Source: Mucilaginibacter rubeus | GTDB taxonomy: Bacteria > Bacteroidota > Bacteroidia > Sphingobacteriales > Sphingobacteriaceae | Assembly: GCF_014643835.1 (NCBI RefSeq) | Contig: NZ_BMKD01000003.1 | Coordinates: forward strand, 248,001-312,000 | Direction: 5' to 3' | Length of the DNA stretch: 64,000 nt | Shown: positions 1 through 64,000 of the stretch, one piece after another | Numbering within the stretch: the stretch's first letter is position 1 | Layout: each line of letters opens with the position of its first letter | Position numbers and translations under genes: made by a program | Notes under the pieces: model-generated | The model's input: only the letters and a program-made list of their open reading frames with translations | The model's database searches: none | Told to the model about the DNA's origin: nothing

Positions 1-1
1 A

Positions 2-5541
<5,540 letters not shown>

Positions 5542-5545
5542 TGAT

Positions 5546-7588
5546 ATGAATAAGATTTTTAAATATATTGGAATAGCATTATTGTTAAGCTGCACATTAA
5601 AACTATCAGCCCAAAACAAAGCCCTGGTAAATACCAGCAAAAGCAGTTACGCCAAACTAAGCAGCCTTGATATGGGCGCAGTACAGTGGACAGGCGGCTT
5701 TTGGGCCGACAGGTTCAAAGTTTGCCGTGATACCATGATCCCTAACCTGTGGCGGGTTTATACCGATCCGAAGATCAGTCATGCCTACCGCAACTTTGAA
5801 ATAGCCGCCGGTTTAGACACCGGTTCGCACGAAGGCCCGCCATTTCATGATGGTGATTTTTACAAACTGTTTGAAGCTGTGGCCAGCATGTATGCTAACA
5901 CACACGATCCTAAGCTGGATGCGCTAATGGATAAAACGATAGCCGTTATTGCCAAAGCGCAGCGCTCGGATGGCTATATCCACACGCCAACCCTTATTGA
6001 AGAACGGAAGAACAGCGGCAAGGAAAAAGCTTTTAACGATCGCCTTAATTTTGAAACGTATAACCTTGGTCACCTGATGACCGCCGCCTGCGTTCATTAC
6101 CGGGTTACAGGCAAAACTACTTTGTTGAAAGTGGCTGTTAAAGCCACTGATTATCTCTACAAGTTTTATAAAACGGCCTCGCCCGAACTGGCGCGTAACG
6201 CTATTTGCCCCTCGCATTACATGGGGGTAGTGGAGATGTACCGTACCACCCGCGATCCACGATACCTGGAACTGGCTAAAAACCTGATAGACATCCGTGG
6301 CTTGATGAAGGATGGTACAGACGACAACCAGGACAGGACACCTTTCAGGCAGCAAACACAGGCGATGGGGCACGCGGTGAGGGCCAATTATCTTTTTGCC
6401 GGTGCTGCCGATGTTTATGCCGAAACCGGAGATACCACACTCATGCATACTTTAAACCTGATGTGGAACGATGTGGTTAACCGCAAAATGTACATTACCG
6501 GTGGTTGCGGGGCCTTGTATGATGGTGTTTCGCCAGATGGCACTTCTTACAATCCAAACGAAGTGCAAAAGGTACACCAGGCTTACGGACGCGATTATCA
6601 ATTACCGAGCTTTACAGCCCACAATGAAACCTGCGCAAACATAGGCAATGTACTCTGGAACTGGCGCATGCTGCAGGTAACCGGCGATGCCAAATATGCC
6701 GATGTGATGGAACTGGCATTGTATAATAGCGTACTTTCGGGGATTAGTCTTAACGGTCGTAACTTTTTATATACCAATCCGTTGGCTTATTCGGATAGTT
6801 TGCCGTTTAAGCAGCGTTGGTCTAAGGATAGGATGGGGTATATCAAACTTTCTAACTGTTGTCCGCCCAATGTGGTGCGAACCATTGCTGAGGTAAGCGA
6901 TTATGCCTACAGCGTATCAGATAAAGGGTTGTGGTTTAATCTGTACGGCAGCAACACCATAACCGCTAAATTGAAAGACGGTACGCCTGTAAAAATGACT
7001 CAAACTACAAATTACCCCTGGGATGGGAAGATCCGCATCCGGTTTGATGAAGTACCGGGCAATAAAGCCTTTTCTGTGTTTTTGAGGATCCCGGGTTGGT
7101 GTAAGGGAGCAAGTATCAAAATTCTCGGTCATCCGGTACCGCAATTAGACACTACGCCAGGAACTTATACGCAAGTTAACGCTGTTTGGCGCAAAGGAAT
7201 GACGATTGATCTCGACCTGCCAATGCCGGTTACTATGATGGAAGCAAACCCGCTGGTTGAGGAAACCCGCAACCAGGTAGCGGTAAAACGCGGCCCGGTG
7301 GTTTATTGCCTCGAATCGGCAGATTTGGCTAAAGGGCAAAAGGTTTTCAGTGTAGCGATATCCGCTAACAATCAACTTAAACCCGAAATGATCCGGATAG
7401 ATAACAGCGAGATCATGAGCCTAATAGGTAAAGCTGATCTTCGCGATGAAAATAATTGGAGTAACCAGCTTTATAAAGAAATATCGGCACCCAAACAAAA
7501 CGCTATTGATATCAGGTTGATCCCATATTATGCCTGGGGTAACCGTGGGCATGTGGACATGGAAACATGGATGCCGCTGGATAGGTGA
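5546..7588 (+). CDS. GH127 beta-L-arabinofuranosidase (DUF1680)
   Basis: 680 residues. The signal peptide ends near LKLSAQ. The (alpha/alpha)6-barrel domain of the DUF1680/GH127 family starts at VQWTGGFWADR. The zinc/catalytic motifs are present: NETC with Glu361 and Cys363, and NCCPPN with Cys438-Cys439, matching the Glu-x-Cys and Cys-Cys pairs of characterised GH127 enzymes that use a Cys nucleophile. A C-terminal beta-sandwich follows (KRGPVVYCLE, YYAWGNRGHVDMETWMP). Predicted reaction: removal of beta-L-arabinofuranose from hydroxyproline-linked arabinan or similar side chains, in the periplasm. It starts 4 bp after the GH106-like gene and is the last gene of the operon before a repeat-rich convergent intergenic region. 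Confidence 0.9.
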   Translation: MNKIFKYIGIALLLSCTLKLSAQNKALVNTSKSSYAKLSSLDMGAVQWTGGFWADRFKVCRDTMIPNLWRVYTDPKISHAYRNFEIAAGLDTGSHEGPPFHDGDFYKLFEAVASMYANTHDPKLDALMDKTIAVIAKAQRSDGYIHTPTLIEERKNSGKEKAFNDRLNFETYNLGHLMTAACVHYRVTGKTTLLKVAVKATDYLYKFYKTASPELARNAICPSHYMGVVEMYRTTRDPRYLELAKNLIDIRGLMKDGTDDNQDRTPFRQQTQAMGHAVRANYLFAGAADVYAETGDTTLMHTLNLMWNDVVNRKMYITGGCGALYDGVSPDGTSYNPNEVQKVHQAYGRDYQLPSFTAHNETCANIGNVLWNWRMLQVTGDAKYADVMELALYNSVLSGISLNGRNFLYTNPLAYSDSLPFKQRWSKDRMGYIKLSNCCPPNVVRTIAEVSDYAYSVSDKGLWFNLYGSNTITAKLKDGTPVKMTQTTNYPWDGKIRIRFDEVPGNKAFSVFLRIPGWCKGASIKILGHPVPQLDTTPGTYTQVNAVWRKGMTIDLDLPMPVTMMEANPLVEETRNQVAVKRGPVVYCLESADLAKGQKVFSVAISANNQLKPEMIRIDNSEIMSLIGKADLRDENNWSNQLYKEISAPKQNAIDIRLIPYYAWGNRGHVDMETWMPLDR

Positions 7589-7633
7589 TTTTGAGGTTAA
7601 AGGCGACAGGCGAAAGGTTGCAATAGAGAAAAT

Positions 7634-7790
7634 GCCGCCGCTCGGCTCCAGCCGGGTGGCAACTATTACACGGCCTCTGGCCGCCGTAGCGTAAGGGCAA
7701 AAGTTATTATTAATCAAAGGTTAGTCCCGACGGCCAGAGGCCGCCCTGATAATTGCCACTCGGCTGGAGCCGAGCGGCGGCGGTTTTTTT
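7634..7790. repeat. Long inverted repeat with REP-like palindromes, T-tract end
   Basis: The left arm (7634-7686) and right arm (7731-7781) are reverse complements over about 50 bp with only a few mismatches, separated by about 45 bp. Each arm has its own small palindromes (CTCGGCT-CC-AGCCGGG on the left, CTCGGCT-GG-AGCCGAG on the right, and GGCC-TCT-GGCC). The right arm is followed by a run of about ten T. It may act as a strong bidirectional terminator for the convergent operons. It also looks like a multicopy BIME/REP-type element; copy number cannot be judged from this window. Confidence 0.75.
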
Positions 7791-7820
7791 TTGTCCCAAT
7801 ATGACAGTAACCGGGCGGCA

Positions 7821-7842
7821 CCATCCGGCTTCAGCCGGATGG
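7821..7842. repeat. REP-like perfect hairpin
   Basis: CCATCCGGCT-TC-AGCCGGATGG, a 10-bp perfect stem with a 2-nt loop. The core CGGCT-NN-AGCCG is the same as in the 7634-7781 repeat, but the outer stem differs with compensating changes (CAT/ATG against CT/AG). Confidence 0.6.
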
Positions 7843-8090
7843 CATGAAATATCGGTGTTCATATCTGCAATTTTGGTGACATTATTTTGTCAGTATCATT
7901 TATAACCGATATGATCAATTTCAAAAAAGCCCAAAAACCTTTAGAAAAATACGAAATAAAAAGGCTTTTTTACCTGTCTTTGAAATAAGTGAAGTTTACT
8001 CTTTAAAGTTTTAATTTCTGATAATCAGTTGCTTAATGGTGTTTCGGGTAAATTGATATCTCTTTGATTGTCAGTGTGTTTCATTTTTAA

Positions 8091-8196
8091 GGTGTCCCGC
8101 GTTTTCACTCTCAAAAAATGGAACAGTCTCTTTTTACAAAAAAGAACCAGCGGGAGTTTTTTAATTTTTTTTTGAGAATCAAAAAATTGGGACACC
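8091..8196. repeat. MITE-like element with imperfect inverted ends
   Basis: The left end starts GGTGTCCC and runs into TCTCAAAAAA. The right end is the imperfect reverse complement, from a T9 tract plus GAGA to GGGACACC. The arms are about 28 bp and the whole is 106 bp, with no coding capacity. It sits just downstream of the minus-strand DUF5703 gene and could serve as its terminator. Confidence 0.5.
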
Positions 8197-8222
8197 CTTT
8201 TTGTTACAAATGAACAAAGGGT

Positions 8223-10535
8223 TTATTGAGCTAACATCACTGTAATATCCTTCCTTCTCTCCTCCGGCAAAACTTTCATGTCAACTATCTTTCCATCTTT
8301 CAATGTCGCTTCAACAGTAGTGTTATAAGGCGCATGAAGTTTAAAATGTACATCCCAATCCTTTGGCCATGCCGGGAACAGCAGGATCTTTTTATCATCT
8401 ACCTGCATCAGCATTTCCTGCAAGCCTATCATGCCAGAGCCGCCCCAGTTATGGTCTGGCGTCCAGTCGAAACCCGGACCCCAGAAGGCCGGGAAACGCC
8501 TGCCGGAGTTTTTGAGTTTGAAGGTGGTTAGTTTAGCCGCCTCATTTGTCAGGCCTAAACGGGCTGCAAAAATATTATCCTGTTTCCAGCCAATGCCGCT
8601 CCTGAATTTTGCTACAAGGGTGTCCAGTTTCCAGGTGTTCAAAGCTATATCCAATCCGGTTTTGCCCAAGCCGAAGATCCCCCATGGGAATACCGGGTAA
8701 AACTGGGTGTTTTCCTCGTTGTTAACCCGTTCCCATGATTTTGCCGGTGTGAGGGTTTTATGACCGTCAATTTCGCCAAACGTAATAGGAGGGATGCGTT
8801 TCAGCAGGCTTTCCAATTTGGTGCGCTCTTCTTTATCTATATAGCTATCCGGCAAGGCAAGCATTCGCTTGGTGATGGTTTGCAGGGCAGCTATAGTTGA
8901 GTTGGAGTTATAGGCCATTTTGAATGTCTCGGCAGATGAGCCGGGATAGAGCACAAGATGCCCCTTGCCGTCCAATGCTTTAGCGCTGCGCTTGCGGGAG
9001 AGGTATTGGTAATGCTCATCAAAAAAAGTGAGGCAGCTTTCAATAAACGGAATATACTGATGGATGTCATCGCCTTTATACCGTTCCGTTTCCATCATCA
9101 TGAGGCAAAACTCAAAAACGGTATCCCAGGTATATTCCAACCAGGCGTTGTACTCTAATCCTTTGTCAAAATCGGCAGGGCGTTTCCAAGTGTACTCGGC
9201 GCTGTTGGGCAGACCGAAATTTTCCACCTGTTCGGTAAAGCAGGCGCCATTATGGCCCCAGTAAACCTTGCTGCGTAATTCAGCGTTTTTTAAAGAACGG
9301 AGATAAAAATCAAACTCCGGTTTCATCATGTCAATATCGCCGCTTTTGAGCATCGGGAAATAAACCAGCCGCTGGTTTTGGGCAGTCATCAGGCCACCGC
9401 CCCAGTTGCGGAAATCGGGCGTAAAAGCATATTGTGCATTAACAAAAACAGGATCATAGGTGAACAGACCGCCGTTAAATTTGGTGGGTGCCTGCCCGTA
9501 AGCATTGCAGCCCAGCATATACCTGAAAAGCTGGTAGTTTTTACCTGTTTGCCAGGCTGTGGTATCATTGTCGGGCTTAGCTGTATTGATGTAAACAAAA
9601 CTTCTATCCCAATACTGTTTCCACCAGTCGGCTGTTTTTTGCCACGCGGTTTTAGTGTTGCTTTCAGCTTCTTGAACAACTTTGTCGAGACCTTGCTGCC
9701 ATTCGTTTACCGATGAAGTTTGTTGAGTATAAAGAGAGATTTCAAGATCCTGATTGGTGGCTGGTTTAATGCTCTCCAATTTCCATCCTTCAAAATCGGT
9801 GTTGAGGTATTGGCCTTTAGTGTTGCCTACAGGTTTTAGATTTTTCCCCTGCATCAGCCCGCCAAAGGTTAAATTTTTAAGCGGATTGTACATTTGATCC
9901 TTAACCGCATCCATACCCTGCTGCTTTACCGTAACATCAAATATGGTGGAATCGAGATTATGATGATAGAACTGGATAGCATTGCCTTTAAAGTCGATGT
10001 TATCCTTCAATGTTTTTACATCATTACGTGGGGCAAACTTCCAGGAGCCTTCATTTTTTTCGAGGCTTTTAACTTCCCGGTCACGGTAACGCCAGCTTTC
10101 AAAAGTGGTTTCGGTTTTAATGGCTTTATTGCTGCTGATGTTAACGTGGATCACTGGGCGGAAAACATCAACCCAAAGTTTTATTTGGGCTTTTAAATCA
10201 CCGTTTTTGCCGTTGATGAGTACCGAACCATTTTGAAGTTTCAGCTCCTGTTTAAAATCATTGCCATCAAAAGGATTAGGTGATAGTTTGATCCTAACAC
10301 GGCCGGGTTTGAGCATGGCATTGTTTTCGTCAAAGGTGCCGCTCCGGGCAATATAAAAAAGCAGTTCGCCTTTTTCAACCCATACATTCAGCCCGATATC
10401 GCCACCGCCGCAGGGCATCGATTGACCTGAATTTTGGCTTTGGCTGATCCATACTTCATTGTATTGTTCGATACTTTTGTTTTGAGCTAACGCGATATTG
10501 CAGTACAGGAAGCAGAGCAGCAGGAGTTTTTTCAT
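8223..10535 (-). CDS. DUF5703 family (alpha/alpha)6-barrel hydrolase-like protein
   Basis: 770 residues. The signal peptide ends near ALAQ (residue 18). The N-terminal beta-sandwich carries the DUF5703_N signature (QNSGQSMPCGGGDIGLNVWV, LLFYIARSGTFDENN). A helical toroid follows (about residues 320-700) with a catalytic-looking tail, FGPGF-type: WGPGFDWTPDHNWGGSGM. The layout recalls GH95/GH65 clan enzymes, so it is probably a secreted glycoside hydrolase, but no activity is known to me. It is the last gene of the seven-gene minus-strand operon, 2 bp after the esterase gene. That position suggests it releases the compound the operon then imports and degrades. Confidence 0.72.
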   Translation of the reverse strand: MKKLLLLCFLYCNIALAQNKSIEQYNEVWISQSQNSGQSMPCGGGDIGLNVWVEKGELLFYIARSGTFDENNAMLKPGRVRIKLSPNPFDGNDFKQELKLQNGSVLINGKNGDLKAQIKLWVDVFRPVIHVNISSNKAIKTETTFESWRYRDREVKSLEKNEGSWKFAPRNDVKTLKDNIDFKGNAIQFYHHNLDSTIFDVTVKQQGMDAVKDQMYNPLKNLTFGGLMQGKNLKPVGNTKGQYLNTDFEGWKLESIKPATNQDLEISLYTQQTSSVNEWQQGLDKVVQEAESNTKTAWQKTADWWKQYWDRSFVYINTAKPDNDTTAWQTGKNYQLFRYMLGCNAYGQAPTKFNGGLFTYDPVFVNAQYAFTPDFRNWGGGLMTAQNQRLVYFPMLKSGDIDMMKPEFDFYLRSLKNAELRSKVYWGHNGACFTEQVENFGLPNSAEYTWKRPADFDKGLEYNAWLEYTWDTVFEFCLMMMETERYKGDDIHQYIPFIESCLTFFDEHYQYLSRKRSAKALDGKGHLVLYPGSSAETFKMAYNSNSTIAALQTITKRMLALPDSYIDKEERTKLESLLKRIPPITFGEIDGHKTLTPAKSWERVNNEENTQFYPVFPWGIFGLGKTGLDIALNTWKLDTLVAKFRSGIGWKQDNIFAARLGLTNEAAKLTTFKLKNSGRRFPAFWGPGFDWTPDHNWGGSGMIGLQEMLMQVDDKKILLFPAWPKDWDVHFKLHAPYNTTVEATLKDGKIVDMKVLPEERRKDITVMLAQ

Positions 10536-10537
10536 AA

Positions 10538-11959
10538 TTACCAGTCGTCGGTTCTGAATGAGGAAACGGGGAGCCCGTTGGTGCCGAAGAGATCGCCCAC
10601 CACAAAATCTTTAAAGGCGTAACGCACAGCTACAGGCTCTTTTACCAAAGCTGAAGATACAATAATTACGCTTCCCGATATCATGGCCTGTGCAGGGTAA
10701 AACATTTTGTCTTTACCGGCAACTTCAAAGTTTTGAATAGGTTTGTTGAATGACGTGAGCCCGTTTTCGGCATGCTCAAACCTGATGGTGGCCCGGTTAC
10801 CGTCGACAGTCATTTCTTTATACAACGGGCTCGCATAGTCGAACCCTTTAATACCATAAGTTTGTGCCAAGGCCAGGTAGGCTAACCGTGTGCCGATAGG
10901 TTCTTTGCGCGGAGGGTGGATGAGTGCTTGCTCGCCTACATCAAGCGATACCGCCATACCGCTGTTGGGTATGGTTTTTAGTGATTTTCGTTGAGCATCG
11001 CGCAGATAGGCCGAATTGTATTTGCCTCCGCTATTGTAAGGCGGAAGCTGTGCATAATCATACGGGGCTATTTGAACATAATAAAAAGGGAAATCACCTT
11101 GATGCCAAAGCTCCCGCCAGCGTTTTACCATAGCTGGAAAAAGTTTTTCGTATTGGTCGGGACGGTCGTAATTGGATTCGCCCTGGTACCAGATGCAGCC
11201 TTTGATGCCGTAACCTATCACCGGGTTTAACATGCCATTGAACAGGGTAGTAGGCGTGCGTGATACAGCTTTGATGGTGTCTGTTTTGGCCGGAACTTTG
11301 ATCTCCGGAAATTCTTTTAACCCTTCAGGATTCATCCAGGCCTCAGCGTTAGATCCGGCATAACAATCGCTGATCAGACCGATGGGCACGTGAAGCATCT
11401 CATTTAATAACCTGCCAAAATAATAACCTGTAGCGCTGAAATTGGCAACAAACTCAGGCGAGGCCACGTGCCATTCGGACGGTTTGCTGTTTTCCTGTAC
11501 TTCGGTTACTGATGAGTGGGGTATGGTATAAATGTGAATATTACTATTAGATGATTTCAATATAGCGTCAACCGAGCCGCTTATGGGCTGGCTTTTGTAG
11601 CCCTTCATAGGGATCTCCATGTTTGACTGCCCGGTGCAAAGCCAAACTTCGCCAATAAGTACGTTGTTTAATTTGATGGTGTTGCTATCGCTAATAGTTA
11701 CGGTATACGGCCCGCCATAAACCGGGGTGGCAACTTTAACAAGCCATTTGCCGTTGGCATTTACTCTGGCTTTGTAGCTTTTTTTGTTCCATGAGGTGCT
11801 GATGGTAACTGTTGAACCAGCTTTGTCCCAACCCCAAACGGGTGCTTCACTTTGTTGCTGCAACACCATGTTATCGGTAAAAATGGATGCCGGTTTTACC
11901 TGAGCCTGCAACGATATAAACAGGAGCAAACCCGGGCCCAACGCCAGTAATTTTTTCAT
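10538..11959 (-). CDS. Sialate O-acetylesterase-like (SASA) carbohydrate esterase
   Basis: 473 residues with a signal peptide (ends near SLQAQ). This is an SGNH-type SASA esterase: nucleophile Ser112 in GQSNMEIP, the conserved block WYQGESNYDRPDQY, and the C-terminal Asp-x-x-His region (LDVGEQALIHPPRKEPIGTRLA). An N-terminal beta-sandwich (about residues 25-100) is typical of the larger Bacteroidota members. Predicted role: removal of acetyl or other acyl esters from a glycan in the periplasm. It lies 9 bp after the symporter gene and 2 bp before the DUF5703 gene. True sialic acid substrates are not suggested by the neighbourhood: no sialidase or sialate-catabolism gene is recognisable, and the nearby aldolase is the only loose link. 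Confidence 0.85.
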   Translation of the reverse strand: MKKLLALGPGLLLFISLQAQVKPASIFTDNMVLQQQSEAPVWGWDKAGSTVTISTSWNKKSYKARVNANGKWLVKVATPVYGGPYTVTISDSNTIKLNNVLIGEVWLCTGQSNMEIPMKGYKSQPISGSVDAILKSSNSNIHIYTIPHSSVTEVQENSKPSEWHVASPEFVANFSATGYYFGRLLNEMLHVPIGLISDCYAGSNAEAWMNPEGLKEFPEIKVPAKTDTIKAVSRTPTTLFNGMLNPVIGYGIKGCIWYQGESNYDRPDQYEKLFPAMVKRWRELWHQGDFPFYYVQIAPYDYAQLPPYNSGGKYNSAYLRDAQRKSLKTIPNSGMAVSLDVGEQALIHPPRKEPIGTRLAYLALAQTYGIKGFDYASPLYKEMTVDGNRATIRFEHAENGLTSFNKPIQNFEVAGKDKMFYPAQAMISGSVIIVSSALVKEPVAVRYAFKDFVVGDLFGTNGLPVSSFRTDDW

Positions 11960-11968
11960 TGCTGTAAA

Positions 11969-13534
11969 TTATTTAGTGAGCTTTCCGGCGCGCTTAGCCT
12001 CAAGCCATCCGCTGAAAAGGAGGTTTTTATTCAACTCAGGTTTAGGGAAAAACAAGCTGGCCAGGGAACCAACTACGATCACCACTAAATGGCTGTACAC
12101 ACCCAGCATGTATTTATGCTGATTAAAGTTGTATTTACCCAAATTGAGCAGGATATGTTTGTCGTCGCCTAGGCCAATTTTGGTTGAAGTCAAAAAAGCA
12201 TAGCCCGTAAACAGGATACAGGCAATAATGCCAATGTTCACCCCCTGGCGATTGGCCCGGCTGCTGAACAAGCCCAATAAAAAGATCCCGGCAATGCCTC
12301 CTGAGAATATGGCATACAGGGTAAACACAATGCCTAATGCACCTTCGTCGCCCGCAAGCAGATAAAGGGTGGCTATGCCCATCGCGCCACACCCAGCCAG
12401 TACTACTATCCAACGACCGGCCTTCAAATATTCTTTATCCGATTTATCAGGCCTGAACTTTTTGTAGTAATCCTCTACGCCAATGGCAGAAAGGCAGTTA
12501 AGGTCGGCGCCAAGGCTGGAGATAGCTGCTGAAATTAACGCGGCCAATATCAATCCAACAACGCCGGTAGGCAATTTACTCATAATAAAATAGGGGAAAA
12601 CGGCATCTGCCTTAATACCTGCCGGTAATGGGTTTTGTTGATAATAGGCAAATAACGCTGTGCCGATGAACATGAATAATGCCCATAGCGGTACCGTTAG
12701 TGCCACACCCAATATCGACGCCCTGATAGCCGCTTTATCGGTTTTTGCTGTAAGGTACCGCTGTACCATGGTTTGATCGGTACCATATTTTTGGATGGCA
12801 TAGAAAACACCGTTGATAGCCATCACGATAAAGGTGAGCTTCTTGAAATTCCAGAAATATGGGCCGAAATTGTTTTTGTGGTTTACACTGGCGATATGCC
12901 AGAGTTCGGGAAAGCCACCTTTTATCGAACAGATGAGGATGATGAATGATGCGATACCGCCGCCAATCAGCAGAAAACCCTGCACCACATCTGCCCAGAT
13001 CACGGCTTCAATCCCCCCAATAAGTGTGATGACAATGATCACAAAGCCTATTACCCAGATAATGGCGAACGTATTGGTATTGGTCATGTTGGAGAGTGCC
13101 AGCGCCAGCAGGAAAAATACAGTGCCCATTTTTGAAAAATGGGTTAATACGAAACTGATAGAGCTATAAAAGCGTGCGAACAGGCCAAAGCGCTTTTCAA
13201 AATATTCATAGGTACTTACACCTATCACCTCGCGGTAAAGGGGAACTATAAACCATACCATCAGCAATAAAACTATCGGGACCATTAAGCCCTGAACAAG
13301 AAGAATCCAGTTAGAGGCAAAGCCTTCGCCTGGGTAGGCCAAAAAGGTTACACTGCTGATGAGCGTTGCCATTAATGACATGCCTATTGCCCATGCCGGG
13401 ATGGAGCCGCGCGATACGAAATATTTTTTGGTGGAGTTTTGTCCTTTCGAAAACTTAAGACCGATGGTTAATGAAATGGCCAGTGCCAGGGCTATGATGA
13501 TATAATCTGCCAGGTGCAGGGTTTCATGTTTCAT
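11969..13534 (-). CDS. Sodium:solute symporter (SSS family)
   Basis: 521 residues, about 13-14 hydrophobic segments starting at YIIIALALAISLTIGLKF. SSS hallmarks include the N-terminal KKYFVSRGSIPAWAIGMSLMA, where the family has a G/S-rich Na+-site helix, and GADLNCLSAIGVEDYYKK near the middle. It should be an inner-membrane Na+-coupled importer. It starts 4 bp inside the kinase gene (overlapping start/stop) and precedes the esterase by 9 bp. The operon context points to a sugar acid or deoxy-sugar acid substrate, but the family is too broad to name one. Confidence 0.9.
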   Translation of the reverse strand: MKHETLHLADYIIIALALAISLTIGLKFSKGQNSTKKYFVSRGSIPAWAIGMSLMATLISSVTFLAYPGEGFASNWILLVQGLMVPIVLLLMVWFIVPLYREVIGVSTYEYFEKRFGLFARFYSSISFVLTHFSKMGTVFFLLALALSNMTNTNTFAIIWVIGFVIIVITLIGGIEAVIWADVVQGFLLIGGGIASFIILICSIKGGFPELWHIASVNHKNNFGPYFWNFKKLTFIVMAINGVFYAIQKYGTDQTMVQRYLTAKTDKAAIRASILGVALTVPLWALFMFIGTALFAYYQQNPLPAGIKADAVFPYFIMSKLPTGVVGLILAALISAAISSLGADLNCLSAIGVEDYYKKFRPDKSDKEYLKAGRWIVVLAGCGAMGIATLYLLAGDEGALGIVFTLYAIFSGGIAGIFLLGLFSSRANRQGVNIGIIACILFTGYAFLTSTKIGLGDDKHILLNLGKYNFNQHKYMLGVYSHLVVIVVGSLASLFFPKPELNKNLLFSGWLEAKRAGKLTK

Positions 13535-14697
13535 ATGCAGGTATAATTATTGGTTGCCCAAACGGGGGCAGGCCAGGGGTAGCTGCCGGGTTTTAAAGTT
13601 AAACATAATTGGTTATCGCCCGCTATGCGCATATGAATAACTCCGGGAGCTATTAGTTTTGAGGGATATAACTTTTCGATGTTCAAACGCTCAAGTATGG
13701 CCCAGGCGGTTGCTCCGCCCTCAATGAGCAATTCGTGAAGGGAGGTATGATCAATAACCTGTTTTACAATATCCGCCATTTTGTGGCTGAGTAATACCGG
13801 GTCTACTTTTATATCCTTTATAAAATCGGGGTTTATAGCAATGATAGCATTATTGCCAGCTACAATGCTCGATGCTACATGACTGGCAAAAAGGCCATGT
13901 ACATGATCGCCGCTGGTTTCGGCGCAAATGGTGGCCGCAGGTACATAGTGTACCGGGATATTATTGTGTTTACCATCAAGAAGATTCAGCTTACCCTGGT
14001 AAAAGGTGCTGCCAAATACAAACAGCCGCCTGCCTGTGGTTTCCGGGTCAGGGATTTCGATCCTTTGCGGAGTTGTTAAGTATTCAAGCAGTATAGTAAA
14101 CAGATTGGCCGAACCCGCTAAAAGGGTATTGCCATCTGTTTTGCTGATCCAATATTTAAGATCATCCTCATCTTCAGCCCCTCCTATGATAATTCCTGTC
14201 GATGGTAGCTTGTCATCCCTTTTTACTAATCGAACCTTTTCATCAGCCCTTAATAACTCAACAATATTTGAGCTTAAGGCGGGGAAGGTTGGATCGTTAG
14301 CGAAATTACTAAGATGAATAGGAGCATCGTTATAGTGAAACGTATCGCCTATAAGCTTCTTTGAATGGTGAGGATTTCCGGGTATAATCAAAGCCCTTTT
14401 TAAACCTGATGCCGAAAGCTGGCTTTGCAATTCCTCTATAATATGCCCCCGTAAAACTGAATCTATCTTTTTGAAAAGAAACCGGGGTTTTAGTTGCTGT
14501 AATTGGACGGTAAGGTCATGAACAATATCCTTTGCTTCATTTACCGCGAGTGAACGTGTATCGGTAGCGATAACAAGCAGGTCGGCATCGCAGTATTCAT
14601 CAACAGTGGTGCTCACCTCGGTTCTTAATCCGTGGTTAAGGCCAATGCCGGCCAGCTCGGCGGCTCCTGTTAAATCATCTGCAATTACAGCGATCAT
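13531..14697 (-). CDS. Four-carbon acid sugar kinase family (DUF1537)
   Basis: 388 residues, cytosolic. The N-terminus IAVIADDLTGAAELAG is the DUF1537 signature, and FKKIDSVLRGHI holds the conserved Lys-Ile-Asp-Ser-x-Leu-Arg-Gly block. The C-terminal nucleotide-binding half contains EGGATAWAILERL. Known relatives phosphorylate D-threonate, L-threonate, D-erythronate or 2-oxo-tetronates at O4. The next upstream gene is a PdxA2-type dehydrogenase that acts on the 4-phospho acids, so kinase plus dehydrogenase is a recognised pair producing dihydroxyacetone phosphate. Gap to the dehydrogenase gene is 3 bp; overlap with the symporter gene is 4 bp. The exact tetronate cannot be told from sequence. 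Confidence 0.9.
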   Translation of the reverse strand: MIAVIADDLTGAAELAGIGLNHGLRTEVSTTVDEYCDADLLVIATDTRSLAVNEAKDIVHDLTVQLQQLKPRFLFKKIDSVLRGHIIEELQSQLSASGLKRALIIPGNPHHSKKLIGDTFHYNDAPIHLSNFANDPTFPALSSNIVELLRADEKVRLVKRDDKLPSTGIIIGGAEDEDDLKYWISKTDGNTLLAGSANLFTILLEYLTTPQRIEIPDPETTGRRLFVFGSTFYQGKLNLLDGKHNNIPVHYVPAATICAETSGDHVHGLFASHVASSIVAGNNAIIAINPDFIKDIKVDPVLLSHKMADIVKQVIDHTSLHELLIEGGATAWAILERLNIEKLYPSKLIAPGVIHMRIAGDNQLCLTLKPGSYPWPAPVWATNNYTCI

Positions 14698-14700
14698 GGT

Positions 14701-15741
14701 TTATACTTTTATCTTGTTTTTGCTCAACTGTACCGCCGACTCGATCGCCAGGATCATGGCATCGCTGCTGGCCACGCCTTTGCCTGCAATTTCAAAAGCG
14801 GTCCCATGATCAACCGAGGTGCGGATAATAGGCAGTCCCATAGTGATGTTCACGCCTTTCACGCTGTCCATTTGCTGCTTTTCGGCATTCCATTTAAAGC
14901 CGGTAAGCTTAAAGGGGATGTGTCCCTGATCGTGGTACATGGCTACCACACCACCATAATACCCGGTTGATGCTTTTGAAAATAAAGTGTCGGCAGGCAC
15001 AGGGCCTTCTGCATCATAACCTAACTTTAATGCTTCCTGCACTGCAGGGAGGATTTCAAAATCATCTTCAGTACCAAATAAACCAGAGTCACCTGCATGA
15101 GGATTAAGCCCGGCTACACCAATCTTCAGGTTTTTCTCGCCCAGGGAAATAAGGCCATCCTGCAATAACTCAATTACTTCAATGATCCGGTCTTTTTTAA
15201 CCAGGTCGCAAGCCTGCCTTAATGAAACATGAGTTGATACGTGGATCACTTTCATATTATGTTCAACCAGCAGCATGGCATATTTTTTTGTGCCGGTGTA
15301 ATGGGCATAAATTTCGGTATGCCCGGCAAAATGATGTCCGGCTTCGTTGATGGATTTTTTGTTGATAGGCCCGGTTACTGTAGCGTCAACATCGCCGGCA
15401 AGCGCCAGGTCAATAGCTTTTTTAACGGCTTCAAACGAGGCGTTGCCTGCCATAGCCGAGATCTCACCAAAACGCAGTTGTTCCATATCTACATTTTGCA
15501 GGTCATATACATCAGGCTTGCCAAACTCAAAGTTCGCGTTGCGGATATCTTTTATGGAGCTTATGCGCGCATCTAAGCCAAGGCGTTTTACGATATCAAA
15601 AAACACACCGGTATCACCTATAATTACCGGACGGCAGATCTCATAAAGTCGTTTCGTTAATAAAGCTTTAACGGCTATCTCGGGGCCAATACTGGCCGGA
15701 TCGCCCATGGTTATGGCTATGATCGGTTTTTCGGCTGTCAT
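14701..15741 (-). CDS. pdxA2: PdxA-family 4-phospho-tetronate dehydrogenase (PdxA2-like)
   Basis: 346 residues. PdxA-family features: ITMGDPASIGPEI at the N-terminus, TGPINKKSINEAG, the metal ligands in GHTEIYAHYTG and AMYHDQGHIPFK, and GLPIIRTSVDHGTAFEIAGKG at the C-terminus. Classical PdxA oxidises 4-phosphohydroxy-L-threonine in vitamin B6 synthesis. Here the neighbouring DUF1537 kinase, aldolase and transporter argue for the catabolic PdxA2 role: oxidation and decarboxylation of 4-phospho-D-threonate or -erythronate to dihydroxyacetone phosphate. It overlaps the upstream aldolase gene by 4 bp. Confidence 0.88.
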   Translation of the reverse strand: MTAEKPIIAITMGDPASIGPEIAVKALLTKRLYEICRPVIIGDTGVFFDIVKRLGLDARISSIKDIRNANFEFGKPDVYDLQNVDMEQLRFGEISAMAGNASFEAVKKAIDLALAGDVDATVTGPINKKSINEAGHHFAGHTEIYAHYTGTKKYAMLLVEHNMKVIHVSTHVSLRQACDLVKKDRIIEVIELLQDGLISLGEKNLKIGVAGLNPHAGDSGLFGTEDDFEILPAVQEALKLGYDAEGPVPADTLFSKASTGYYGGVVAMYHDQGHIPFKLTGFKWNAEKQQMDSVKGVNITMGLPIIRTSVDHGTAFEIAGKGVASSDAMILAIESAVQLSKNKIKV

Positions 15742-16670
15742 TGGTATATTGGTAAGCTAAGATTTTCAACATTGAGCATACGCTGCAGTTTTTTTTGCAG
15801 ATCTGCGGCTTCGGTTTCGCTAACCTGCAATAAAGGCGGCATCATGTATATACGGCACAATCCTGCGCTTTGCATTAATGATTTTAATGCCGCCAACGAC
15901 TCGCCCAGCAGGCGTTTGCCCTGGTAAATATCCCCTATCAGGTTGGAATGTCTTTGTAGTTGCAGCGCAGCGGGTTCGTCGTTGTTGTCGGCAGCAACGA
16001 TCATTTTGTAATAAATATCAGGGAACAGGTTTCCCGTACTTGGCACCAGTCCGTCACTTCCTGTAAATAGCGCATGAGCAGATTGTGCGCCCCAACCTAA
16101 AAAGTGGCTGAAATCTTGTCTGTGCGCCCATAACTTCAGTGAATCCTTTAAACGCTCGTGGTTTCGTTCCGAATCTTTGGTGCCAACAATATTTTCGTGG
16201 TGGCTTAGTTCATCGAGAAGGTTCAGGTTTATCGATACATTGGTTGTAGCCGGGATGTTGTAAACTATCAGCGGGATAGGTACTTCGTTTGCCAGCGTTT
16301 CAAAGTACGTTTTGATTTCGTATTCGGTTAAGGTAAAATAGGCGGGTAAATGGGCTACCGCAACGTCAATACCTTCATCTGCGCAACGTTTGGCCAGGTC
16401 AATTGAATCGGCCAGGCAGTTTGATGAGATACCGGCATACAGCAGTCGGCCGGGCTGCCTTATTGAGGCAGCAAGTTTAATGAAATCAAGCTTAAGCTCG
16501 TATGATAGCGAAGCTGATTCACCTGTAGTACCCAATATGAACGGCACACCGCCGTAGTTGAAAATATTGTCGAATATTTTTTCAACCGCTTCGTGGTCAA
16601 GTTTGTAGTTATTGGTAAGTGGCGTAATTGATGGCACTACCAGTCCATTATATTTCTTTTTTGATTTCAT
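15738..16670 (-). CDS. DapA/NanA-superfamily class I aldolase
   Basis: 310 residues from the ATG at 16670. An in-frame alternative at 16712 would extend 34 bp into the dehydrogenase gene and add a non-conserved segment, so the inner ATG is preferred. TIM-barrel markers: NGLVVPSITPLT, FILGTTGESASLSYEL, the catalytic Tyr in VYNIPATTN and Schiff-base Lys165 in GTKDSERN. The family cleaves or condenses pyruvate with an aldehyde (dihydrodipicolinate, N-acetylneuraminate, 2-keto-3-deoxy sugar acids). With no lysine-pathway neighbours, a catabolic 2-keto-3-deoxy-acid or related aldolase is more likely than DapA. It begins 7 bp after the alcohol dehydrogenase gene and overlaps the PdxA2-like gene by 4 bp. 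Confidence 0.88.
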   Translation of the reverse strand: MKSKKKYNGLVVPSITPLTNNYKLDHEAVEKIFDNIFNYGGVPFILGTTGESASLSYELKLDFIKLAASIRQPGRLLYAGISSNCLADSIDLAKRCADEGIDVAVAHLPAYFTLTEYEIKTYFETLANEVPIPLIVYNIPATTNVSINLNLLDELSHHENIVGTKDSERNHERLKDSLKLWAHRQDFSHFLGWGAQSAHALFTGSDGLVPSTGNLFPDIYYKMIVAADNNDEPAALQLQRHSNLIGDIYQGKRLLGESLAALKSLMQSAGLCRIYMMPPLLQVSETEAADLQKKLQRMLNVENLSLPIYQ

Positions 16671-16677
16671 TAGTGTT

Positions 16678-17844
16678 TTAATAAGCGGCCTCGTAAATGC
16701 TAACAGCGTCATCTATGTTCATCGGTCGCGGGTTGTTTTTAAGCAAGCGCGTAATTTTCATGGCATCGGCGGCCATTTGGGGTATGGTGTTTTTATCTAT
16801 GTCTATTTCTTTCAAGCTTGCGGGGATTCCGCAGTCCTTAATCAGTTGCCTGATCTTTTCAACACCGGCATGAGCGGTTTCAAAATCATTGATACTGCTG
16901 TTACAACCCAATGCACGGGCAACAGCGGCGTATCGTTCTGGTGCTGCCGGAATGTTGTATTCCATTACAAAGGGGAGCAGTAAAGCGTTTGACAATCCAT
17001 GGGCTATATGGTATAAGCTGCCCAACGGATAGGAAAGTGCATGAACACCGGCTGTATTAACGGGGCCCAAACAAAAGCCACCCATTAGACTGCCCATAGA
17101 CAATTGCGTACGGGCATCTTCATTGGCACCATCGTTTACTGCTTTAACGAGATTGTCGGCTATAAGCCTGATCCCCTCAAGCGCGTACATATCAATGAAT
17201 GGATGCGCGTGTAAATTGGTATAAGCTTCAAGGCAATGGGTTAACGCGTCAAGACCTGTAGCTGCGGTAACCTCTGCCGGGAGACTGATCATTAAAGCCG
17301 GATCAATGATCACCATATCCGGAACCAGGTAGCGGCTGATAATACCCTTTTTCTGATTATCGGCGTCATCTATCAGTATCGCATTGGGCGATGCCTCGCT
17401 GCCCGTACCCGCGGTTGTGGGCACGCAAATGAGTTTTTTAGTACGATCTTTAAGTAAGCCAATTCCGGTGATATCTGTCAGGGTTTGGTCATTATCAATC
17501 TGCGCGGCTATGAGTTTAGCCACATCAAGTACACTGCCGCCGCCAATGCCTATGATCACATCGGCTTCAGTATGTTTTACAGATGCAAGCAGATCTTCAA
17601 AATCCCTGAACGAAGGCTCTTTTACTATCGATGTATCCACGTGAACAGCGGTGCCCGCTTCTTTAAACTGAGCTAAAAGCGATTCAAGTTTAGTTGATAG
17701 TGGCCTGATGGTAATGATCAAAGCTGATTTATAGCCATGACCGGAAACCTCGTCAGTTAGTTTTGAAAGCGAGTTTTTGCCAACAATTACCTGGCCCGGA
17801 AACCGGATAGTGATGTCGCGATAAGGATGTTCAGTTTGCGGCAT
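16678..17844 (-). CDS. Iron-containing alcohol dehydrogenase (FucO-like group)
   Basis: 388 residues. Group III Fe-dependent dehydrogenase: NAD-binding GIGGGSVLDVAKLIA, PTTAGTGSEAS, and all four metal ligands in place (Asp199 and His203 in GLDALTHCLEAY, His268 in GVHALSYPLG, His282 in AHGLSNALLLP). Such enzymes reduce or oxidise small aldehydes and alcohols (lactaldehyde, glycolaldehyde, 4-hydroxybutyrate). Next to a pyruvate aldolase, a natural job would be handling the aldehyde product, but this is inference. It is the first gene of the seven-gene operon and is divergent from fbp. No clear TAnnTTTG promoter was seen upstream on the minus strand. Confidence 0.9.
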   Translation of the reverse strand: MPQTEHPYRDITIRFPGQVIVGKNSLSKLTDEVSGHGYKSALIITIRPLSTKLESLLAQFKEAGTAVHVDTSIVKEPSFRDFEDLLASVKHTEADVIIGIGGGSVLDVAKLIAAQIDNDQTLTDITGIGLLKDRTKKLICVPTTAGTGSEASPNAILIDDADNQKKGIISRYLVPDMVIIDPALMISLPAEVTAATGLDALTHCLEAYTNLHAHPFIDMYALEGIRLIADNLVKAVNDGANEDARTQLSMGSLMGGFCLGPVNTAGVHALSYPLGSLYHIAHGLSNALLLPFVMEYNIPAAPERYAAVARALGCNSSINDFETAHAGVEKIRQLIKDCGIPASLKEIDIDKNTIPQMAADAMKITRLLKNNPRPMNIDDAVSIYEAAY

Positions 17845-18262
17845 ATACTTATATATTATAATAGCTGGCCCTGGTTAATTGGTTTTGATATAAAACAAAG
17901 ATGGATAATGCCGCCTCCCATTTTTATCCAACCGTTATCCAATTATTATACGATATTATCAAAAGGGATATCTGCCGGTAAGTTATTATGATATGATCTG
18001 CCTGTAATTTGCTTTAACAGGTAGTTGGAGTAGTAAATAATCGCTAAAATATAAGGAGACGGGGCATGACAGTTCGGCAACTAAAGGCCGGTAACTTAGC
18101 AAAAAGTTGAATATAAGGATAAAGGGCCAAGTTTATAAAGGTCGTTTATCTTTTAATGCTTATATTCATCGGTGGCCAAACCGCCATCTCCTAATTATAA
18201 ATCATCCGGCTAAACTCCGGTATTTTTTAATATTTCTGTTAACCAATTAAATACATATCTCC
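17845..18262. promoter_or_regulatory. Divergent intergenic region, dehydrogenase operon / fbp
   Basis: 418 bp between divergent starts, which must carry promoters for both directions. A 12-bp direct repeat ATCTGCC(G/T)GTAA occurs at 17970-17981 and 17996-18007, 26 bp apart, and could be a regulator site. The stretch 18055-18115 is G-rich with GGCCGGTAAC and looks like leader RNA, but I do not recognise a riboswitch. No TAnnTTTG box is obvious. Confidence 0.4.
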
Positions 18263-19306
18263 ATGAAAGTAGTAAAAACGTTAGGACAATTTATTATAGA
18301 GAAACAAGCAGATTTCCCTTTTGCCAAAGGCGAACTGTCAAGGCTTTTGCGGGATATAGGCATTGCCGCTAAAATTGTTAACCGCGAGATTAGTAAAGCA
18401 GGACTTATCGATATCATAGGCGAAACCGATTCTGTGAACTCCCATGGTGAACGTCAGAAAAAGATGGATGTTTATGCCAATGAACAATTCATTTCGGCAT
18501 TGCGCAGTGGTGGTGAATGCTGCGTTGTGGCTTCTGAAGAGAATGATGAACATATCCTGATAGAATCAGAGATCTCAAAACATGCCAAATATATTGTGGC
18601 GATTGACCCGCTTGATGGCTCATCAAATATTGATGTGAATGTAAGTGTGGGCACCATATTTTCTATCTATCGCCGTAAATCAACCGAAGGTGCAGCTAAA
18701 CTGGAAGATGTATTGCAAAAAGGTACTGAGCAGGTAGCGGCCGGTTATGTAATTTACGGCTCATCAACAATGCTGGTTTATACAACTGGCAAAGGAGTTA
18801 ACGGCTTTACACTTGATCCATCAATAGGCGAGTTTTGCCTGTCGCACGCTGATATTAAAATGCCTAAGGATGGCTATATTTATTCTATTAATGAGGGGTA
18901 TTATACCCATTTCCCTTTAGGCGTAAAAAAATATATTAAATATTGTCAGGTTGAAGATATCGCTACCAACCGTCCGTACACTTCAAGGTACACAGGTTCA
19001 ATGATTGCGGATATCCATCGCAACCTGATTAAAGGCGGAATCTTTTTATATCCAACTACCGCGCAATATCCAAATGGCAAACTAAGACTAGTTTATGAAT
19101 GCAACCCAATGGCCTTTATTATTGAGCAGGCGGGTGGTTTAGCGTCTACAGGTTATGAGCGGATCCTTGATTTGGATGTTAATGAACTTCACCAGCGCTC
19201 GGCTATTTTTATCGGTTCAGAAAATATGGTTAAGCGGGCCGAAGATTTTATGCTGGCCTTTTCTTCGCAACAGTCAGCCATAACCCAACATAAACAGGTT
19301 ATTTAG
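18263..19306 (+). CDS. fbp: Fructose-1,6-bisphosphatase, class I
   Basis: 347 residues, close to the usual size. Metal-binding and catalytic motif [19 protein letters not shown] at residues 115-133, ASEEND at 90-95, and the substrate loop [20 protein letters not shown] near residue 280. It hydrolyses fructose-1,6-bisphosphate to fructose-6-phosphate and is the committed step of gluconeogenesis. It stands alone on the plus strand, divergent from an operon predicted to generate dihydroxyacetone phosphate, which a gluconeogenic cell would pass through this enzyme. That metabolic link is inference; fbp is also a normal housekeeping gene. Confidence 0.97.
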
Positions 19307-19432
19307 TTAGCAAAGAGCTTCTGTTTACAGTTTGGTTATTATCGGGCTGATAAATGAAGTTATTTTATGCGCTTTGATATAAAAATTAGGTAAGACTAAT
19401 TTTTTTTATTTGTTTTGCATGTTGTTTACAAT

Positions 19433-21910
19433 ATGCCAAAGCGAATGAAGGTGTTGTTTTTACTGTCTCTTTTGTTAATGCCGGTAGTGGTTTTTGCCCA
19501 GCATGGTTCCCTCAGGGGAAAGCTTACCGCGGGTAGTGAACCGCTTTCTTTTGCTACCGTTGCCCTTTTCGGAACTTCTATTGGGGGTACAACAAATGAT
19601 AAGGGTTATTACCATTTGAAAAACGTTCCGGCAGGTACATACACGGTTGTGTTTTCTAATGTCGGGTATGTAACCGGGCGTTACAATGTAAGCGTAAAAC
19701 CGGAGGAAGCTACCGTATTGAATGGTAATCTCCAGGAAAGCAGTTCTAAATTGAATGAAGTAACTGTGACTGGAGTATCCCGGAAAACAGAATTAAGAAG
19801 TAATCCCATACCTATCGCGGTAATGACCCGGAAAGAGATGGATCAGAATGTAAATAACAACATTATTGATGCTATAGTAAAAGGGGTGCCGGGGGTTAAC
19901 GCGGTTACTACCGGACCTAATATCTCCAAGCCATTTATCAGGGGATTGGGCTACAATCGAGTTTTAACTTTGTATGATGGTGTGCGACAGGAAGGACAGC
20001 AATGGGGCGATGAACACGGTATTGAGATAGACCAGTACGGTATTGGTCGCGCAGAAGTAGTGAAAGGGCCGGCAAGTTTAACTTATGGCTCAGATGCATT
20101 GGCAGGCGTGATCAACATGATCCCATATCTGCTGGTTGGCGAAAATAATGTTTTGAGAGGTGACTATACCGCCGATTACCATACCAATAATGGCATGATC
20201 GGCACCTCGCTGGGCTTGTCATACAAAAAGAACGATTGGGGATACGCCTTCCGGGCAACTGCGAAAGCAGCGCATGATTATCATAATAGTGTTGATGGTT
20301 ATGTGTATAACACAGGTTTCCGGGAGTTCAATTTATCGGGTATGGCCAGGGTTGATAAAAATTGGGGGTACTCGCAAATTGCTGCAACTGTTTACGACAA
20401 CCGGCAGGAGATTCCCGATGGCAGCAGGGACTCGCTTACAAGGCAGTTTACTAAGCAAGTAGCCGAAAGTAGTACCGACAATATTAGGAACAGGCCAATT
20501 GTAAGTGATGGCGAGTTAAGATCATACAGTATAACTCCGCTGCACCAGCGTATTCAGCATTACCGGATCTATTCGCATAATGAATTTAAATTGGGCGAAG
20601 GTAGTAGCATCAACGCTTCGCTTGGTTTACAAAAAAGCATCCGCAGGGAATATAACCACCCTACATTGCCTGATCAGCCGGGTTTGTATGTGATGCTCAA
20701 TACTCTTAATTACGATTTTAAATATAACCTGCCGGCTATTGCAGGTATAGAAAGTAGCCTCGGCTTAAATGGTATGTACCAGGCCAACCGCAGCAAGGCT
20801 GCGACAGATTTTCCGATCCCGGATTATAACCTGTTTGATGCCGGGGCTTTTCTGTTCGCCAAAAAGACTATTGGGAAAGTTGATATCTCGGGTGGCATCA
20901 GGTATGATAACAGGCACATCCGCTGGAACGATTTTTATGTGGGGCCAAACTCCAAAAACGGGTTTGAGCAGCATTTGAAATTACCGGATACCGCAAGCGC
21001 CCATTTACAGTTTCCGGCTTTTAGACATGTTTACCAGGGTGTTTCGGGTAGTTTGGGAATAACCTATAATATCAGCGAACGCTTATTGTTTAAAGCCAAC
21101 ATCGCGCGCGGATACCGTGCCCCTAATATCACCGAGATAGGTTCAAACGGGCTCGACCCGGGTGCACATATCGTGTATTTAGGCAACCGCAGCTTCAACC
21201 CTGAATTTAGTTTACAGGAAGATCTGGGCTTCATCGCCTACCTGAAAGATGTTGACTTGATCGCCGAGTTATTCAATAATCATATCAACAATTACATTTA
21301 CCAGGCTAAACTTACTGATGCCAATGGCAATCCTGTGGTGATTGTACCGGGTAACAGCACTTATCAATACCAGCAAAGCAGTGCCCGCTTGTATGGGGCC
21401 GAGTTTACGCTAAATGTGCATCCCCAAAATGTTAAATGGCTGGCTTTTAACAACAGCCTGGCTTATGTAACGGGAATCAACGGCAATAAACAGCTTATTG
21501 ATGAATCTAACGGCGCAGCTAAATATCTGCCATTTATCCCGCCACTGCATATCCGGTCGGAGTTTAAGGCCAGTTTGCAGAAAGCGTATGGTGCTTTTTC
21601 GAAGATTTACTTTAAGGCTGAAATGGATGCTTACACCACGCAGAACCGATTTTATGCTTTGGATAATACGGAGACGGCTACACCCGGCTACGCCTTGTTT
21701 AATATTGGAGCAGGCGTTACTATCAAAAATAAATCGGACAAACCTGTTTGCGAATTTTTTTTACAGGTGGATAATTTGTTTGATAAAGCCTATCAATCCA
21801 ACCTCAACCGTTTAAAGTATTTTGAATATTACCAGTCATCGCCAAACGGGCACCTGGGTATTTATAATATCGGGCGAAATATCAGTTTTAAAGCTGTTTT
21901 TCCTTTTTGA
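19433..21910 (+). CDS. TonB-dependent outer-membrane receptor, no SusD partner
   Basis: 825 residues from ATG 19433; ATG 19445 is an equally good start, as both precede the signal peptide KVLFLLSLLLMPVVVFAQ. A CarboxypepD_reg-like domain (about residues 25-105) precedes the plug (SNPIPIAVMTRKEMDQ, KPFIRGLGYNRVLTLYDGV, EVVKGPASLTYGSDALAGVI) and a 22-strand barrel ending in the aromatic terminus SFKAVFPF. At this length, without a SusD gene, it is a classical CirA/FepA-like receptor rather than SusC. The ligand is unknown; metal complexes are the usual cargo. The plug holds the acidic/His segment GDEHGIEIDQ, which may contact a metal. It appears to be a single-gene unit. Confidence 0.87.
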   Translation: MPKRMKVLFLLSLLLMPVVVFAQHGSLRGKLTAGSEPLSFATVALFGTSIGGTTNDKGYYHLKNVPAGTYTVVFSNVGYVTGRYNVSVKPEEATVLNGNLQESSSKLNEVTVTGVSRKTELRSNPIPIAVMTRKEMDQNVNNNIIDAIVKGVPGVNAVTTGPNISKPFIRGLGYNRVLTLYDGVRQEGQQWGDEHGIEIDQYGIGRAEVVKGPASLTYGSDALAGVINMIPYLLVGENNVLRGDYTADYHTNNGMIGTSLGLSYKKNDWGYAFRATAKAAHDYHNSVDGYVYNTGFREFNLSGMARVDKNWGYSQIAATVYDNRQEIPDGSRDSLTRQFTKQVAESSTDNIRNRPIVSDGELRSYSITPLHQRIQHYRIYSHNEFKLGEGSSINASLGLQKSIRREYNHPTLPDQPGLYVMLNTLNYDFKYNLPAIAGIESSLGLNGMYQANRSKAATDFPIPDYNLFDAGAFLFAKKTIGKVDISGGIRYDNRHIRWNDFYVGPNSKNGFEQHLKLPDTASAHLQFPAFRHVYQGVSGSLGITYNISERLLFKANIARGYRAPNITEIGSNGLDPGAHIVYLGNRSFNPEFSLQEDLGFIAYLKDVDLIAELFNNHINNYIYQAKLTDANGNPVVIVPGNSTYQYQQSSARLYGAEFTLNVHPQNVKWLAFNNSLAYVTGINGNKQLIDESNGAAKYLPFIPPLHIRSEFKASLQKAYGAFSKIYFKAEMDAYTTQNRFYALDNTETATPGYALFNIGAGVTIKNKSDKPVCEFFLQVDNLFDKAYQSNLNRLKYFEYYQSSPNGHLGIYNIGRNISFKAVFPF

Positions 21911-22195
21911 TTTATTTTTAATGAAATATGGCTTTTTTTGTTTTTATTGCCTTGAGTTTCTGCACATCATGTAAGCGTGCGATAATAACTTTGAAATTCA
22001 TTGATTAACGTCCCATCCCCTGATGTATACAAGCAAATTCGCCGTTCTGAATGCTCTTGTAAAATATAGAATGCGGTTGAACCTCAGGGTCCTCTGCGAG
22101 AGACCCTAAGGGGACGTGAAAGTGTGCGATAATGATTTCAAAATTTATCGGGCGATGTGCCTAAAACTCAATAATCATAAAAACATCTAAAGTAA
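21911..22195. other. Intergenic region with diverged direct repeat and hairpin
   Basis: A 29-bp segment at 21973-22001 (AAGCGTGCGATAATAACTTT...) recurs at 22120-22148 with six or seven differences that are all transitions. Between them, at 22086-22107, is a strong hairpin AGGGTC/GACCCT with an inner TCT-GCG-AGA stem. No ORF. Confidence 0.5.
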
Positions 22196-24409
22196 ATGGT
22201 TTATAAAACGAAGATTTTCATTTGTATGCTGCTGTGTGGCATATGCGGTGGGATGATCAGCGCTCAGGCACAATTGCAAGTGCCGGCTTCTTATGCTTTA
22301 ATTAAACGGGTGGTGCCCGGTTATGCACAAAATTTTGTTGTTCAACCGCTTTCTGAAAATGAAGCCAAAGATGTTTTTGAAGTAGAAGGTGCTAAAGGCA
22401 AAATTGTACTCAGGGGCAATAATGGTATCGCAGTGGCGTCGGCCTTATACTATTATCTCACCGAATATGCACATTGCCAAATCACCTGGAACGGTACAAA
22501 TCTGAAGCTTCCTGTAAAGTTGCCTATGCCGGCCAAAAGGATTCATAAAACCACGCCTTACCAATACCGGTACTACCTTAACTATTGCACCTATAGCTAC
22601 AGTATGAGCTGGTGGGACTGGAAACGGTGGGAAAAGGAAATTGACTGGATGGCCTTGCACGGCATCAATATGCCGCTGGCCATAACCGGGCAGGAATACG
22701 TATGGGATAAAGTTTATAAAGGCATGGGCTTTAACAATAAAGATATGCAGGACTTTTTTACCGGCCCCGCATATTTTGGCTGGTTTTATATGGGCAATAT
22801 AGATAAATGGGACGGCCCGCTGCCCGCAAGCTGGATAACCAGTCACCGGGATTTGCAGATCAAAATATTGCAGCGCGAACGCGAACTGGGGATAAAACCA
22901 GTACTTCCGGCATTTACAGGTCACGTGCCGGCATCGTTTAAAAAACATTTCCCGAATGCTAAGCTAAAGCAAACCAACTGGAACAACGGCTTTGCCGATA
23001 CATATATCCTTGATTCGGAAGACCCGCTATTTGCGGAGATCGGTAAAAAATTTATACAGGAACAAACCAAGGTTTATTGCACAGATCATTTATACTCTGC
23101 CGATACTTTTAACGAGAATGAGCCGCCATCAAACGATCCTAAATTTCTTTCGGAACTAAGCGCGAGAGTTTATGACGGTATGAAAGGGGCTGATCCGAAA
23201 GCTGTTTGGGTAATGCAGGGCTGGTTATTTTTTAGCGACCGCAAATTCTGGCAAAACGAACAGATCAAAGCGCTACTGAATGCTGTACCTGATGATCATA
23301 TGATCGTACTTGACCTCAATACCGATTATGAACCGATATGGAAACGGACTGAAGCATTTTACGGCAAACCCTGGATCTGGAACATGCTGCATAACTACGG
23401 CGGGAACAATAGTTTGTTTGGCAGGATAGAGGCAGTAGCTACGCAGCCGGCGCAGGCCCTTAATGATCCTAAATCGGGGAAAATGGTGGGGATTGGCTTA
23501 ACCATGGAAGCTATTGAACAAACCCCTGTGCTTTATGAGTTAATGACGCAACATACCTGGCAAAACAAACCCGTTGATCTCGATCAATGGCTGCCGGAGT
23601 ACTTATTTAATCGTTATGGTGTAAAAAGCAAGGATGCGCTTGATGCCTGGCAAACGCTACGGGGTACCGTTTTTAATGGCAAGGATATCCGTGACGGGGC
23701 CGAATCGATCATTACCGGCAGGCCAACGCTTGATTCGGCCGCGATATGGACACGCACACGTTTAAACTACAATCGTAAAGACCTGCTACCGGCCTGGGAT
23801 AAAATGATAGCAGCTATACCTGCATGCAAACAAAGCAGCGGTTTTAACTACGACCTGGTTGATGTTACGCGGCAAGTATTGGCTAATTACGGCAGGCCGA
23901 TCCAGCTAAAATGGATTAAGGCTTATCATGATAAAGATGAAAAGGCTTTTGATAAGTATGCTACCGAATACCTTACCCTGATCAGCGATATGGACAGGCT
24001 GCTGGCCACCCGCAAGGATTTTATGCTGGGCCCCTGGATAGCTGATGCCCGCAACTGGGGAACTACCCCTGCCGAAAAAGCGCTTTACGAAAAAAATGCC
24101 CGTAACCTGATAACACTTTGGGGCGATGCCGATAGCCCGCTGCATGAATATTCATGCAGGCAGTGGAGTGGATTGCTTAATGACTTTTATAAAGTGCGCT
24201 GGCAAAAATTTTTCGATCTGTTGAAAGGATCAATAAAAACGGGTAAAGAACCTGACTTTAAACTATTTAATAAATCAATAAGCAACTGGGAATGGCAATG
24301 GGTTAATTCGTCCAAAACTTATCCCGTTGTTCCTGCCGGAAGCAGCGCTGTTGTTGCCAAACAGCTTTATGAAAAATACAGGACAAACATGGGTAACGAT
24401 CTTAAGTAA
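22196..24409 (+). CDS. GH89 alpha-N-acetylglucosaminidase (NAGLU family)
   Basis: 737 residues with a signal peptide (ends near ISAQAQ). GH89 landmarks: YRYYLNYCTYSYSMSWWDW, DWMALHGINMPLAITGQE, and WFYMGNIDKWDGPLP. Glu307 in DTFNENEPP and Glu438 in LTMEAIEQTPVLYEL line up with the two catalytic Glu of human NAGLU (FNEMQPP and PEG contexts, from memory). It releases terminal alpha-linked N-acetylglucosamine. It overlaps the downstream HGSNAT-like gene by 1 bp (TAATG), so the two are co-translated. There is no sulfatase or polysaccharide lyase nearby, so a heparan-sulfate locus in the Bacteroides sense is not supported. Cell-surface or peptidoglycan-related alpha-GlcNAc glycans are alternatives. 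Confidence 0.93.
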   Translation: MVYKTKIFICMLLCGICGGMISAQAQLQVPASYALIKRVVPGYAQNFVVQPLSENEAKDVFEVEGAKGKIVLRGNNGIAVASALYYYLTEYAHCQITWNGTNLKLPVKLPMPAKRIHKTTPYQYRYYLNYCTYSYSMSWWDWKRWEKEIDWMALHGINMPLAITGQEYVWDKVYKGMGFNNKDMQDFFTGPAYFGWFYMGNIDKWDGPLPASWITSHRDLQIKILQRERELGIKPVLPAFTGHVPASFKKHFPNAKLKQTNWNNGFADTYILDSEDPLFAEIGKKFIQEQTKVYCTDHLYSADTFNENEPPSNDPKFLSELSARVYDGMKGADPKAVWVMQGWLFFSDRKFWQNEQIKALLNAVPDDHMIVLDLNTDYEPIWKRTEAFYGKPWIWNMLHNYGGNNSLFGRIEAVATQPAQALNDPKSGKMVGIGLTMEAIEQTPVLYELMTQHTWQNKPVDLDQWLPEYLFNRYGVKSKDALDAWQTLRGTVFNGKDIRDGAESIITGRPTLDSAAIWTRTRLNYNRKDLLPAWDKMIAAIPACKQSSGFNYDLVDVTRQVLANYGRPIQLKWIKAYHDKDEKAFDKYATEYLTLISDMDRLLATRKDFMLGPWIADARNWGTTPAEKALYEKNARNLITLWGDADSPLHEYSCRQWSGLLNDFYKVRWQKFFDLLKGSIKTGKEPDFKLFNKSISNWEWQWVNSSKTYPVVPAGSSAVVAKQLYEKYRTNMGNDLK

Positions 24410-25581
24410 TGGATACATCAACAGCTAAATCTGCAACTACCATTGTAAAGCCGGCAAGGTTATTATCGTTGGACGCCCTTCGTGGGTTTGATATGTTTTG
24501 GATCATGAGTGGGGAAGGGGTAGTGCACGCCCTTGCGAAAGCCACCGGCTGGCCGCTCCTGGTGTGGATGTCGGGGCAATTGCATCATACCGAATGGAAT
24601 GGGATCACCTTTTATGATATGATCTTTCCATTGTTTTTGTTTATTGCCGGGGTTTCCATGCCTTATTCTATGGGCAATAAAGTTGCTAAACACGGGGTGG
24701 CTTATCCGTATCTGTTACCGTCCTCAGCCAAAGGTGAAATTTATCGTTCCATGATCAGGCGCACCATTATCCTGTTGTTTTTAGGCGTGGTTGTTAATGG
24801 TTTGTTTAAGTTTAACGGTTTGGAGAATACCCGGTTTGCCAGTGTGCTTGGGCGTATCGGCTTGGCCTGGTTTTTTGCCGGGGTAATTTATCTGAATTTT
24901 AGTACCCGGGGACAAATTTTATGGTTTGGTGTTTTACTGCTGGGCTATTGGGCGGCTATGGAACTGATCCCTGTACCTGGTTACGGTGCAGGGGTTTTAA
25001 CCATGAACGGCAGCCTTGAATCCTATATTGATCGTTTATTACTTCCCGGCCGCCTGCATGATAAAGTGCATGATCCTGAGGGTATACTATCTACCATTCC
25101 GGCTATTGGTACCGCTATGCTGGGGATTTTTACAGGCCAGTTCCTGAAGCTGGAATCTGCAAAATGGCCAATGTGGAAAAAGGGTGTTTGTTTATTAGCA
25201 GCCGGTATTTTATTTATCGGGTTAGGGATGCTTTGGAATCTTGCTTTCCCCATCAATAAACGTTTATGGACAAGTTCGTTTGTAATGTTTGTAGGTGGAT
25301 GGAGCCTGATTTTCCTGTCTGTATTTTACCTCGTGATTGACGTTGCCGGATACAAAAAATGGGCATTCCCTTTTGTGCTCATCGGGGTAAACTCTATCCT
25401 GATCTACCTGGCATCTGAAGGGATGGTTGATTTTCAGCATACAGCTAATTTTTTGTTCGGGGGAATAATAAGTCATCTTGCTCAAAGCTGGCAACCGGTG
25501 TGGGCCGCTATATCTATTGTATTTGTACAGCTTGCTTTGTTGTACTTTTTATACCGAAATAAGATTTTCCTGAAAATATAA
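24409..25581 (+). CDS. HGSNAT-like transmembrane N-acetyltransferase (DUF5009/COG4299)
   Basis: 390 residues with about ten membrane segments. The N-terminal RLLSLDALRGFDMFWIM is the family signature. HHTEWNGITFYDMIFPLFLF carries a His (about residue 60) in H-x-x-W-N-G, the same context as the active-site His of human heparan-alpha-glucosaminide N-acetyltransferase (HAPWNG, from memory). Human HGSNAT moves acetyl from cytosolic acetyl-CoA across the membrane to terminal alpha-glucosamine, making the substrate of NAGLU. Here the two homologues are adjacent and overlap by 1 bp. Many bacterial members of this family are uncharacterised, so acetylation of a periplasmic amino sugar is a prediction. 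Confidence 0.85.
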   Translation: MDTSTAKSATTIVKPARLLSLDALRGFDMFWIMSGEGVVHALAKATGWPLLVWMSGQLHHTEWNGITFYDMIFPLFLFIAGVSMPYSMGNKVAKHGVAYPYLLPSSAKGEIYRSMIRRTIILLFLGVVVNGLFKFNGLENTRFASVLGRIGLAWFFAGVIYLNFSTRGQILWFGVLLLGYWAAMELIPVPGYGAGVLTMNGSLESYIDRLLLPGRLHDKVHDPEGILSTIPAIGTAMLGIFTGQFLKLESAKWPMWKKGVCLLAAGILFIGLGMLWNLAFPINKRLWTSSFVMFVGGWSLIFLSVFYLVIDVAGYKKWAFPFVLIGVNSILIYLASEGMVDFQHTANFLFGGIISHLAQSWQPVWAAISIVFVQLALLYFLYRNKIFLKI

Positions 25582-25724
25582 ACTAAGAAGCTGTTTGAAT
25601 GTAGAGACACATAATTGCGTCTCCCGCATGCAAGGTCAAAGTAGTTTGAATTCTTTCAACGGCTCTCGTAGGTTTAAATTTTCCCTTAAAGATGCATTGT
25701 TGTTTAATCTGCAATGCGTGTTGT

Positions 25725-25974
25725 TTTGCCCCTCTGGGGCAAAGGATATTTCTATAATTTTTTATGCTACAAACCTTTTGCACCTCTGGTGCACTTGTCC
25801 TTAAGAACATCTCAATTAATATCATTTGTCAAATTATAAAAATCCCCCTCTGGTGCACCTGTCCTTAAGTACATTTCAATTAGTATCGTTTATCAGTTTA
25901 TAAAAATCCCCCAGAAGGGGAAAAGGGTTGTAGTAGACAATTTTCAACCTCTTATCCGAACCCCAGAGGGGTTC
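25725..25974. repeat. REP-like palindromes with covarying stems
   Basis: TTTGCCCC-TCT-GGGGCAAA (25725-25743), TGCACC-TCT-GGTGCA (25779-25793) and GAACCCC-AGA-GGGGTTC (25958-25974) are perfect palindromes. The outer bases differ between copies but pairing is kept, which suggests a structured repeat family. Confidence 0.6.
25783..25911. repeat. 64-bp tandem duplication, two copies
   Basis: Copies run from CCTCTGGTGCAC at 25783 and 25847 to the same AAAAATCCCCC end. They are the same length with scattered substitutions, e.g. AAGAACATCTC against AAGTACATTTC. The start of each copy carries the palindromic GGTGCAC half-site. Confidence 0.7.
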
Positions 25975-26137
25975 AACTTACGCTGGTTACTCAATTAGCT
26001 ATAGCCATTTGACTATTAATTTGTAAGCTAACTTGAGTCTGCGAGTGACGAAATCAGAAAAATAATTAAGATAAAATCGTATTAAATTAGTTAATTGTTA
26101 AAATAACACTTAATATTGAATTGTTTTTACCTTTATT

Positions 26138-27097
26138 ATGACCAGGCGCATACTTTTCTTGTTTACACTTGTTTTGATTGGCACAGCTTCACGCGCGCAA
26201 AAACAAATGATCCCAAATCCAATAACCAGGGGATACTTCGCCGATCCTACTATTGTGAAAGATAAAGGCCGCTATTTCATTTATACCACAATAGATCCCT
26301 GGGGCGATAAAGAACTGGCCGTGCTGGAAACTGCCGACTTTATAAAATTCACGCGCCATCATATCAACTGGCCAACCAAACAAATATGCACCACTCCAGC
26401 CTCGCTCAATGAAATGGTTTGGGCGCCATCTGTAGTAAAAGGAAAGGATAGCAAATTTTACATGTATGTAGCCGTGGGCGGTGAAGTTTGGGGAGGTGTA
26501 AGCGATACACCGCTTGGTCCATGGAAAAATTTAAAGAGCGACAATACGCCTATGGTAAAATCTACAGATTACCCGCAGGTGCATAATATCGACCCGGATT
26601 GCTTTATTGATACCGACGGCAGCGCTTATTTGTATTGGGGATCTGGGTATAAATGGATCAACGGGCATTGTATGGCTGTAAAGCTAAAGGGCGATATGGT
26701 TTCGTTTGATGGAATGCCAAAAGATATCACCACGCCTCATTTTTTTGAAGGTGCGCATATGATTAAACGTAATCAAACTTATTACCTCATGTTTTCGGAG
26801 GGTAAGGCCATTGATGCTACTTACCAGGTGGGTTACGCCAAAGGGACCAGTCCGCTGGGCCCTTTCCTTGAGGATGAGCACAGGGTTATATTGAACACAT
26901 CTGCCGATAGTACCGTGATTGGCCCAGGCCACCATGCCACCTTTGTTGAAAAAGGACAGCGCTATATTTTATATCACCGCATTTTTCCGCAAAAGGAATC
27001 ATTTGTGTTGAGGCAGCTGTGTTTGGATAGTTTAAATTTTGATGCGGATGGTAATATCAAAAAGGTAAGCACCAAAGGAGTACAAAAGTTCAATTAA
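26138..27097 (+). CDS. GH43 five-bladed beta-propeller glycosidase
   Basis: 319 residues with a signal peptide (ends near ASRAQ), a single GH43 domain and no accessory module. Catalytic triad positions: general base Asp in GYFADPTIV, pKa modulator Asp in HNIDPDCFIDTDG, and general acid Glu in FFEGAHMIKRN. Likely alpha-L-arabinofuranosidase or beta-xylosidase; the arabinofuranosidase neighbours favour the former. First gene of a three-gene operon (gaps 14 and 37 bp) that ends at a strong terminator. Confidence 0.9.
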   Translation: MTRRILFLFTLVLIGTASRAQKQMIPNPITRGYFADPTIVKDKGRYFIYTTIDPWGDKELAVLETADFIKFTRHHINWPTKQICTTPASLNEMVWAPSVVKGKDSKFYMYVAVGGEVWGGVSDTPLGPWKNLKSDNTPMVKSTDYPQVHNIDPDCFIDTDGSAYLYWGSGYKWINGHCMAVKLKGDMVSFDGMPKDITTPHFFEGAHMIKRNQTYYLMFSEGKAIDATYQVGYAKGTSPLGPFLEDEHRVILNTSADSTVIGPGHHATFVEKGQRYILYHRIFPQKESFVLRQLCLDSLNFDADGNIKKVSTKGVQKFN

Positions 27098-27111
27098 CCT
27101 TATAACCTGTT

Positions 27112-29094
27112 ATGATGAAAAAAATAGGCCGTGCCGCGCTGTTATTAATACCGGCATTTAGCTGGTTTGGCGCTTTGGCGCAACAAAAAGCCGATGTCAC
27201 AAAACCTAAGAAGATCAGTCCTGATCTTTTCGGGATCTTTTTTGAAGATTTAAGTTATGCCGCCGATGGAGGCCTTTATGCCGAACTTATCCAGAACCGC
27301 TCATTTGAATATAACCCGGCCGATAACCGCGACTGGAATTCGATGACCGCCTGGAAATACCAAACAGATGGGTTTGGTTATGGTACCATTTCTGTAGAAA
27401 CGGCTGCCCCGGTACATCCCAATAACCCGCACTACATTTTACTTGATATTCAGGATGAAGGGCAAAAAGGAGTGGGGCTCGAAAATTCAGGGTTTGATGG
27501 GATCCCTGTAAAAGAGGGTAAAAACTACGATTTTTCGGTTTTTTTAAATGTGATTTCAGATCAGTCTTTACCCGTAAAGGTTGCTCTGGTTGACCGCAAG
27601 GGTAAAGAATTAGGCTCTTCTTCATTTACGACATCTGATAAAGGCTGGAAAAAATATGCGGAACAAATTCATGTGAATTTTGATAATGATAGTGCCAAAC
27701 TGGTATTATTGATTAAAGCGAAAGGAAAGATCGGGATAGATATGGTATCATTGTTCCCGGAGGAAACTTTTAAGAATCATAAAAATGGATTACGGGCAGA
27801 CCTGGCGCAGGTTATTGCCGATATAAAACCAAAGTTTATGCGTTTTCCCGGTGGCTGCCTTACCCATGGTGATGGCATTGCCAATATTTATCGCTGGAAA
27901 AATACCATCGGCCCGGTTGAGCAAAGGGTTGAACAACGAAATATCTGGAACTATCACCAGACGGCAGGTTTGGGTTATTTTGAATATTTTCAATTTTGTG
28001 AGGATATAGGGGCAAAGCCCGTTCCTGTACTTGCAGCAGGAGTGAGCTGTCAAAACTCTGGCGGTACGTGGAGGATAGGTTCTACCGGGCAAAAAGGTAT
28101 CCCGATGGAAGAAATGAAAGCTTATGTACAGGATGTACTCGATCTGGTAGAATATGCCAACGGGCCCGTTACATCTACCTGGGGCGCAAAACGTGCCGCG
28201 GCGGGTCATCCGGCACCTTTTAACCTGGAATACCTTGGTATAGGTAATGAAGATAAGATCACCGGCGTATTTGAAGAGCGTTTCAGGATGATCTATGATG
28301 CAGTGCACAAAGCCCATCCCGAAATTAAAATCATCGGTACGGTTGGGCCAAGTCCGAAGGGCGAAGATTTTGATAAAGGCTGGAAGTTGGCCGATCAGCT
28401 TTCGGTTGGTATTGTTGATGAGCATTATTATGAAAAGCCGCAATGGTTTTTAAAAAATACCCAGCGTTATGATGCATACAACAGGCTCAGGTCAAAAGTT
28501 TATATAGGAGAATATGCTTCCTGGGGCAATACCTTGTTTAATGCCTTATCAGAAGCGGTTTACATGACCAGTTTAGAACGTAACGGAGACGTGGTTAGAA
28601 TGGCGTCATATGCACCGCTTATTGCCCGGATAGGCCATACTTCATGGAACCCCAATTTGATATATTTTAATGGTAGCAAGGTTTTCCCAACGGTAAACTA
28701 TTATGTTCAGCAGCAGTTTGCTGCCAATTCGGGTAATGAGTATTTACCGGATGTAATAAAATTGAAAGGCGAAAAAGCGGCTCTTGACACCACGGCAGGC
28801 GTTTCAACCGTGTGCGACTCTGTGACTGGGGATCTGATCCTGAAAATTGCCAATGCCGGTAATGCTCCTGTTTCGGGAGAGGCAGATCTGTCAAAAATTG
28901 GTCAGCTACCCAAATCGGCAACAGTCACTGTTATTACAGGCAATCCGGACGTGAAGAATTCTGCCGATAATTCGCAAGCCATCGTCCCACAATCATCAGT
29001 AATAAAATTGCAAAAGAAGTGGGCTTTCACCGTACCTGCCTATTCATTGACGGTTGTCAGAATTAGCGGCAGAGAGATAGAAAAGCACAAATAA
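27112..29094 (+). CDS. GH51 alpha-L-arabinofuranosidase
   Basis: 660 residues with a signal peptide (ends GALAQ). Start at the first of two adjacent ATGs (27112, 27115). N-terminal SPDLFGIFFEDLSYAADGG and NRSFEY are GH51 signatures. A CBM4/9-like insert lies at about residues 75-220, then RFPGGCLTHGDGI. Predicted acid/base is Glu380 in LGIGNED and nucleophile Glu467 in YIGEYASWG. The C-terminus is a beta-sandwich. The layout with an inserted carbohydrate-binding domain resembles the plant/fungal-like branch of GH51. It removes alpha-L-arabinofuranose from arabinan or arabinogalactan, probably in the periplasm. Middle gene of the GH43-GH51-GH43 operon. Confidence 0.93.
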   Translation: MMKKIGRAALLLIPAFSWFGALAQQKADVTKPKKISPDLFGIFFEDLSYAADGGLYAELIQNRSFEYNPADNRDWNSMTAWKYQTDGFGYGTISVETAAPVHPNNPHYILLDIQDEGQKGVGLENSGFDGIPVKEGKNYDFSVFLNVISDQSLPVKVALVDRKGKELGSSSFTTSDKGWKKYAEQIHVNFDNDSAKLVLLIKAKGKIGIDMVSLFPEETFKNHKNGLRADLAQVIADIKPKFMRFPGGCLTHGDGIANIYRWKNTIGPVEQRVEQRNIWNYHQTAGLGYFEYFQFCEDIGAKPVPVLAAGVSCQNSGGTWRIGSTGQKGIPMEEMKAYVQDVLDLVEYANGPVTSTWGAKRAAAGHPAPFNLEYLGIGNEDKITGVFEERFRMIYDAVHKAHPEIKIIGTVGPSPKGEDFDKGWKLADQLSVGIVDEHYYEKPQWFLKNTQRYDAYNRLRSKVYIGEYASWGNTLFNALSEAVYMTSLERNGDVVRMASYAPLIARIGHTSWNPNLIYFNGSKVFPTVNYYVQQQFAANSGNEYLPDVIKLKGEKAALDTTAGVSTVCDSVTGDLILKIANAGNAPVSGEADLSKIGQLPKSATVTVITGNPDVKNSADNSQAIVPQSSVIKLQKKWAFTVPAYSLTVVRISGREIEKHK

Positions 29095-29131
29095 TTATCC
29101 TGAATATTCGAAAAAAACAAACCAATTATAC

Positions 29132-31273
29132 ATGAAAAAAATAGTTTTACTGGGCGTTTTGGTCAGCTTTTACACGGCGGTCATGGCACAGTCGCAGCAA
29201 AAATTCAGCGCCTACCTGTTTACTTATTTCACAGGGAGCAAAGGTGGCGAAGAAATTCGTTTTGCTTTGAGTAACGATGGTTATCATTTCCGTGCGCTGA
29301 ATAACAATCGCCCGGTTTTGAATTCGGCCGATATCAGCGCTACCGGCGGTGTTCGCGATCCGCACATCATGCGTGCTGCCGACGGTAAAACTTTTTATAT
29401 GGTTGCCACAGACATGAACACCGAAAAATATGGCTGGGGACCGGATTATTCTATGGTATTGCTCAAATCAACCGACTTGGTACACTGGAGTTCGAAAACA
29501 ATTGATATCACCAAACTTTATGAAAAATTTGCGGGTGTGAACAGGGTATGGGCACCGCAAACCATTTATGATCCGCAGAAGAAACAGTATATGATCTACT
29601 GGTCGATGCGTTTTGGCGAAGAGGCAGACAAGATCTATTATGCTTATGCCAATAAAGATTTTACAGGCCTTACAACCGAGCCTAAACAGCTTTTCTTTAA
29701 GCCGGATGGCGGTGCCTGTATAGACGGGGATATTGTTTATAAAAACAATAAATACTACCTGTTTTTCAAAACAGAGGGATCAGGTGCAGGTATAAAAATA
29801 GCCGTATCGAATAAGCTAACTTCTGGCTATGTATTGCGTGATAAATACGTACAGCAAACCAAAGACCCGGTAGAAGGGGCGGGTACTTTTAAATTAAACG
29901 ATGGCAGCGGTTATATTTTGATGTATGACCTATATACACAAGGTAAATACCAATTTACCAGGACAACCGATCTTGAAAACTTTAAACTGATTGACGACGA
30001 GGTGTCCATGAATTTCCATCCGCGCCATGGTACGGTGATGCCTATAACTTCAAAGGAAGCGGCGGCATTAACTGCCAAATGGGAGACGGCTGAAGATGTC
30101 ATACTTTCGCCACTTAACAAGCAGATTAAAACCATCAATATTGTTTTAGATACGGCGAACCATAAAGCTCACCTGCCTGTAATGCCGGGTACTGATTTAA
30201 AATCATTTGATCCTCATTTTACCTTGTTTCCAGGTGTTACTATCAGCCCGGCAAAACCACAGGATTTTACCAAAGGCCCGGTTAAATATTCTGTAACTAT
30301 AGCAGGTAAAAAAGCGCAGGTTTTTGAGGTTACTGCCCAGGAAACCCATAACCCGGCTATTGCAGGATACTATGCCGATCCGGAGATCCTGTACGCCGAA
30401 AAAACAGGCAAATTCTATATTTATCCTACCAGCGACGGCTTTGATGGTTGGTCGGGCAAGTATTTTAAGGCTTTTTCTTCAGATGATATGGTGAACTGGA
30501 AAGATGAGGGTAAAATTCTTGATTTGCCGCAGGATGTGAGCTGGGCAAAAAAGAATGCCTGGGCTCCTTGTATCATCGAAAAAAAGATTGGCAACGAGTA
30601 TAAATATTTCTACTATTTTGCCGCCGCTCAAAAAATAGGGGTGGCAACGGCAAATGACCCGGCTGGGCCATTTACAGATTCGGGTAAACCTTTAGTGGCA
30701 CAATTGCCTGAAGGTGTTAAAGGCGGACAGCAGATTGACGCCGATGTTTTTGCCGATCCGCAAACAGGTAAAAACTATTTGTACTGGGGCAATGGCTATA
30801 TGGCAGTGGCCGAGTTAAACGATGATATGATTTCATTAAAACCGGGTACTACCAAAATCCTTACTCCTTACTCGCATTATAACGAAGGTACATACGTGTT
30901 TTACCGCAATGGAACTTATTACTTCATGTGGTCTGAAAATGATACCCGGAGCCCTAATTATAGTGTGCATTATGGTACTTCTAAATCTCCACTTGGGCCA
31001 ATAGAGGTTCCGGAGCAAAATACAGTTATCGCCAAAGATGCAGCAAAAGGTATTTACGGTACCGGCCATAACTCAGTGATCCAGATCCCGGGTACCGATG
31101 AATGGTATATTGTTTATCACCGGTTCAACTACCCCAAAGGCATTACCATGGGCGATGCCGCAGGATACAACCGTGAGGTATGTATTGATAAAATGGAATT
31201 TGATGGCAATGGATTGATCAAACAGGTACCCCCTACACATGAAGGTATAAAACCTGTACAGGTTAAAAAGTAA
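29132..31273 (+). CDS. Double-domain GH43 glycosidase (GH43-GH43)
   Basis: 713 residues with a signal peptide (ends AVMAQ). Two GH43 propellers sit in tandem. Domain 1 (about residues 20-320) has GVRDPHIMRAADG, RVWAPQTIYD and EGAGTFKLNDG. A linker beta-sandwich (about 325-405) follows. Domain 2 (about 410-705) has GYYADPEILYAEK, NAWAPCIIEKK, QIDADVFADPQTG and NEGTYVFYRNGTYY. Both halves keep the Asp/Asp/Glu-type positions, so both may be active. Predicted to cut arabinose side chains with two specificities in one polypeptide. Last gene of its operon, followed by a terminator at 31299. Confidence 0.9.
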   Translation: MKKIVLLGVLVSFYTAVMAQSQQKFSAYLFTYFTGSKGGEEIRFALSNDGYHFRALNNNRPVLNSADISATGGVRDPHIMRAADGKTFYMVATDMNTEKYGWGPDYSMVLLKSTDLVHWSSKTIDITKLYEKFAGVNRVWAPQTIYDPQKKQYMIYWSMRFGEEADKIYYAYANKDFTGLTTEPKQLFFKPDGGACIDGDIVYKNNKYYLFFKTEGSGAGIKIAVSNKLTSGYVLRDKYVQQTKDPVEGAGTFKLNDGSGYILMYDLYTQGKYQFTRTTDLENFKLIDDEVSMNFHPRHGTVMPITSKEAAALTAKWETAEDVILSPLNKQIKTINIVLDTANHKAHLPVMPGTDLKSFDPHFTLFPGVTISPAKPQDFTKGPVKYSVTIAGKKAQVFEVTAQETHNPAIAGYYADPEILYAEKTGKFYIYPTSDGFDGWSGKYFKAFSSDDMVNWKDEGKILDLPQDVSWAKKNAWAPCIIEKKIGNEYKYFYYFAAAQKIGVATANDPAGPFTDSGKPLVAQLPEGVKGGQQIDADVFADPQTGKNYLYWGNGYMAVAELNDDMISLKPGTTKILTPYSHYNEGTYVFYRNGTYYFMWSENDTRSPNYSVHYGTSKSPLGPIEVPEQNTVIAKDAAKGIYGTGHNSVIQIPGTDEWYIVYHRFNYPKGITMGDAAGYNREVCIDKMEFDGNGLIKQVPPTHEGIKPVQVKK

Positions 31274-31298
31274 CCTCGGTTTATATAAATAATGGTAT

Positions 31299-31346
31299 AG
31301 CTGCTATGTGAACGTATTGAAGGTTCACATGGCAGCTTTTGTTTTA
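31299..31346 (+). terminator. Rho-independent terminator of the GH43-GH51 operon
   Basis: AGCTGCTATGTGAAC (31299-31313) pairs with GTTCACATGGCAGCT (31323-31337), a 15-bp stem with one G-T pair, followed by TTTGTTTT. Confidence 0.93.
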
Positions 31347-31410
31347 TATAAAATTAAACACGTATTAGCTTTAAGCTTTGTGCCTTCCGCTTTAAGCTAC
31401 TAAAAATATG

Positions 31411-31454
31411 TTCCGTTTTTTACAATTTGACGACTTCGTTGTATCCTATATTTG
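31411..31454 (+). promoter_or_regulatory. Promoter with shared TTCCGTTTT box, copy 1 (AraC gene)
   Basis: TTCCGTTTTTTACAATTTGA at 31411-31430 and a -7 box TATATTTG at 31447-31454. From TTCC to the -7 box is 36 bp, as in copy 2. The -7 box ends only 5 bp before the ATG at 31460. Confidence 0.7.
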
Positions 31455-31459
31455 TAATC

Positions 31460-32275
31460 ATGGTTTTCAAAGAGATGCTTCCGGAGCCAAGGCTGCAGCC
31501 TTACATCAAGTGCTTCTATCTGTATGAATCTGATTCGGACAGAAGCTACGATGATATTGTGTTCCCGAGCGGTACCATGGAGGTAATCTTTAACCTCGGT
31601 GCCGGAAATTGGAAATCAAAGAAAGGTGATACATTTTTTACCACTCCTCCAGTTGAACTTTGGGGCCAGATCACTAAACCTTTGCCCATTCAATCTGTAG
31701 GGCGCAATATTATGCTCGGCTTCCGTTTTTACCCGCATTCGGCTGCTTACTTTTTTGATGAAAATGTATCAGAATTTAACAACGAAATTGTTGATGCCAC
31801 GCACGTATTCGGACCTAAATTAAGAACGCTTTATTTAAAATTATTGGAGACCGCCGACCTGAATGCGAAGGTGGCCATGATTGAAGATTATTTGCGGAGC
31901 CGTTTATCGGCAACCGAAAAAAAGCATTCGAAGATCAAATTTATCGGGGATATTGTCAGTAGTCTTAAAAAGAATTACAGCAACGATAATATCCTGTCTA
32001 TTTCCAGCCGTTATAACATTTCCTCACGGCACCTTAATACCCTTTTTTCGCAGTATACAGGTTTACCGCCAAAATTATTTTACAAAATAAACCGCTTTCA
32101 GCATAGCCTTAACCTGGTTAGCGCTAATGAAGAAAAGCTAACGAATGTAGCCTACAGCGCCGGTTATTTTGACCAGGCACATTTTATAAAGGAATTTAAG
32201 CTTTTTACAGGTTTTACACCTAACTCATTTGCTGCTCAGGCGTCGCCTATAAACCAGGCGTTAGCGGGCAGTTAA
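31460..32275 (+). CDS. AraC-family transcriptional regulator (DUF6597 + HTH_18)
   Basis: 271 residues from ATG 31460. The N-terminal domain (LPEPRLQPYIKCFYLYES, IVFPSGTMEVIFNLGAG, GFRFYPHSAAYFF) is the DUF6597/DUF4833-like ligand domain common in Bacteroidota AraC proteins. The C-terminal double HTH (about residues 165-255) has ISSRYNISSRHLNTLFSQYTG and VAYSAGYFDQAHFIKEFKLFTG. The predicted promoter ends 5 bp upstream, so the mRNA is either leaderless or starts translation at ATG 31475 (MLPEPRL). The same promoter element precedes the next two genes, so it is the best candidate for their regulator and for autoregulation; this is inference. Confidence 0.88.
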   Translation: MVFKEMLPEPRLQPYIKCFYLYESDSDRSYDDIVFPSGTMEVIFNLGAGNWKSKKGDTFFTTPPVELWGQITKPLPIQSVGRNIMLGFRFYPHSAAYFFDENVSEFNNEIVDATHVFGPKLRTLYLKLLETADLNAKVAMIEDYLRSRLSATEKKHSKIKFIGDIVSSLKKNYSNDNILSISSRYNISSRHLNTLFSQYTGLPPKLFYKINRFQHSLNLVSANEEKLTNVAYSAGYFDQAHFIKEFKLFTGFTPNSFAAQASPINQALAGS

Positions 32276-32280
32276 TACTC

Positions 32281-32324
32281 TTCCGTTTTATACAATTTTG
32301 GGCTATTCGAGCCACATAGTTTTG
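32281..32324 (+). promoter_or_regulatory. Promoter with shared TTCCGTTTT box, copy 2 (NTF2-like gene)
   Basis: TTCCGTTTTATACAATTTTG at 32281-32300 and -7 box TAGTTTTG at 32317-32324, 36 bp from TTCC to the -7 box. Predicted start of transcription is about 15 bp before ATG 32347. Confidence 0.75.
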
Positions 32325-32346
32325 CTGATATAAAAAAAACAACAAA

Positions 32347-32727
32347 ATGAAATCAGCAAAAACACCACAGGAGGTGCACGCGGTACTTGCAGCCGCTTTT
32401 AACACCAAAGATGTAAATGTAGTTATGAATGTGTATGATGCCAACGGTATTATTTTTCCCGAGCCGGGAAAAGAAGTATCAGGCAAGGCTCAATTTGAAC
32501 AGGCCGTTAAAAGCATCTGTGCGGTTCCGGGAGTAATGGAAATCAAAACCGTTTACTGTCTGCAATCGGGCGATGTAGCGGTAGGCCGGTCGGAGTGGAG
32601 CGTCACCGACAATGGCAAAACACAGATTGCCGCAAAAGGGATAGAGTTAATGAAACAACAACCCGACGGCAGCTGGAAAATTGTCATCGATCATGCATTC
32701 GGAGCTGAGGCTAATCTCGTAGCCTGA
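32347..32727 (+). CDS. NTF2-like/SnoaL family small protein (DUF4440 type)
   Basis: 126 residues, no signal peptide. An alpha+beta cone fold is suggested by the helix TPQEVHAVLAAAFNTKDVNVVMNVYD, then IIFPEPGKEVSGKAQFEQ and the alternating strands GDVAVGRSEWSV and GSWKIVIDHAFG. These are typical of the SnoaL/DUF4440 group, whose members are often small-molecule isomerases or have no known activity. It sits between an AraC regulator and a PEP-mutase-family gene, with its own copy of the shared promoter element and its own terminator. No function is assigned. Confidence 0.85.
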   Translation: MKSAKTPQEVHAVLAAAFNTKDVNVVMNVYDANGIIFPEPGKEVSGKAQFEQAVKSICAVPGVMEIKTVYCLQSGDVAVGRSEWSVTDNGKTQIAAKGIELMKQQPDGSWKIVIDHAFGAEANLVA

Positions 32728-32738
32728 TTTTCTCTATC

Positions 32739-32782
32739 TGAAACAAAAAATGACCGGATTTATCCGGCCATTTTTTGTTTCA
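32739..32782. terminator. Bidirectional terminator after the NTF2-like gene
   Basis: TGAAACAAAAAATGACCGGAT (32739-32759, 21 positions) pairs almost fully with the segment at 32762-32782, giving a GACCGGAT/ATCCGGCC core flanked by A- and T-tracts. It works on either strand. Confidence 0.92.
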
Positions 32783-32797
32783 CCTTTCACTAATCTC

Positions 32798-32842
32798 TTC
32801 CGTTTTATACAATTTTTAGAAAAGCGCCCAGCCTAATTTTGA
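32798..32842 (+). promoter_or_regulatory. Promoter with shared TTCCGTTTT box, copy 3 (PEP-mutase-like gene)
   Basis: TTCCGTTTTATACAATTTTT at 32798-32817 and -7 box TAATTTTG at 32835-32842, 37 bp from TTCC to the -7 box. Apart from its last base or two, the first box is identical to copy 2. Confidence 0.75.
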
Positions 32843-32863
32843 GAATAAAATAAAAACAAGAAC

Positions 32864-33652
32864 ATGAAAAATAGATTCAATGAATTTTTAGCCCTGCATC
32901 ATCAAACCGAACCTTTACAAGTTGGCAATGTATGGAATGCACAAAGCGCCCAGGTTTATGATAAATTAAATTTTAAAGCAATCGGCACATCAAGCGTGGC
33001 TGTTGCCAGCTCATTAGGCTTTGCAGATGGCGAAGAGATGAGTTTTGAGGATTACCTTTTTGTTGTTAAACGCATAGCTGCAACAACATCAGCCATGCTA
33101 ACAGTCGACCTTGAAGGTGGTTATGGCGAAACACCGGAGGCTATCTGCAGTAACATCACAAAACTATATAATATTGGTGTTGTAGGTATCAATATAGAGG
33201 ATTCGATAGTGGTGAATGGCCAGCGAAGTATTGTTGATGCCGAAGGCTTTGCCACAAAACTTAAACAGATAACTTCATTGTTAACCGCCACAGGGGTAGA
33301 GGTATTTATAAATGTAAGGACCGATTCCTTTCTGCTTGGCTTACCAAACGCACTGGAAGATGCTTTAACCCGTACTAAACTTTACCAGGATGCGGGTGTG
33401 CATGGTTTGTTTTTTCCGTGCATTACCCAAATAGCAGATATTGAAAAAATAACGGCCTTATCGCGCCTCCCGGTTAGCGTAATGTGTATGCCCGGCCTTC
33501 CGGATTTTAGAGCGTTGCAAAATGCAGGCATTAAAAGGATTAGCGCAGGCCCATTTTTGAATATGAACATCTACCGGTCACTGGAAAATTTGATCGAAAA
33601 AATAACAGCCGAAAATAGCTTTGCAGCCCTTTTTAACGGGACTGCCAGTTAA
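32864..33652 (+). CDS. Isocitrate lyase/PEP mutase superfamily enzyme
   Basis: 262 residues, cytosolic TIM barrel. Markers: GNVWNAQSAQVYDKLNFKAIGTSS, metal-binding TVDLEGGYG (residues 81-88) and GINIEDS (108-114), and NVRTDSFL. Members cleave or form C-C or C-P bonds next to a carboxylate (methylisocitrate lyase, oxaloacetate decarboxylase, PEP mutase). The catalytic-loop motif KKCGH of true isocitrate/methylisocitrate lyases is not seen, so those two are unlikely. It is monocistronic with the AraC-linked promoter element and is followed by a terminator at 33746. Confidence 0.88.
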   Translation: MKNRFNEFLALHHQTEPLQVGNVWNAQSAQVYDKLNFKAIGTSSVAVASSLGFADGEEMSFEDYLFVVKRIAATTSAMLTVDLEGGYGETPEAICSNITKLYNIGVVGINIEDSIVVNGQRSIVDAEGFATKLKQITSLLTATGVEVFINVRTDSFLLGLPNALEDALTRTKLYQDAGVHGLFFPCITQIADIEKITALSRLPVSVMCMPGLPDFRALQNAGIKRISAGPFLNMNIYRSLENLIEKITAENSFAALFNGTAS

Positions 33653-33745
33653 CAGGCGAATAAAGTGCTAAATAATTAAAAACCTAATTGCCTTGTTTCA
33701 CCTTATTATAAGATAGTTTAATAATCTACAAAATAAGTTTAGGTT

Positions 33746-33777
33746 AAAGTCCCGGCAGCGAACGTTAGGGACTTTTT
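33746..33777 (+). terminator. Terminator after the PEP-mutase-like gene
   Basis: AAAGTCCC (33746-33753) pairs with GGGACTTT (33768-33775), followed by TTGTTGTT. Confidence 0.85.
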
Positions 33778-33919
33778 GTTGTTATGGAATTTATCTTCAA
33801 AAAGTTTCAGCTACTCCAATCAGTAAACAAATTCTGTAAATAAGCCTGCAGAATTTTAAAGTGTTAATTCATTTTATCGCAATAATTATATAAAGTCTAT
33901 GGTTTTAGTAGAATTTATA

Positions 33920-33927
33920 TATATTTG
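33920..33927 (+). promoter_or_regulatory. Promoter -7 box of the SAM riboswitch transcript
   Basis: TATATTTG, an exact TAnnTTTG match, with a T-rich -33 region (GGTTTTAG, 33901-33908). Predicted transcription start is about 33933, roughly 25 nt before the riboswitch P1 stem. Confidence 0.6.
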
Positions 33928-33956
33928 CATCGTCAAATCGGTTCTTTGAATATTTT

Positions 33957-34068
33957 AATTATCAAGAAAGACTGAGGGAAAGGCCCTGTGATGTCTTAGC
34001 AACCTGTAAGCCCACTGTTATAAAGGTGCTAATTCCTGTCTGCCCAAAATAGGGTAGAAAAGATAATG
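33957..34068 (+). ncRNA. SAM-I (S-box) riboswitch
   Basis: P1 is closed by ATTATC (33958-33963) and GATAAT (34062-34067). Inside are the S-box core blocks in order: AAGA, GAGGGA with GGCCC, GATGTCTTAGCAACC, and AAGGTGCTAATTCC, then a short P4-like hairpin (TGCCCAAAATAGGGTA). This is S-adenosylmethionine-binding RNA, which in most known cases turns off sulfur or methionine genes when SAM is high. Downstream candidate expression-platform hairpins are CCTTG/CAAGG (about 34082-34100, then a pyrimidine-rich run) and AATATC/GATATT (34152-34171, next to the start codon at 34191). The next genes are a TlpA-like protein and a SusC/SusD pair, not a methionine enzyme. Confidence 0.93.
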
Positions 34069-34190
34069 TAATACGCTATGGCCTTGTATAGTGCAAGGTG
34101 TTGTATACTTCTTTTCCCTCTTCATTTTTCTTGCTAATTAAAATATTGAAAATATCACCGGGATGATATTACGGTTTAACCTGTATAGCA

Positions 34191-34760
34191 ATGAACATTA
34201 AACAATTACTTTTTACCTGTTTGCTTTTCATAACAACATTGCCGGCTGTTGCGCAGATCACCAAGGCAATTGATCCGACAGCTGACGACCGCGGTTATAT
34301 CATAAAAACCGGTGATCTTGCTCCTGCCGATTTTGAGCTCGTATTGACCAATGGTACAAAAACTTCTTTAACGAAGTTGCATGGTAAGGTGGTTATCCTG
34401 CAGTTTACCGCAAGCTGGTGCAGCGTATACAGAGAAGAAATACCGCATTTGGAAAAAGAGATCTGGCAGGCTTATAAAGATAAAGGCCTTGTGTTAATAG
34501 GCGTTGACCGCGATGAACCGCTCAACAAAGTAAAAAGTTTTCACCAGGTCATGAATATAAGCTATCCGTTGGCACTCGATCCTGGTGCTGAGATTTTTGG
34601 CCGGTTTGCCAGCAAAAAGAGCGGTGTTACCCGCAATGTGGTTATCGATCGGGATGGGAAAATTGTTTACCTCACCCGCTTGTACGATAAACAGGAATTT
34701 GCGTCCATGTTAAAAGCTGTGGACGCTTTGGTAAACAACAAAACAGCGTCCATCAATTAA
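34191..34760 (+). CDS. TlpA/peroxiredoxin-like secreted thioredoxin-fold protein, CxxY
   Basis: 189 residues with a signal peptide (ends AVAQ, residue 21). Thioredoxin-fold segment: GDLAPADFELVLTNG, HGKVVILQFTASWCSVYREEIPHLEKE, VLIGVDRDEP, and the cis-Pro region GVTRNVVIDRDGKIV. The usual CxxC of TlpA/ResA proteins is here Cys77-Ser-Val-Tyr80: the resolving Cys is replaced by Tyr (codon TAC). With a single Cys it cannot be a standard dithiol oxidoreductase; a peroxidase, a mixed-disulfide or a substrate-binding role is possible. It is the first gene after the SAM riboswitch and lies upstream of a poly-Cys ORF and SusC/SusD. Confidence 0.88.
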   Translation: MNIKQLLFTCLLFITTLPAVAQITKAIDPTADDRGYIIKTGDLAPADFELVLTNGTKTSLTKLHGKVVILQFTASWCSVYREEIPHLEKEIWQAYKDKGLVLIGVDRDEPLNKVKSFHQVMNISYPLALDPGAEIFGRFASKKSGVTRNVVIDRDGKIVYLTRLYDKQEFASMLKAVDALVNNKTASIN

Positions 34761-34795
34761 AAAGAATCTATCAGTACTTATTTAATACCCGTTTT

Positions 34796-34903
34796 ATGAA
34801 AACAGAATCTACTTTTTTACACAAGAAAACTTTCGTTTCGGAAAGCCAGTCAATCTGCAAATCCTTCTGTCTCAATATGCAAAGCATGCATTGTTGCTGT
34901 TAA
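34796..34903 (+). CDS. Candidate 35-codon leader ORF ending in Cys-Cys-Cys
   Basis: ATG at 34796 opens a 35-codon frame that ends ...ICKSFCLNMQSMHCCC and stops with TAA at 34901. It has five Cys in the last 15 residues, the last three in a row. It is too short for routine gene callers. The last Cys codons (TGT TGC TGT, 34892-34900) form the left arm of a hairpin: TGCTGT (34895-34900) pairs with ACAGCA (34910-34915), and the stop codon falls in its loop. An alternative pairing joins two copies of self-complementary AGCATGCAT (34883-34891 and 34912-34920). This geometry fits a cysteine-sensing attenuator, like poly-Cys leader ORFs described in mycobacteria. It is not proven to be translated. 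Confidence 0.45.
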   Translation: MKTESTFLHKKTFVSESQSICKSFCLNMQSMHCCC

Positions 34904-35095
34904 TCATTTACAGCATGCATGGTGTTTAAATGCGGGCTTGCTGCAGTTTGTCTTAGCTTAATAATTACCATCCCCTAATCAATTCTTTACAGTTACGATA
35001 GGCTTATGAGCCGGGCAAATTATGCCCGCTAAGGCGATAGCCATGTCTTTTGTACCGGTAAAGGCATCAAAAATTAATCTCAATTATTAATTATC
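34904..35095 (+). promoter_or_regulatory. Structured leader of the first SusC gene
   Basis: The region after the poly-Cys ORF has the ACAGCA arm and second AGCATGCAT copy, then a hairpin CGGGCA-N5-TGCCCG (35012-35028). The latter is nested in GGCTTA/TAAGGC-type outer pairing (about 35001-35040). No T-tract follows it, so it is not an intrinsic terminator on its own. I do not recognise a named riboswitch here. Confidence 0.45.
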
Positions 35096-38000
35096 ATGTT
35101 AAAAATTTACAAGCTATTACTGGCAATTATATTGCCTTTTATTCTCGTCCAGACGGTTGCGGGGCAATCCGTTAAAATAAGCGGGGAGGTAACCGCCAAA
35201 TCCGATGGGTTGCCGTTGCCGGGTGTCAGCGTATCTGTTAAAGGTAAAACCACGGGCGCACAAACCAATGTTGATGGTAAGTTTATCATCAACGCCAATG
35301 TTAATGATGTGCTTAGGGTTAGCTACATTGGCTTTACAACCCAGGAGATCCCGATTACGCAAGGAATAACTACCTTAAACGTGGTTTTGGTTGAAGCACC
35401 AAATTCTCTGAATGAGGTAGTGATAACGGCCCTCAATATCTCAAAGGATAAAAAATCGCTGGGATATGCGGTACAAGGGCTTAAATCGAAAGATATTTCT
35501 GAGGCAAAGGAAACCAACTTTGTAAACGCGCTGGCCGGTAAAATTGCCGGTGTGCAGGTTACCAACAGCCAGGGCGATATGGGTTCATCACGTATCGTTA
35601 TCCGTGGTGAAACTTCTATCACTAAAGATAATCAGCCTTTGTTTGTAGTTGACGGGGTTATTGTTGATAATACCCAGTTTTTAGGATCTGGTGGTTCAAG
35701 GGATTTCGCTAATGCCCTCTCTGATCTCAATTCTGAAGACATAGAGTCGCTAAGCGTGTTAAAAGGCCCGAATGCTGCAGCCTTATACGGTTCACGCGCG
35801 GCAGCAGGCGTTATCCTTATTCGTACCAAAACAGGTAAAGGAGCAAAAGGGCTTGGGGTTACCATTAACTCTAATACCAGCTTTTCAAATGTGCAGGTAT
35901 TACCCAAATATCAAAATGAATACGGCCAGGGTTCAAATGGTAAATTCAGTTATGTTGACGGTAAGGGCGGTGGCGTTAACGATGGTGTTGACGAAAGCTG
36001 GGGGCCTGCATTGGATGGCTCATTGATCCCGCAGTTTTATTCCAATGGACAGGCTGTGCCATTTATCGCCCATCCCGATAACGTAAAAGACTTTTTTAGG
36101 ACTGGCGTGACGCTTAATAATGGTATTGCGTTTGCGGGCAGTAACGAAAAGAGTGATTTCCGGGTATCTTACAATAACCTGCATCAAACTGGCATTGTCC
36201 CAAATACATCGCAGGGGCGCAACTCATTCGCTTTAAATTCAAGCTACCGTTTCAATCCTAAATTAACAGTAAATACCACTGTTAATTATATTAAAGATGA
36301 TGCTGATAACCTGCCGGGCGCTTATGGAAAACGCGCAACCAGTACCATGCTGCAGTTTACCTGGTTTGGGCGCCAGGTTGATATCAACAAGCTTAAAAAC
36401 TACAAGGATGCCAATGGAAACACTTTTAACTGGAATAACAGTTACTATAGCAACCCATACTGGCTGGCTTATGAAAACACGGTTGGTCAGCACAAAAATC
36501 ACCTGATCGGAAGCGTTGAATTGAATTATAAGATCATCGATGGCCTATCGGCAAACTTCCGTACCGGTACCGATTATTATAATGACCGCCGTAAAATCAA
36601 GGTTGCTTATGGCACTAATGGAACACCGTTTGGCTCATATGAGGAAGATGCTTACAGCGTAAATGAAAATAATACGGAAGGCAGGTTGCAGTATACCAAA
36701 AAACTAAACAATGATTTTTCGCTTGATGCATTTGTTGGTGGTAATATCTCGGTAAAAACACTCGAACAAAATGATCAGTTAGCACCTAAACTTGCAATTC
36801 CGGGACTATATAACATGGGTAATTCGCGTGATCCACTGGTTTCAACAAACTTTTATTCTAAACTTAAAACTAACAGTGTGTTCGGATCGGCACAGGTTGG
36901 GTTCAGGAATTATGCCTTCGTTAACGTAACGGCACGTAATGATTGGTCTTCATCATTGCCAATTGATAACATGTCATACTTTTATCCCTCAGTAAACGGA
37001 AGCTTAATACTATCCGAAGCGTTGGGCATTAAAAGCGATGTGCTTACCTATGCTAAATTAAGAGGTGGCTGGTCTAAAGTGGGTAAGGCTACCGATCCTT
37101 ACCAGTTAAGGAATGTATTTGCCTCATCAATCCTTTTCAATGCTAATCCACAGCAAAGTTTACCGGCTACAGATGCCAATAACACACTGAAACCAGAAAG
37201 TACAACATCGGCAGAGGCTGGCTTTGAATTAGGCTTTTTTCAGGACAGGTTACATCTGGATGTAAGTGCATACAATACCAATAGTACCAATCAAATACTT
37301 GCGGTTCAGGTTAGTTCGGCCACGGGTTTTGGTCAAAAAATCATCAATGGGGGGCGCCTTAATAATAAAGGTCTTGAGATACAATTGGGGATAACGCCAA
37401 TTAAATCAAAGGAGTTTACCTGGGATATCACTACTAACTATTCGTTGAACCGCAGCATGGTTGCTTCGCTTGATGCCGAAGGCCGTTTGCAAAGTCTGCC
37501 AATTGGGTCTGACCGAACTGTACAGGTAACAGCGGCACTTGGCCAGCCTTACGGCGCACTTTATGGTACCGCTTATACGCGTAACGCTTCCGGGCAAATC
37601 GTTATCGATGCTAACGGTACACCTGTATTCAACACAACCAAACGTTACCTTGGCAAATTCACTCCAAATTGGTTAGGAAGCATCAATAACAGCTTCACCT
37701 ACAAAGGCATTAACCTGAGTTTCCTGGTTGACGCGCGTTTCGGTGGATCTATCTACTCAAACACCAACCGTACTGGTACCTATACCGGCGTACTGGCTTC
37801 TACCTTACCGGGGCGCGGTGCTGCTAACGGTGGTTTAAGCTATTACTATCCGGATAATAAAACAACAAATCCAGCGGTGCAGGTAACCGGCGCTGCTCCT
37901 GTCGGGGTGACGGTATATAATGATGGGATGATATTTAAAGGCGTTAAGGCTGATGGTTCACCAAACACCACTATCATCCCTGCGCAATCATACTACAAAG

Positions 38001-38278
38001 GCTTTACCAATATTGATGAAGCATTTGTTTACGATGCCTCATACATTAAGCTTCGCGAAGTAAAGCTGGGCTATTCTTTACCTGCTAAATGGGTGAATAA
38101 AATAGGCTTCCAGGGAGCTACATTTTCGGTAGTTGGCCGTAATCTGTGGATCATCCATAAAAACGCGCCGAACATTGATCCGGAAACAGCCTTTAATGCC
38201 GGCAACGGACAGGGCCTTGAAGACCTTACCTTGCCTACCGTGCGTAACATCGGTTTTAATGTAAACCTTAAATTCTAA
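35096..38278 (+). CDS. SusC/RagA-family TonB-dependent transporter (sulfur-linked unit)
   Basis: 1060 residues. The signal peptide ends near TVAGQ. A CarboxypepD_reg-like domain (about residues 24-105; LPLPGVSVSVKGKTTGAQTN) precedes the plug (NALAGKIAGVQVTNSQGD, RIVIRGETSI, LFVVDGVIVDN, LKGPNAAALYGSRAAAGVI) and the barrel, which ends NIGFNVNLKF. It forms the outer-membrane pore of a SusCD pump with the SusD 6 bp downstream. No HTCS, sigma factor or GH gene is attached. Instead it follows a SAM riboswitch, a TlpA-like gene and a poly-Cys ORF without an intervening clear terminator. The cargo is therefore more likely a sulfur-containing compound or peptide than a polysaccharide; this is inference. 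Confidence 0.93.
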   Translation: MLKIYKLLLAIILPFILVQTVAGQSVKISGEVTAKSDGLPLPGVSVSVKGKTTGAQTNVDGKFIINANVNDVLRVSYIGFTTQEIPITQGITTLNVVLVEAPNSLNEVVITALNISKDKKSLGYAVQGLKSKDISEAKETNFVNALAGKIAGVQVTNSQGDMGSSRIVIRGETSITKDNQPLFVVDGVIVDNTQFLGSGGSRDFANALSDLNSEDIESLSVLKGPNAAALYGSRAAAGVILIRTKTGKGAKGLGVTINSNTSFSNVQVLPKYQNEYGQGSNGKFSYVDGKGGGVNDGVDESWGPALDGSLIPQFYSNGQAVPFIAHPDNVKDFFRTGVTLNNGIAFAGSNEKSDFRVSYNNLHQTGIVPNTSQGRNSFALNSSYRFNPKLTVNTTVNYIKDDADNLPGAYGKRATSTMLQFTWFGRQVDINKLKNYKDANGNTFNWNNSYYSNPYWLAYENTVGQHKNHLIGSVELNYKIIDGLSANFRTGTDYYNDRRKIKVAYGTNGTPFGSYEEDAYSVNENNTEGRLQYTKKLNNDFSLDAFVGGNISVKTLEQNDQLAPKLAIPGLYNMGNSRDPLVSTNFYSKLKTNSVFGSAQVGFRNYAFVNVTARNDWSSSLPIDNMSYFYPSVNGSLILSEALGIKSDVLTYAKLRGGWSKVGKATDPYQLRNVFASSILFNANPQQSLPATDANNTLKPESTTSAEAGFELGFFQDRLHLDVSAYNTNSTNQILAVQVSSATGFGQKIINGGRLNNKGLEIQLGITPIKSKEFTWDITTNYSLNRSMVASLDAEGRLQSLPIGSDRTVQVTAALGQPYGALYGTAYTRNASGQIVIDANGTPVFNTTKRYLGKFTPNWLGSINNSFTYKGINLSFLVDARFGGSIYSNTNRTGTYTGVLASTLPGRGAANGGLSYYYPDNKTTNPAVQVTGAAPVGVTVYNDGMIFKGVKADGSPNTTIIPAQSYYKGFTNIDEAFVYDASYIKLREVKLGYSLPAKWVNKIGFQGATFSVVGRNLWIIHKNAPNIDPETAFNAGNGQGLEDLTLPTVRNIGFNVNLKF

Positions 38279-38284
38279 AACATC

Positions 38285-39721
38285 ATGAAACTTAAATATA
38301 TCAGCATATTATCCGCCGCGGTTTTATTATCGGTAACATCGTGCAAAAAGGAACTTGCCAGGATCAATCAAAACCCTAACGGCTCGCAAACGGCGCAGCC
38401 AGATTACTTGTTGACAGCAGCTACTAAAGCCACTTCTGATACTTATTGGGGAGTAGCCAATAACATGGACGCCAGCTTGCTTTTTGTTCAATACTGGTCT
38501 AAAATTCAGTATAGTGACCCGGACCGGTATATTTATGCCAGTACCGCCTTTGAAGAACTCTGGAGTACGGGCTATTCAAAAAGCATTGTAAATCTGAATG
38601 AGATCATTAAAATTGGCGATGCTCAGGGTAATGCCAACTATAAAGGTGTCGCATTGGTGTTACGTTCATGGACATTTAGTTTGTTGACCGAGGCATACGG
38701 TAACGTTCCTTACAAACAGGCCACCAATATTGATCAATATCTTACCCCGGCTTATGATACACAAAAGGATGTTTATTTTGCTTTGTTAGATGATTTGAAA
38801 ACGGCTCAAGCCGCGCTTGATCCATCAGGCAAAGCTATAGCAGGAGATGTGATCTACAGCAATAATATTGCTTCCTGGAAAAAGTTTGCCAACTCGTTAA
38901 GGCTTCGCATCGCCCTGCGCATTGCCGATAGGGAACCAGCCAAGGCTAAACAGGTGCTTGCAGATATCCAGGCCGAAGGCGGCTCATACATCGGTTCGAA
39001 TGCCGAAACCGCGCAGTTGGTTTATTTAGATTCGCCTAACCAAAATCCGGTAAGCAATCTGTTTGATACCCGTGACGATTACCGTATCAGTAAAACTATA
39101 GTTGATAAGCTGTTTGCACTCAATGACCCACGCTTATCTATATACGCAGCCAAAACGCAGGACCCCACACCTCAAACTTATGTTGGCTTGCCAAACGGTT
39201 TGTTGGTGGGCGATGCCAGCAATTACGGCTTCACCAAAACTTCTAAACCAGGCACTTATTTTCGTGCACCACATGCCCCTGCTGTAATATTAAGCTATAC
39301 CGAAAGCTTGTTTGATAGGGCTGAAGCTGCCGCTCGCGGTTTTACTACCGAAGATGCTGCCTCGCTATACGGTCAGGCCGTTACCGCTGCATTGGCGCAA
39401 TACGGTATTGCTTCGGCGGATATTACTACCTATTTGGCGCAACCGGCAGTGCAATATGATGCCTCTAATTATAAAAAATCAATTGGCGAGCAAAAATGGC
39501 TAGCCTTGTTTGGCCAGGGATTGGAAGGCTGGACCGAATGGCGCAGGCTTGATTATCCTCAACTGCAACCCGCCGTTGCAGGTACACTGAATGGTAAAAT
39601 ACCGGTAAGGTTTATTTATCCAGGTACAGAGCAATCGCTCAACAAAACTAATTACCAATCGGCGGTGGCAGCACAGGGAGCTGATGCGCTTACTACCAAG
39701 CTTTGGTTTGATGTAAACTAA
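38285..39721 (+). CDS. SusD/RagB-family surface lipoprotein (SusD-like_2)
   Basis: 478 residues. Lipoprotein signal with lipobox SVTSC at Cys20. The helical TPR-type fold of the SusD-like_2 group is suggested by ALVLRSWTFSLLTEAYGNVPYKQATN, NSLRLRIALRIADREPAKAKQVL and the C-terminal QKWLALFGQGLEGWTEWRR. It binds ligand as a lid over the SusC barrel at the cell surface. SusD-like_2 members often occur outside glycan loci, with peptide or small-molecule partners, which agrees with the lack of GH genes here. It is 6 bp after SusC and followed by a terminator. Confidence 0.92.
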   Translation: MKLKYISILSAAVLLSVTSCKKELARINQNPNGSQTAQPDYLLTAATKATSDTYWGVANNMDASLLFVQYWSKIQYSDPDRYIYASTAFEELWSTGYSKSIVNLNEIIKIGDAQGNANYKGVALVLRSWTFSLLTEAYGNVPYKQATNIDQYLTPAYDTQKDVYFALLDDLKTAQAALDPSGKAIAGDVIYSNNIASWKKFANSLRLRIALRIADREPAKAKQVLADIQAEGGSYIGSNAETAQLVYLDSPNQNPVSNLFDTRDDYRISKTIVDKLFALNDPRLSIYAAKTQDPTPQTYVGLPNGLLVGDASNYGFTKTSKPGTYFRAPHAPAVILSYTESLFDRAEAAARGFTTEDAASLYGQAVTAALAQYGIASADITTYLAQPAVQYDASNYKKSIGEQKWLALFGQGLEGWTEWRRLDYPQLQPAVAGTLNGKIPVRFIYPGTEQSLNKTNYQSAVAAQGADALTTKLWFDVN

Positions 39722-39742
39722 ACAAGTGTCACTTCGTAAAAT

Positions 39743-39777
39743 AAAACGGGTTTATCCAAAAGGAAATCCGTTTTTTT
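39743..39777 (+). terminator. Terminator after SusD (sulfur-linked unit)
   Basis: AAAACGGGTTTATCC pairs with GGAAATCCGTTTT around an AAAA loop, followed by a T-tract (39771-39777). Confidence 0.88.
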
Positions 39778-39897
39778 ATTGAAAATAAAGCTGAAATTTG
39801 CGACATGGCTTTGGCCCTGTTTTTAAGATTAACAAAAAAACAAGAAATTCCGGAGATCAGCGTTTCTCATCAGGAAGGTAACAACAAATTATAGCGA

Positions 39898-40440
39898 GTG
39901 AAGATAGAAGAAACCGTGATTTTGGTTGATCGCGATGATCAGGAAATTGGCACTATGGAAAAAATGGAGGCGCATCTTCAGGGGAGCCTGCACCGTGCCT
40001 TTTCAGTTTTTATTTTTAATAAAAAAGGAGAGCTGCTATTACAGCAACGCGCCGAAGGCAAATACCACTCGGGTGGTAAATGGACAAACACCTGCTGCAG
40101 CCATCCAAGGCCCGGCGAACTCACATTTACAGCAGCCCATCGCAGGCTAAAGGAGGAGATGGGAATGGCCGCCGAACTTAACTTTGTATTTTCTTTTGTT
40201 TACTGTGCAGCTATCCAGGACGACCTGGTTGAAAATGAATACGATCATGTGTTTTTTGGCATCACTGATGCTTTGCCGATCCCTGACCATGACGAGGTCT
40301 CCTCATTTAAATACATAACGATGGCCCGGCTGGCAGTCGACCTGAAAGAAAACCCGGGCGATTATACCAGGTGGCTCGCCATATGCTTCGACGAGGTAAT
40401 GAATCATTATCAGCAATTACAGATCGCTGATGGGCTGTGA
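39898..40440 (+). CDS. idi: Isopentenyl-diphosphate delta-isomerase, type I
   Basis: 180 residues of the Nudix superfamily. Active-site Cys and metal ligands lie in GGKWTNTCCSHPRPGE, the Nudix-like helix in AAHRRLKEEMGM, and the Tyr/Glu pair in VENEYDHVFFG. It interconverts isopentenyl and dimethylallyl diphosphate. The start is a GTG at 39898: an in-frame TAG lies at 39892, and the first ATG (39955) would remove the first strand (VILVDRDDQEIG), which is conserved. It is a single gene between two unrelated units. Confidence 0.95.
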   Translation: MKIEETVILVDRDDQEIGTMEKMEAHLQGSLHRAFSVFIFNKKGELLLQQRAEGKYHSGGKWTNTCCSHPRPGELTFTAAHRRLKEEMGMAAELNFVFSFVYCAAIQDDLVENEYDHVFFGITDALPIPDHDEVSSFKYITMARLAVDLKENPGDYTRWLAICFDEVMNHYQQLQIADGL

Positions 40441-40613
40441 TCGTCGTCGTAAATAACGCCGGACTGATAATTTGCTATGTAGCCCGAATAAGCAAATCTT
40501 CCCTTATTGTAACGGGTATTTTACATTTTTGTAATATTATTGTTTACTTTACAATTAATTAGGTAGCTTTAATCTTCCAATTATTTGTGTAATTCACAGC
40601 CTGCAACTTGTTA

Positions 40614-43600
40614 ATGAAAAAGGGATCCTTTGTCTGTTTTGTTCTTTTTTTGATCATTTCTTCGGCCCATGCGCAGTCGCCCATCAAAAATAAGATCCTC
40701 AATTATTCTTTAAAAAATGGTCTTTCTTTTGGTATTGTAAATAGCATTACACAGGATGATAAGGGTTTTATGTGGTTTGCCACCAATGATGGGCTCAATC
40801 GTTTTGACGGTACAACTTTTAAGATTTTTAAATCGCGCCTGGGCGATTCAACTGCGCTGGCCAGTAACTATGTACAAAAGGTTTTGTGCGATGTTCATGG
40901 CAGTATCTGGGTGTCGTCAAGAAACGGCCTCAGCAAATTTGATAGCCGTACAGAAAAGTTTATCCATTATAAATTCACCTCTAACAAGGCCGTCAAAAAC
41001 GATATCAGTAATATCATCCAAAGCCATGATGGTAATTTATGGATCACATCTTATGGGCAGGGATTTTCTTATTTCAATACCAAGTCAGTAAAAGTTGTTA
41101 ATTACACCCAAGCCAATTTGTCCCGGCTGTCAAGTAACAGGGTGCTCTGTTTGTACGAAGATTCAAGGGGCCTGGTATGGGTGGGTACACAGGAAGGCAG
41201 CATCAATGTTTTTAGTCATAAGGATGGTGTAATAGCCAACCTTGCGGGCATAGGCCCTCCAATAGCCAACCTGCCGGGTACCCGGATCAATGATATTTTT
41301 GAAGATCATTTTCACAACATGTGGATAGCAACCGGAAGCGGGCTCGGCTACTACAACAGGCAATCAAATAAATTTACCTTACTGCAAACCGGTCAGCAGG
41401 GTATTAAAAGTAAACGATACATATCAGTTATTGAAGATAGCGATAAGCAATTGCTTGTAGGTCTGCAGGATGGGGGGCTGTTTAAAGTTAACATTGGTAC
41501 AAGCTCCAACTACAACATTAATAACTTTTTTCTTCAGCCGGTAACCGGCGATGACGGGTATTACCTTACACAGCGCTCTGTTCAAACGCTTTATATAGAT
41601 AAGGATAAAAATGTTTGGGTAGGTACCTATGGCGATGGCATTTACATGGTGAGCAGCATTAAGGAGAAATTTTCAAAGATTGCTAAAAAGCGATATGGGG
41701 CCAGCGGCGAAAGTTTGGTAAGGTTTTATGGCCTGTGCCAGGATCGCGACGGCTTTTTATGGCTGGGCACTGATGGCGAGGGGATTTACAAAACCAGCCA
41801 CAATGGCACCCTTATAAAGCAATACAAAGCAGATGGGCAGCCCGGCAGCATTACCGACAATGCCATTTTATTCGGCTATACCGATCAGGATGGTGATTTA
41901 TGGTTTGGTACTTATGCAAAGGGACTTTTGCAATATAACAAGAAAACGGATTCGTTTGTCAACTACCTACACACCCAGGCAGATAACAAAAGCCTGGGTG
42001 GTAACGACGTACGGGTTATCTACCAGGACAAGCATAAAAATTTATGGATTGGCACCAATGGCGGCGGCTTGTGCCTGTTTAATGCCGTTACAAAGTCTTT
42101 CACCAACTATACACCAGCCAATAGCGGCCTTACTTCATACGATGTAAGATCAATTGCCGAAGACGGTAATGGTAATTTATGGGTTGGTACTTATGGTGGG
42201 GGACTTGATTTTTATAACGCCGGACAAAAGAAATTCAGCAGGTATTTTAAACCTGTTGATGAAAAAAACAATTTACCCGGCCAGGTGATATTTTCACTTC
42301 ATCCCGACAAACAACACAGGTTATGGATAGGAACCGAGGGCGATGGATTAATTTCATACGATCTTCAAAACCGGGTTTTTAAAAAGTTTAATGAAACTAA
42401 TGGCCTGGCTAATAATACAGTATCGGCCATTAAGGAATCATCTGATGGTTCATTGTGGCTAAGTACCAATAAAGGCTTATCAAACCTTGATGTACGGAAT
42501 AATAAGATCTTAAATTATGATCAGTCGGATGGGTTACAGGCCGGGCAGTTTAACGCAGGGTCTGTTTTGTTTGATTCTGCTAATGGATTAATGTATTTTG
42601 GGGGAACAGAAGGGCTTAACTTTTTTGACCCTGAAAAAGTAAATCAAAGCGATTATAAACCAAAAGTTATTATAACAGGTTTGCAGATTTTTGGTAAGCA
42701 GGTTGAAGTTGGCGGGCTTGACAAGGACCGCACCGTATTGCCCGAAGCCATTAACCAGGCAAGGCAGATCACGTTACAGCCTGATCAGTCGGTGTTTTCT
42801 ATCCAGTACGCCTCGTTGAATTATACTTACCCGGATAAGGGGGGCTTTGCTTATAAACTGGATGGTCTTGATAAAACCTGGAACTATGTTGGCGATCAGC
42901 GGCTTGCAACTTACCGCTACCTTGAACCCGGGGAATATACGTTCAGGGTAAAAGCATCCAACCAGGATGGCTTGTGGTTTGATAATTATGCCACCTTACA
43001 GGTTAAGATCCTGCCGCCCTGGTATAAAACCTGGTGGGCTTATTTAATTTATATAGCGGCAGCAGGGGTTGTAACTTATTACTATATACTTTACAGAAAC
43101 CGCCAAACCAGGCTTAAATACGAGGTTAAAGTAGCCCAGCTTTCGGCCGAAAAAGATAAGGAACTTAATGAGCGTAAACTTTCCTTTTTTACCAATATCT
43201 CGCATGAATTCCGCACACCGTTAACGCTCATCATCAACCCGGTAAAGGATATGTTGTTCGGGAAGGGCGAGGTTACTGATGACGCCGGTAATTTGCATAT
43301 CATTTACCGCAACGCACGGCGTCTTTTGAGTTTGGTTGATCAGCTTTTACTATTCAGGAAAGCCGAAAGCGACACTGATAAGCTTAAAATAGTAAGGCTT
43401 AATATCGTATCGCTTTGTCATGAGGTGTTTTTATGTTTTAATCACCAGGCACGTACCAAGCATATTCAGTTTGATTTTGTAAGTCAAAGGGATGCGATAG
43501 AGATTTATGCCGACAGGGAAAAAATGGAAATAGCCCTGTTTAACCTCATCTCGAATGCGTTGAAGTTTACACCGGAGTATGGCATAGTAACTTGTACAAT

Positions 43601-44801
43601 AGCCGATTTTAACGATAAAATTACCATCGAGATAAAGGATAGCGGCTGTGGAATAGCCGAGGGTACCGGCGATCAGTTATTCGGCAAGTTTTACCAGTTG
43701 CAAAATTCGGCGCCAATGGCAGGCGGGTTTGGCATTGGGCTATACCTGGTTAAAGCGTTTATTGAAAACCATAAAGGCAGCATCGGTTATACCAGCCAGC
43801 AGGGGCAGGGCACGGTGTTTCATGTATCGTTGTTAAAAGGCAGGGAGCATTTTGGGCAGCAGTTTGTGTTTGAAGACGTTGCCGAAACTTCGGTGTTCCT
43901 GGATGAGCTAATGGAGAATAAGGGTGAATTAGCCGCCGTTGAGGCTGAAAACGCCGTCGCAGCCAAAAATTCTGAGGCTTTAAGCTCCGATACCAAAACC
44001 ATGCTGCTGATTGATGACAATCAACAGATCCGTACGTACCTTAAACAAATTTTTACAGGCGAATTTGAGGTTTTTGAAGCCGATAATGGTACAGATGGAC
44101 TTGAACTTGCTTATCACCTGGTGCCCGATATTGTAATAAGCGACGTAATGATGCAGGGGTTAAGCGGTATTGAGGTATGTAGCCGTATTAAGGAAGATCC
44201 TGTGCTGAACCACATCCCCGTGATATTGCTTACCGCCAGTTCCTCGCCCGAAATAAAGCTTAAAGGTATTGAAGGAGGGGCGGATGATTATATCAGCAAG
44301 CCTTTTGAAAAAGAGATCCTGGTGGCCCGTGTTAACGGGATCCTGAAAAGCAGGAACAACCTGCAGAAGTATTTCTATAATGAAATAACCCTTAACAAAT
44401 CAAATGATCTCAAGATTTCGCAGGAGTACAAGGAATTTTTAGAAAAATGTTTGCAGATAGTTGAGCAGCACTTAACCGACCCGGATTTCAGCATCAAAAC
44501 ACTGGCTGCCGAAATAGGCATGAGCCACTCTAACTTATACAAGCGGATCAAATCTATTTCCGGGCAATCTGCAAATAGTTTTATCCGTTTTATCCGCTTG
44601 CGTAAGGCGGCCGAGATCTTGCTGACAACCGATAGCACAGTTTACGAAACGGCCTATAAAGTGGGCTTAAATGACCTCAAATACTTTAGAGAACAATTCA
44701 ACAAGCTGTTCGGTATAAATCCGTCCGATTACATTAAGAAATATCGTAAGCCATTTCACAACAATTACAACGTGAACCGGGATGTGATTAAGGAGAATTA
44801 A
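40614..44801 (+). CDS. Hybrid two-component system regulator (HTCS)
   Basis: 1395 residues from ATG 40614 (a TTG at 40608 is less likely). Order of parts: signal peptide (ends SSAHAQ); 14-bladed periplasmic propeller of Reg_prop repeats (about residues 25-690, many D-G-x-L/I-W-I/V-G-T units); Y_Y_Y domain (about 715-795); membrane helix (about 805-828); HisKA with phospho-acceptor His864 in NISHEFRTPL; HATPase_c (NLISNALKF, GFGIGLYLV); receiver domain with Asp1177 in VISDVMM; C-terminal AraC HTH (about 1290-1390). It senses an oligosaccharide in the periplasm and binds DNA from the same, membrane-anchored protein. Its target is probably the SusC promoter 470 bp downstream. Confidence 0.97.
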   Translation: MKKGSFVCFVLFLIISSAHAQSPIKNKILNYSLKNGLSFGIVNSITQDDKGFMWFATNDGLNRFDGTTFKIFKSRLGDSTALASNYVQKVLCDVHGSIWVSSRNGLSKFDSRTEKFIHYKFTSNKAVKNDISNIIQSHDGNLWITSYGQGFSYFNTKSVKVVNYTQANLSRLSSNRVLCLYEDSRGLVWVGTQEGSINVFSHKDGVIANLAGIGPPIANLPGTRINDIFEDHFHNMWIATGSGLGYYNRQSNKFTLLQTGQQGIKSKRYISVIEDSDKQLLVGLQDGGLFKVNIGTSSNYNINNFFLQPVTGDDGYYLTQRSVQTLYIDKDKNVWVGTYGDGIYMVSSIKEKFSKIAKKRYGASGESLVRFYGLCQDRDGFLWLGTDGEGIYKTSHNGTLIKQYKADGQPGSITDNAILFGYTDQDGDLWFGTYAKGLLQYNKKTDSFVNYLHTQADNKSLGGNDVRVIYQDKHKNLWIGTNGGGLCLFNAVTKSFTNYTPANSGLTSYDVRSIAEDGNGNLWVGTYGGGLDFYNAGQKKFSRYFKPVDEKNNLPGQVIFSLHPDKQHRLWIGTEGDGLISYDLQNRVFKKFNETNGLANNTVSAIKESSDGSLWLSTNKGLSNLDVRNNKILNYDQSDGLQAGQFNAGSVLFDSANGLMYFGGTEGLNFFDPEKVNQSDYKPKVIITGLQIFGKQVEVGGLDKDRTVLPEAINQARQITLQPDQSVFSIQYASLNYTYPDKGGFAYKLDGLDKTWNYVGDQRLATYRYLEPGEYTFRVKASNQDGLWFDNYATLQVKILPPWYKTWWAYLIYIAAAGVVTYYYILYRNRQTRLKYEVKVAQLSAEKDKELNERKLSFFTNISHEFRTPLTLIINPVKDMLFGKGEVTDDAGNLHIIYRNARRLLSLVDQLLLFRKAESDTDKLKIVRLNIVSLCHEVFLCFNHQARTKHIQFDFVSQRDAIEIYADREKMEIALFNLISNALKFTPEYGIVTCTIADFNDKITIEIKDSGCGIAEGTGDQLFGKFYQLQNSAPMAGGFGIGLYLVKAFIENHKGSIGYTSQQGQGTVFHVSLLKGREHFGQQFVFEDVAETSVFLDELMENKGELAAVEAENAVAAKNSEALSSDTKTMLLIDDNQQIRTYLKQIFTGEFEVFEADNGTDGLELAYHLVPDIVISDVMMQGLSGIEVCSRIKEDPVLNHIPVILLTASSSPEIKLKGIEGGADDYISKPFEKEILVARVNGILKSRNNLQKYFYNEITLNKSNDLKISQEYKEFLEKCLQIVEQHLTDPDFSIKTLAAEIGMSHSNLYKRIKSISGQSANSFIRFIRLRKAAEILLTTDSTVYETAYKVGLNDLKYFREQFNKLFGINPSDYIKKYRKPFHNNYNVNRDVIKEN

Positions 44802-44975
44802 TCGTGTTTATCGGTTGGTTGATTCACCTGGTTCATACCTCGCCGGACCAACTTCCCTTCGGCTTCAGTTTCACAGCTAAGCTAAGAGTTGTTTTTGTGG
44901 CCCTTCTTTACAAAGTGATGAGCGGACGACAAGCGCAGCAATGTTGGGGGGCTAAATACTACAACTTATTTTTGT

Positions 44976-45002
44976 CCCCCTGCCAGTATTGATTTACCCC
45001 CT
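44976..45002 (+). promoter_or_regulatory. CCCCCT direct-repeat pair 1
   Basis: GTCCCCCTG and TTACCCCCTC with CCCCCT at 44976-44981 and 44997-45002, exactly 21 bp apart. It lies upstream of the HTCS terminator. Confidence 0.5.
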
Positions 45003-45006
45003 CTTT

Positions 45007-45043
45007 AAAAAGCGCCCAAAATGCTGTTTTTAAGCGCTTTTTT
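45007..45043 (+). terminator. Terminator of the HTCS gene
   Basis: AAAAGCGC (45008-45015) pairs with GCGCTTTT (45034-45041), an 8-bp stem with a T-run of six after the stem GC pairs. Confidence 0.8.
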
Positions 45044-45051
45044 ATGAAATA

Positions 45052-45080
45052 CCCCCTGTCTTATTCAGAATTTACCCCTC
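45052..45080 (+). promoter_or_regulatory. CCCCCT direct-repeat pair 2, candidate HTCS operator
   Basis: AATACCCCCTGT (CCCCCT at 45052-45057) and TTTACCCCTCA (CCCCT at 45075-45079), 22 bp apart. That is two helical turns, as expected for AraC-type double HTH binding. It lies about 70-100 bp before the predicted SusC transcription start. Confidence 0.6.
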
Positions 45081-45270
45081 ACTCATTTTTGCTTTAAAAC
45101 GCAATTTAGCCCTACCAATAACCAAGGTTTAAACCAAACTTTTGTACCGTGTATAAATAATAAGGTCAAAATGGGGCGGTAGTTTATCGATGCCGAATCC
45201 ACTTTCTTGTTTTTATGCACCTCGCTTTGCAAGGTTTGAGCCGATTAAAAAACCAATTTTTTAAAACCAT

Positions 45271-48200
45271 ATGAAACTAAATTTACATGTAAAGGATTCT
45301 CCCCATCGGAAAAGATCACCCCGCTTTTTCGTAGTTGCGGCCGGCATGGCCGTTGCTTGTTTCGCTACAGTCCAAATGCCGGTAATGGCTTTTGCGGGTA
45401 CCATTAATGAACAGCGCTTACCTGATGCCAGAATAACGGGCCAGGTTACCGACGAAAAAGGCCAGACCCTGCCAGGTGTAAGCGTTGCCTTAAAAGGCAC
45501 ATCAACCGGGGTTGTTACCGATGTTAACGGTAAGTTCAGCCTTAACGTGCCCAGTGCTTCATCAGGCATTTTAGTGTTTAGCTATATTGGCTACAACACG
45601 CAGGAAATTATCCTTAACGGGCAAGCTACTCTTAACATTCAATTACAGGCCGATTCTAAATCATTGAACGAGGTTGTGGTTGTAGGTTACGGTACACAGA
45701 AAAAAGCCACTTTAACGGGTTCAATTTCGCAGGTTAAAGGCTCTGAGCTGGTAAAAAGCCCTCAGCCAAATCTTTCAAACGGTATTGCCGGTCGTTTTTC
45801 GGGGGTAGTGGTTAATAACCGCAGCGGTGAACCTGGTTATGATGGTTCAGGTATTACTGTACGTGGTTTGGCCACCAGCGGCAGCAACGATGTATTAATT
45901 GTTGTTGACGGTATTCCGGCTCAGATAGGCGGTTTGGAAAGGCTTGATCCTAATGACATTGAAAGCATGTCGGTACTAAAAGACGCTTCAGCTGCAATTT
46001 ATGGTAACCGTGCTGCTAACGGTGTTATCCTCATTACTACAAAACGCGGTAAAACCGGTAAACCAACTATCAACTATAGTTTCAACCAGGGCTTCAGTTC
46101 GCCAACCCGCTTGCCAAAAATGGCCGACGCGGCAACTTATGCCCAGATCATGAACGAGATTAATTACGACTCGAACCCGGCCGGCGGCTTAAACCAATCG
46201 TATACTGCCGAGCAGATCCAAAAGTTTAGGGATGGTTCTGACCCGTTAAATTATCCAAATACCGATTGGGAAAAGCAAACGCTTAAAGGTTCGGCTTTGC
46301 AAAACCAGCATAGCCTTTCTATTGCCGGTGGTAGTGATGATATCAAATACTTTGTATCATTAGGTACGCTTTACCAGGATGGTATTTATAAAAATGGTGC
46401 TACCAAATATCACCAATATAATTTCCGGTCAAATATTGATGCTAACGTTACTAAACGCTTAAAAGTAGGTTTATCACTTTCGGGCCGTGAAGAAGACAGG
46501 CAATTTCCGATAACCGGTGCGGGCGATCTGTTCCGTTCTGTTTACCGTGCTAAACCTATTGTAGCCGCTTATTATCCAAATGGCTTGCCAACTACAGGTA
46601 TCGAAAATAATAACCCGGCAGTACAGGTAACGAGTCTTGGTGGTAATGCCAACAATCCTAAACAGGTTTTTAACGGTATTTTAAAAGGTAGCTACGCTAT
46701 CCCTGGTATTGAAGGTTTATCAGTTGATGGTTTCTTTTCTGTTGATAAATCGTATAACTTGAATAAAAACTTCAGTAAGCCGTATGTTCTGTATAGCTAT
46801 GTTCAGAGTTCAAATACTTATAATAAGGTTACAGTAGGCGGCAATAACAATGCGGCAACTTTATTCGAGTCGCAAAGGAACGATATTTTGCTTACCTCGA
46901 ATATTAAATTAAACTACGCGCATAAGTTTGGTTTGCATGATGTGAGCGCTTTTGTTGGTTATGAACAAAGCAAAAACCACATCGAGTACTTTGATGCTAC
47001 ACGTTTTAACTACCTGTCATCGCAATTGCCTGATCTGTCGCAAGGCGGAAGCGCAGCTACCGATTACCTTAATTCGGGCTGGAGCTCAAATTACAATCGA
47101 GCCAGCTATATCAGCCGTTTAACATACGCTTATGATGAAAAGTATTTGTTTGAAGGCCAGTTACGCGCTGATGGTACATCAATTTTTCCGGGCGCAAAAC
47201 AATGGGGCTATTTTCCTTCTGCTTCGGTAGGTTGGAGAATTACTAAAGAAGATTGGTTTAAAAACAGTGTAGGATTTTTTGATGATCTGAAAATCAGGGC
47301 TTCTTATGGTTCGTTAGGTAATGACGCTGTTGGCCCGTTCCAGTATTTTAATAACTATACTTTAGTTCCCAATGGTTTTGTGGCAAGCAATCCGGGTAGC
47401 GGCTCGAACGTTATTCAGCCAAACGTTAATCTTGTTAAATTGGCAAACCCCGGCATTACATGGGAATCCTCTAAAAAGCTCGATATTGGTATCAATGCCA
47501 CTTTTTTGCATAATTTTACAGTGGAGGCCATCTATTTCCAGCAAAGAAGGCGTAATGTACTTACAGCCAGGAATGCGTCGATTCCCGGATCATCAGGTAT
47601 AGTTAACCCTTATGGCTCAGATCCTCTGGTGCCACTTGAAAATATAGGTAAGTTTAACAGTGATGGTTTTGAGGCAACTTTAGGTTATAACCATACCGGC
47701 CATGAATTTACGTGGGGTGTAAGCGGTAATATTACTTATGCCAAAAGCAAAATTGTTTTCATTGATGAGGCACCCGGTGCTTTATCTTATCAGCGCCAAA
47801 CAGGTTTACCGATAGGTACGTCATTACTTTACAACGCGATAGGTATATTCCGTACCCAGGCCGAGCTTGATGCAACGCCGCACGTAACCGGCGCTAAAGT
47901 TGGCGACTTGATATACCGTGATGTTAATAATGACAAGCAAATAAATGCCGATGACCAAACCCGTAGCAAATACGGCAATATCCCGCAAATTACTTATGGC
48001 TTTAGTTTAAACGCAGCATACAAAAACTTCGATCTTTCGGTACTATTTGCAGGCCAGGCGCAGGTTAGCCAGTATGTATTGCCCGAAGCAGGTAGTGTAG
48101 GTAACTTTTACAGCAGCTGGGCCGATAACAGGTTTAGCCCCTCAAACACCAATGGAACTTATCCACGTGTAACAGACCGAGCATCGAACGCTATCAGTGG

Positions 48201-48453
48201 TGGTTTATATAACAATACTTTTTGGCTTAATGATGCTTCTTTCCTTCGGTTAAAGAATGTGCAATTAGGCTATAATTTCAATGCGCCGTTCCTATCAAAA
48301 CTTAAAATAGGTGGTTTAAGGGTTTACGCAAGTGCGTTCAACTTATTCACCATTACCAAAGTGAAGGATTACGATCCTGAAGGAACCAGTGGCAGCGGTC
48401 AGTTTTATCCGCAACAGCGAATTATAAACTTAGGTGCTAACGTGAAATTTTAA
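45271..48453 (+). CDS. SusC/RagA-family TonB-dependent transporter of the HTCS PUL
   Basis: 1060 residues. It has an unusually long charged N-terminus (MKLNLHVKDSPHRKR) before the hydrophobic signal segment (AGMAVACFATVQMPVMAFA). CarboxypepD_reg-like domain (LPGVSVALKGTSTGVVTDVN), TonB-box/plug region (LNEVVVVGYGTQKKATLTGS, IAGRFSGVVVNNRSGEPG, LIVVDGIPAQIGG, LKDASAAIYGNRAANGVI), and a barrel ending RIINLGANVKF. Imports oligosaccharides with the SusD encoded 14 bp downstream, after surface cleavage by the GH5 and GH30 enzymes that follow. Likely under HTCS control via the CCCCCT boxes. Confidence 0.96.
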   Translation: MKLNLHVKDSPHRKRSPRFFVVAAGMAVACFATVQMPVMAFAGTINEQRLPDARITGQVTDEKGQTLPGVSVALKGTSTGVVTDVNGKFSLNVPSASSGILVFSYIGYNTQEIILNGQATLNIQLQADSKSLNEVVVVGYGTQKKATLTGSISQVKGSELVKSPQPNLSNGIAGRFSGVVVNNRSGEPGYDGSGITVRGLATSGSNDVLIVVDGIPAQIGGLERLDPNDIESMSVLKDASAAIYGNRAANGVILITTKRGKTGKPTINYSFNQGFSSPTRLPKMADAATYAQIMNEINYDSNPAGGLNQSYTAEQIQKFRDGSDPLNYPNTDWEKQTLKGSALQNQHSLSIAGGSDDIKYFVSLGTLYQDGIYKNGATKYHQYNFRSNIDANVTKRLKVGLSLSGREEDRQFPITGAGDLFRSVYRAKPIVAAYYPNGLPTTGIENNNPAVQVTSLGGNANNPKQVFNGILKGSYAIPGIEGLSVDGFFSVDKSYNLNKNFSKPYVLYSYVQSSNTYNKVTVGGNNNAATLFESQRNDILLTSNIKLNYAHKFGLHDVSAFVGYEQSKNHIEYFDATRFNYLSSQLPDLSQGGSAATDYLNSGWSSNYNRASYISRLTYAYDEKYLFEGQLRADGTSIFPGAKQWGYFPSASVGWRITKEDWFKNSVGFFDDLKIRASYGSLGNDAVGPFQYFNNYTLVPNGFVASNPGSGSNVIQPNVNLVKLANPGITWESSKKLDIGINATFLHNFTVEAIYFQQRRRNVLTARNASIPGSSGIVNPYGSDPLVPLENIGKFNSDGFEATLGYNHTGHEFTWGVSGNITYAKSKIVFIDEAPGALSYQRQTGLPIGTSLLYNAIGIFRTQAELDATPHVTGAKVGDLIYRDVNNDKQINADDQTRSKYGNIPQITYGFSLNAAYKNFDLSVLFAGQAQVSQYVLPEAGSVGNFYSSWADNRFSPSNTNGTYPRVTDRASNAISGGLYNNTFWLNDASFLRLKNVQLGYNFNAPFLSKLKIGGLRVYASAFNLFTITKVKDYDPEGTSGSGQFYPQQRIINLGANVKF

Positions 48454-48467
48454 TCAAGAAGACGATA

Positions 48468-50171
48468 ATGAAACTACAATATAAAACTCCGCTTTTATTT
48501 TTAATGATGGGCGGTATGCTGGGCATCACAGCATGTAAAAAGAATTTACTTGATGTAACCCCTACGGATAGGATCGCATCATCGGCCATTGCTTCGGATA
48601 CCGCGGTGTATGAAGCTTATGTTACCAACCGTTATATCGGTGCTAAATTGCAAGATAAAGAGGGCGATGGCTCAAACCCAGGCTTCGGCCGTGGCTTCGA
48701 ATATAGCATGTGGAGCTCACTTACAGACGAATCGATCTATAACAATGATGATGCTACCTGGCTGATACAAAGGGGCCAGCTTGCTCCCGAAAATTTAGGT
48801 GGCGCAGGTGTGCTTTGGGGACGTAGTTATCGCAGCATCCGCGAGGTTAATTCGGCATTAGCGCTTTTGCCAAACATGCCGTTCAGTGCCGGGCACAAAA
48901 TGCATCTTGAAGGCGAGCTGAAATTTATCAGGGCTTTCCGTTATCAGGATCTGATCCGTAATTACGGCGGAGTTGTTTTAGTGGGCGATAAGGTAACCAA
49001 CCTTAATGATAACCTACAGGACCCTTCACTATTCAAGCGTGCCTCCATTAAAGAGTGTATCGATTACGTATCTGCTCAGCTTGATGATGCCGCTGCTAAG
49101 TTGCCGCTAAACAACGATGGTAGCTGGCTGTTAGGCCGTGCTACAAAAGGTGCGGCGCTGGCTTTAAAGTCAAGACTAAAATTATATGCTGCAAGCCCAT
49201 TATATGCTGCAGGTACCTGGGCCGATGCGGTTACCGCCGCACAGGCAGTTATCAGTTTGAATAAATATGGTATCTACACTGGTGGCTATAATAATCTGTT
49301 TTTAGTTAACGAAACCAACGAAACCATTTTTGAACGTTTATATACTAAAAATGCAAACCATACGCACCTTGAAATAGCCAACGGGCCGAACGGCTATGGC
49401 GGCTGGGCAGGTAATACACCGCTGCAAAATTTGGTTGATGATTACGAAATGGATAATGGTAAAGCTATTACCGATCCAACATCAGGTTATGATCCGACAC
49501 ACCCTTATGATCACCGCGACCCAAGGTTTGCAGCCACTGTGTTATACAACGGCGCGATGTACAGGGGCCGGGCTATTGAATCTTTTATTCCAGGTGGTAA
49601 GGATAGCAAAGACGGAGCAGATAACTGGAATACTACCAAAACAGGTTATTACCTCAAAAAATATATGAATGATGCATATCCGCTTCAAAATCCGTGGGGT
49701 AACGCGGGCTTCCAGCCATGGATCTATTTCCGTTATGCTGAGATCCTGTTGAACTTTGCTGAAGCGGCTAACGAAGCTTACGGACCGGATGTGATCCCTT
49801 CGGGTTCAACCTTATCTGCACGTACAGCGATTAATCTGATCCGTTCTCGTCCAAGTGTTAATATGCCGGCTTTGGCTTCAGGTATGTCGCAATCACAGAT
49901 GCGTGATGCCGTACGTTACGAGCGTCGTGTTGAGCTGGCATTTGAAGAACACCGTTTTTACGATGTACGCCGCTGGAAAATTGCTGACGTTACCGAAAAT
50001 AAACCGGCGGGTGGGGTGATCATCACCAAAAACGCTGATGGCAGCTTTGCTTATACACCAAAAGTAGCCTTGGATGGCCGTTCTTTTGCAACCAAACATT
50101 ACTGGTTGCCGATACCAAGGGCCGAGATCCAGGCGTCTGGTGGCCAATTGCAACAAAACGCTGGTTACTAA
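48468..50171 (+). CDS. SusD/RagB-family glycan-binding lipoprotein
   Basis: 567 residues with lipobox GITAC at Cys23 and the charged +2 residues KKN typical of surface export. SusD fold markers: KFIRAFRYQDLIRNYGGVVLV, ATKGAALALKSRLKLYAASPLYA, RYAEILLNFAEAANEAYG, RYERRVELAFEEHRFYDVRRW and HYWLPIPRAEIQA. Partner of the preceding SusC. A terminator hairpin follows at 50183 before the first GH gene. Confidence 0.96.
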   Translation: MKLQYKTPLLFLMMGGMLGITACKKNLLDVTPTDRIASSAIASDTAVYEAYVTNRYIGAKLQDKEGDGSNPGFGRGFEYSMWSSLTDESIYNNDDATWLIQRGQLAPENLGGAGVLWGRSYRSIREVNSALALLPNMPFSAGHKMHLEGELKFIRAFRYQDLIRNYGGVVLVGDKVTNLNDNLQDPSLFKRASIKECIDYVSAQLDDAAAKLPLNNDGSWLLGRATKGAALALKSRLKLYAASPLYAAGTWADAVTAAQAVISLNKYGIYTGGYNNLFLVNETNETIFERLYTKNANHTHLEIANGPNGYGGWAGNTPLQNLVDDYEMDNGKAITDPTSGYDPTHPYDHRDPRFAATVLYNGAMYRGRAIESFIPGGKDSKDGADNWNTTKTGYYLKKYMNDAYPLQNPWGNAGFQPWIYFRYAEILLNFAEAANEAYGPDVIPSGSTLSARTAINLIRSRPSVNMPALASGMSQSQMRDAVRYERRVELAFEEHRFYDVRRWKIADVTENKPAGGVIITKNADGSFAYTPKVALDGRSFATKHYWLPIPRAEIQASGGQLQQNAGY

Positions 50172-50182
50172 TAAAATATTCC

Positions 50183-50213
50183 GGGGGAAGAGCTTCTTTC
50201 TTCCCCCTTTTTT
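50183..50213 (+). terminator. Terminator between SusD and GH5
   Basis: GGGGGAAGA (50183-50191) pairs with TCTTCCCCC (50199-50207), loop GCTTCTT, then six T. It would uncouple susCD from the enzyme genes. Confidence 0.9.
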
Positions 50214-50239
50214 CTCCCAATTCTAACCTATAACAAATT

Positions 50240-51742
50240 ATGAAGAACTTAAGTATTGCATTATTAGCGATGTGTTGTTTGGCGGCCGGGTGTAAAAAGG
50301 ATATCGTATCAGTAAAAAAATCATCAACTCCGGATGAAATAAAAACAGGAGATAAAACAATAACTACAGATTCAACACCGGCAAGCGCGCTGAAAGGCGT
50401 GAACTGGGCTGCCGATGGTGATAACTTTAGCGACGGGATACTGGTGTTAAGCGGTTTAACATCTGCTGATAGTTATGCTACAGTTTCTGCTAAAGCTGAT
50501 GCCGTATTAACAGGAATCCAAACAAATACAGGAGCAAATACGGTTAGGCTGCCTGTAAACTATTCAACCGTATCGCAAACCTGGTGGAACTCTTACACAG
50601 GTGTTATTGATAAAGCATTGAGCAAGGGGATGAATGTGATACTGGGTTATTGGGAAGCCAAATCATCCGAAGATGGGAAGATAGATAATACCACCGAATT
50701 TTGGTCGATGTGGCAAACCATTGTTACCAAATATGGCAGCAATGCCCACGTGTACTTTGAAATTTTTAACGAGCCACATGGGTATACTTTAACCGACTGG
50801 ACAACCATCTGTGCCCAGTGGTTAAGTAACTATCCTTCTGTTCCGCAGGGAAGAATTTTGATCAGCGGTACGTCCTATTCGCAGGATATAACCGGGGTAG
50901 GTGCCGACAGCCGTTTTTCGGGTTGTTTATTGTCGATACATGATTATACTTTTTTTAGCAACGGCACACTGACAACCGCTTTGCAATGGGAAAATCGCTT
51001 AAAAGGCAATATCGGTGCCTATAGTAGCCGCGCGGTACTTACCGAGTTCGGTATCCCGATGACAGGTGGTAAAAATTACACCGGCGCTATTGGCGGTGAC
51101 CAGGAAATTGCGTACCTGCAGGGATTAACCAACCAGGCACGTGCCTACGGCATGGGCGCGGTTTACTGGCCAGGCGTACGTACGGGCGATAGCTATGCTA
51201 TTCAACAACTAAACGGGACTGGCACCGGCCTTACTGTATCAACCACAAATGCATCGGGGTTAAGTCGCATTAAATATGCCTGGGGCGTAGGTGCCGGTGG
51301 TACCGATACATTTTATACCGGTGCATACTACAGGTTTTTAAATGTTAACAGCGGCCAGGCGCTTGATGTTAATGGCGGCTCAACCACCAACGGCGCCGGC
51401 ATCATACAATGGCCTCAAAACGGGGGCAATAACCAGCAATGGGTTATTGCTGCCAATGGCGGTGGCTATTACAAAATAACTAACCGCAACAGCACGCAGG
51501 CGCTTGATGTTAATATGAGTTCAACAGCCAATGGCGCGGGCATTATACAATGGCCGTGGAACGGCGGCAACAACCAGCAATGGCAGCTTACTGCTACCAG
51601 CGATGGCATTTATAAAGTACTTAACCGTAACAGCGGGCTTGCGCTTGATGTTAACGGCGCATCAACCACAAATGGTGCAGGCATCATTCAGTGGCCTTAT
51701 GGCGGCGCTACTAACCAGCAATGGCAAATAGTGCAACAATAA
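50240..51742 (+). CDS. GH5 endoglycanase lipoprotein with C-terminal ricin-type lectin
   Basis: 500 residues. Lipobox LAAGC (Cys18), then a Ser/Thr/Lys linker. GH5 domain about residues 50-345: ALKGVNWAADG, acid/base Glu178 in EIFNEPHG, His/Tyr region LLSIHDYTFF, nucleophile Glu269 in VLTEFGIPM. C-terminal ricin B-lectin/CBM13 module (about 355-500) has three repeats of exactly 47 residues, each with ALDVN, NGAGIIQWP and NQQW. It should be surface-exposed and cut the polysaccharide before import. The GH5 subfamily and hence the substrate are not assigned. It sits between two terminator hairpins, so it may have its own transcript. Confidence 0.92.
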   Translation: MKNLSIALLAMCCLAAGCKKDIVSVKKSSTPDEIKTGDKTITTDSTPASALKGVNWAADGDNFSDGILVLSGLTSADSYATVSAKADAVLTGIQTNTGANTVRLPVNYSTVSQTWWNSYTGVIDKALSKGMNVILGYWEAKSSEDGKIDNTTEFWSMWQTIVTKYGSNAHVYFEIFNEPHGYTLTDWTTICAQWLSNYPSVPQGRILISGTSYSQDITGVGADSRFSGCLLSIHDYTFFSNGTLTTALQWENRLKGNIGAYSSRAVLTEFGIPMTGGKNYTGAIGGDQEIAYLQGLTNQARAYGMGAVYWPGVRTGDSYAIQQLNGTGTGLTVSTTNASGLSRIKYAWGVGAGGTDTFYTGAYYRFLNVNSGQALDVNGGSTTNGAGIIQWPQNGGNNQQWVIAANGGGYYKITNRNSTQALDVNMSSTANGAGIIQWPWNGGNNQQWQLTATSDGIYKVLNRNSGLALDVNGASTTNGAGIIQWPYGGATNQQWQIVQQ

Positions 51743-51748
51743 TATTGC

Positions 51749-51782
51749 AATAAAACAGCGCTAAACAGTGCTGTTTTATTTG
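51749..51782 (+). terminator. Terminator between GH5 and GH30
   Basis: AATAAAACAGC (51749-51759) pairs perfectly with GCTGTTTTATT (51770-51780), an 11-bp stem including the T-tract. Confidence 0.88.
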
Positions 51783-51796
51783 TTGATTTAAACACG

Positions 51797-53332
51797 ATGA
51801 TAATAAAAACTACTATAAAAAAAATACTGCTGGCTGCGGCCGTTTTGGGGATTAATATTCCTTTTGTAAGCGGCCAGGGCAAAGAGGTAACTATTGATAT
51901 CAATTTTTCAAAAACGCACCAAACCATTAGCAATTTTGGTGCTTCGGATGCGTGGGCTTGCCAGTTTGTGGGTAACTGGCCTGATGATAAGCGCAATAAA
52001 ATTGCCGACCTGCTTTTTAGCCGGGATACTTATGCCGATGGCTCGCCTAAAGGCATAGGCTTGTCGTTATGGAGGTTTAACATTGGTGCGGGCAGTGCCC
52101 AGCAGGGAAACGAAAGTGGCATTAAAGACGAGTGGCGCCGTGCTGAATCGTTTTTAAACGGCGATGGCAGCTATAACTGGCAAAACCAGGTCGGGCAGGT
52201 TTGGTTCCTGAAAGCCGCCAAACAACGCGGAGTTAAACAATTTTTAGGTTTTAATAATAGTCCGCCGGTGCAGTTTACCATTAATGGAAAAGCGTACGCC
52301 AGTGGAGGCAAAGTTAATATAGCACCCGATAAATATGATGTTTATGCCGTGTTCCTGGCTAAAGTTGTAAAGGGAGTTGAGCAGGTAAGTAAAGTAAAAT
52401 TTGATTACATAAGCCCGGTAAACGAACCCCAGTGGGATTGGAGCGATGGCGGTCAGGAAGGTGCCCCATATAATAATGCCGAGGTAGCAGGATTGATACG
52501 GGCCATCAATAAAGAATTCGTAAGTAATAAGATTAGCTCAAAGATTTTGGTTGGCGAGGCCGGGAGTATCAACTATTTATTTACTAAAGGTGATAAGCCG
52601 GGTAAAGGCAGTCAGATAACCGATTTTTTTAAACCGGGATCGGCCAATTACGTAGGCGACCTGCCTTCGGTAGCCAAAACTATCGCGGCGCACAGCTATT
52701 TCACTACGTCGCCAATGGCATCGTCAGTAAAAGCTCGCAGGGCATTGGCCGATAGTGTTGCGACTATTAATGGTCTTGATTTCTGGCAATCGGAGTATTG
52801 CATCTTAGGCGATAATGCGGGTGAGATAGACGGTAACAAGCGTGATCTGGGTATTGATGCCGCGCTATATTTAGCATCGGTGATCCACACCGATCTTACA
52901 GCGGCCAACGCGTCGGCCTGGCAATGGTGGACAGCCATTTCGGCCTATGACTATAAGGATGGCCTCATTTACATCGACAAAAATAAAACCGACGGCAATT
53001 TTTACGGCAGTAAAATGCTTTGGGCCATGGGTAACTACAGCAGGTTTGTTAAACCCGGAGCTGTAAGGGTTGAGGCCGAAGTTTCGTCAGTAGCAGAAGG
53101 AAAGCCCTTGCTGGTGTCGGCGTTTAAAAATGGAAAAAACTTAACCGTGGTTGTAGTTAACCAGGGTACTAATGATGTAAGCGCAGTATTTCATATGGAT
53201 AATGCTAAAGTTCAGTTTACATCATCCTATTTAACATCGCAGGTTGCCGAGCTTAAAGCCGGTAAAATAACCGGTGATAAGAATGTTGTTCCGGCACGTT
53301 CTATTGTCACGTTTACAGGTGTCATCAAATAG
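51797..53332 (+). CDS. GH30 glycosidase, endo-beta-1,6-galactanase type
   Basis: 511 residues with a signal peptide (ends VSGQ). The catalytic barrel opens with TISNFGASDAWACQFVG and GIGLSLWRFNIGAGSAQQGN, then FLGFNNSPPVQFTING. Acid/base is Glu210 in SPVNEPQWDW and nucleophile Glu333 in FWQSEYCILGD. The C-terminal beta-sandwich is the usual GH30 side domain. The sequence matches the Glyco_hydr_30_2 group, whose characterised members include endo-beta-1,6-galactanases acting on arabinogalactan. A beta-1,6-glucanase or xylanase role cannot be excluded. Located in the HTCS PUL just upstream of two beta-galactosidases, which fits a galactan target. Confidence 0.88.
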   Translation: MIIKTTIKKILLAAAVLGINIPFVSGQGKEVTIDINFSKTHQTISNFGASDAWACQFVGNWPDDKRNKIADLLFSRDTYADGSPKGIGLSLWRFNIGAGSAQQGNESGIKDEWRRAESFLNGDGSYNWQNQVGQVWFLKAAKQRGVKQFLGFNNSPPVQFTINGKAYASGGKVNIAPDKYDVYAVFLAKVVKGVEQVSKVKFDYISPVNEPQWDWSDGGQEGAPYNNAEVAGLIRAINKEFVSNKISSKILVGEAGSINYLFTKGDKPGKGSQITDFFKPGSANYVGDLPSVAKTIAAHSYFTTSPMASSVKARRALADSVATINGLDFWQSEYCILGDNAGEIDGNKRDLGIDAALYLASVIHTDLTAANASAWQWWTAISAYDYKDGLIYIDKNKTDGNFYGSKMLWAMGNYSRFVKPGAVRVEAEVSSVAEGKPLLVSAFKNGKNLTVVVVNQGTNDVSAVFHMDNAKVQFTSSYLTSQVAELKAGKITGDKNVVPARSIVTFTGVIK

Positions 53333-53355
53333 CATTTTATCTCTCTGTCATCAAA

Positions 53356-55788
53356 ATGAAAAATAAAAAACATCTGCTTCTTTTTGTACTTGGCATGTTA
53401 ATGCTGCCTGGCTTACTTAAGGCCCAGGGCGTTGGCAAACCGGTTTTATTTAATACGGGATGGTCTTTCCACAAGGGCGACATCAGTACGGGGATCAGCG
53501 GGATCGCTACCGAAACGCAATGGAGAACTGTCGATCTGCCGCATGACTGGAGTATTGAAGGTCCTTTTAGCGACGAATGGGCAAGTGCTACCGGTTATTT
53601 GCCCGGGGGGATTGGCTGGTACAAAAAGAGCTTCGCCGGTAATAATGCATGGAAGGGGAAGCAGGTTTATATTTACTTTGATGGCGTATATAAAAATAGC
53701 GAGGTATGGGTCAACGGACATTATTTAGGTAAACGTCCAAACGGTTTTATTTCGTTTCAGTATGAGCTGACCAAGTATCTAAATTTAACTGGAAAAAATA
53801 CGATAGCTGTAAGGGCAGATCATAGCGAATTTGCTGATTCGAGGTGGTATACCGGTTCTGGTATCTATCGTAATGTATACCTCATCGTTAAAGACCAGGT
53901 ACACATAGCCCCCTGGGATGTGGCCTTTTCCACGCCCGATGTTTCGGCAGCTAAAGCTACAGCAAAAATTAAGGTGAGTGTTACCAACAGCGACAAAGTT
54001 GATGCTTCTGTATTAGTGAAAGTAAACCTGCTTGATGGGAAAGGAAAAGCGGCTATTGCCCTCCAAAAACAAATAAAAGCAAAACCGGGAGTACACGAGG
54101 TTGAGTTTGAGAAAGAATTATCGTCCCCCAAACTATGGGATACCGAAAAGCCCGAGCTCTATAAATTACAGGTTTCACTTAGCCGCAATGGTAAAGCATT
54201 TGACGAGGTAACGCAATCTGTAGGGATCCGCAGTATCCGTTTTGACAAGGATAAAGGTTTCTTTTTGAATGATAAAAGCACCAAGCTCAAAGGCGTATGT
54301 ATCCATGATGATGCCGGTGCCCTGGGTGTAGCTGTTCCACAGGAGGTTTGGGTACGCAGGTTGAAATTATTAAAGGATGCGGGAGTAAACTCACTCAGGT
54401 TAAGCCATAACCCTCATGCAGATTATTTATACGATTTGTGCGATAAGATGGGCTTTTTAGTAATGGACGAAGCTTTTGATGAATGGGAGGTAGGAAAAAA
54501 CAAATGGGTAGCAGGCTGGAATGTTGGTACGCCATCCAAAAACGGATACCACGAATATTTTAAAGAATGGGCAGACCGGGATGTAGCTGATATGGTACTG
54601 CGAGCGCGTAACCATCCATCTATCATTATGTGGAGCATTGGTAACGAAATAGATTACCCCAACGACCCATATACCCATGAGGTGTTAAACACGGGCCGCA
54701 ACCCGCAGATCTATGGTAAGGGCTACCTGCCTGATCATCCAGCGGCAAGCGGGCTAACACCGATAGCCAAACAATTAGTTAAAGCTGTAAAAGCCGTTGA
54801 TCAAACCCGCCCGGTAACGGCCGCGCTGGCCGGTGTGGTGATGTCGAACGAAGTTGGCTACCCTGATGTATTGGATGTTGTGGGCTATAATTACCAGGAA
54901 TACAGGTATCCTGAAGATCATAAAAAATATCCCAACCGAATCATTTACGGCAGTGAGAACGGCATGCAAAAACAAGCCTGGAACGCTGTTGACAGTAACG
55001 AATATATTTCGGCCCAATACCTGTGGACTGGTATAGATTACCTGGGTGAGGCCGGTAAATGGCCGCAGCGTAGCAATGGAGCAGGACTTATTGACCTGGC
55101 CGGTTTTAAAAAGCCGGAATATTTCTTCAGGCAAAGTCTTTGGTCGGACAAGCCCATGGCTTATATAGGTGTACGCCTTATTACCGGAACTGATGACAGA
55201 GGGATCTGGAGCCACCGTACTGCCGAGGCTGTTTGGAATTGGCAATCCGGTAGTAAAGTAAAAGTTGATTGCTTTACCAATTGCCAGGAAACAGAATTGT
55301 TCCTGAACGGCAAATCTCTTGGTAGACAAATAAGCGGCGCCGCAAGAGGGCAGGTTCCATCATGGCAGGTTGACTATGAGCCGAGCGAGCTGGTTGTTAA
55401 AGGTTACAACAACGGTATTGAAGTATGCACTAACAATATCAAAACAGCCGGCGATGCTTATCAACTTAAAACGGTAGCTGATAATACCCTGTTTAACCAT
55501 AACACAAAAGGCTTGAGCCAGATTGAGGTTTACATCACCGATAAAAACGGGAACCCTGTATTTACTGCTACCGATGAGATAACAGTAACAATTAACGGCG
55601 CGGCTAAACTATTAGGCCTTGAAAGCGGCAGCAACAGCAGTCATGAAAGCTACCAATCAAACAAACGTAAAGCATTGCATGGGCGCTTATTGGCCTATGT
55701 ACAAACTACAGGTAAACCTGGCGTGGTACAGGTTCAGTTTAGTGCCGGTAATCTTAAATCATCAACTATAACATTAACAGTAAAATAG
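53356..55788 (+). CDS. GH2 beta-galactosidase
   Basis: 810 residues with a signal peptide (ends LLKAQ). Sugar-binding domain (NTGWSFHKGD, DLPHDWSIEGPF, GGIGWYKKSF), Ig-like domain, then TIM barrel with acid/base Glu431 in WSIGNEIDY and nucleophile Glu534 in YGSENGMQ. C-terminal DUF4982-like and further Ig-like domains follow (about residues 610-810). This shorter architecture without Bgal_small_N differs from the LacZ-type enzyme at the left end of the window. Members are exo-beta-galactosidases, less often glucuronidases or mannosidases. It lies 23 bp after GH30. Confidence 0.92.
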   Translation: MKNKKHLLLFVLGMLMLPGLLKAQGVGKPVLFNTGWSFHKGDISTGISGIATETQWRTVDLPHDWSIEGPFSDEWASATGYLPGGIGWYKKSFAGNNAWKGKQVYIYFDGVYKNSEVWVNGHYLGKRPNGFISFQYELTKYLNLTGKNTIAVRADHSEFADSRWYTGSGIYRNVYLIVKDQVHIAPWDVAFSTPDVSAAKATAKIKVSVTNSDKVDASVLVKVNLLDGKGKAAIALQKQIKAKPGVHEVEFEKELSSPKLWDTEKPELYKLQVSLSRNGKAFDEVTQSVGIRSIRFDKDKGFFLNDKSTKLKGVCIHDDAGALGVAVPQEVWVRRLKLLKDAGVNSLRLSHNPHADYLYDLCDKMGFLVMDEAFDEWEVGKNKWVAGWNVGTPSKNGYHEYFKEWADRDVADMVLRARNHPSIIMWSIGNEIDYPNDPYTHEVLNTGRNPQIYGKGYLPDHPAASGLTPIAKQLVKAVKAVDQTRPVTAALAGVVMSNEVGYPDVLDVVGYNYQEYRYPEDHKKYPNRIIYGSENGMQKQAWNAVDSNEYISAQYLWTGIDYLGEAGKWPQRSNGAGLIDLAGFKKPEYFFRQSLWSDKPMAYIGVRLITGTDDRGIWSHRTAEAVWNWQSGSKVKVDCFTNCQETELFLNGKSLGRQISGAARGQVPSWQVDYEPSELVVKGYNNGIEVCTNNIKTAGDAYQLKTVADNTLFNHNTKGLSQIEVYITDKNGNPVFTATDEITVTINGAAKLLGLESGSNSSHESYQSNKRKALHGRLLAYVQTTGKPGVVQVQFSAGNLKSSTITLTVK

Positions 55789-55836
55789 TCAACCCCTTAT
55801 ACAAATAAAAACTAAAACCCTGCATTTTTTCCATTT

Positions 55837-57675
55837 ATGAAACTTATAAAACTACTGTTCCTCTTTGTTATCCTGTTTGCATCCGCAAAGCTGCAGGCGC
55901 AAAATGCCAAGCATACTTTTGCTCTTGGCGATACCACATTTCTGCTTGATGGTAAACCGCTGCAGATCATTTCAGGCGAAATGCACTATACCCGCGTTCC
56001 GCGCGAGGCCTGGCGCCAGCGTATGAAAATGGCCAAAGCAATGGGTTTAAATACTATTGGCACCTATGTTTTCTGGAATGTTCACGAGCCACAAAAAGGG
56101 CATTATGATTTTACAGGCAATCATGATATAGCTGAGTTTGTTAAAATAGCAAAGGAGGAAGGCCTTTGGGTGATACTGCGCCCAAGCCCGTACGTTTGCG
56201 CCGAATGGGAGTTTGGCGGCTACCCATACTGGCTTGAAAAAGAGCAGGGCTTAGTGGTGCGCAGCAAGGAGCCTAAATACCTGGAAGCTTATAAAAAATA
56301 TCTTACCAAGGTAGGTAAGCAGCTGTCACCCCTGCTGGTGAACCACGGCGGCAATATTTTGATGGTACAGATAGAGAATGAATACGGGTCGTACGGCAGC
56401 GATAAAGATTATCTGGCCCTTAACCGCAAAATGTTTATAGACGCCGGTTTTGATGGCCAACTTTACACCTGCGACCCTGAACCAGCTATAAAGGATGGTC
56501 ATTTACCGGGCTTGCTGCCTGCTATAAACGGTGTTGATGATGTAACAAAAGTTAAAAAATTGATCGGCGAAAATTATAATGGCAAAGGCCCTTATTTTAT
56601 TGCCGAATGGTACCCAGCCTGGTTCGACTGGTGGGGAACTGCGCATCATACTGTACCGGCGGCTAAATTTATACCAAAGCTTGATTCGGTATTGGCAGCA
56701 GGTATTTCCATTAACATGTATATGTTTCATGGCGGTACAACACGCGGCTTCATGAACGGTGCAAACTATAATGATCAAAATCCATATGAACCGCAAATCA
56801 GTAGTTATGATTATGATGCCCCGCTTGATGAGGCAGGTAACGCTACCGACAAGTTCATGAAGTTTAGAGAGGTGATTAGTAAACACCTTCCGGCAGGCGT
56901 AACCCTGCCCGAAGTTCCGGCTGCTAAACCTGCTATGGGTTTGCCTGCAATTAAATTTACCAAATCAACCAGTTTGTTTGATGTGTTGCCGCTCGCAAAG
57001 GCCAACAATACTCCGCTTACCTTTGAAGACCTGAACCAGGCTTACGGTTTTGTGTTGTATCGTACAACCATTAACGGCGGCAAATCTGGTCTGCTTAAAC
57101 TGAAAGACTTGCGTGATTATGGCGTGGTCTTCGTAAACGGTAAACGTGTAGGAATACTTGACAGGCGCAAGTACCAGGACAGCTTGATGATCAGCTTACC
57201 AAAAGGTAAGGTGACACTGGATATTTTGGTTGAAAACCTTGGCCGCATCAATTTTGGGCCTTATCTGCTTAAAAACAAAAAGGGTATTACCGAAAAAGTA
57301 CTTTTTGCCGGTACTGAGCTGAAAAACTGGAAAATGTATTCACTGCCTTTTGATGATATCAATAAAGTGAAAACAAATCCGGCAATTAAAAAGGTTGCAG
57401 CTAACAACACACCGCAATTGAAAAAAACAGTTTTCAAGGTTGATAAATTGGCTGATACCTATCTTGATATGAGTACATGGGGTAAGGGTATTGTTTGGCT
57501 CAACGGACACAACTTAGGCCGCTATTGGAATTGCGGTCCTCAGCAAACCCTGTATGTGCCGGTTGAATGGCTCAAAAAAGGTAACAATGAAATTACCGTA
57601 CTTGAACTGATAAAACCATCAGAAAATACATTGAATGCTATTGATCACCCTATTCTGGATGTTTTAGGGAAATAG
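55837..57675 (+). CDS. GH35 beta-galactosidase
   Basis: 612 residues with a signal peptide (ends KLQAQ). GH35 barrel: LDGKPLQIISGEMHYTRVP, TYVFWNVHEP, RPSPYVCAEWEFGGYPYWL, acid/base Glu182 in QIENEYGSYG, nucleophile Glu257 in YFIAEWYPAW. Two C-terminal galactose-binding-like beta-sandwiches follow (about residues 390-605, GKGIVWLNGHNLGRYWNCGPQ). Removes terminal beta-1,3/1,4/1,6-galactose. Last gene of the HTCS PUL. Together with the GH2 enzyme it would finish galactan oligosaccharides in the periplasm. Confidence 0.95.
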   Translation: MKLIKLLFLFVILFASAKLQAQNAKHTFALGDTTFLLDGKPLQIISGEMHYTRVPREAWRQRMKMAKAMGLNTIGTYVFWNVHEPQKGHYDFTGNHDIAEFVKIAKEEGLWVILRPSPYVCAEWEFGGYPYWLEKEQGLVVRSKEPKYLEAYKKYLTKVGKQLSPLLVNHGGNILMVQIENEYGSYGSDKDYLALNRKMFIDAGFDGQLYTCDPEPAIKDGHLPGLLPAINGVDDVTKVKKLIGENYNGKGPYFIAEWYPAWFDWWGTAHHTVPAAKFIPKLDSVLAAGISINMYMFHGGTTRGFMNGANYNDQNPYEPQISSYDYDAPLDEAGNATDKFMKFREVISKHLPAGVTLPEVPAAKPAMGLPAIKFTKSTSLFDVLPLAKANNTPLTFEDLNQAYGFVLYRTTINGGKSGLLKLKDLRDYGVVFVNGKRVGILDRRKYQDSLMISLPKGKVTLDILVENLGRINFGPYLLKNKKGITEKVLFAGTELKNWKMYSLPFDDINKVKTNPAIKKVAANNTPQLKKTVFKVDKLADTYLDMSTWGKGIVWLNGHNLGRYWNCGPQQTLYVPVEWLKKGNNEITVLELIKPSENTLNAIDHPILDVLGK

Positions 57676-57700
57676 GGTCGGGGTAGTCAATTAAAAAGAA

Positions 57701-57742
57701 GGGGCTGTTACTTTAGAGAAAAAGTAGCAGCTCCCTTTTTTT
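57701..57742. terminator. Bidirectional terminator, GH35 / membrane protein
   Basis: GGGGCTGTTACTTT (57701-57714) pairs with AAAGTAGCAGCTCCC (57721-57735), then T7. It lies between convergent genes. Confidence 0.92.
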
Positions 57743-57756
57743 ATATTACAATTTAG

Positions 57757-58599
57757 CTAATCAGCTTTAGCATGCTTTAACAGGTGTATACCAATGAGGT
57801 ATGGCATTATAAAAGGAATGGCGGGTATAGCAACAAGAAAACCGGCGGTGCCGAATGGCTCGGGCCAGTAGGATGGTAATAAAACCAGCACCATGCCGAT
57901 TAAACCGAAGATGATATAATACCGGCAGGCAACCGGATTAAAAAGCCCGGCGACTTTAAGTGAAACGGCAAAAAATACGGTGCCAAGGTACATCAGTAAT
58001 ACTTCGGCTATACTGATCACATAAAATAAACTTTTTATCGGTCCATGCAAGTCAGGACGTTTTGTGCCGCCTAATTTTATGAAAACCCTGAATGCGTCTG
58101 TGAAGTAATATCCCCAAAATGCCATATTAATAATAAATAGCGGCACTGCAAGATTGATCGCTGCTGAAGCCATTACCGAATATAGATTTTCGCCTGCCGC
58201 CTGTAATTTTACTTTCAACAATGCCGAACCCAGCGCGAATAAAATACCGCCTGCTATGAGTATAGTATACCGGATCTGCTGCTCGGCAGCTGAATTAACC
58301 CAGCCTTGCAAGGTTGCAGGAGGGGGCCCCATCCCCGCGAAAATGGAAAATAATAGCCAGGGTGCAAATAGTAATAAAGCTGTGATTACCTGCTTCTTTA
58401 TCTCCTGGTTATTGTTTCGGAGTTGATAACCACCTAAATGCCACGTTGCTGCTACCATTAAACAGGCGTTAACAACCCAGATTGGCAAATAAATTTTATA
58501 ACTCACATGGCCTATCCCAAATCCTATAGCTACAACTGCTAAAGGTATAAGGCGTAAGTAAACCAGGCTCAGTTTTTGTTTAAAAGCAAGCCACTTCAT
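57757..58599 (-). CDS. Unrecognised multi-pass membrane protein
   Basis: 280 residues. About eight hydrophobic helices (LRLIPLAVVAIGFGIGHV, ALLLFAPWLLFSIFAGMG, YTILIAGGILFALGSALL, YYIIFGLIGMVLVLLPSYW and others). Between helices there is little charged sequence and no enzyme motif I know. The segment FAGMGPPPATLQGWVNSAAEQQIR may be an outside loop. No family was recognised. It lies upstream of a shared terminator with GH35, and 68 bp separate it from the cupin gene start-to-end on the same strand, so the two may be co-transcribed. Confidence 0.7.
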   Translation of the reverse strand: MKWLAFKQKLSLVYLRLIPLAVVAIGFGIGHVSYKIYLPIWVVNACLMVAATWHLGGYQLRNNNQEIKKQVITALLLFAPWLLFSIFAGMGPPPATLQGWVNSAAEQQIRYTILIAGGILFALGSALLKVKLQAAGENLYSVMASAAINLAVPLFIINMAFWGYYFTDAFRVFIKLGGTKRPDLHGPIKSLFYVISIAEVLLMYLGTVFFAVSLKVAGLFNPVACRYYIIFGLIGMVLVLLPSYWPEPFGTAGFLVAIPAIPFIMPYLIGIHLLKHAKAD

Positions 58600-58667
58600 G
58601 ATAAGTAAAAAGGTATGTAAATTAACATCAGAAATAAATTATTTGGTAAAAATGATGGTTGGGCCGG

Positions 58668-59249
58668 CTAAAACTTTTTATAGTAATCAAGCGGGGGGCC
58701 TACACGTTCAAAGCCATGTTGCTTTCTGAATGCATCAAGCTCGGCTTCGGATTTACCTTTCATCAAACCATCGCTCAATGCCTGGAAACAAGCTTCCATT
58801 ATACCGGCCGGCTGAAAGGTAATCAGCATTTTAGCCGGTGCGCCATCGCCTATTTTAGTAAAAGTGTGCGAAACGCCCCTTGGGCCAAATACGCTGTCGC
58901 CCGGTTTGGCATGGAATAGCTGGTCGCCTACTTTAATTTGAAATTCGCCTTCCAAAATATACCACCATTCGTCCTGCTCATAATGTACATGCAGGTTAGG
59001 CCCGCCTTTTTTAACCCGGTTTGATTCATAAACATACATATCACCATCAGTATCCCTGGTTGAAACTTTGGTATAGAAAGTATCGCCATCAAATAAGTGC
59101 ATTGGATTTTGAGCGCGATCTGCTCCTGCATCGGTTTTACAGCCTTTCTTTTCCCTGGTTTTGAAGAGGTTATTGGCAACTCCATCAAATGGAATGGCTA
59201 AAAATGTGGCAGCGCCCATCAAAGCGCGTACAAATGTATTCCGTTTCAT
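58668..59249 (-). CDS. Exported cupin-domain protein
   Basis: 193 residues. The N-terminus KRNTFVRALMGAATFLAIP looks like a signal or membrane anchor. The single cupin domain (about residues 55-150) keeps the metal-binding motifs: HVHYEQDEWWYILEG (two His and a Glu) and GDSVFGPRGVSHTF (fourth His). Such monocupins include quercetin-dioxygenase-like enzymes and sugar-binding or stress proteins. The C-terminal tail FRKQHGFERVGPPLDYYK is common in Bacteroidota homologues. No substrate can be assigned. Confidence 0.85.
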   Translation of the reverse strand: MKRNTFVRALMGAATFLAIPFDGVANNLFKTREKKGCKTDAGADRAQNPMHLFDGDTFYTKVSTRDTDGDMYVYESNRVKKGGPNLHVHYEQDEWWYILEGEFQIKVGDQLFHAKPGDSVFGPRGVSHTFTKIGDGAPAKMLITFQPAGIMEACFQALSDGLMKGKSEAELDAFRKQHGFERVGPPLDYYKKF

Positions 59250-59467
59250 ATCGGGTTGTTTTGATTATGAATGTTTTTTCAGAAGGTTTACAAAGAAAGA
59301 TCAGCGGGAGTGAAAATACTTTTGAGTTTGTTACAAATACTTTCTTGTTCGTTACATTTTAAACCTTTGTGTCGGGTAGTAGGTTGTACTTGCTATGCCT
59401 TGTTGTGCTTTAGGCAGTTCGCCGGCGTGGAAAAACCCAAGCGAATGATTGAAATGGCAGTGGCATC

Positions 59468-59511
59468 GAAAAAAAATAAAGCGGGTACATGGAAAACCAG
59501 CCCCGCTTTAT
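59468..59511 (-). terminator. Terminator of the histone-like gene (minus strand)
   Basis: On the minus strand ATAAAGCGGG pairs with CCCGCTTTAT over a 16-nt loop and is followed by a T-run of about eight. Confidence 0.85.
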
Positions 59512-59533
59512 CTAAAAACATTTTTAACAATGA

Positions 59534-59713
59534 TTAAGCTGCTGCGTTTTTCTTTTCAGTAACTTCTTTACGGATATCCGTAGCTAATACTTTTAACTGT
59601 TGCATAGCGTTACGCAACCTTGTACCGGCAGCTTTGTTGCCTTTTTCATAAAAGCTTGCTGCATCAGCTTCAGCTGCTGCGATTACTTCTTTCACTTTTT
59701 CGAAATTTATCAT
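59534..59713 (-). CDS. Hc1-like histone H1 family protein
   Basis: 59 residues from ATG 59713; the frame stays open upstream to 59956 but that part is non-coding leader and overlaps the end of the GH127 gene. MINFEKVKEVIAAAEADAASF is followed by YEKGNKAAGTRLRNAMQQLK and a Lys-rich end, the pattern of small Bacteroidota histone H1-like DNA-binding proteins (PF07432). Predominantly helical and basic at the C-terminus. Probably nucleoid-associated. Single gene with its own terminator. Confidence 0.88.
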   Translation of the reverse strand: MINFEKVKEVIAAAEADAASFYEKGNKAAGTRLRNAMQQLKVLATDIRKEVTEKKNAAA

Positions 59714-59811
59714 TTTTTTATTTTTTAAGGCCGCAAATGTAGGGAATATAAGTTTATAGGTAAAATGGGCTTTTTCATACTTAAAGTATTCCGTTGCGGT
59801 GTAATTAAAAT

Positions 59812-59844
59812 AATAAAGCCTTTCGGATAAACGGAAAGGCTTTA
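59812..59844 (-). terminator. Terminator of the GH127 gene (minus strand)
   Basis: GCCTTTC (59818-59824) and GAAAGGC (59834-59840) form the stem. Minus-strand readout ends in TTTATTATTTT. Confidence 0.8.
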
Positions 59845-59867
59845 CTGTTATTATGGATAATAGGAGG

Positions 59868-62270
59868 TTATTTAACCGCCCATTCGTGGATCCCGGAAGA
59901 ATTATCAACCGGTAACTGAATTTCCATCCGCAAGGCTGTAGTAGCAACCGGCTCAAAAGTAACTACGTTAAAGCTATCTTTACTTATGGCGTAGGATGTA
60001 GTATTTTTAACAGGAACCCACTGCCCGTCTTTTTTATACAGGATCTTGTATGATACCGGGATGCGGCAGCCACCCCATGGGCCGTCATCATACCAGTAAA
60101 CTTTTGATTCACTAACGGTGTGTTCAGTATCAAAATCATACTGCACAAACTCATTGGTGTTTTTTGCAGGCCACCAGTGCAGGTATGGGTAGTTGGTATC
60201 TTTGGAATCGGCGGGTTCATACTGGTCTTTTATTGCAGCAAACATCCTTACGTTTTTTAACGACGCGCTTACTTTGCTGGTGCTGGCAATGGTAGGTGCC
60301 GGTTTTGGCCGCACTGCCGAAGTTTCATAAGGGATCCAAACGGTCATTTCGCTCGGACCGCGATTGGCCCAGGCATAGTAGGGGATAGCCTTCACCATTT
60401 GGTCGGTTTGTAAAATGCTGTCGGTTTTTAGTTGGCGTTTGGCGCTTTTTCCTTCGGCACTGATTACATCGACGCCATTGAGCAGGTCGGCATGATAGTT
60501 GGCATCGGCAATGGCATTTTTATCAATCAATATGTTTTGTGCCAGGCTGTCCTTGTTATCAGGGCCTTCAAGACAATAAACAATTGGGCCGCGCTCAAAA
60601 GCAAATCTGCCACGGTCGTCTTTAACCTGTTGATTGGCCAATACCTTTTCGGTTTCCATCGGTAATAAAAGTGAAACCTTATCGCCTTTTTTCCAGGTGC
60701 GTTTTAATATGGCATAGCCTTTTTCAGTTTCAAATGATTTTGCCTGCCCGTTGATCATCAATGTAAGCGGGAAAGACTTCTTATCCATGAAGGTGTACAG
60801 GTCGCCTGGTACAGGTTGTTGTTTTGCCCAGCCCGGGATGCGTACCCTTAAAGTAAATTCGCCGGTTTTATCGGGGTTAACGGTAATGTCAACCCTGCCT
60901 TTCCAGGGGTAGTCGGTTTGTTGTACAATGTTTACGTTACCCGAAGTAAGTTTGATATTACTTGAGTTGCTCATAAACAGGTTAACGTACAGGTCGTTTT
61001 TGTTTTTGGCATACACATAACCCGGTAATGAAGGTAAAAAGCGGGTCATGTTGCTGATACAGCAGGCGCAACTGATCCATGCGCTGCGCTGATGCTGGAA
61101 CATGGAAGCCAGCGGATTTGGATAGAAAAATCTGTTACCACTCAACGATACGCCCGATAACAGGCCATTGTAAAGCGTACGTTCAAGCACGTCAATATAT
61201 TTCGAATCGCCGTGCAGCAGGAACATCCTGTTGTTCCAGTAAACGTTGCCAATAGCCGCGCAGGTTTCTGCATAGGCCGACATATTAGGCAATTGATACG
61301 CTTCGCCAAAAGCTTCACCTGCCCCGGTTGCACCGATGCCGCCGGTGATGTATAATTTTTTGGTTACAACATCACTCCAGATATCGTCAATGGCCGCCAG
61401 ATATTTGGTATTACCTGTTAGTGCGGCTATATCGGCCATACCGGTGTACATATAAGCAGCCCTTACCGCGTGGCCTTCGGCTTCATGCTGGTCAACCACT
61501 TTTTTATCGGCCTGGTTGTAAGCATCTCCCTTAGGGCCGCGCACATCTAAAAAGAATTTGGCGAGGTCGAGGTATTGCTTGTTGCCGGTTACACGGTACA
61601 TTTTTGACAATCCGATCTCCACTATCTGATGGCCCGGATACTCCTCAATTTTGCCCGGTCCAAAAGTTTTAACCAGCAGGTCAGCATTTTTTATGGCAAT
61701 GTTGAGCAGTGTGCGTTTACCGGTTGCCTGGTAATGTGCCACAGCTGCTTCATAAAGGTGGCCTGCGTTATATAGTTCGTGGCTAAGGTCTTCTTCCTTT
61801 TCCCAGCGTTTGGAACCTATCCACTCATGAGGCTTTTTAGCGTTAACAGTCCTGAAAGTGTATAAATAGCCATCCGGCTCCTGGGCCGCGCCGATAATGG
61901 AGATGAGGCTATCAATGGATTTATCAAGCTGCGGGTTCCTTTTATTCTGCATGGAATAGGATGCACCTTCAATGGCCTTATATACGTCGGTATCATCAAA
62001 TGGAAATTCACTTAACTTATCACCATCCAGTTTTTTTGCCGCACGTAAAAAGTTATCCATACGCCCATTGGCTTTACATTGCGCCAGTACATACGGAATG
62101 GTAACGGTGGCATTTACTTCCATTTTGGGCTGCCAGAAGTTGTCATTTACATGTACGCTTGTGAAGGCAACAGGTTGGATGGGGTAATCTTTTTGCTGTG
62201 CCAATACCGGGCTTGTAAGTGCAGCCCATGAAAGGGCAAGCACAACGACAGCTTTTTGTTTATTGATCAT
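59868..62270 (-). CDS. GH127 beta-L-arabinofuranosidase with discoidin-like C-terminus
   Basis: 800 residues from ATG 62270; an upstream in-frame TTG (62279) is less likely. Signal peptide ends SPVLAQ. GH127 barrel: FTSVHVNDNFWQPKM, Glu335/Cys337 in YAETCAAIGN, Cys403-Cys404 in SCACCISN, then beta-sandwich GRFAFERGPIVYCLEG and YYAWANRGPSEMTVWIP. Unlike the 680-residue GH127 at 5546, it carries about 135 extra C-terminal residues (VYWYDDGPWGGCRIP, VTFEPVATTALRMEIQL) resembling an F5/8 type C carbohydrate-binding domain. It lies 27 bp downstream of a GH146-type gene, so the two form an operon for beta-L-arabinofuranosides. Confidence 0.92.
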   Translation of the reverse strand: MINKQKAVVVLALSWAALTSPVLAQQKDYPIQPVAFTSVHVNDNFWQPKMEVNATVTIPYVLAQCKANGRMDNFLRAAKKLDGDKLSEFPFDDTDVYKAIEGASYSMQNKRNPQLDKSIDSLISIIGAAQEPDGYLYTFRTVNAKKPHEWIGSKRWEKEEDLSHELYNAGHLYEAAVAHYQATGKRTLLNIAIKNADLLVKTFGPGKIEEYPGHQIVEIGLSKMYRVTGNKQYLDLAKFFLDVRGPKGDAYNQADKKVVDQHEAEGHAVRAAYMYTGMADIAALTGNTKYLAAIDDIWSDVVTKKLYITGGIGATGAGEAFGEAYQLPNMSAYAETCAAIGNVYWNNRMFLLHGDSKYIDVLERTLYNGLLSGVSLSGNRFFYPNPLASMFQHQRSAWISCACCISNMTRFLPSLPGYVYAKNKNDLYVNLFMSNSSNIKLTSGNVNIVQQTDYPWKGRVDITVNPDKTGEFTLRVRIPGWAKQQPVPGDLYTFMDKKSFPLTLMINGQAKSFETEKGYAILKRTWKKGDKVSLLLPMETEKVLANQQVKDDRGRFAFERGPIVYCLEGPDNKDSLAQNILIDKNAIADANYHADLLNGVDVISAEGKSAKRQLKTDSILQTDQMVKAIPYYAWANRGPSEMTVWIPYETSAVRPKPAPTIASTSKVSASLKNVRMFAAIKDQYEPADSKDTNYPYLHWWPAKNTNEFVQYDFDTEHTVSESKVYWYDDGPWGGCRIPVSYKILYKKDGQWVPVKNTTSYAISKDSFNVVTFEPVATTALRMEIQLPVDNSSGIHEWAVK

Positions 62271-62297
62271 GATATTCAAGTTCTTTTACTTTTAAAA

Positions 62298-64000
62298 TTA
62301 GTTTTTAACCATCCGGCTGCCGTAAACCGGGCCTGCGCTGTTCTCTTTTTGCGGCAGCAGTTTTACGGTTACTTTTTGTTTGCCTTTTGTCAGTTCAATA
62401 GGCAAGGTGTAGCTGATATCGTAAAAACGGCTCTCTTTATATTGGTTCAAATCTTCAGAAGCCAATTTAACGCCATCAATCAAAATATCAAATTTTCTGC
62501 CGCGGTTGTCCATGCCCCAGTAGCTGTTAATCAGCGTATTTTGCGCATTGGCATCAACCTTCATTTCATATTGCAGGTAGCCTCCGTTCTCTGTTGACCG
62601 CCATTTCTTTTGGTGATCTTCGCCTGTAGTGGCGTTTTCACTGCTGAAGTTATGATCGCGCTCGGGCTGCATTTCGCCTACACGTAAAATGTCCATGGTG
62701 CGGGCTTCTAACTCCTGTTGTTTTTTCCTTTGCTCGTCATACGCTTTTTGCTGCACAATCCAGGCCTGTGGTGTAAATACGTCCCAGTAAACAGAATAGT
62801 ATTGATTTTGGGTTTGATTAAAAGGGATTAGTGTAACTTCTTCAGGTTTTGAAATATTCACCGTACGGAAGCTCAATTGTTTCTTGTCAACCATTTGCAG
62901 CCATTGGTTAGGGTCAGTTTCGCTGGTTACAAAAACCGGAACACCTTTCAACGGATCGGGCTCTGTATTGCCTAAAACACCAGCCAATAATACCGGGCCG
63001 TAAAATACCGCGCGCCTGTTGGCATTGTCGGGCATGGCTTCGGTATAAAGCTTTTCGGGTGTTGTAAATTCAATTTTATCGTTGTTGCTCCATTTGCGGT
63101 TTAGCACAATATATCCCTGGTCATCAGTGGCAGCATTTTGAGTTTTCCCGTTAATGCTGATGGTAGCAGCGCCAGTCCATTTTGGTTTACGGATGCGGAT
63201 AGCCATGGTAAGCGGCTTTTTGGTGTTCACCGTAAATGTGATGTGATCGTCATTAGGGAAACTGCTTTGCTGCTTCACCGATAAACCTTTTGATGCCCAG
63301 TTAAGTACTGAGGGGATAAACAGGTTTACATATAAGCTGCCATCGGCACCTTTAAAGTAAATGCTTTCGTTGTATTTAACATGGTTTTCCATGCCCGAAC
63401 CAACACAGCAGGTAAAATCATCAAATGGCGTACTATAATGCTTGGTGCCGCCCATACGCAATGGTACAAAGTAGCACATCATCCCGTCAGTGTGGTTTTG
63501 CGATGCAAGGATATGGTTATACAGCGCTTTCTCGTAGTAATCCATCAGCATGGCCGAAGGCTCAACCGCAAACAAATGCCGGGTTAATTTCAGCATGTTG
63601 TAGGTATTGCAGGTTTCGGTAGTGTTTTCTGTTAGCTTATCGTTCAGTTTGTCTGCATCGCTCAGGTATTCATAATTGCTGTTACCTCCTGTTGCGTAGG
63701 AATGGTGGTTAACAATGGTTTCCCAAAAGAAATCGGCAATGGCTTTGTCTTTTTTATCGCCGGTAAGCTCGTACCTGCGTGCACTGGCTATTATCTTAGG
63801 GATCTGGGTGTTAGAATGCTTGCCCGGCAGTATATCCTGTTTTTGTGATAGCGGATCGAGAATCTTTTTATCATAGAATTTATAGGATAGCTCCAGGTAT
63901 TTTTTATCTCCATTAATAGCATAGAGGTTAGTTAATGTTTCTGCCATACCTCCATATTCACACAGCAGCATTTTTTGCAGTTTCTCGTCATCAAGGTTTT
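62298..64000 (-). CDS. GH146-type beta-L-arabinofuranosidase, N-terminally truncated
   Basis: The frame is open to the right edge (reading DDEKLQKMLLCEYGGMAET), so the start lies beyond the window; about 567 residues are seen. Barrel motifs: TTETCNTYNMLKLTRHLF (Glu-x-Cys) and FDDFTCCVGSGMENH (Cys-Cys), the GH146 version of the GH127 zinc/thiol site. The C-terminus has a DUF4986-like strand region (YYSVYWDVFTPQAW) and a DUF6805-like beta-sandwich (GGYLQYEMKVDA to GPVYGSRMV). Characterised GH146 enzymes release beta-L-arabinofuranose from pectic arabinan or rhamnogalacturonan side chains. Probable first-transcribed partner of the GH127 gene. Confidence 0.9.
   Translation of the reverse strand, partial: NLDDEKLQKMLLCEYGGMAETLTNLYAINGDKKYLELSYKFYDKKILDPLSQKQDILPGKHSNTQIPKIIASARRYELTGDKKDKAIADFFWETIVNHHSYATGGNSNYEYLSDADKLNDKLTENTTETCNTYNMLKLTRHLFAVEPSAMLMDYYEKALYNHILASQNHTDGMMCYFVPLRMGGTKHYSTPFDDFTCCVGSGMENHVKYNESIYFKGADGSLYVNLFIPSVLNWASKGLSVKQQSSFPNDDHITFTVNTKKPLTMAIRIRKPKWTGAATISINGKTQNAATDDQGYIVLNRKWSNNDKIEFTTPEKLYTEAMPDNANRRAVFYGPVLLAGVLGNTEPDPLKGVPVFVTSETDPNQWLQMVDKKQLSFRTVNISKPEEVTLIPFNQTQNQYYSVYWDVFTPQAWIVQQKAYDEQRKKQQELEARTMDILRVGEMQPERDHNFSSENATTGEDHQKKWRSTENGGYLQYEMKVDANAQNTLINSYWGMDNRGRKFDILIDGVKLASEDLNQYKESRFYDISYTLPIELTKGKQKVTVKLLPQKENSAGPVYGSRMVKN

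Follow-up and report, generated by a model that had tools for sequence, protein, structure and literature searches.

The window is a 64,000-nt stretch of DNA from Mucilaginibacter rubeus (GCF_014643835.1, NZ_BMKD01000003.1, positions 248,001-312,000, forward strand). It contains a SAM-I (S-box) riboswitch followed by a gene encoding a TlpA-like protein, a short open reading frame (ORF) ending in cysteine codons, and the two genes of a SusCD importer. The features are collected in Table 1. SusCD pairs are signature importers of the Bacteroidota, and the cargo assigned to most of them is glycans or general peptides.

Table 1. Features of the riboswitch-SusCD locus, in window coordinates
Feature	Position	Strand	Basis or remark
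Promoter -7 box TATATTTG	33920-33927	+	Bacteroidota sigma-A consensus TAnnTTTG
SAM-I (S-box) riboswitch aptamer	33956-34069	+	RF00162
Candidate expression platform, pyrimidine-rich stretch	34079-34152	+	Predicted pairing with aptamer 5' half
TlpA/ResA-like thioredoxin-fold protein, secreted	34191-34760	+	PF00578; signal peptide read by eye
Poly-Cys ORF, candidate cysteine leader peptide	34796-34903	+	35 codons, C-terminal MQSMHCCC-stop
Hairpin, 5' arm formed by the last Cys codons (UGCUGU...ACAGCA)	34895-34915	+	RNAalifold prediction
SusC/RagA family TonB-dependent outer-membrane importer	35096-38278	+	TIGR04056, 643 bits
SusD-like_2 lipoprotein, importer lid	38285-39721	+	PF12771, 380 bits; lipobox LSVTSC read by eye

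The riboswitch and the genes behind it

The RNA that the initial annotation had called an S-box is a genuine SAM-I riboswitch as judged from its sequence, and SAM binding is predicted. In an Rfam covariance search, it matches RF00162 over model positions 1-108, the full aptamer, with 84.1 bits (E 2.1e-18) against a curated cutoff of 44.4 bits, and nothing else in the 64 kb reaches the Rfam gathering level. A covariance model built from a strand-corrected riboswitch alignment (model R1 from alignment A2) scores it at 109.8 bits, with the window sequence itself included in the model. The RNAalifold structure of R1 is without helix P1.

The TlpA-like ORF matches PF00578 (AhpC-TSA) with 69.7 bits; its best NCBIfam match, ResA, reaches 70.1 bits and stays under that family's cutoff of 170. 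The window protein has no CxxC active site, the second cysteine being lost in the sequence WCSVY, which is also found at locus L017; WCxxC is kept in 16 of the 18 TlpA-like cluster members. SusC and SusD, separated by 6 nt, form an importer pair by their TIGR04056 and PF12771 matches. The gap between the TlpA-like gene and SusC spans 335 nt, and the only plus-strand terminator-like match in it is a stem of 5 pairs at 34931-34945, in agreement with the earlier statement that no convincing terminator separates the first gene from SusC.

Downstream of the aptamer, the candidate platform is predicted to pair with 33945-33986, the aptamer 5' half, at -38.3 kcal/mol, versus -16.4 kcal/mol (sd 3.2) in resampled sequence. 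This predicted pairing would exclude the aptamer fold. The value for such a 5'-half duplex is at or below 0.05 in 35/60 riboswitch loci, and pairing of the 3' strand of P1 with the downstream tract in the window gives 0.28, which is not significant. A terminator-like hairpin lies 3' of the riboswitch in 32/60 SusC loci (4.8 expected), mostly in Pedobacter, so SAM control by termination is probable there. None was found in the window or in any Mucilaginibacter locus among the 60. The SusC-linked riboswitches resemble known SAM-I riboswitches in aptamer sequence and fold and, at those 32 loci, in the terminator-like hairpin; the same genomes place RF00162 on metY-metX-hom and metH-metF. They differ in that the target is a SusCD importer and in that the window platform is predicted to pair with the aptamer 5' half, with no clear terminator.

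Conservation and the promoter

SusC is preceded by a same-strand riboswitch in 59/80 related loci, or 60/81 with the window counted; these loci share ancestry, and their counts are not independent. The gene-order comparison that the initial annotation had proposed bears out its description of a riboswitch that stands ahead of SusCD and not of methionine genes. The riboswitch is missing before SusC in 21/80 related loci, of which contig ends explain only 3. NifS-like genes, which either have a riboswitch to themselves or share one, occur at L022, L025, L024, L026, L012, L274 and L309.

Other riboswitch-first TonB or SusCD operons were also found. A separate sample of 60 loci came from 20 genomes chosen for carrying at least three riboswitches (60 of 64 places were retrieved); 7 of them have SusC or a TonB gene in first or second place, and 5 of these 7 are new, since L273 duplicates L041 and L286 duplicates L037. 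In riboswitch-first TlpA-SusCD, M28 peptidase-TonB (L120) and TlpA-MauG-TonB operons, the gene next to the riboswitch lacks a Cys leader. No SusC was found behind the 30 best-scoring riboswitches from a draw of 296 genomes, a phylum-wide sample biased to top scores; these precede metY (24), metX (3) and metH (3).

The sigma-A -7 consensus of the Bacteroidota is given as TAnnTTTG in excerpts of PMC9723704. All 60 riboswitch loci carry this motif within 110 nt 5' of the riboswitch, versus 201/4000 random 110-nt windows, which were not matched for intergenic position. Its first base falls at -19 to -36 from the riboswitch, and L062 has a second copy at -66. In an alternative reading, the riboswitch would control the TlpA-like gene alone, with SusCD regulated separately from its own promoter. 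The 335-nt gap has room for a promoter of a different kind. It holds a one-off box, TACTTTTT, at 34810, and a sigma-70-like sequence that matches only weakly falls within SusC at 35106-35133. Against this arrangement, TAnnTTTG is absent from the 300 nt before SusC in all TlpA-type loci (0/18), and the riboswitch sits 247-372 nt before SusC in 42/60 loci. We consider a private SusCD promoter quite unlikely. A separate SusC promoter was also what the initial annotation had held would speak against its reading, and no box of the sigma-A type is found between TlpA and SusC.

The cysteine leader

The initial annotation had listed the poly-Cys ORF without interpreting it. Three TGY codons followed by a stop occur at a single site in the window, both strands considered, which is the end of this ORF. 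When leaders are defined by at least three Cys among the last six codons, they are found before 37/78 SusC genes versus 7/768 other genes (Fisher 9.8e-36), and first-order Markov resamples contain at least three terminal Cys in 7/3900 cases. A set of 44 leaders, picked by a looser two-Cys rule (at least two Cys in the last six residues), uses both Cys codons (89 TGT, 61 TGC). Cysteine makes up 2.8% of the body of these leaders and 57% of their last six residues, the latter share being partly built in by the selection; the unbiased leader frequency is the 37/78 figure. In many Pedobacter leaders, the terminal Cys are reduced to one or two. The peptides differ widely outside the terminal run, and six of them searched against NCBIfam gave no match.

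RNAalifold applied to 14 leaders returns one helix only; each of its 5 pairs can form in 12-13 of the 14 sequences, and there are no compensatory changes. As a short ORF with a run of Cys codons near its end, placed before a probably sulfur-related operon, the poly-Cys ORF has one feature expected of a cysteine attenuator leader. We do not class it as a classical transcription attenuator, because a terminator-like hairpin follows only 6/44 Cys leaders versus 2.8 expected, which is no clear enrichment, and the window is absent from the 6.

Similar leaders occur at other sulfur genes. Under a rule requiring an ATG start, 8-60 aa and at least two Cys in the last seven residues, and with the second riboswitch of L288 included, a leader lies between the SAM riboswitch and metY in 16/19 loci and between the riboswitch and metH in 0/19 (28 genomes, 8 + 20; Fisher 8.7e-8); most metH leaders are too short for a Cys leader ORF. 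The phylum-wide top-score sample has a leader before metY in only 1/24, with gaps of about 106 nt, so the link to metY is lineage-limited. With all samples pooled, the counts are 17/43 for metY versus 0/22 for metH (Fisher 2.6e-4). TonB receptors beside cysHDN carry a leader in 5/5 loci, which were picked for a nearby match, and another leader precedes an arylsulfatase-like gene. Loci of cysS and cysH are mostly without one: among 30 cysS loci, 5 pass the loose two-Cys rule and 3 have a clear leader. In a further set of 30 loci, the test covered 17 for cysH and 6 for cysD and gave 1 clear leader overall, at cysH (1/17); an ORF of the loose two-Cys kind lies 276 nt away at one cysH locus and 848 nt away at another. 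By sequence, then, the poly-Cys ORF is a conserved leader common to other sulfur genes, and control of the window SusCD is therefore probably two-input.

A Cys-rich upstream ORF might instead sense a metal, for example copper, or encode a small metal-binding protein, with SusCD carrying a metal ligand. Thiophilic metals can bind Cys-rich ends, the ORF sits before TonB receptors, and in Bordetella the CruR ORF precedes a TonB transporter. This role is very improbable given that like leaders precede metY, cysS, a cysH and the arylsulfatase-like gene, that the leader is coupled with SAM riboswitches, and that the peptides vary so widely outside the Cys run.

Leaderless short polycysteine ORFs of mycobacteria (Canestrari 2020) are reported as cysteine-responsive attenuators in excerpts of PMC9094748 and are listed in a reference entry of PMC13236596. 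As presented there, they are likewise short Cys-codon ORFs before operons; the ORFs described here belong to another phylum, sit inside a longer leader and often downstream of a SAM riboswitch, and precede SusCD, metY and TonB receptors. Leader-peptide signs before amino-acid operons of Flavobacterium are mentioned in the excerpted text of PMC9723704.

Substrate and control of the importer

The solved chain closest to the window SusC is BT2264 (E 1.2e-131; the next is at 1.3e-49), whereas for the other SusC in the window, at 45271, BT2264 ranks ninth (1.5e-24). BT2261-64 and RagAB hold oligopeptides, as stated in the portion of PMC7782687 consulted. Because the closest solved SusC is the peptide-bound BT2264, sulfur-containing peptides are our best guess for the substrate from sequence. 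The SusD does not point there: its closest solved chain is 5j5u (RagB/SusD-domain), and BT2263 ranks 20th-21st, behind several glycan-binding proteins. The earlier proposal of a sulfur-nutrient importer is supported by association only, through the NifS-like partners and the Cys leader shared with metY.

The cargo may also be ordinary oligopeptides or a glycan not chosen for sulfur, with methionine-linked control serving general amino-acid scavenging. No sulfur preference is stated for the oligopeptides that BT2264 and RagAB bind, the SusD ranking favors glycan-binding chains, and a riboswitch is also linked to the M28 peptidase-TonB operon. SAM and Cys codons nevertheless converge on SusCD as two separate sulfur signals, and NifS-like and thioredoxin-fold partners recur; we consider a non-sulfur cargo less likely than not.

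A riboswitch and, in many species, a Cys-run ORF before an importer in soil Bacteroidota suggest that the importer is on when the cell is short of sulfur. Our preferred reading, to which we give a probability of about 0.6, is that the window SusCD is an importer for times of sulfur starvation, controlled at the RNA level by SAM and by cysteine, one input following the other in series. Transcription would start at the TAnnTTTG box 5' of the S-box RNA. With plentiful SAM, the aptamer would fold and expression stop; falling SAM would let the transcript extend past the TlpA-like gene and the poly-Cys leader and through SusCD. Ribosome progress across the terminal Cys codons would then read out the Cys-tRNA supply, and stalling there is expected to favor SusCD. 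The importer, with its SusC of the BT2264 peptide type, would most likely take up sulfur-containing oligopeptides or disulfides, which the TlpA-like partners and, in some species, a NifS-like desulfurase may process. The switching directions, the leader mechanism and the substrate are inferred. For many soil Bacteroidota (Mucilaginibacter, Pedobacter, Chitinophagaceae and some others), the chances seem even that an RNA-encoded, two-input sulfur regulon exists in which riboswitch and poly-Cys leader act in series as an AND-type control that requires both SAM and Cys-tRNA to be low, with SusCD for sulfur-rich peptides among its members and with leaders alone marking a TonB receptor by cysHDN, cysS, a sulfatase and a PhyH-type dioxygenase.

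Bacteroides outer-membrane transporters under B12 and thiamine riboswitches are known (excerpts of PMC6143338 and PMC7366714). As described there, they share with the window a riboswitch ahead of a TonB-dependent importer; here, the ligand class is SAM, a cell product rather than an imported vitamin, and the target is a SusC-SusD pair. The initial annotation's view of riboswitch-run SusCD as a distinct class is narrowed by these precedents, and the apparently new points are a riboswitch of the SAM class ahead of SusCD and its coupling to a cysteine leader. An open-access search for a SAM riboswitch with SusC in Bacteroidetes gave no match, and the titles and abstract openings of the open-access matches listed contain neither a SAM riboswitch before SusCD nor a Bacteroidota poly-Cys leader. 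The Xanthomonas SAM-I riboswitch also senses uncharged initiator tRNA according to parts of PMC7270179, so that two methionine- or sulfur-linked signals likewise act on one leader; there, one expression platform senses both, whereas here a separate translated ORF would provide the second input.

The riboswitch and Cys leader provide a direct handle on the substrate of an importer, presumably sulfur compounds, and the arrangement informs on sulfur sensing and amino-acid leader peptides in the Bacteroidota. The poly-Cys leader may further serve as a simple sequence tag for unknown sulfur-acquisition genes. Four Cys codons plus a stop occur at 168 sites in 20 genomes versus 13 for the reversed pattern, a hand-summed count that serves as a lead only. 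Among 30 such sites inspected (L131-L160), 5 are clear leaders; the others were rejected as lying in or opposite longer ORFs, lacking an ATG or having no gene close downstream. Of 20 further regions, 12 are without a convincing leader, 5 have leaders before TonB genes (all 5 chosen for a nearby cysH), 1 has a cysS leader and 2 have leaders before a fatty-acid-hydroxylase gene.

The SAM riboswitch ahead of SusC and SusD

The initial annotation had described an S-box RNA followed by a TlpA-like gene, a poly-Cys ORF, and a SusCD pair that would import a sulfur-containing nutrient. All of these parts are found in the window, and the covariance model RF00162 accepts the RNA; cmscan finds no further Rfam family above its cut-off in the 64 kb. 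The observation is confirmed, and the interpretation is supported in part and extended below. The components are already known; their combination and the target are new. Protein identity places the window near two species: Mucilaginibacter gossypiicola (SusD, 95%) and M. gossypii, in which SusD is 94% identical and the flanking PEP-mutase-like and IPP-isomerase genes are 96% identical. The TlpA-like protein of this strain has WCSVY in place of WCxxC, losing the second active-site Cys, as does that of L017 (L-numbers denote loci from other genomes); the motif is retained in 16 of the 18 TlpA cluster members. Farther downstream, another SusC lies behind a gene that by eye encodes a hybrid two-component regulator.

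Features of the window and of comparison loci
Feature	Locus	Position	Strand	Remark
SAM riboswitch RF00162	window	33956-34069	+	cmscan 84.1 bits vs gathering score 44.4
ResA/TlpA-like gene	window	34191-34760		downstream of riboswitch
Poly-Cys ORF	window	34796-34903		downstream of riboswitch; 35 codons, three terminal Cys codons
SusC	window	35096-38278		downstream of riboswitch
SusD	window	38285-39721		downstream of riboswitch
Hybrid two-component regulator	window	40608-44801
Second SusC	window	45271-48453
NifS-like genes with riboswitch	L022	16489-17619
	L025	12389-13519
	L024	4569-5774
	L026	4649-5785
	L012	5042-6172
	L274
	L309
Arylsulfatase-like gene	L009	1898-3799		behind poly-Cys leader
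PhyH-family dioxygenase-like genes	L006	1402-2208		behind poly-Cys leader
	L012	8-814		behind poly-Cys leader
	L059	12135-13019		behind poly-Cys leader
TlpA-cytochrome c peroxidase operon	L112	540-8151

Gene order was compared in the best 80 of 165 relatives from a SusD search, which span Mucilaginibacter, Hufsiella, Pedobacter, Sphingobacterium, and Chitinophagaceae, among others. A covariance model of 27 riboswitches, many out of the very genomes then searched, gives 64 matches in these loci and the window. SusC is preceded by a riboswitch on its own strand in 60 loci (59 of the 80 relatives plus the window). The riboswitch lies on the opposite strand in two loci (L010, L012), and second copies precede a NifS-like gene in two (L022, L025). 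No riboswitch precedes SusC in 21 loci, three of which (L007, L023, L040) end too near SusC to judge. The riboswitch-SusC gap is 247-372 nt in 42 of the 60; a short TlpA gene intervenes in the other 18, two of which also carry a NifS-like gene.

Promoter and mode of control

A Bacteroidota -7 box, TAnnTTTG, starts 19-36 nt upstream of the riboswitch in 60/60 loci, as compared to 201 of 4000 random windows of equal length, not matched for being intergenic. The initial annotation had inferred riboswitch control of the SusCD pair. The box is absent from the 300 nt before SusC in all 18 loci with the intervening TlpA gene; together, these motif counts argue against a separate promoter of the sigma-A type for SusC.

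A terminator-like hairpin lies 3′ of the riboswitch in 32 of the 60 loci versus 4.8 expected, mostly in Pedobacter and in no Mucilaginibacter locus. For the window, folding energies instead predict a duplex between the aptamer's 5′ half and a downstream pyrimidine-rich tract, 34079-34152 (-38.3 versus -16.4 kcal/mol for resampled sequence). Predicted pairing of this kind stands out at the 0.05 level in 35/60 loci, and classical 3′ P1 pairing in 13/60. A reasonable reading is that the riboswitch would be OFF when SAM is present.

The poly-Cys leader

The position and end of the poly-Cys ORF are conserved, whereas its body varies. Of 78 SusC genes, 37 are preceded by an ORF with three or more Cys among its six final codons; such an ORF also turns up before 7 of 768 other genes in these loci and in 7 of 3900 resampled leaders. 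A two-Cys rule finds the leader before 44 of the 78, 38 of them with a riboswitch as well. Both TGT and TGC are used. Little points to a classical terminator as the mechanism downstream: terminator-like hairpins follow 6 of the 44 leaders versus 2.8 expected, and the sole predicted helix, in which the last Cys codons pair with bases 3′ of the stop, shows no compensatory changes.

Behind other SAM riboswitches, leaders (ATG, 8-60 aa, at least two Cys in the last seven) precede metY in 6/6 cases in the first eight genomes, 10/13 in twenty additional genomes, and 1/24 in a phylum-wide sample of top scores; the corresponding counts for metH are 0/4, 0/15, and 0/3. Because metH leaders are mostly short, they offer less room, although four of 259-332 nt also lack the ORF. 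It is present before TonB receptors adjoining sulfate-assimilation genes in 5/5 loci chosen for a nearby match (L221-L225), where an ORF ending CCCC precedes a receptor beside cysH-cysD-cysN and sirohaem genes. It precedes cysH in 1/17 cases and cysteinyl-tRNA synthetase in 3/30 genomes. Seven matches before other genes comprise one arylsulfatase-like gene, three PhyH-like genes (two of them checked with Pfam, the other assigned by similarity), one TonB receptor, and two others; no sulfur link was found for the matches at L006 3466 and L024 14682. Judged by their leaders, the arylsulfatase-like and PhyH-like genes may be previously unrecognized sulfur-scavenging genes. The simplest common reading is that the leader would follow Cys-tRNA supply.

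Related operons and the substrate

Twenty regions with other SAM riboswitches, from eight genomes, include the expected metY-metX-hom and metH-metF. Riboswitches also precede TlpA-SusCD (L124), M28 peptidase-TonB (L120), and operons in which a pair of TlpA-like genes is joined by a YceI-like gene and a MauG-type cytochrome c peroxidase (L112, L127), with a TonB gene behind in L112; L123 is the same SusCD locus as L076. In 60 loci from 20 additional genomes, SusC or TonB occupies one of the first two gene positions behind the riboswitch in seven, five of them new. Riboswitch-first outer-membrane import is therefore a recurrent, minor branch of the SAM riboswitch regulon. No Cys leader lies at the riboswitch-adjacent gene in the L124, L120, L112, and L127 import operons; one is present at a neighboring L112 riboswitch, ahead of a DsbD-like gene. 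By eye-assigned gene names, short Cys-ending ORFs also accompany riboswitches before cysH-cysD-cysN (L310) and an SsuD-like monooxygenase neighborhood (L316).

Among solved structures, peptide-bound BT2264 is the top match to SusC (1.2e-131; runner-up 1.3e-49), and only ninth for the second SusC of the window, which resembles other solved homologues. By the same comparison, SusD adds no support for a peptide substrate, its top match being 5j5u, with BT2263 20th-21st behind several glycan-binding chains. Our best guess is that the importer takes up sulfur-containing peptides or disulfides. Neighbors of SusCD include thioredoxin-fold proteins, of which 18 loci have a short form and 39 a long one, a PIG-L deacetylase, and, in six loci, a NifS-like aminotransferase-V protein, the one scored reaching 403 bits, under the NifS cut-off of 530.75. 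The NifS-like genes of L022, L025, L024, L026, L012, L274, and L309 have a SAM riboswitch, either their own or shared, and in several of these loci they stand beside or near SusCD.
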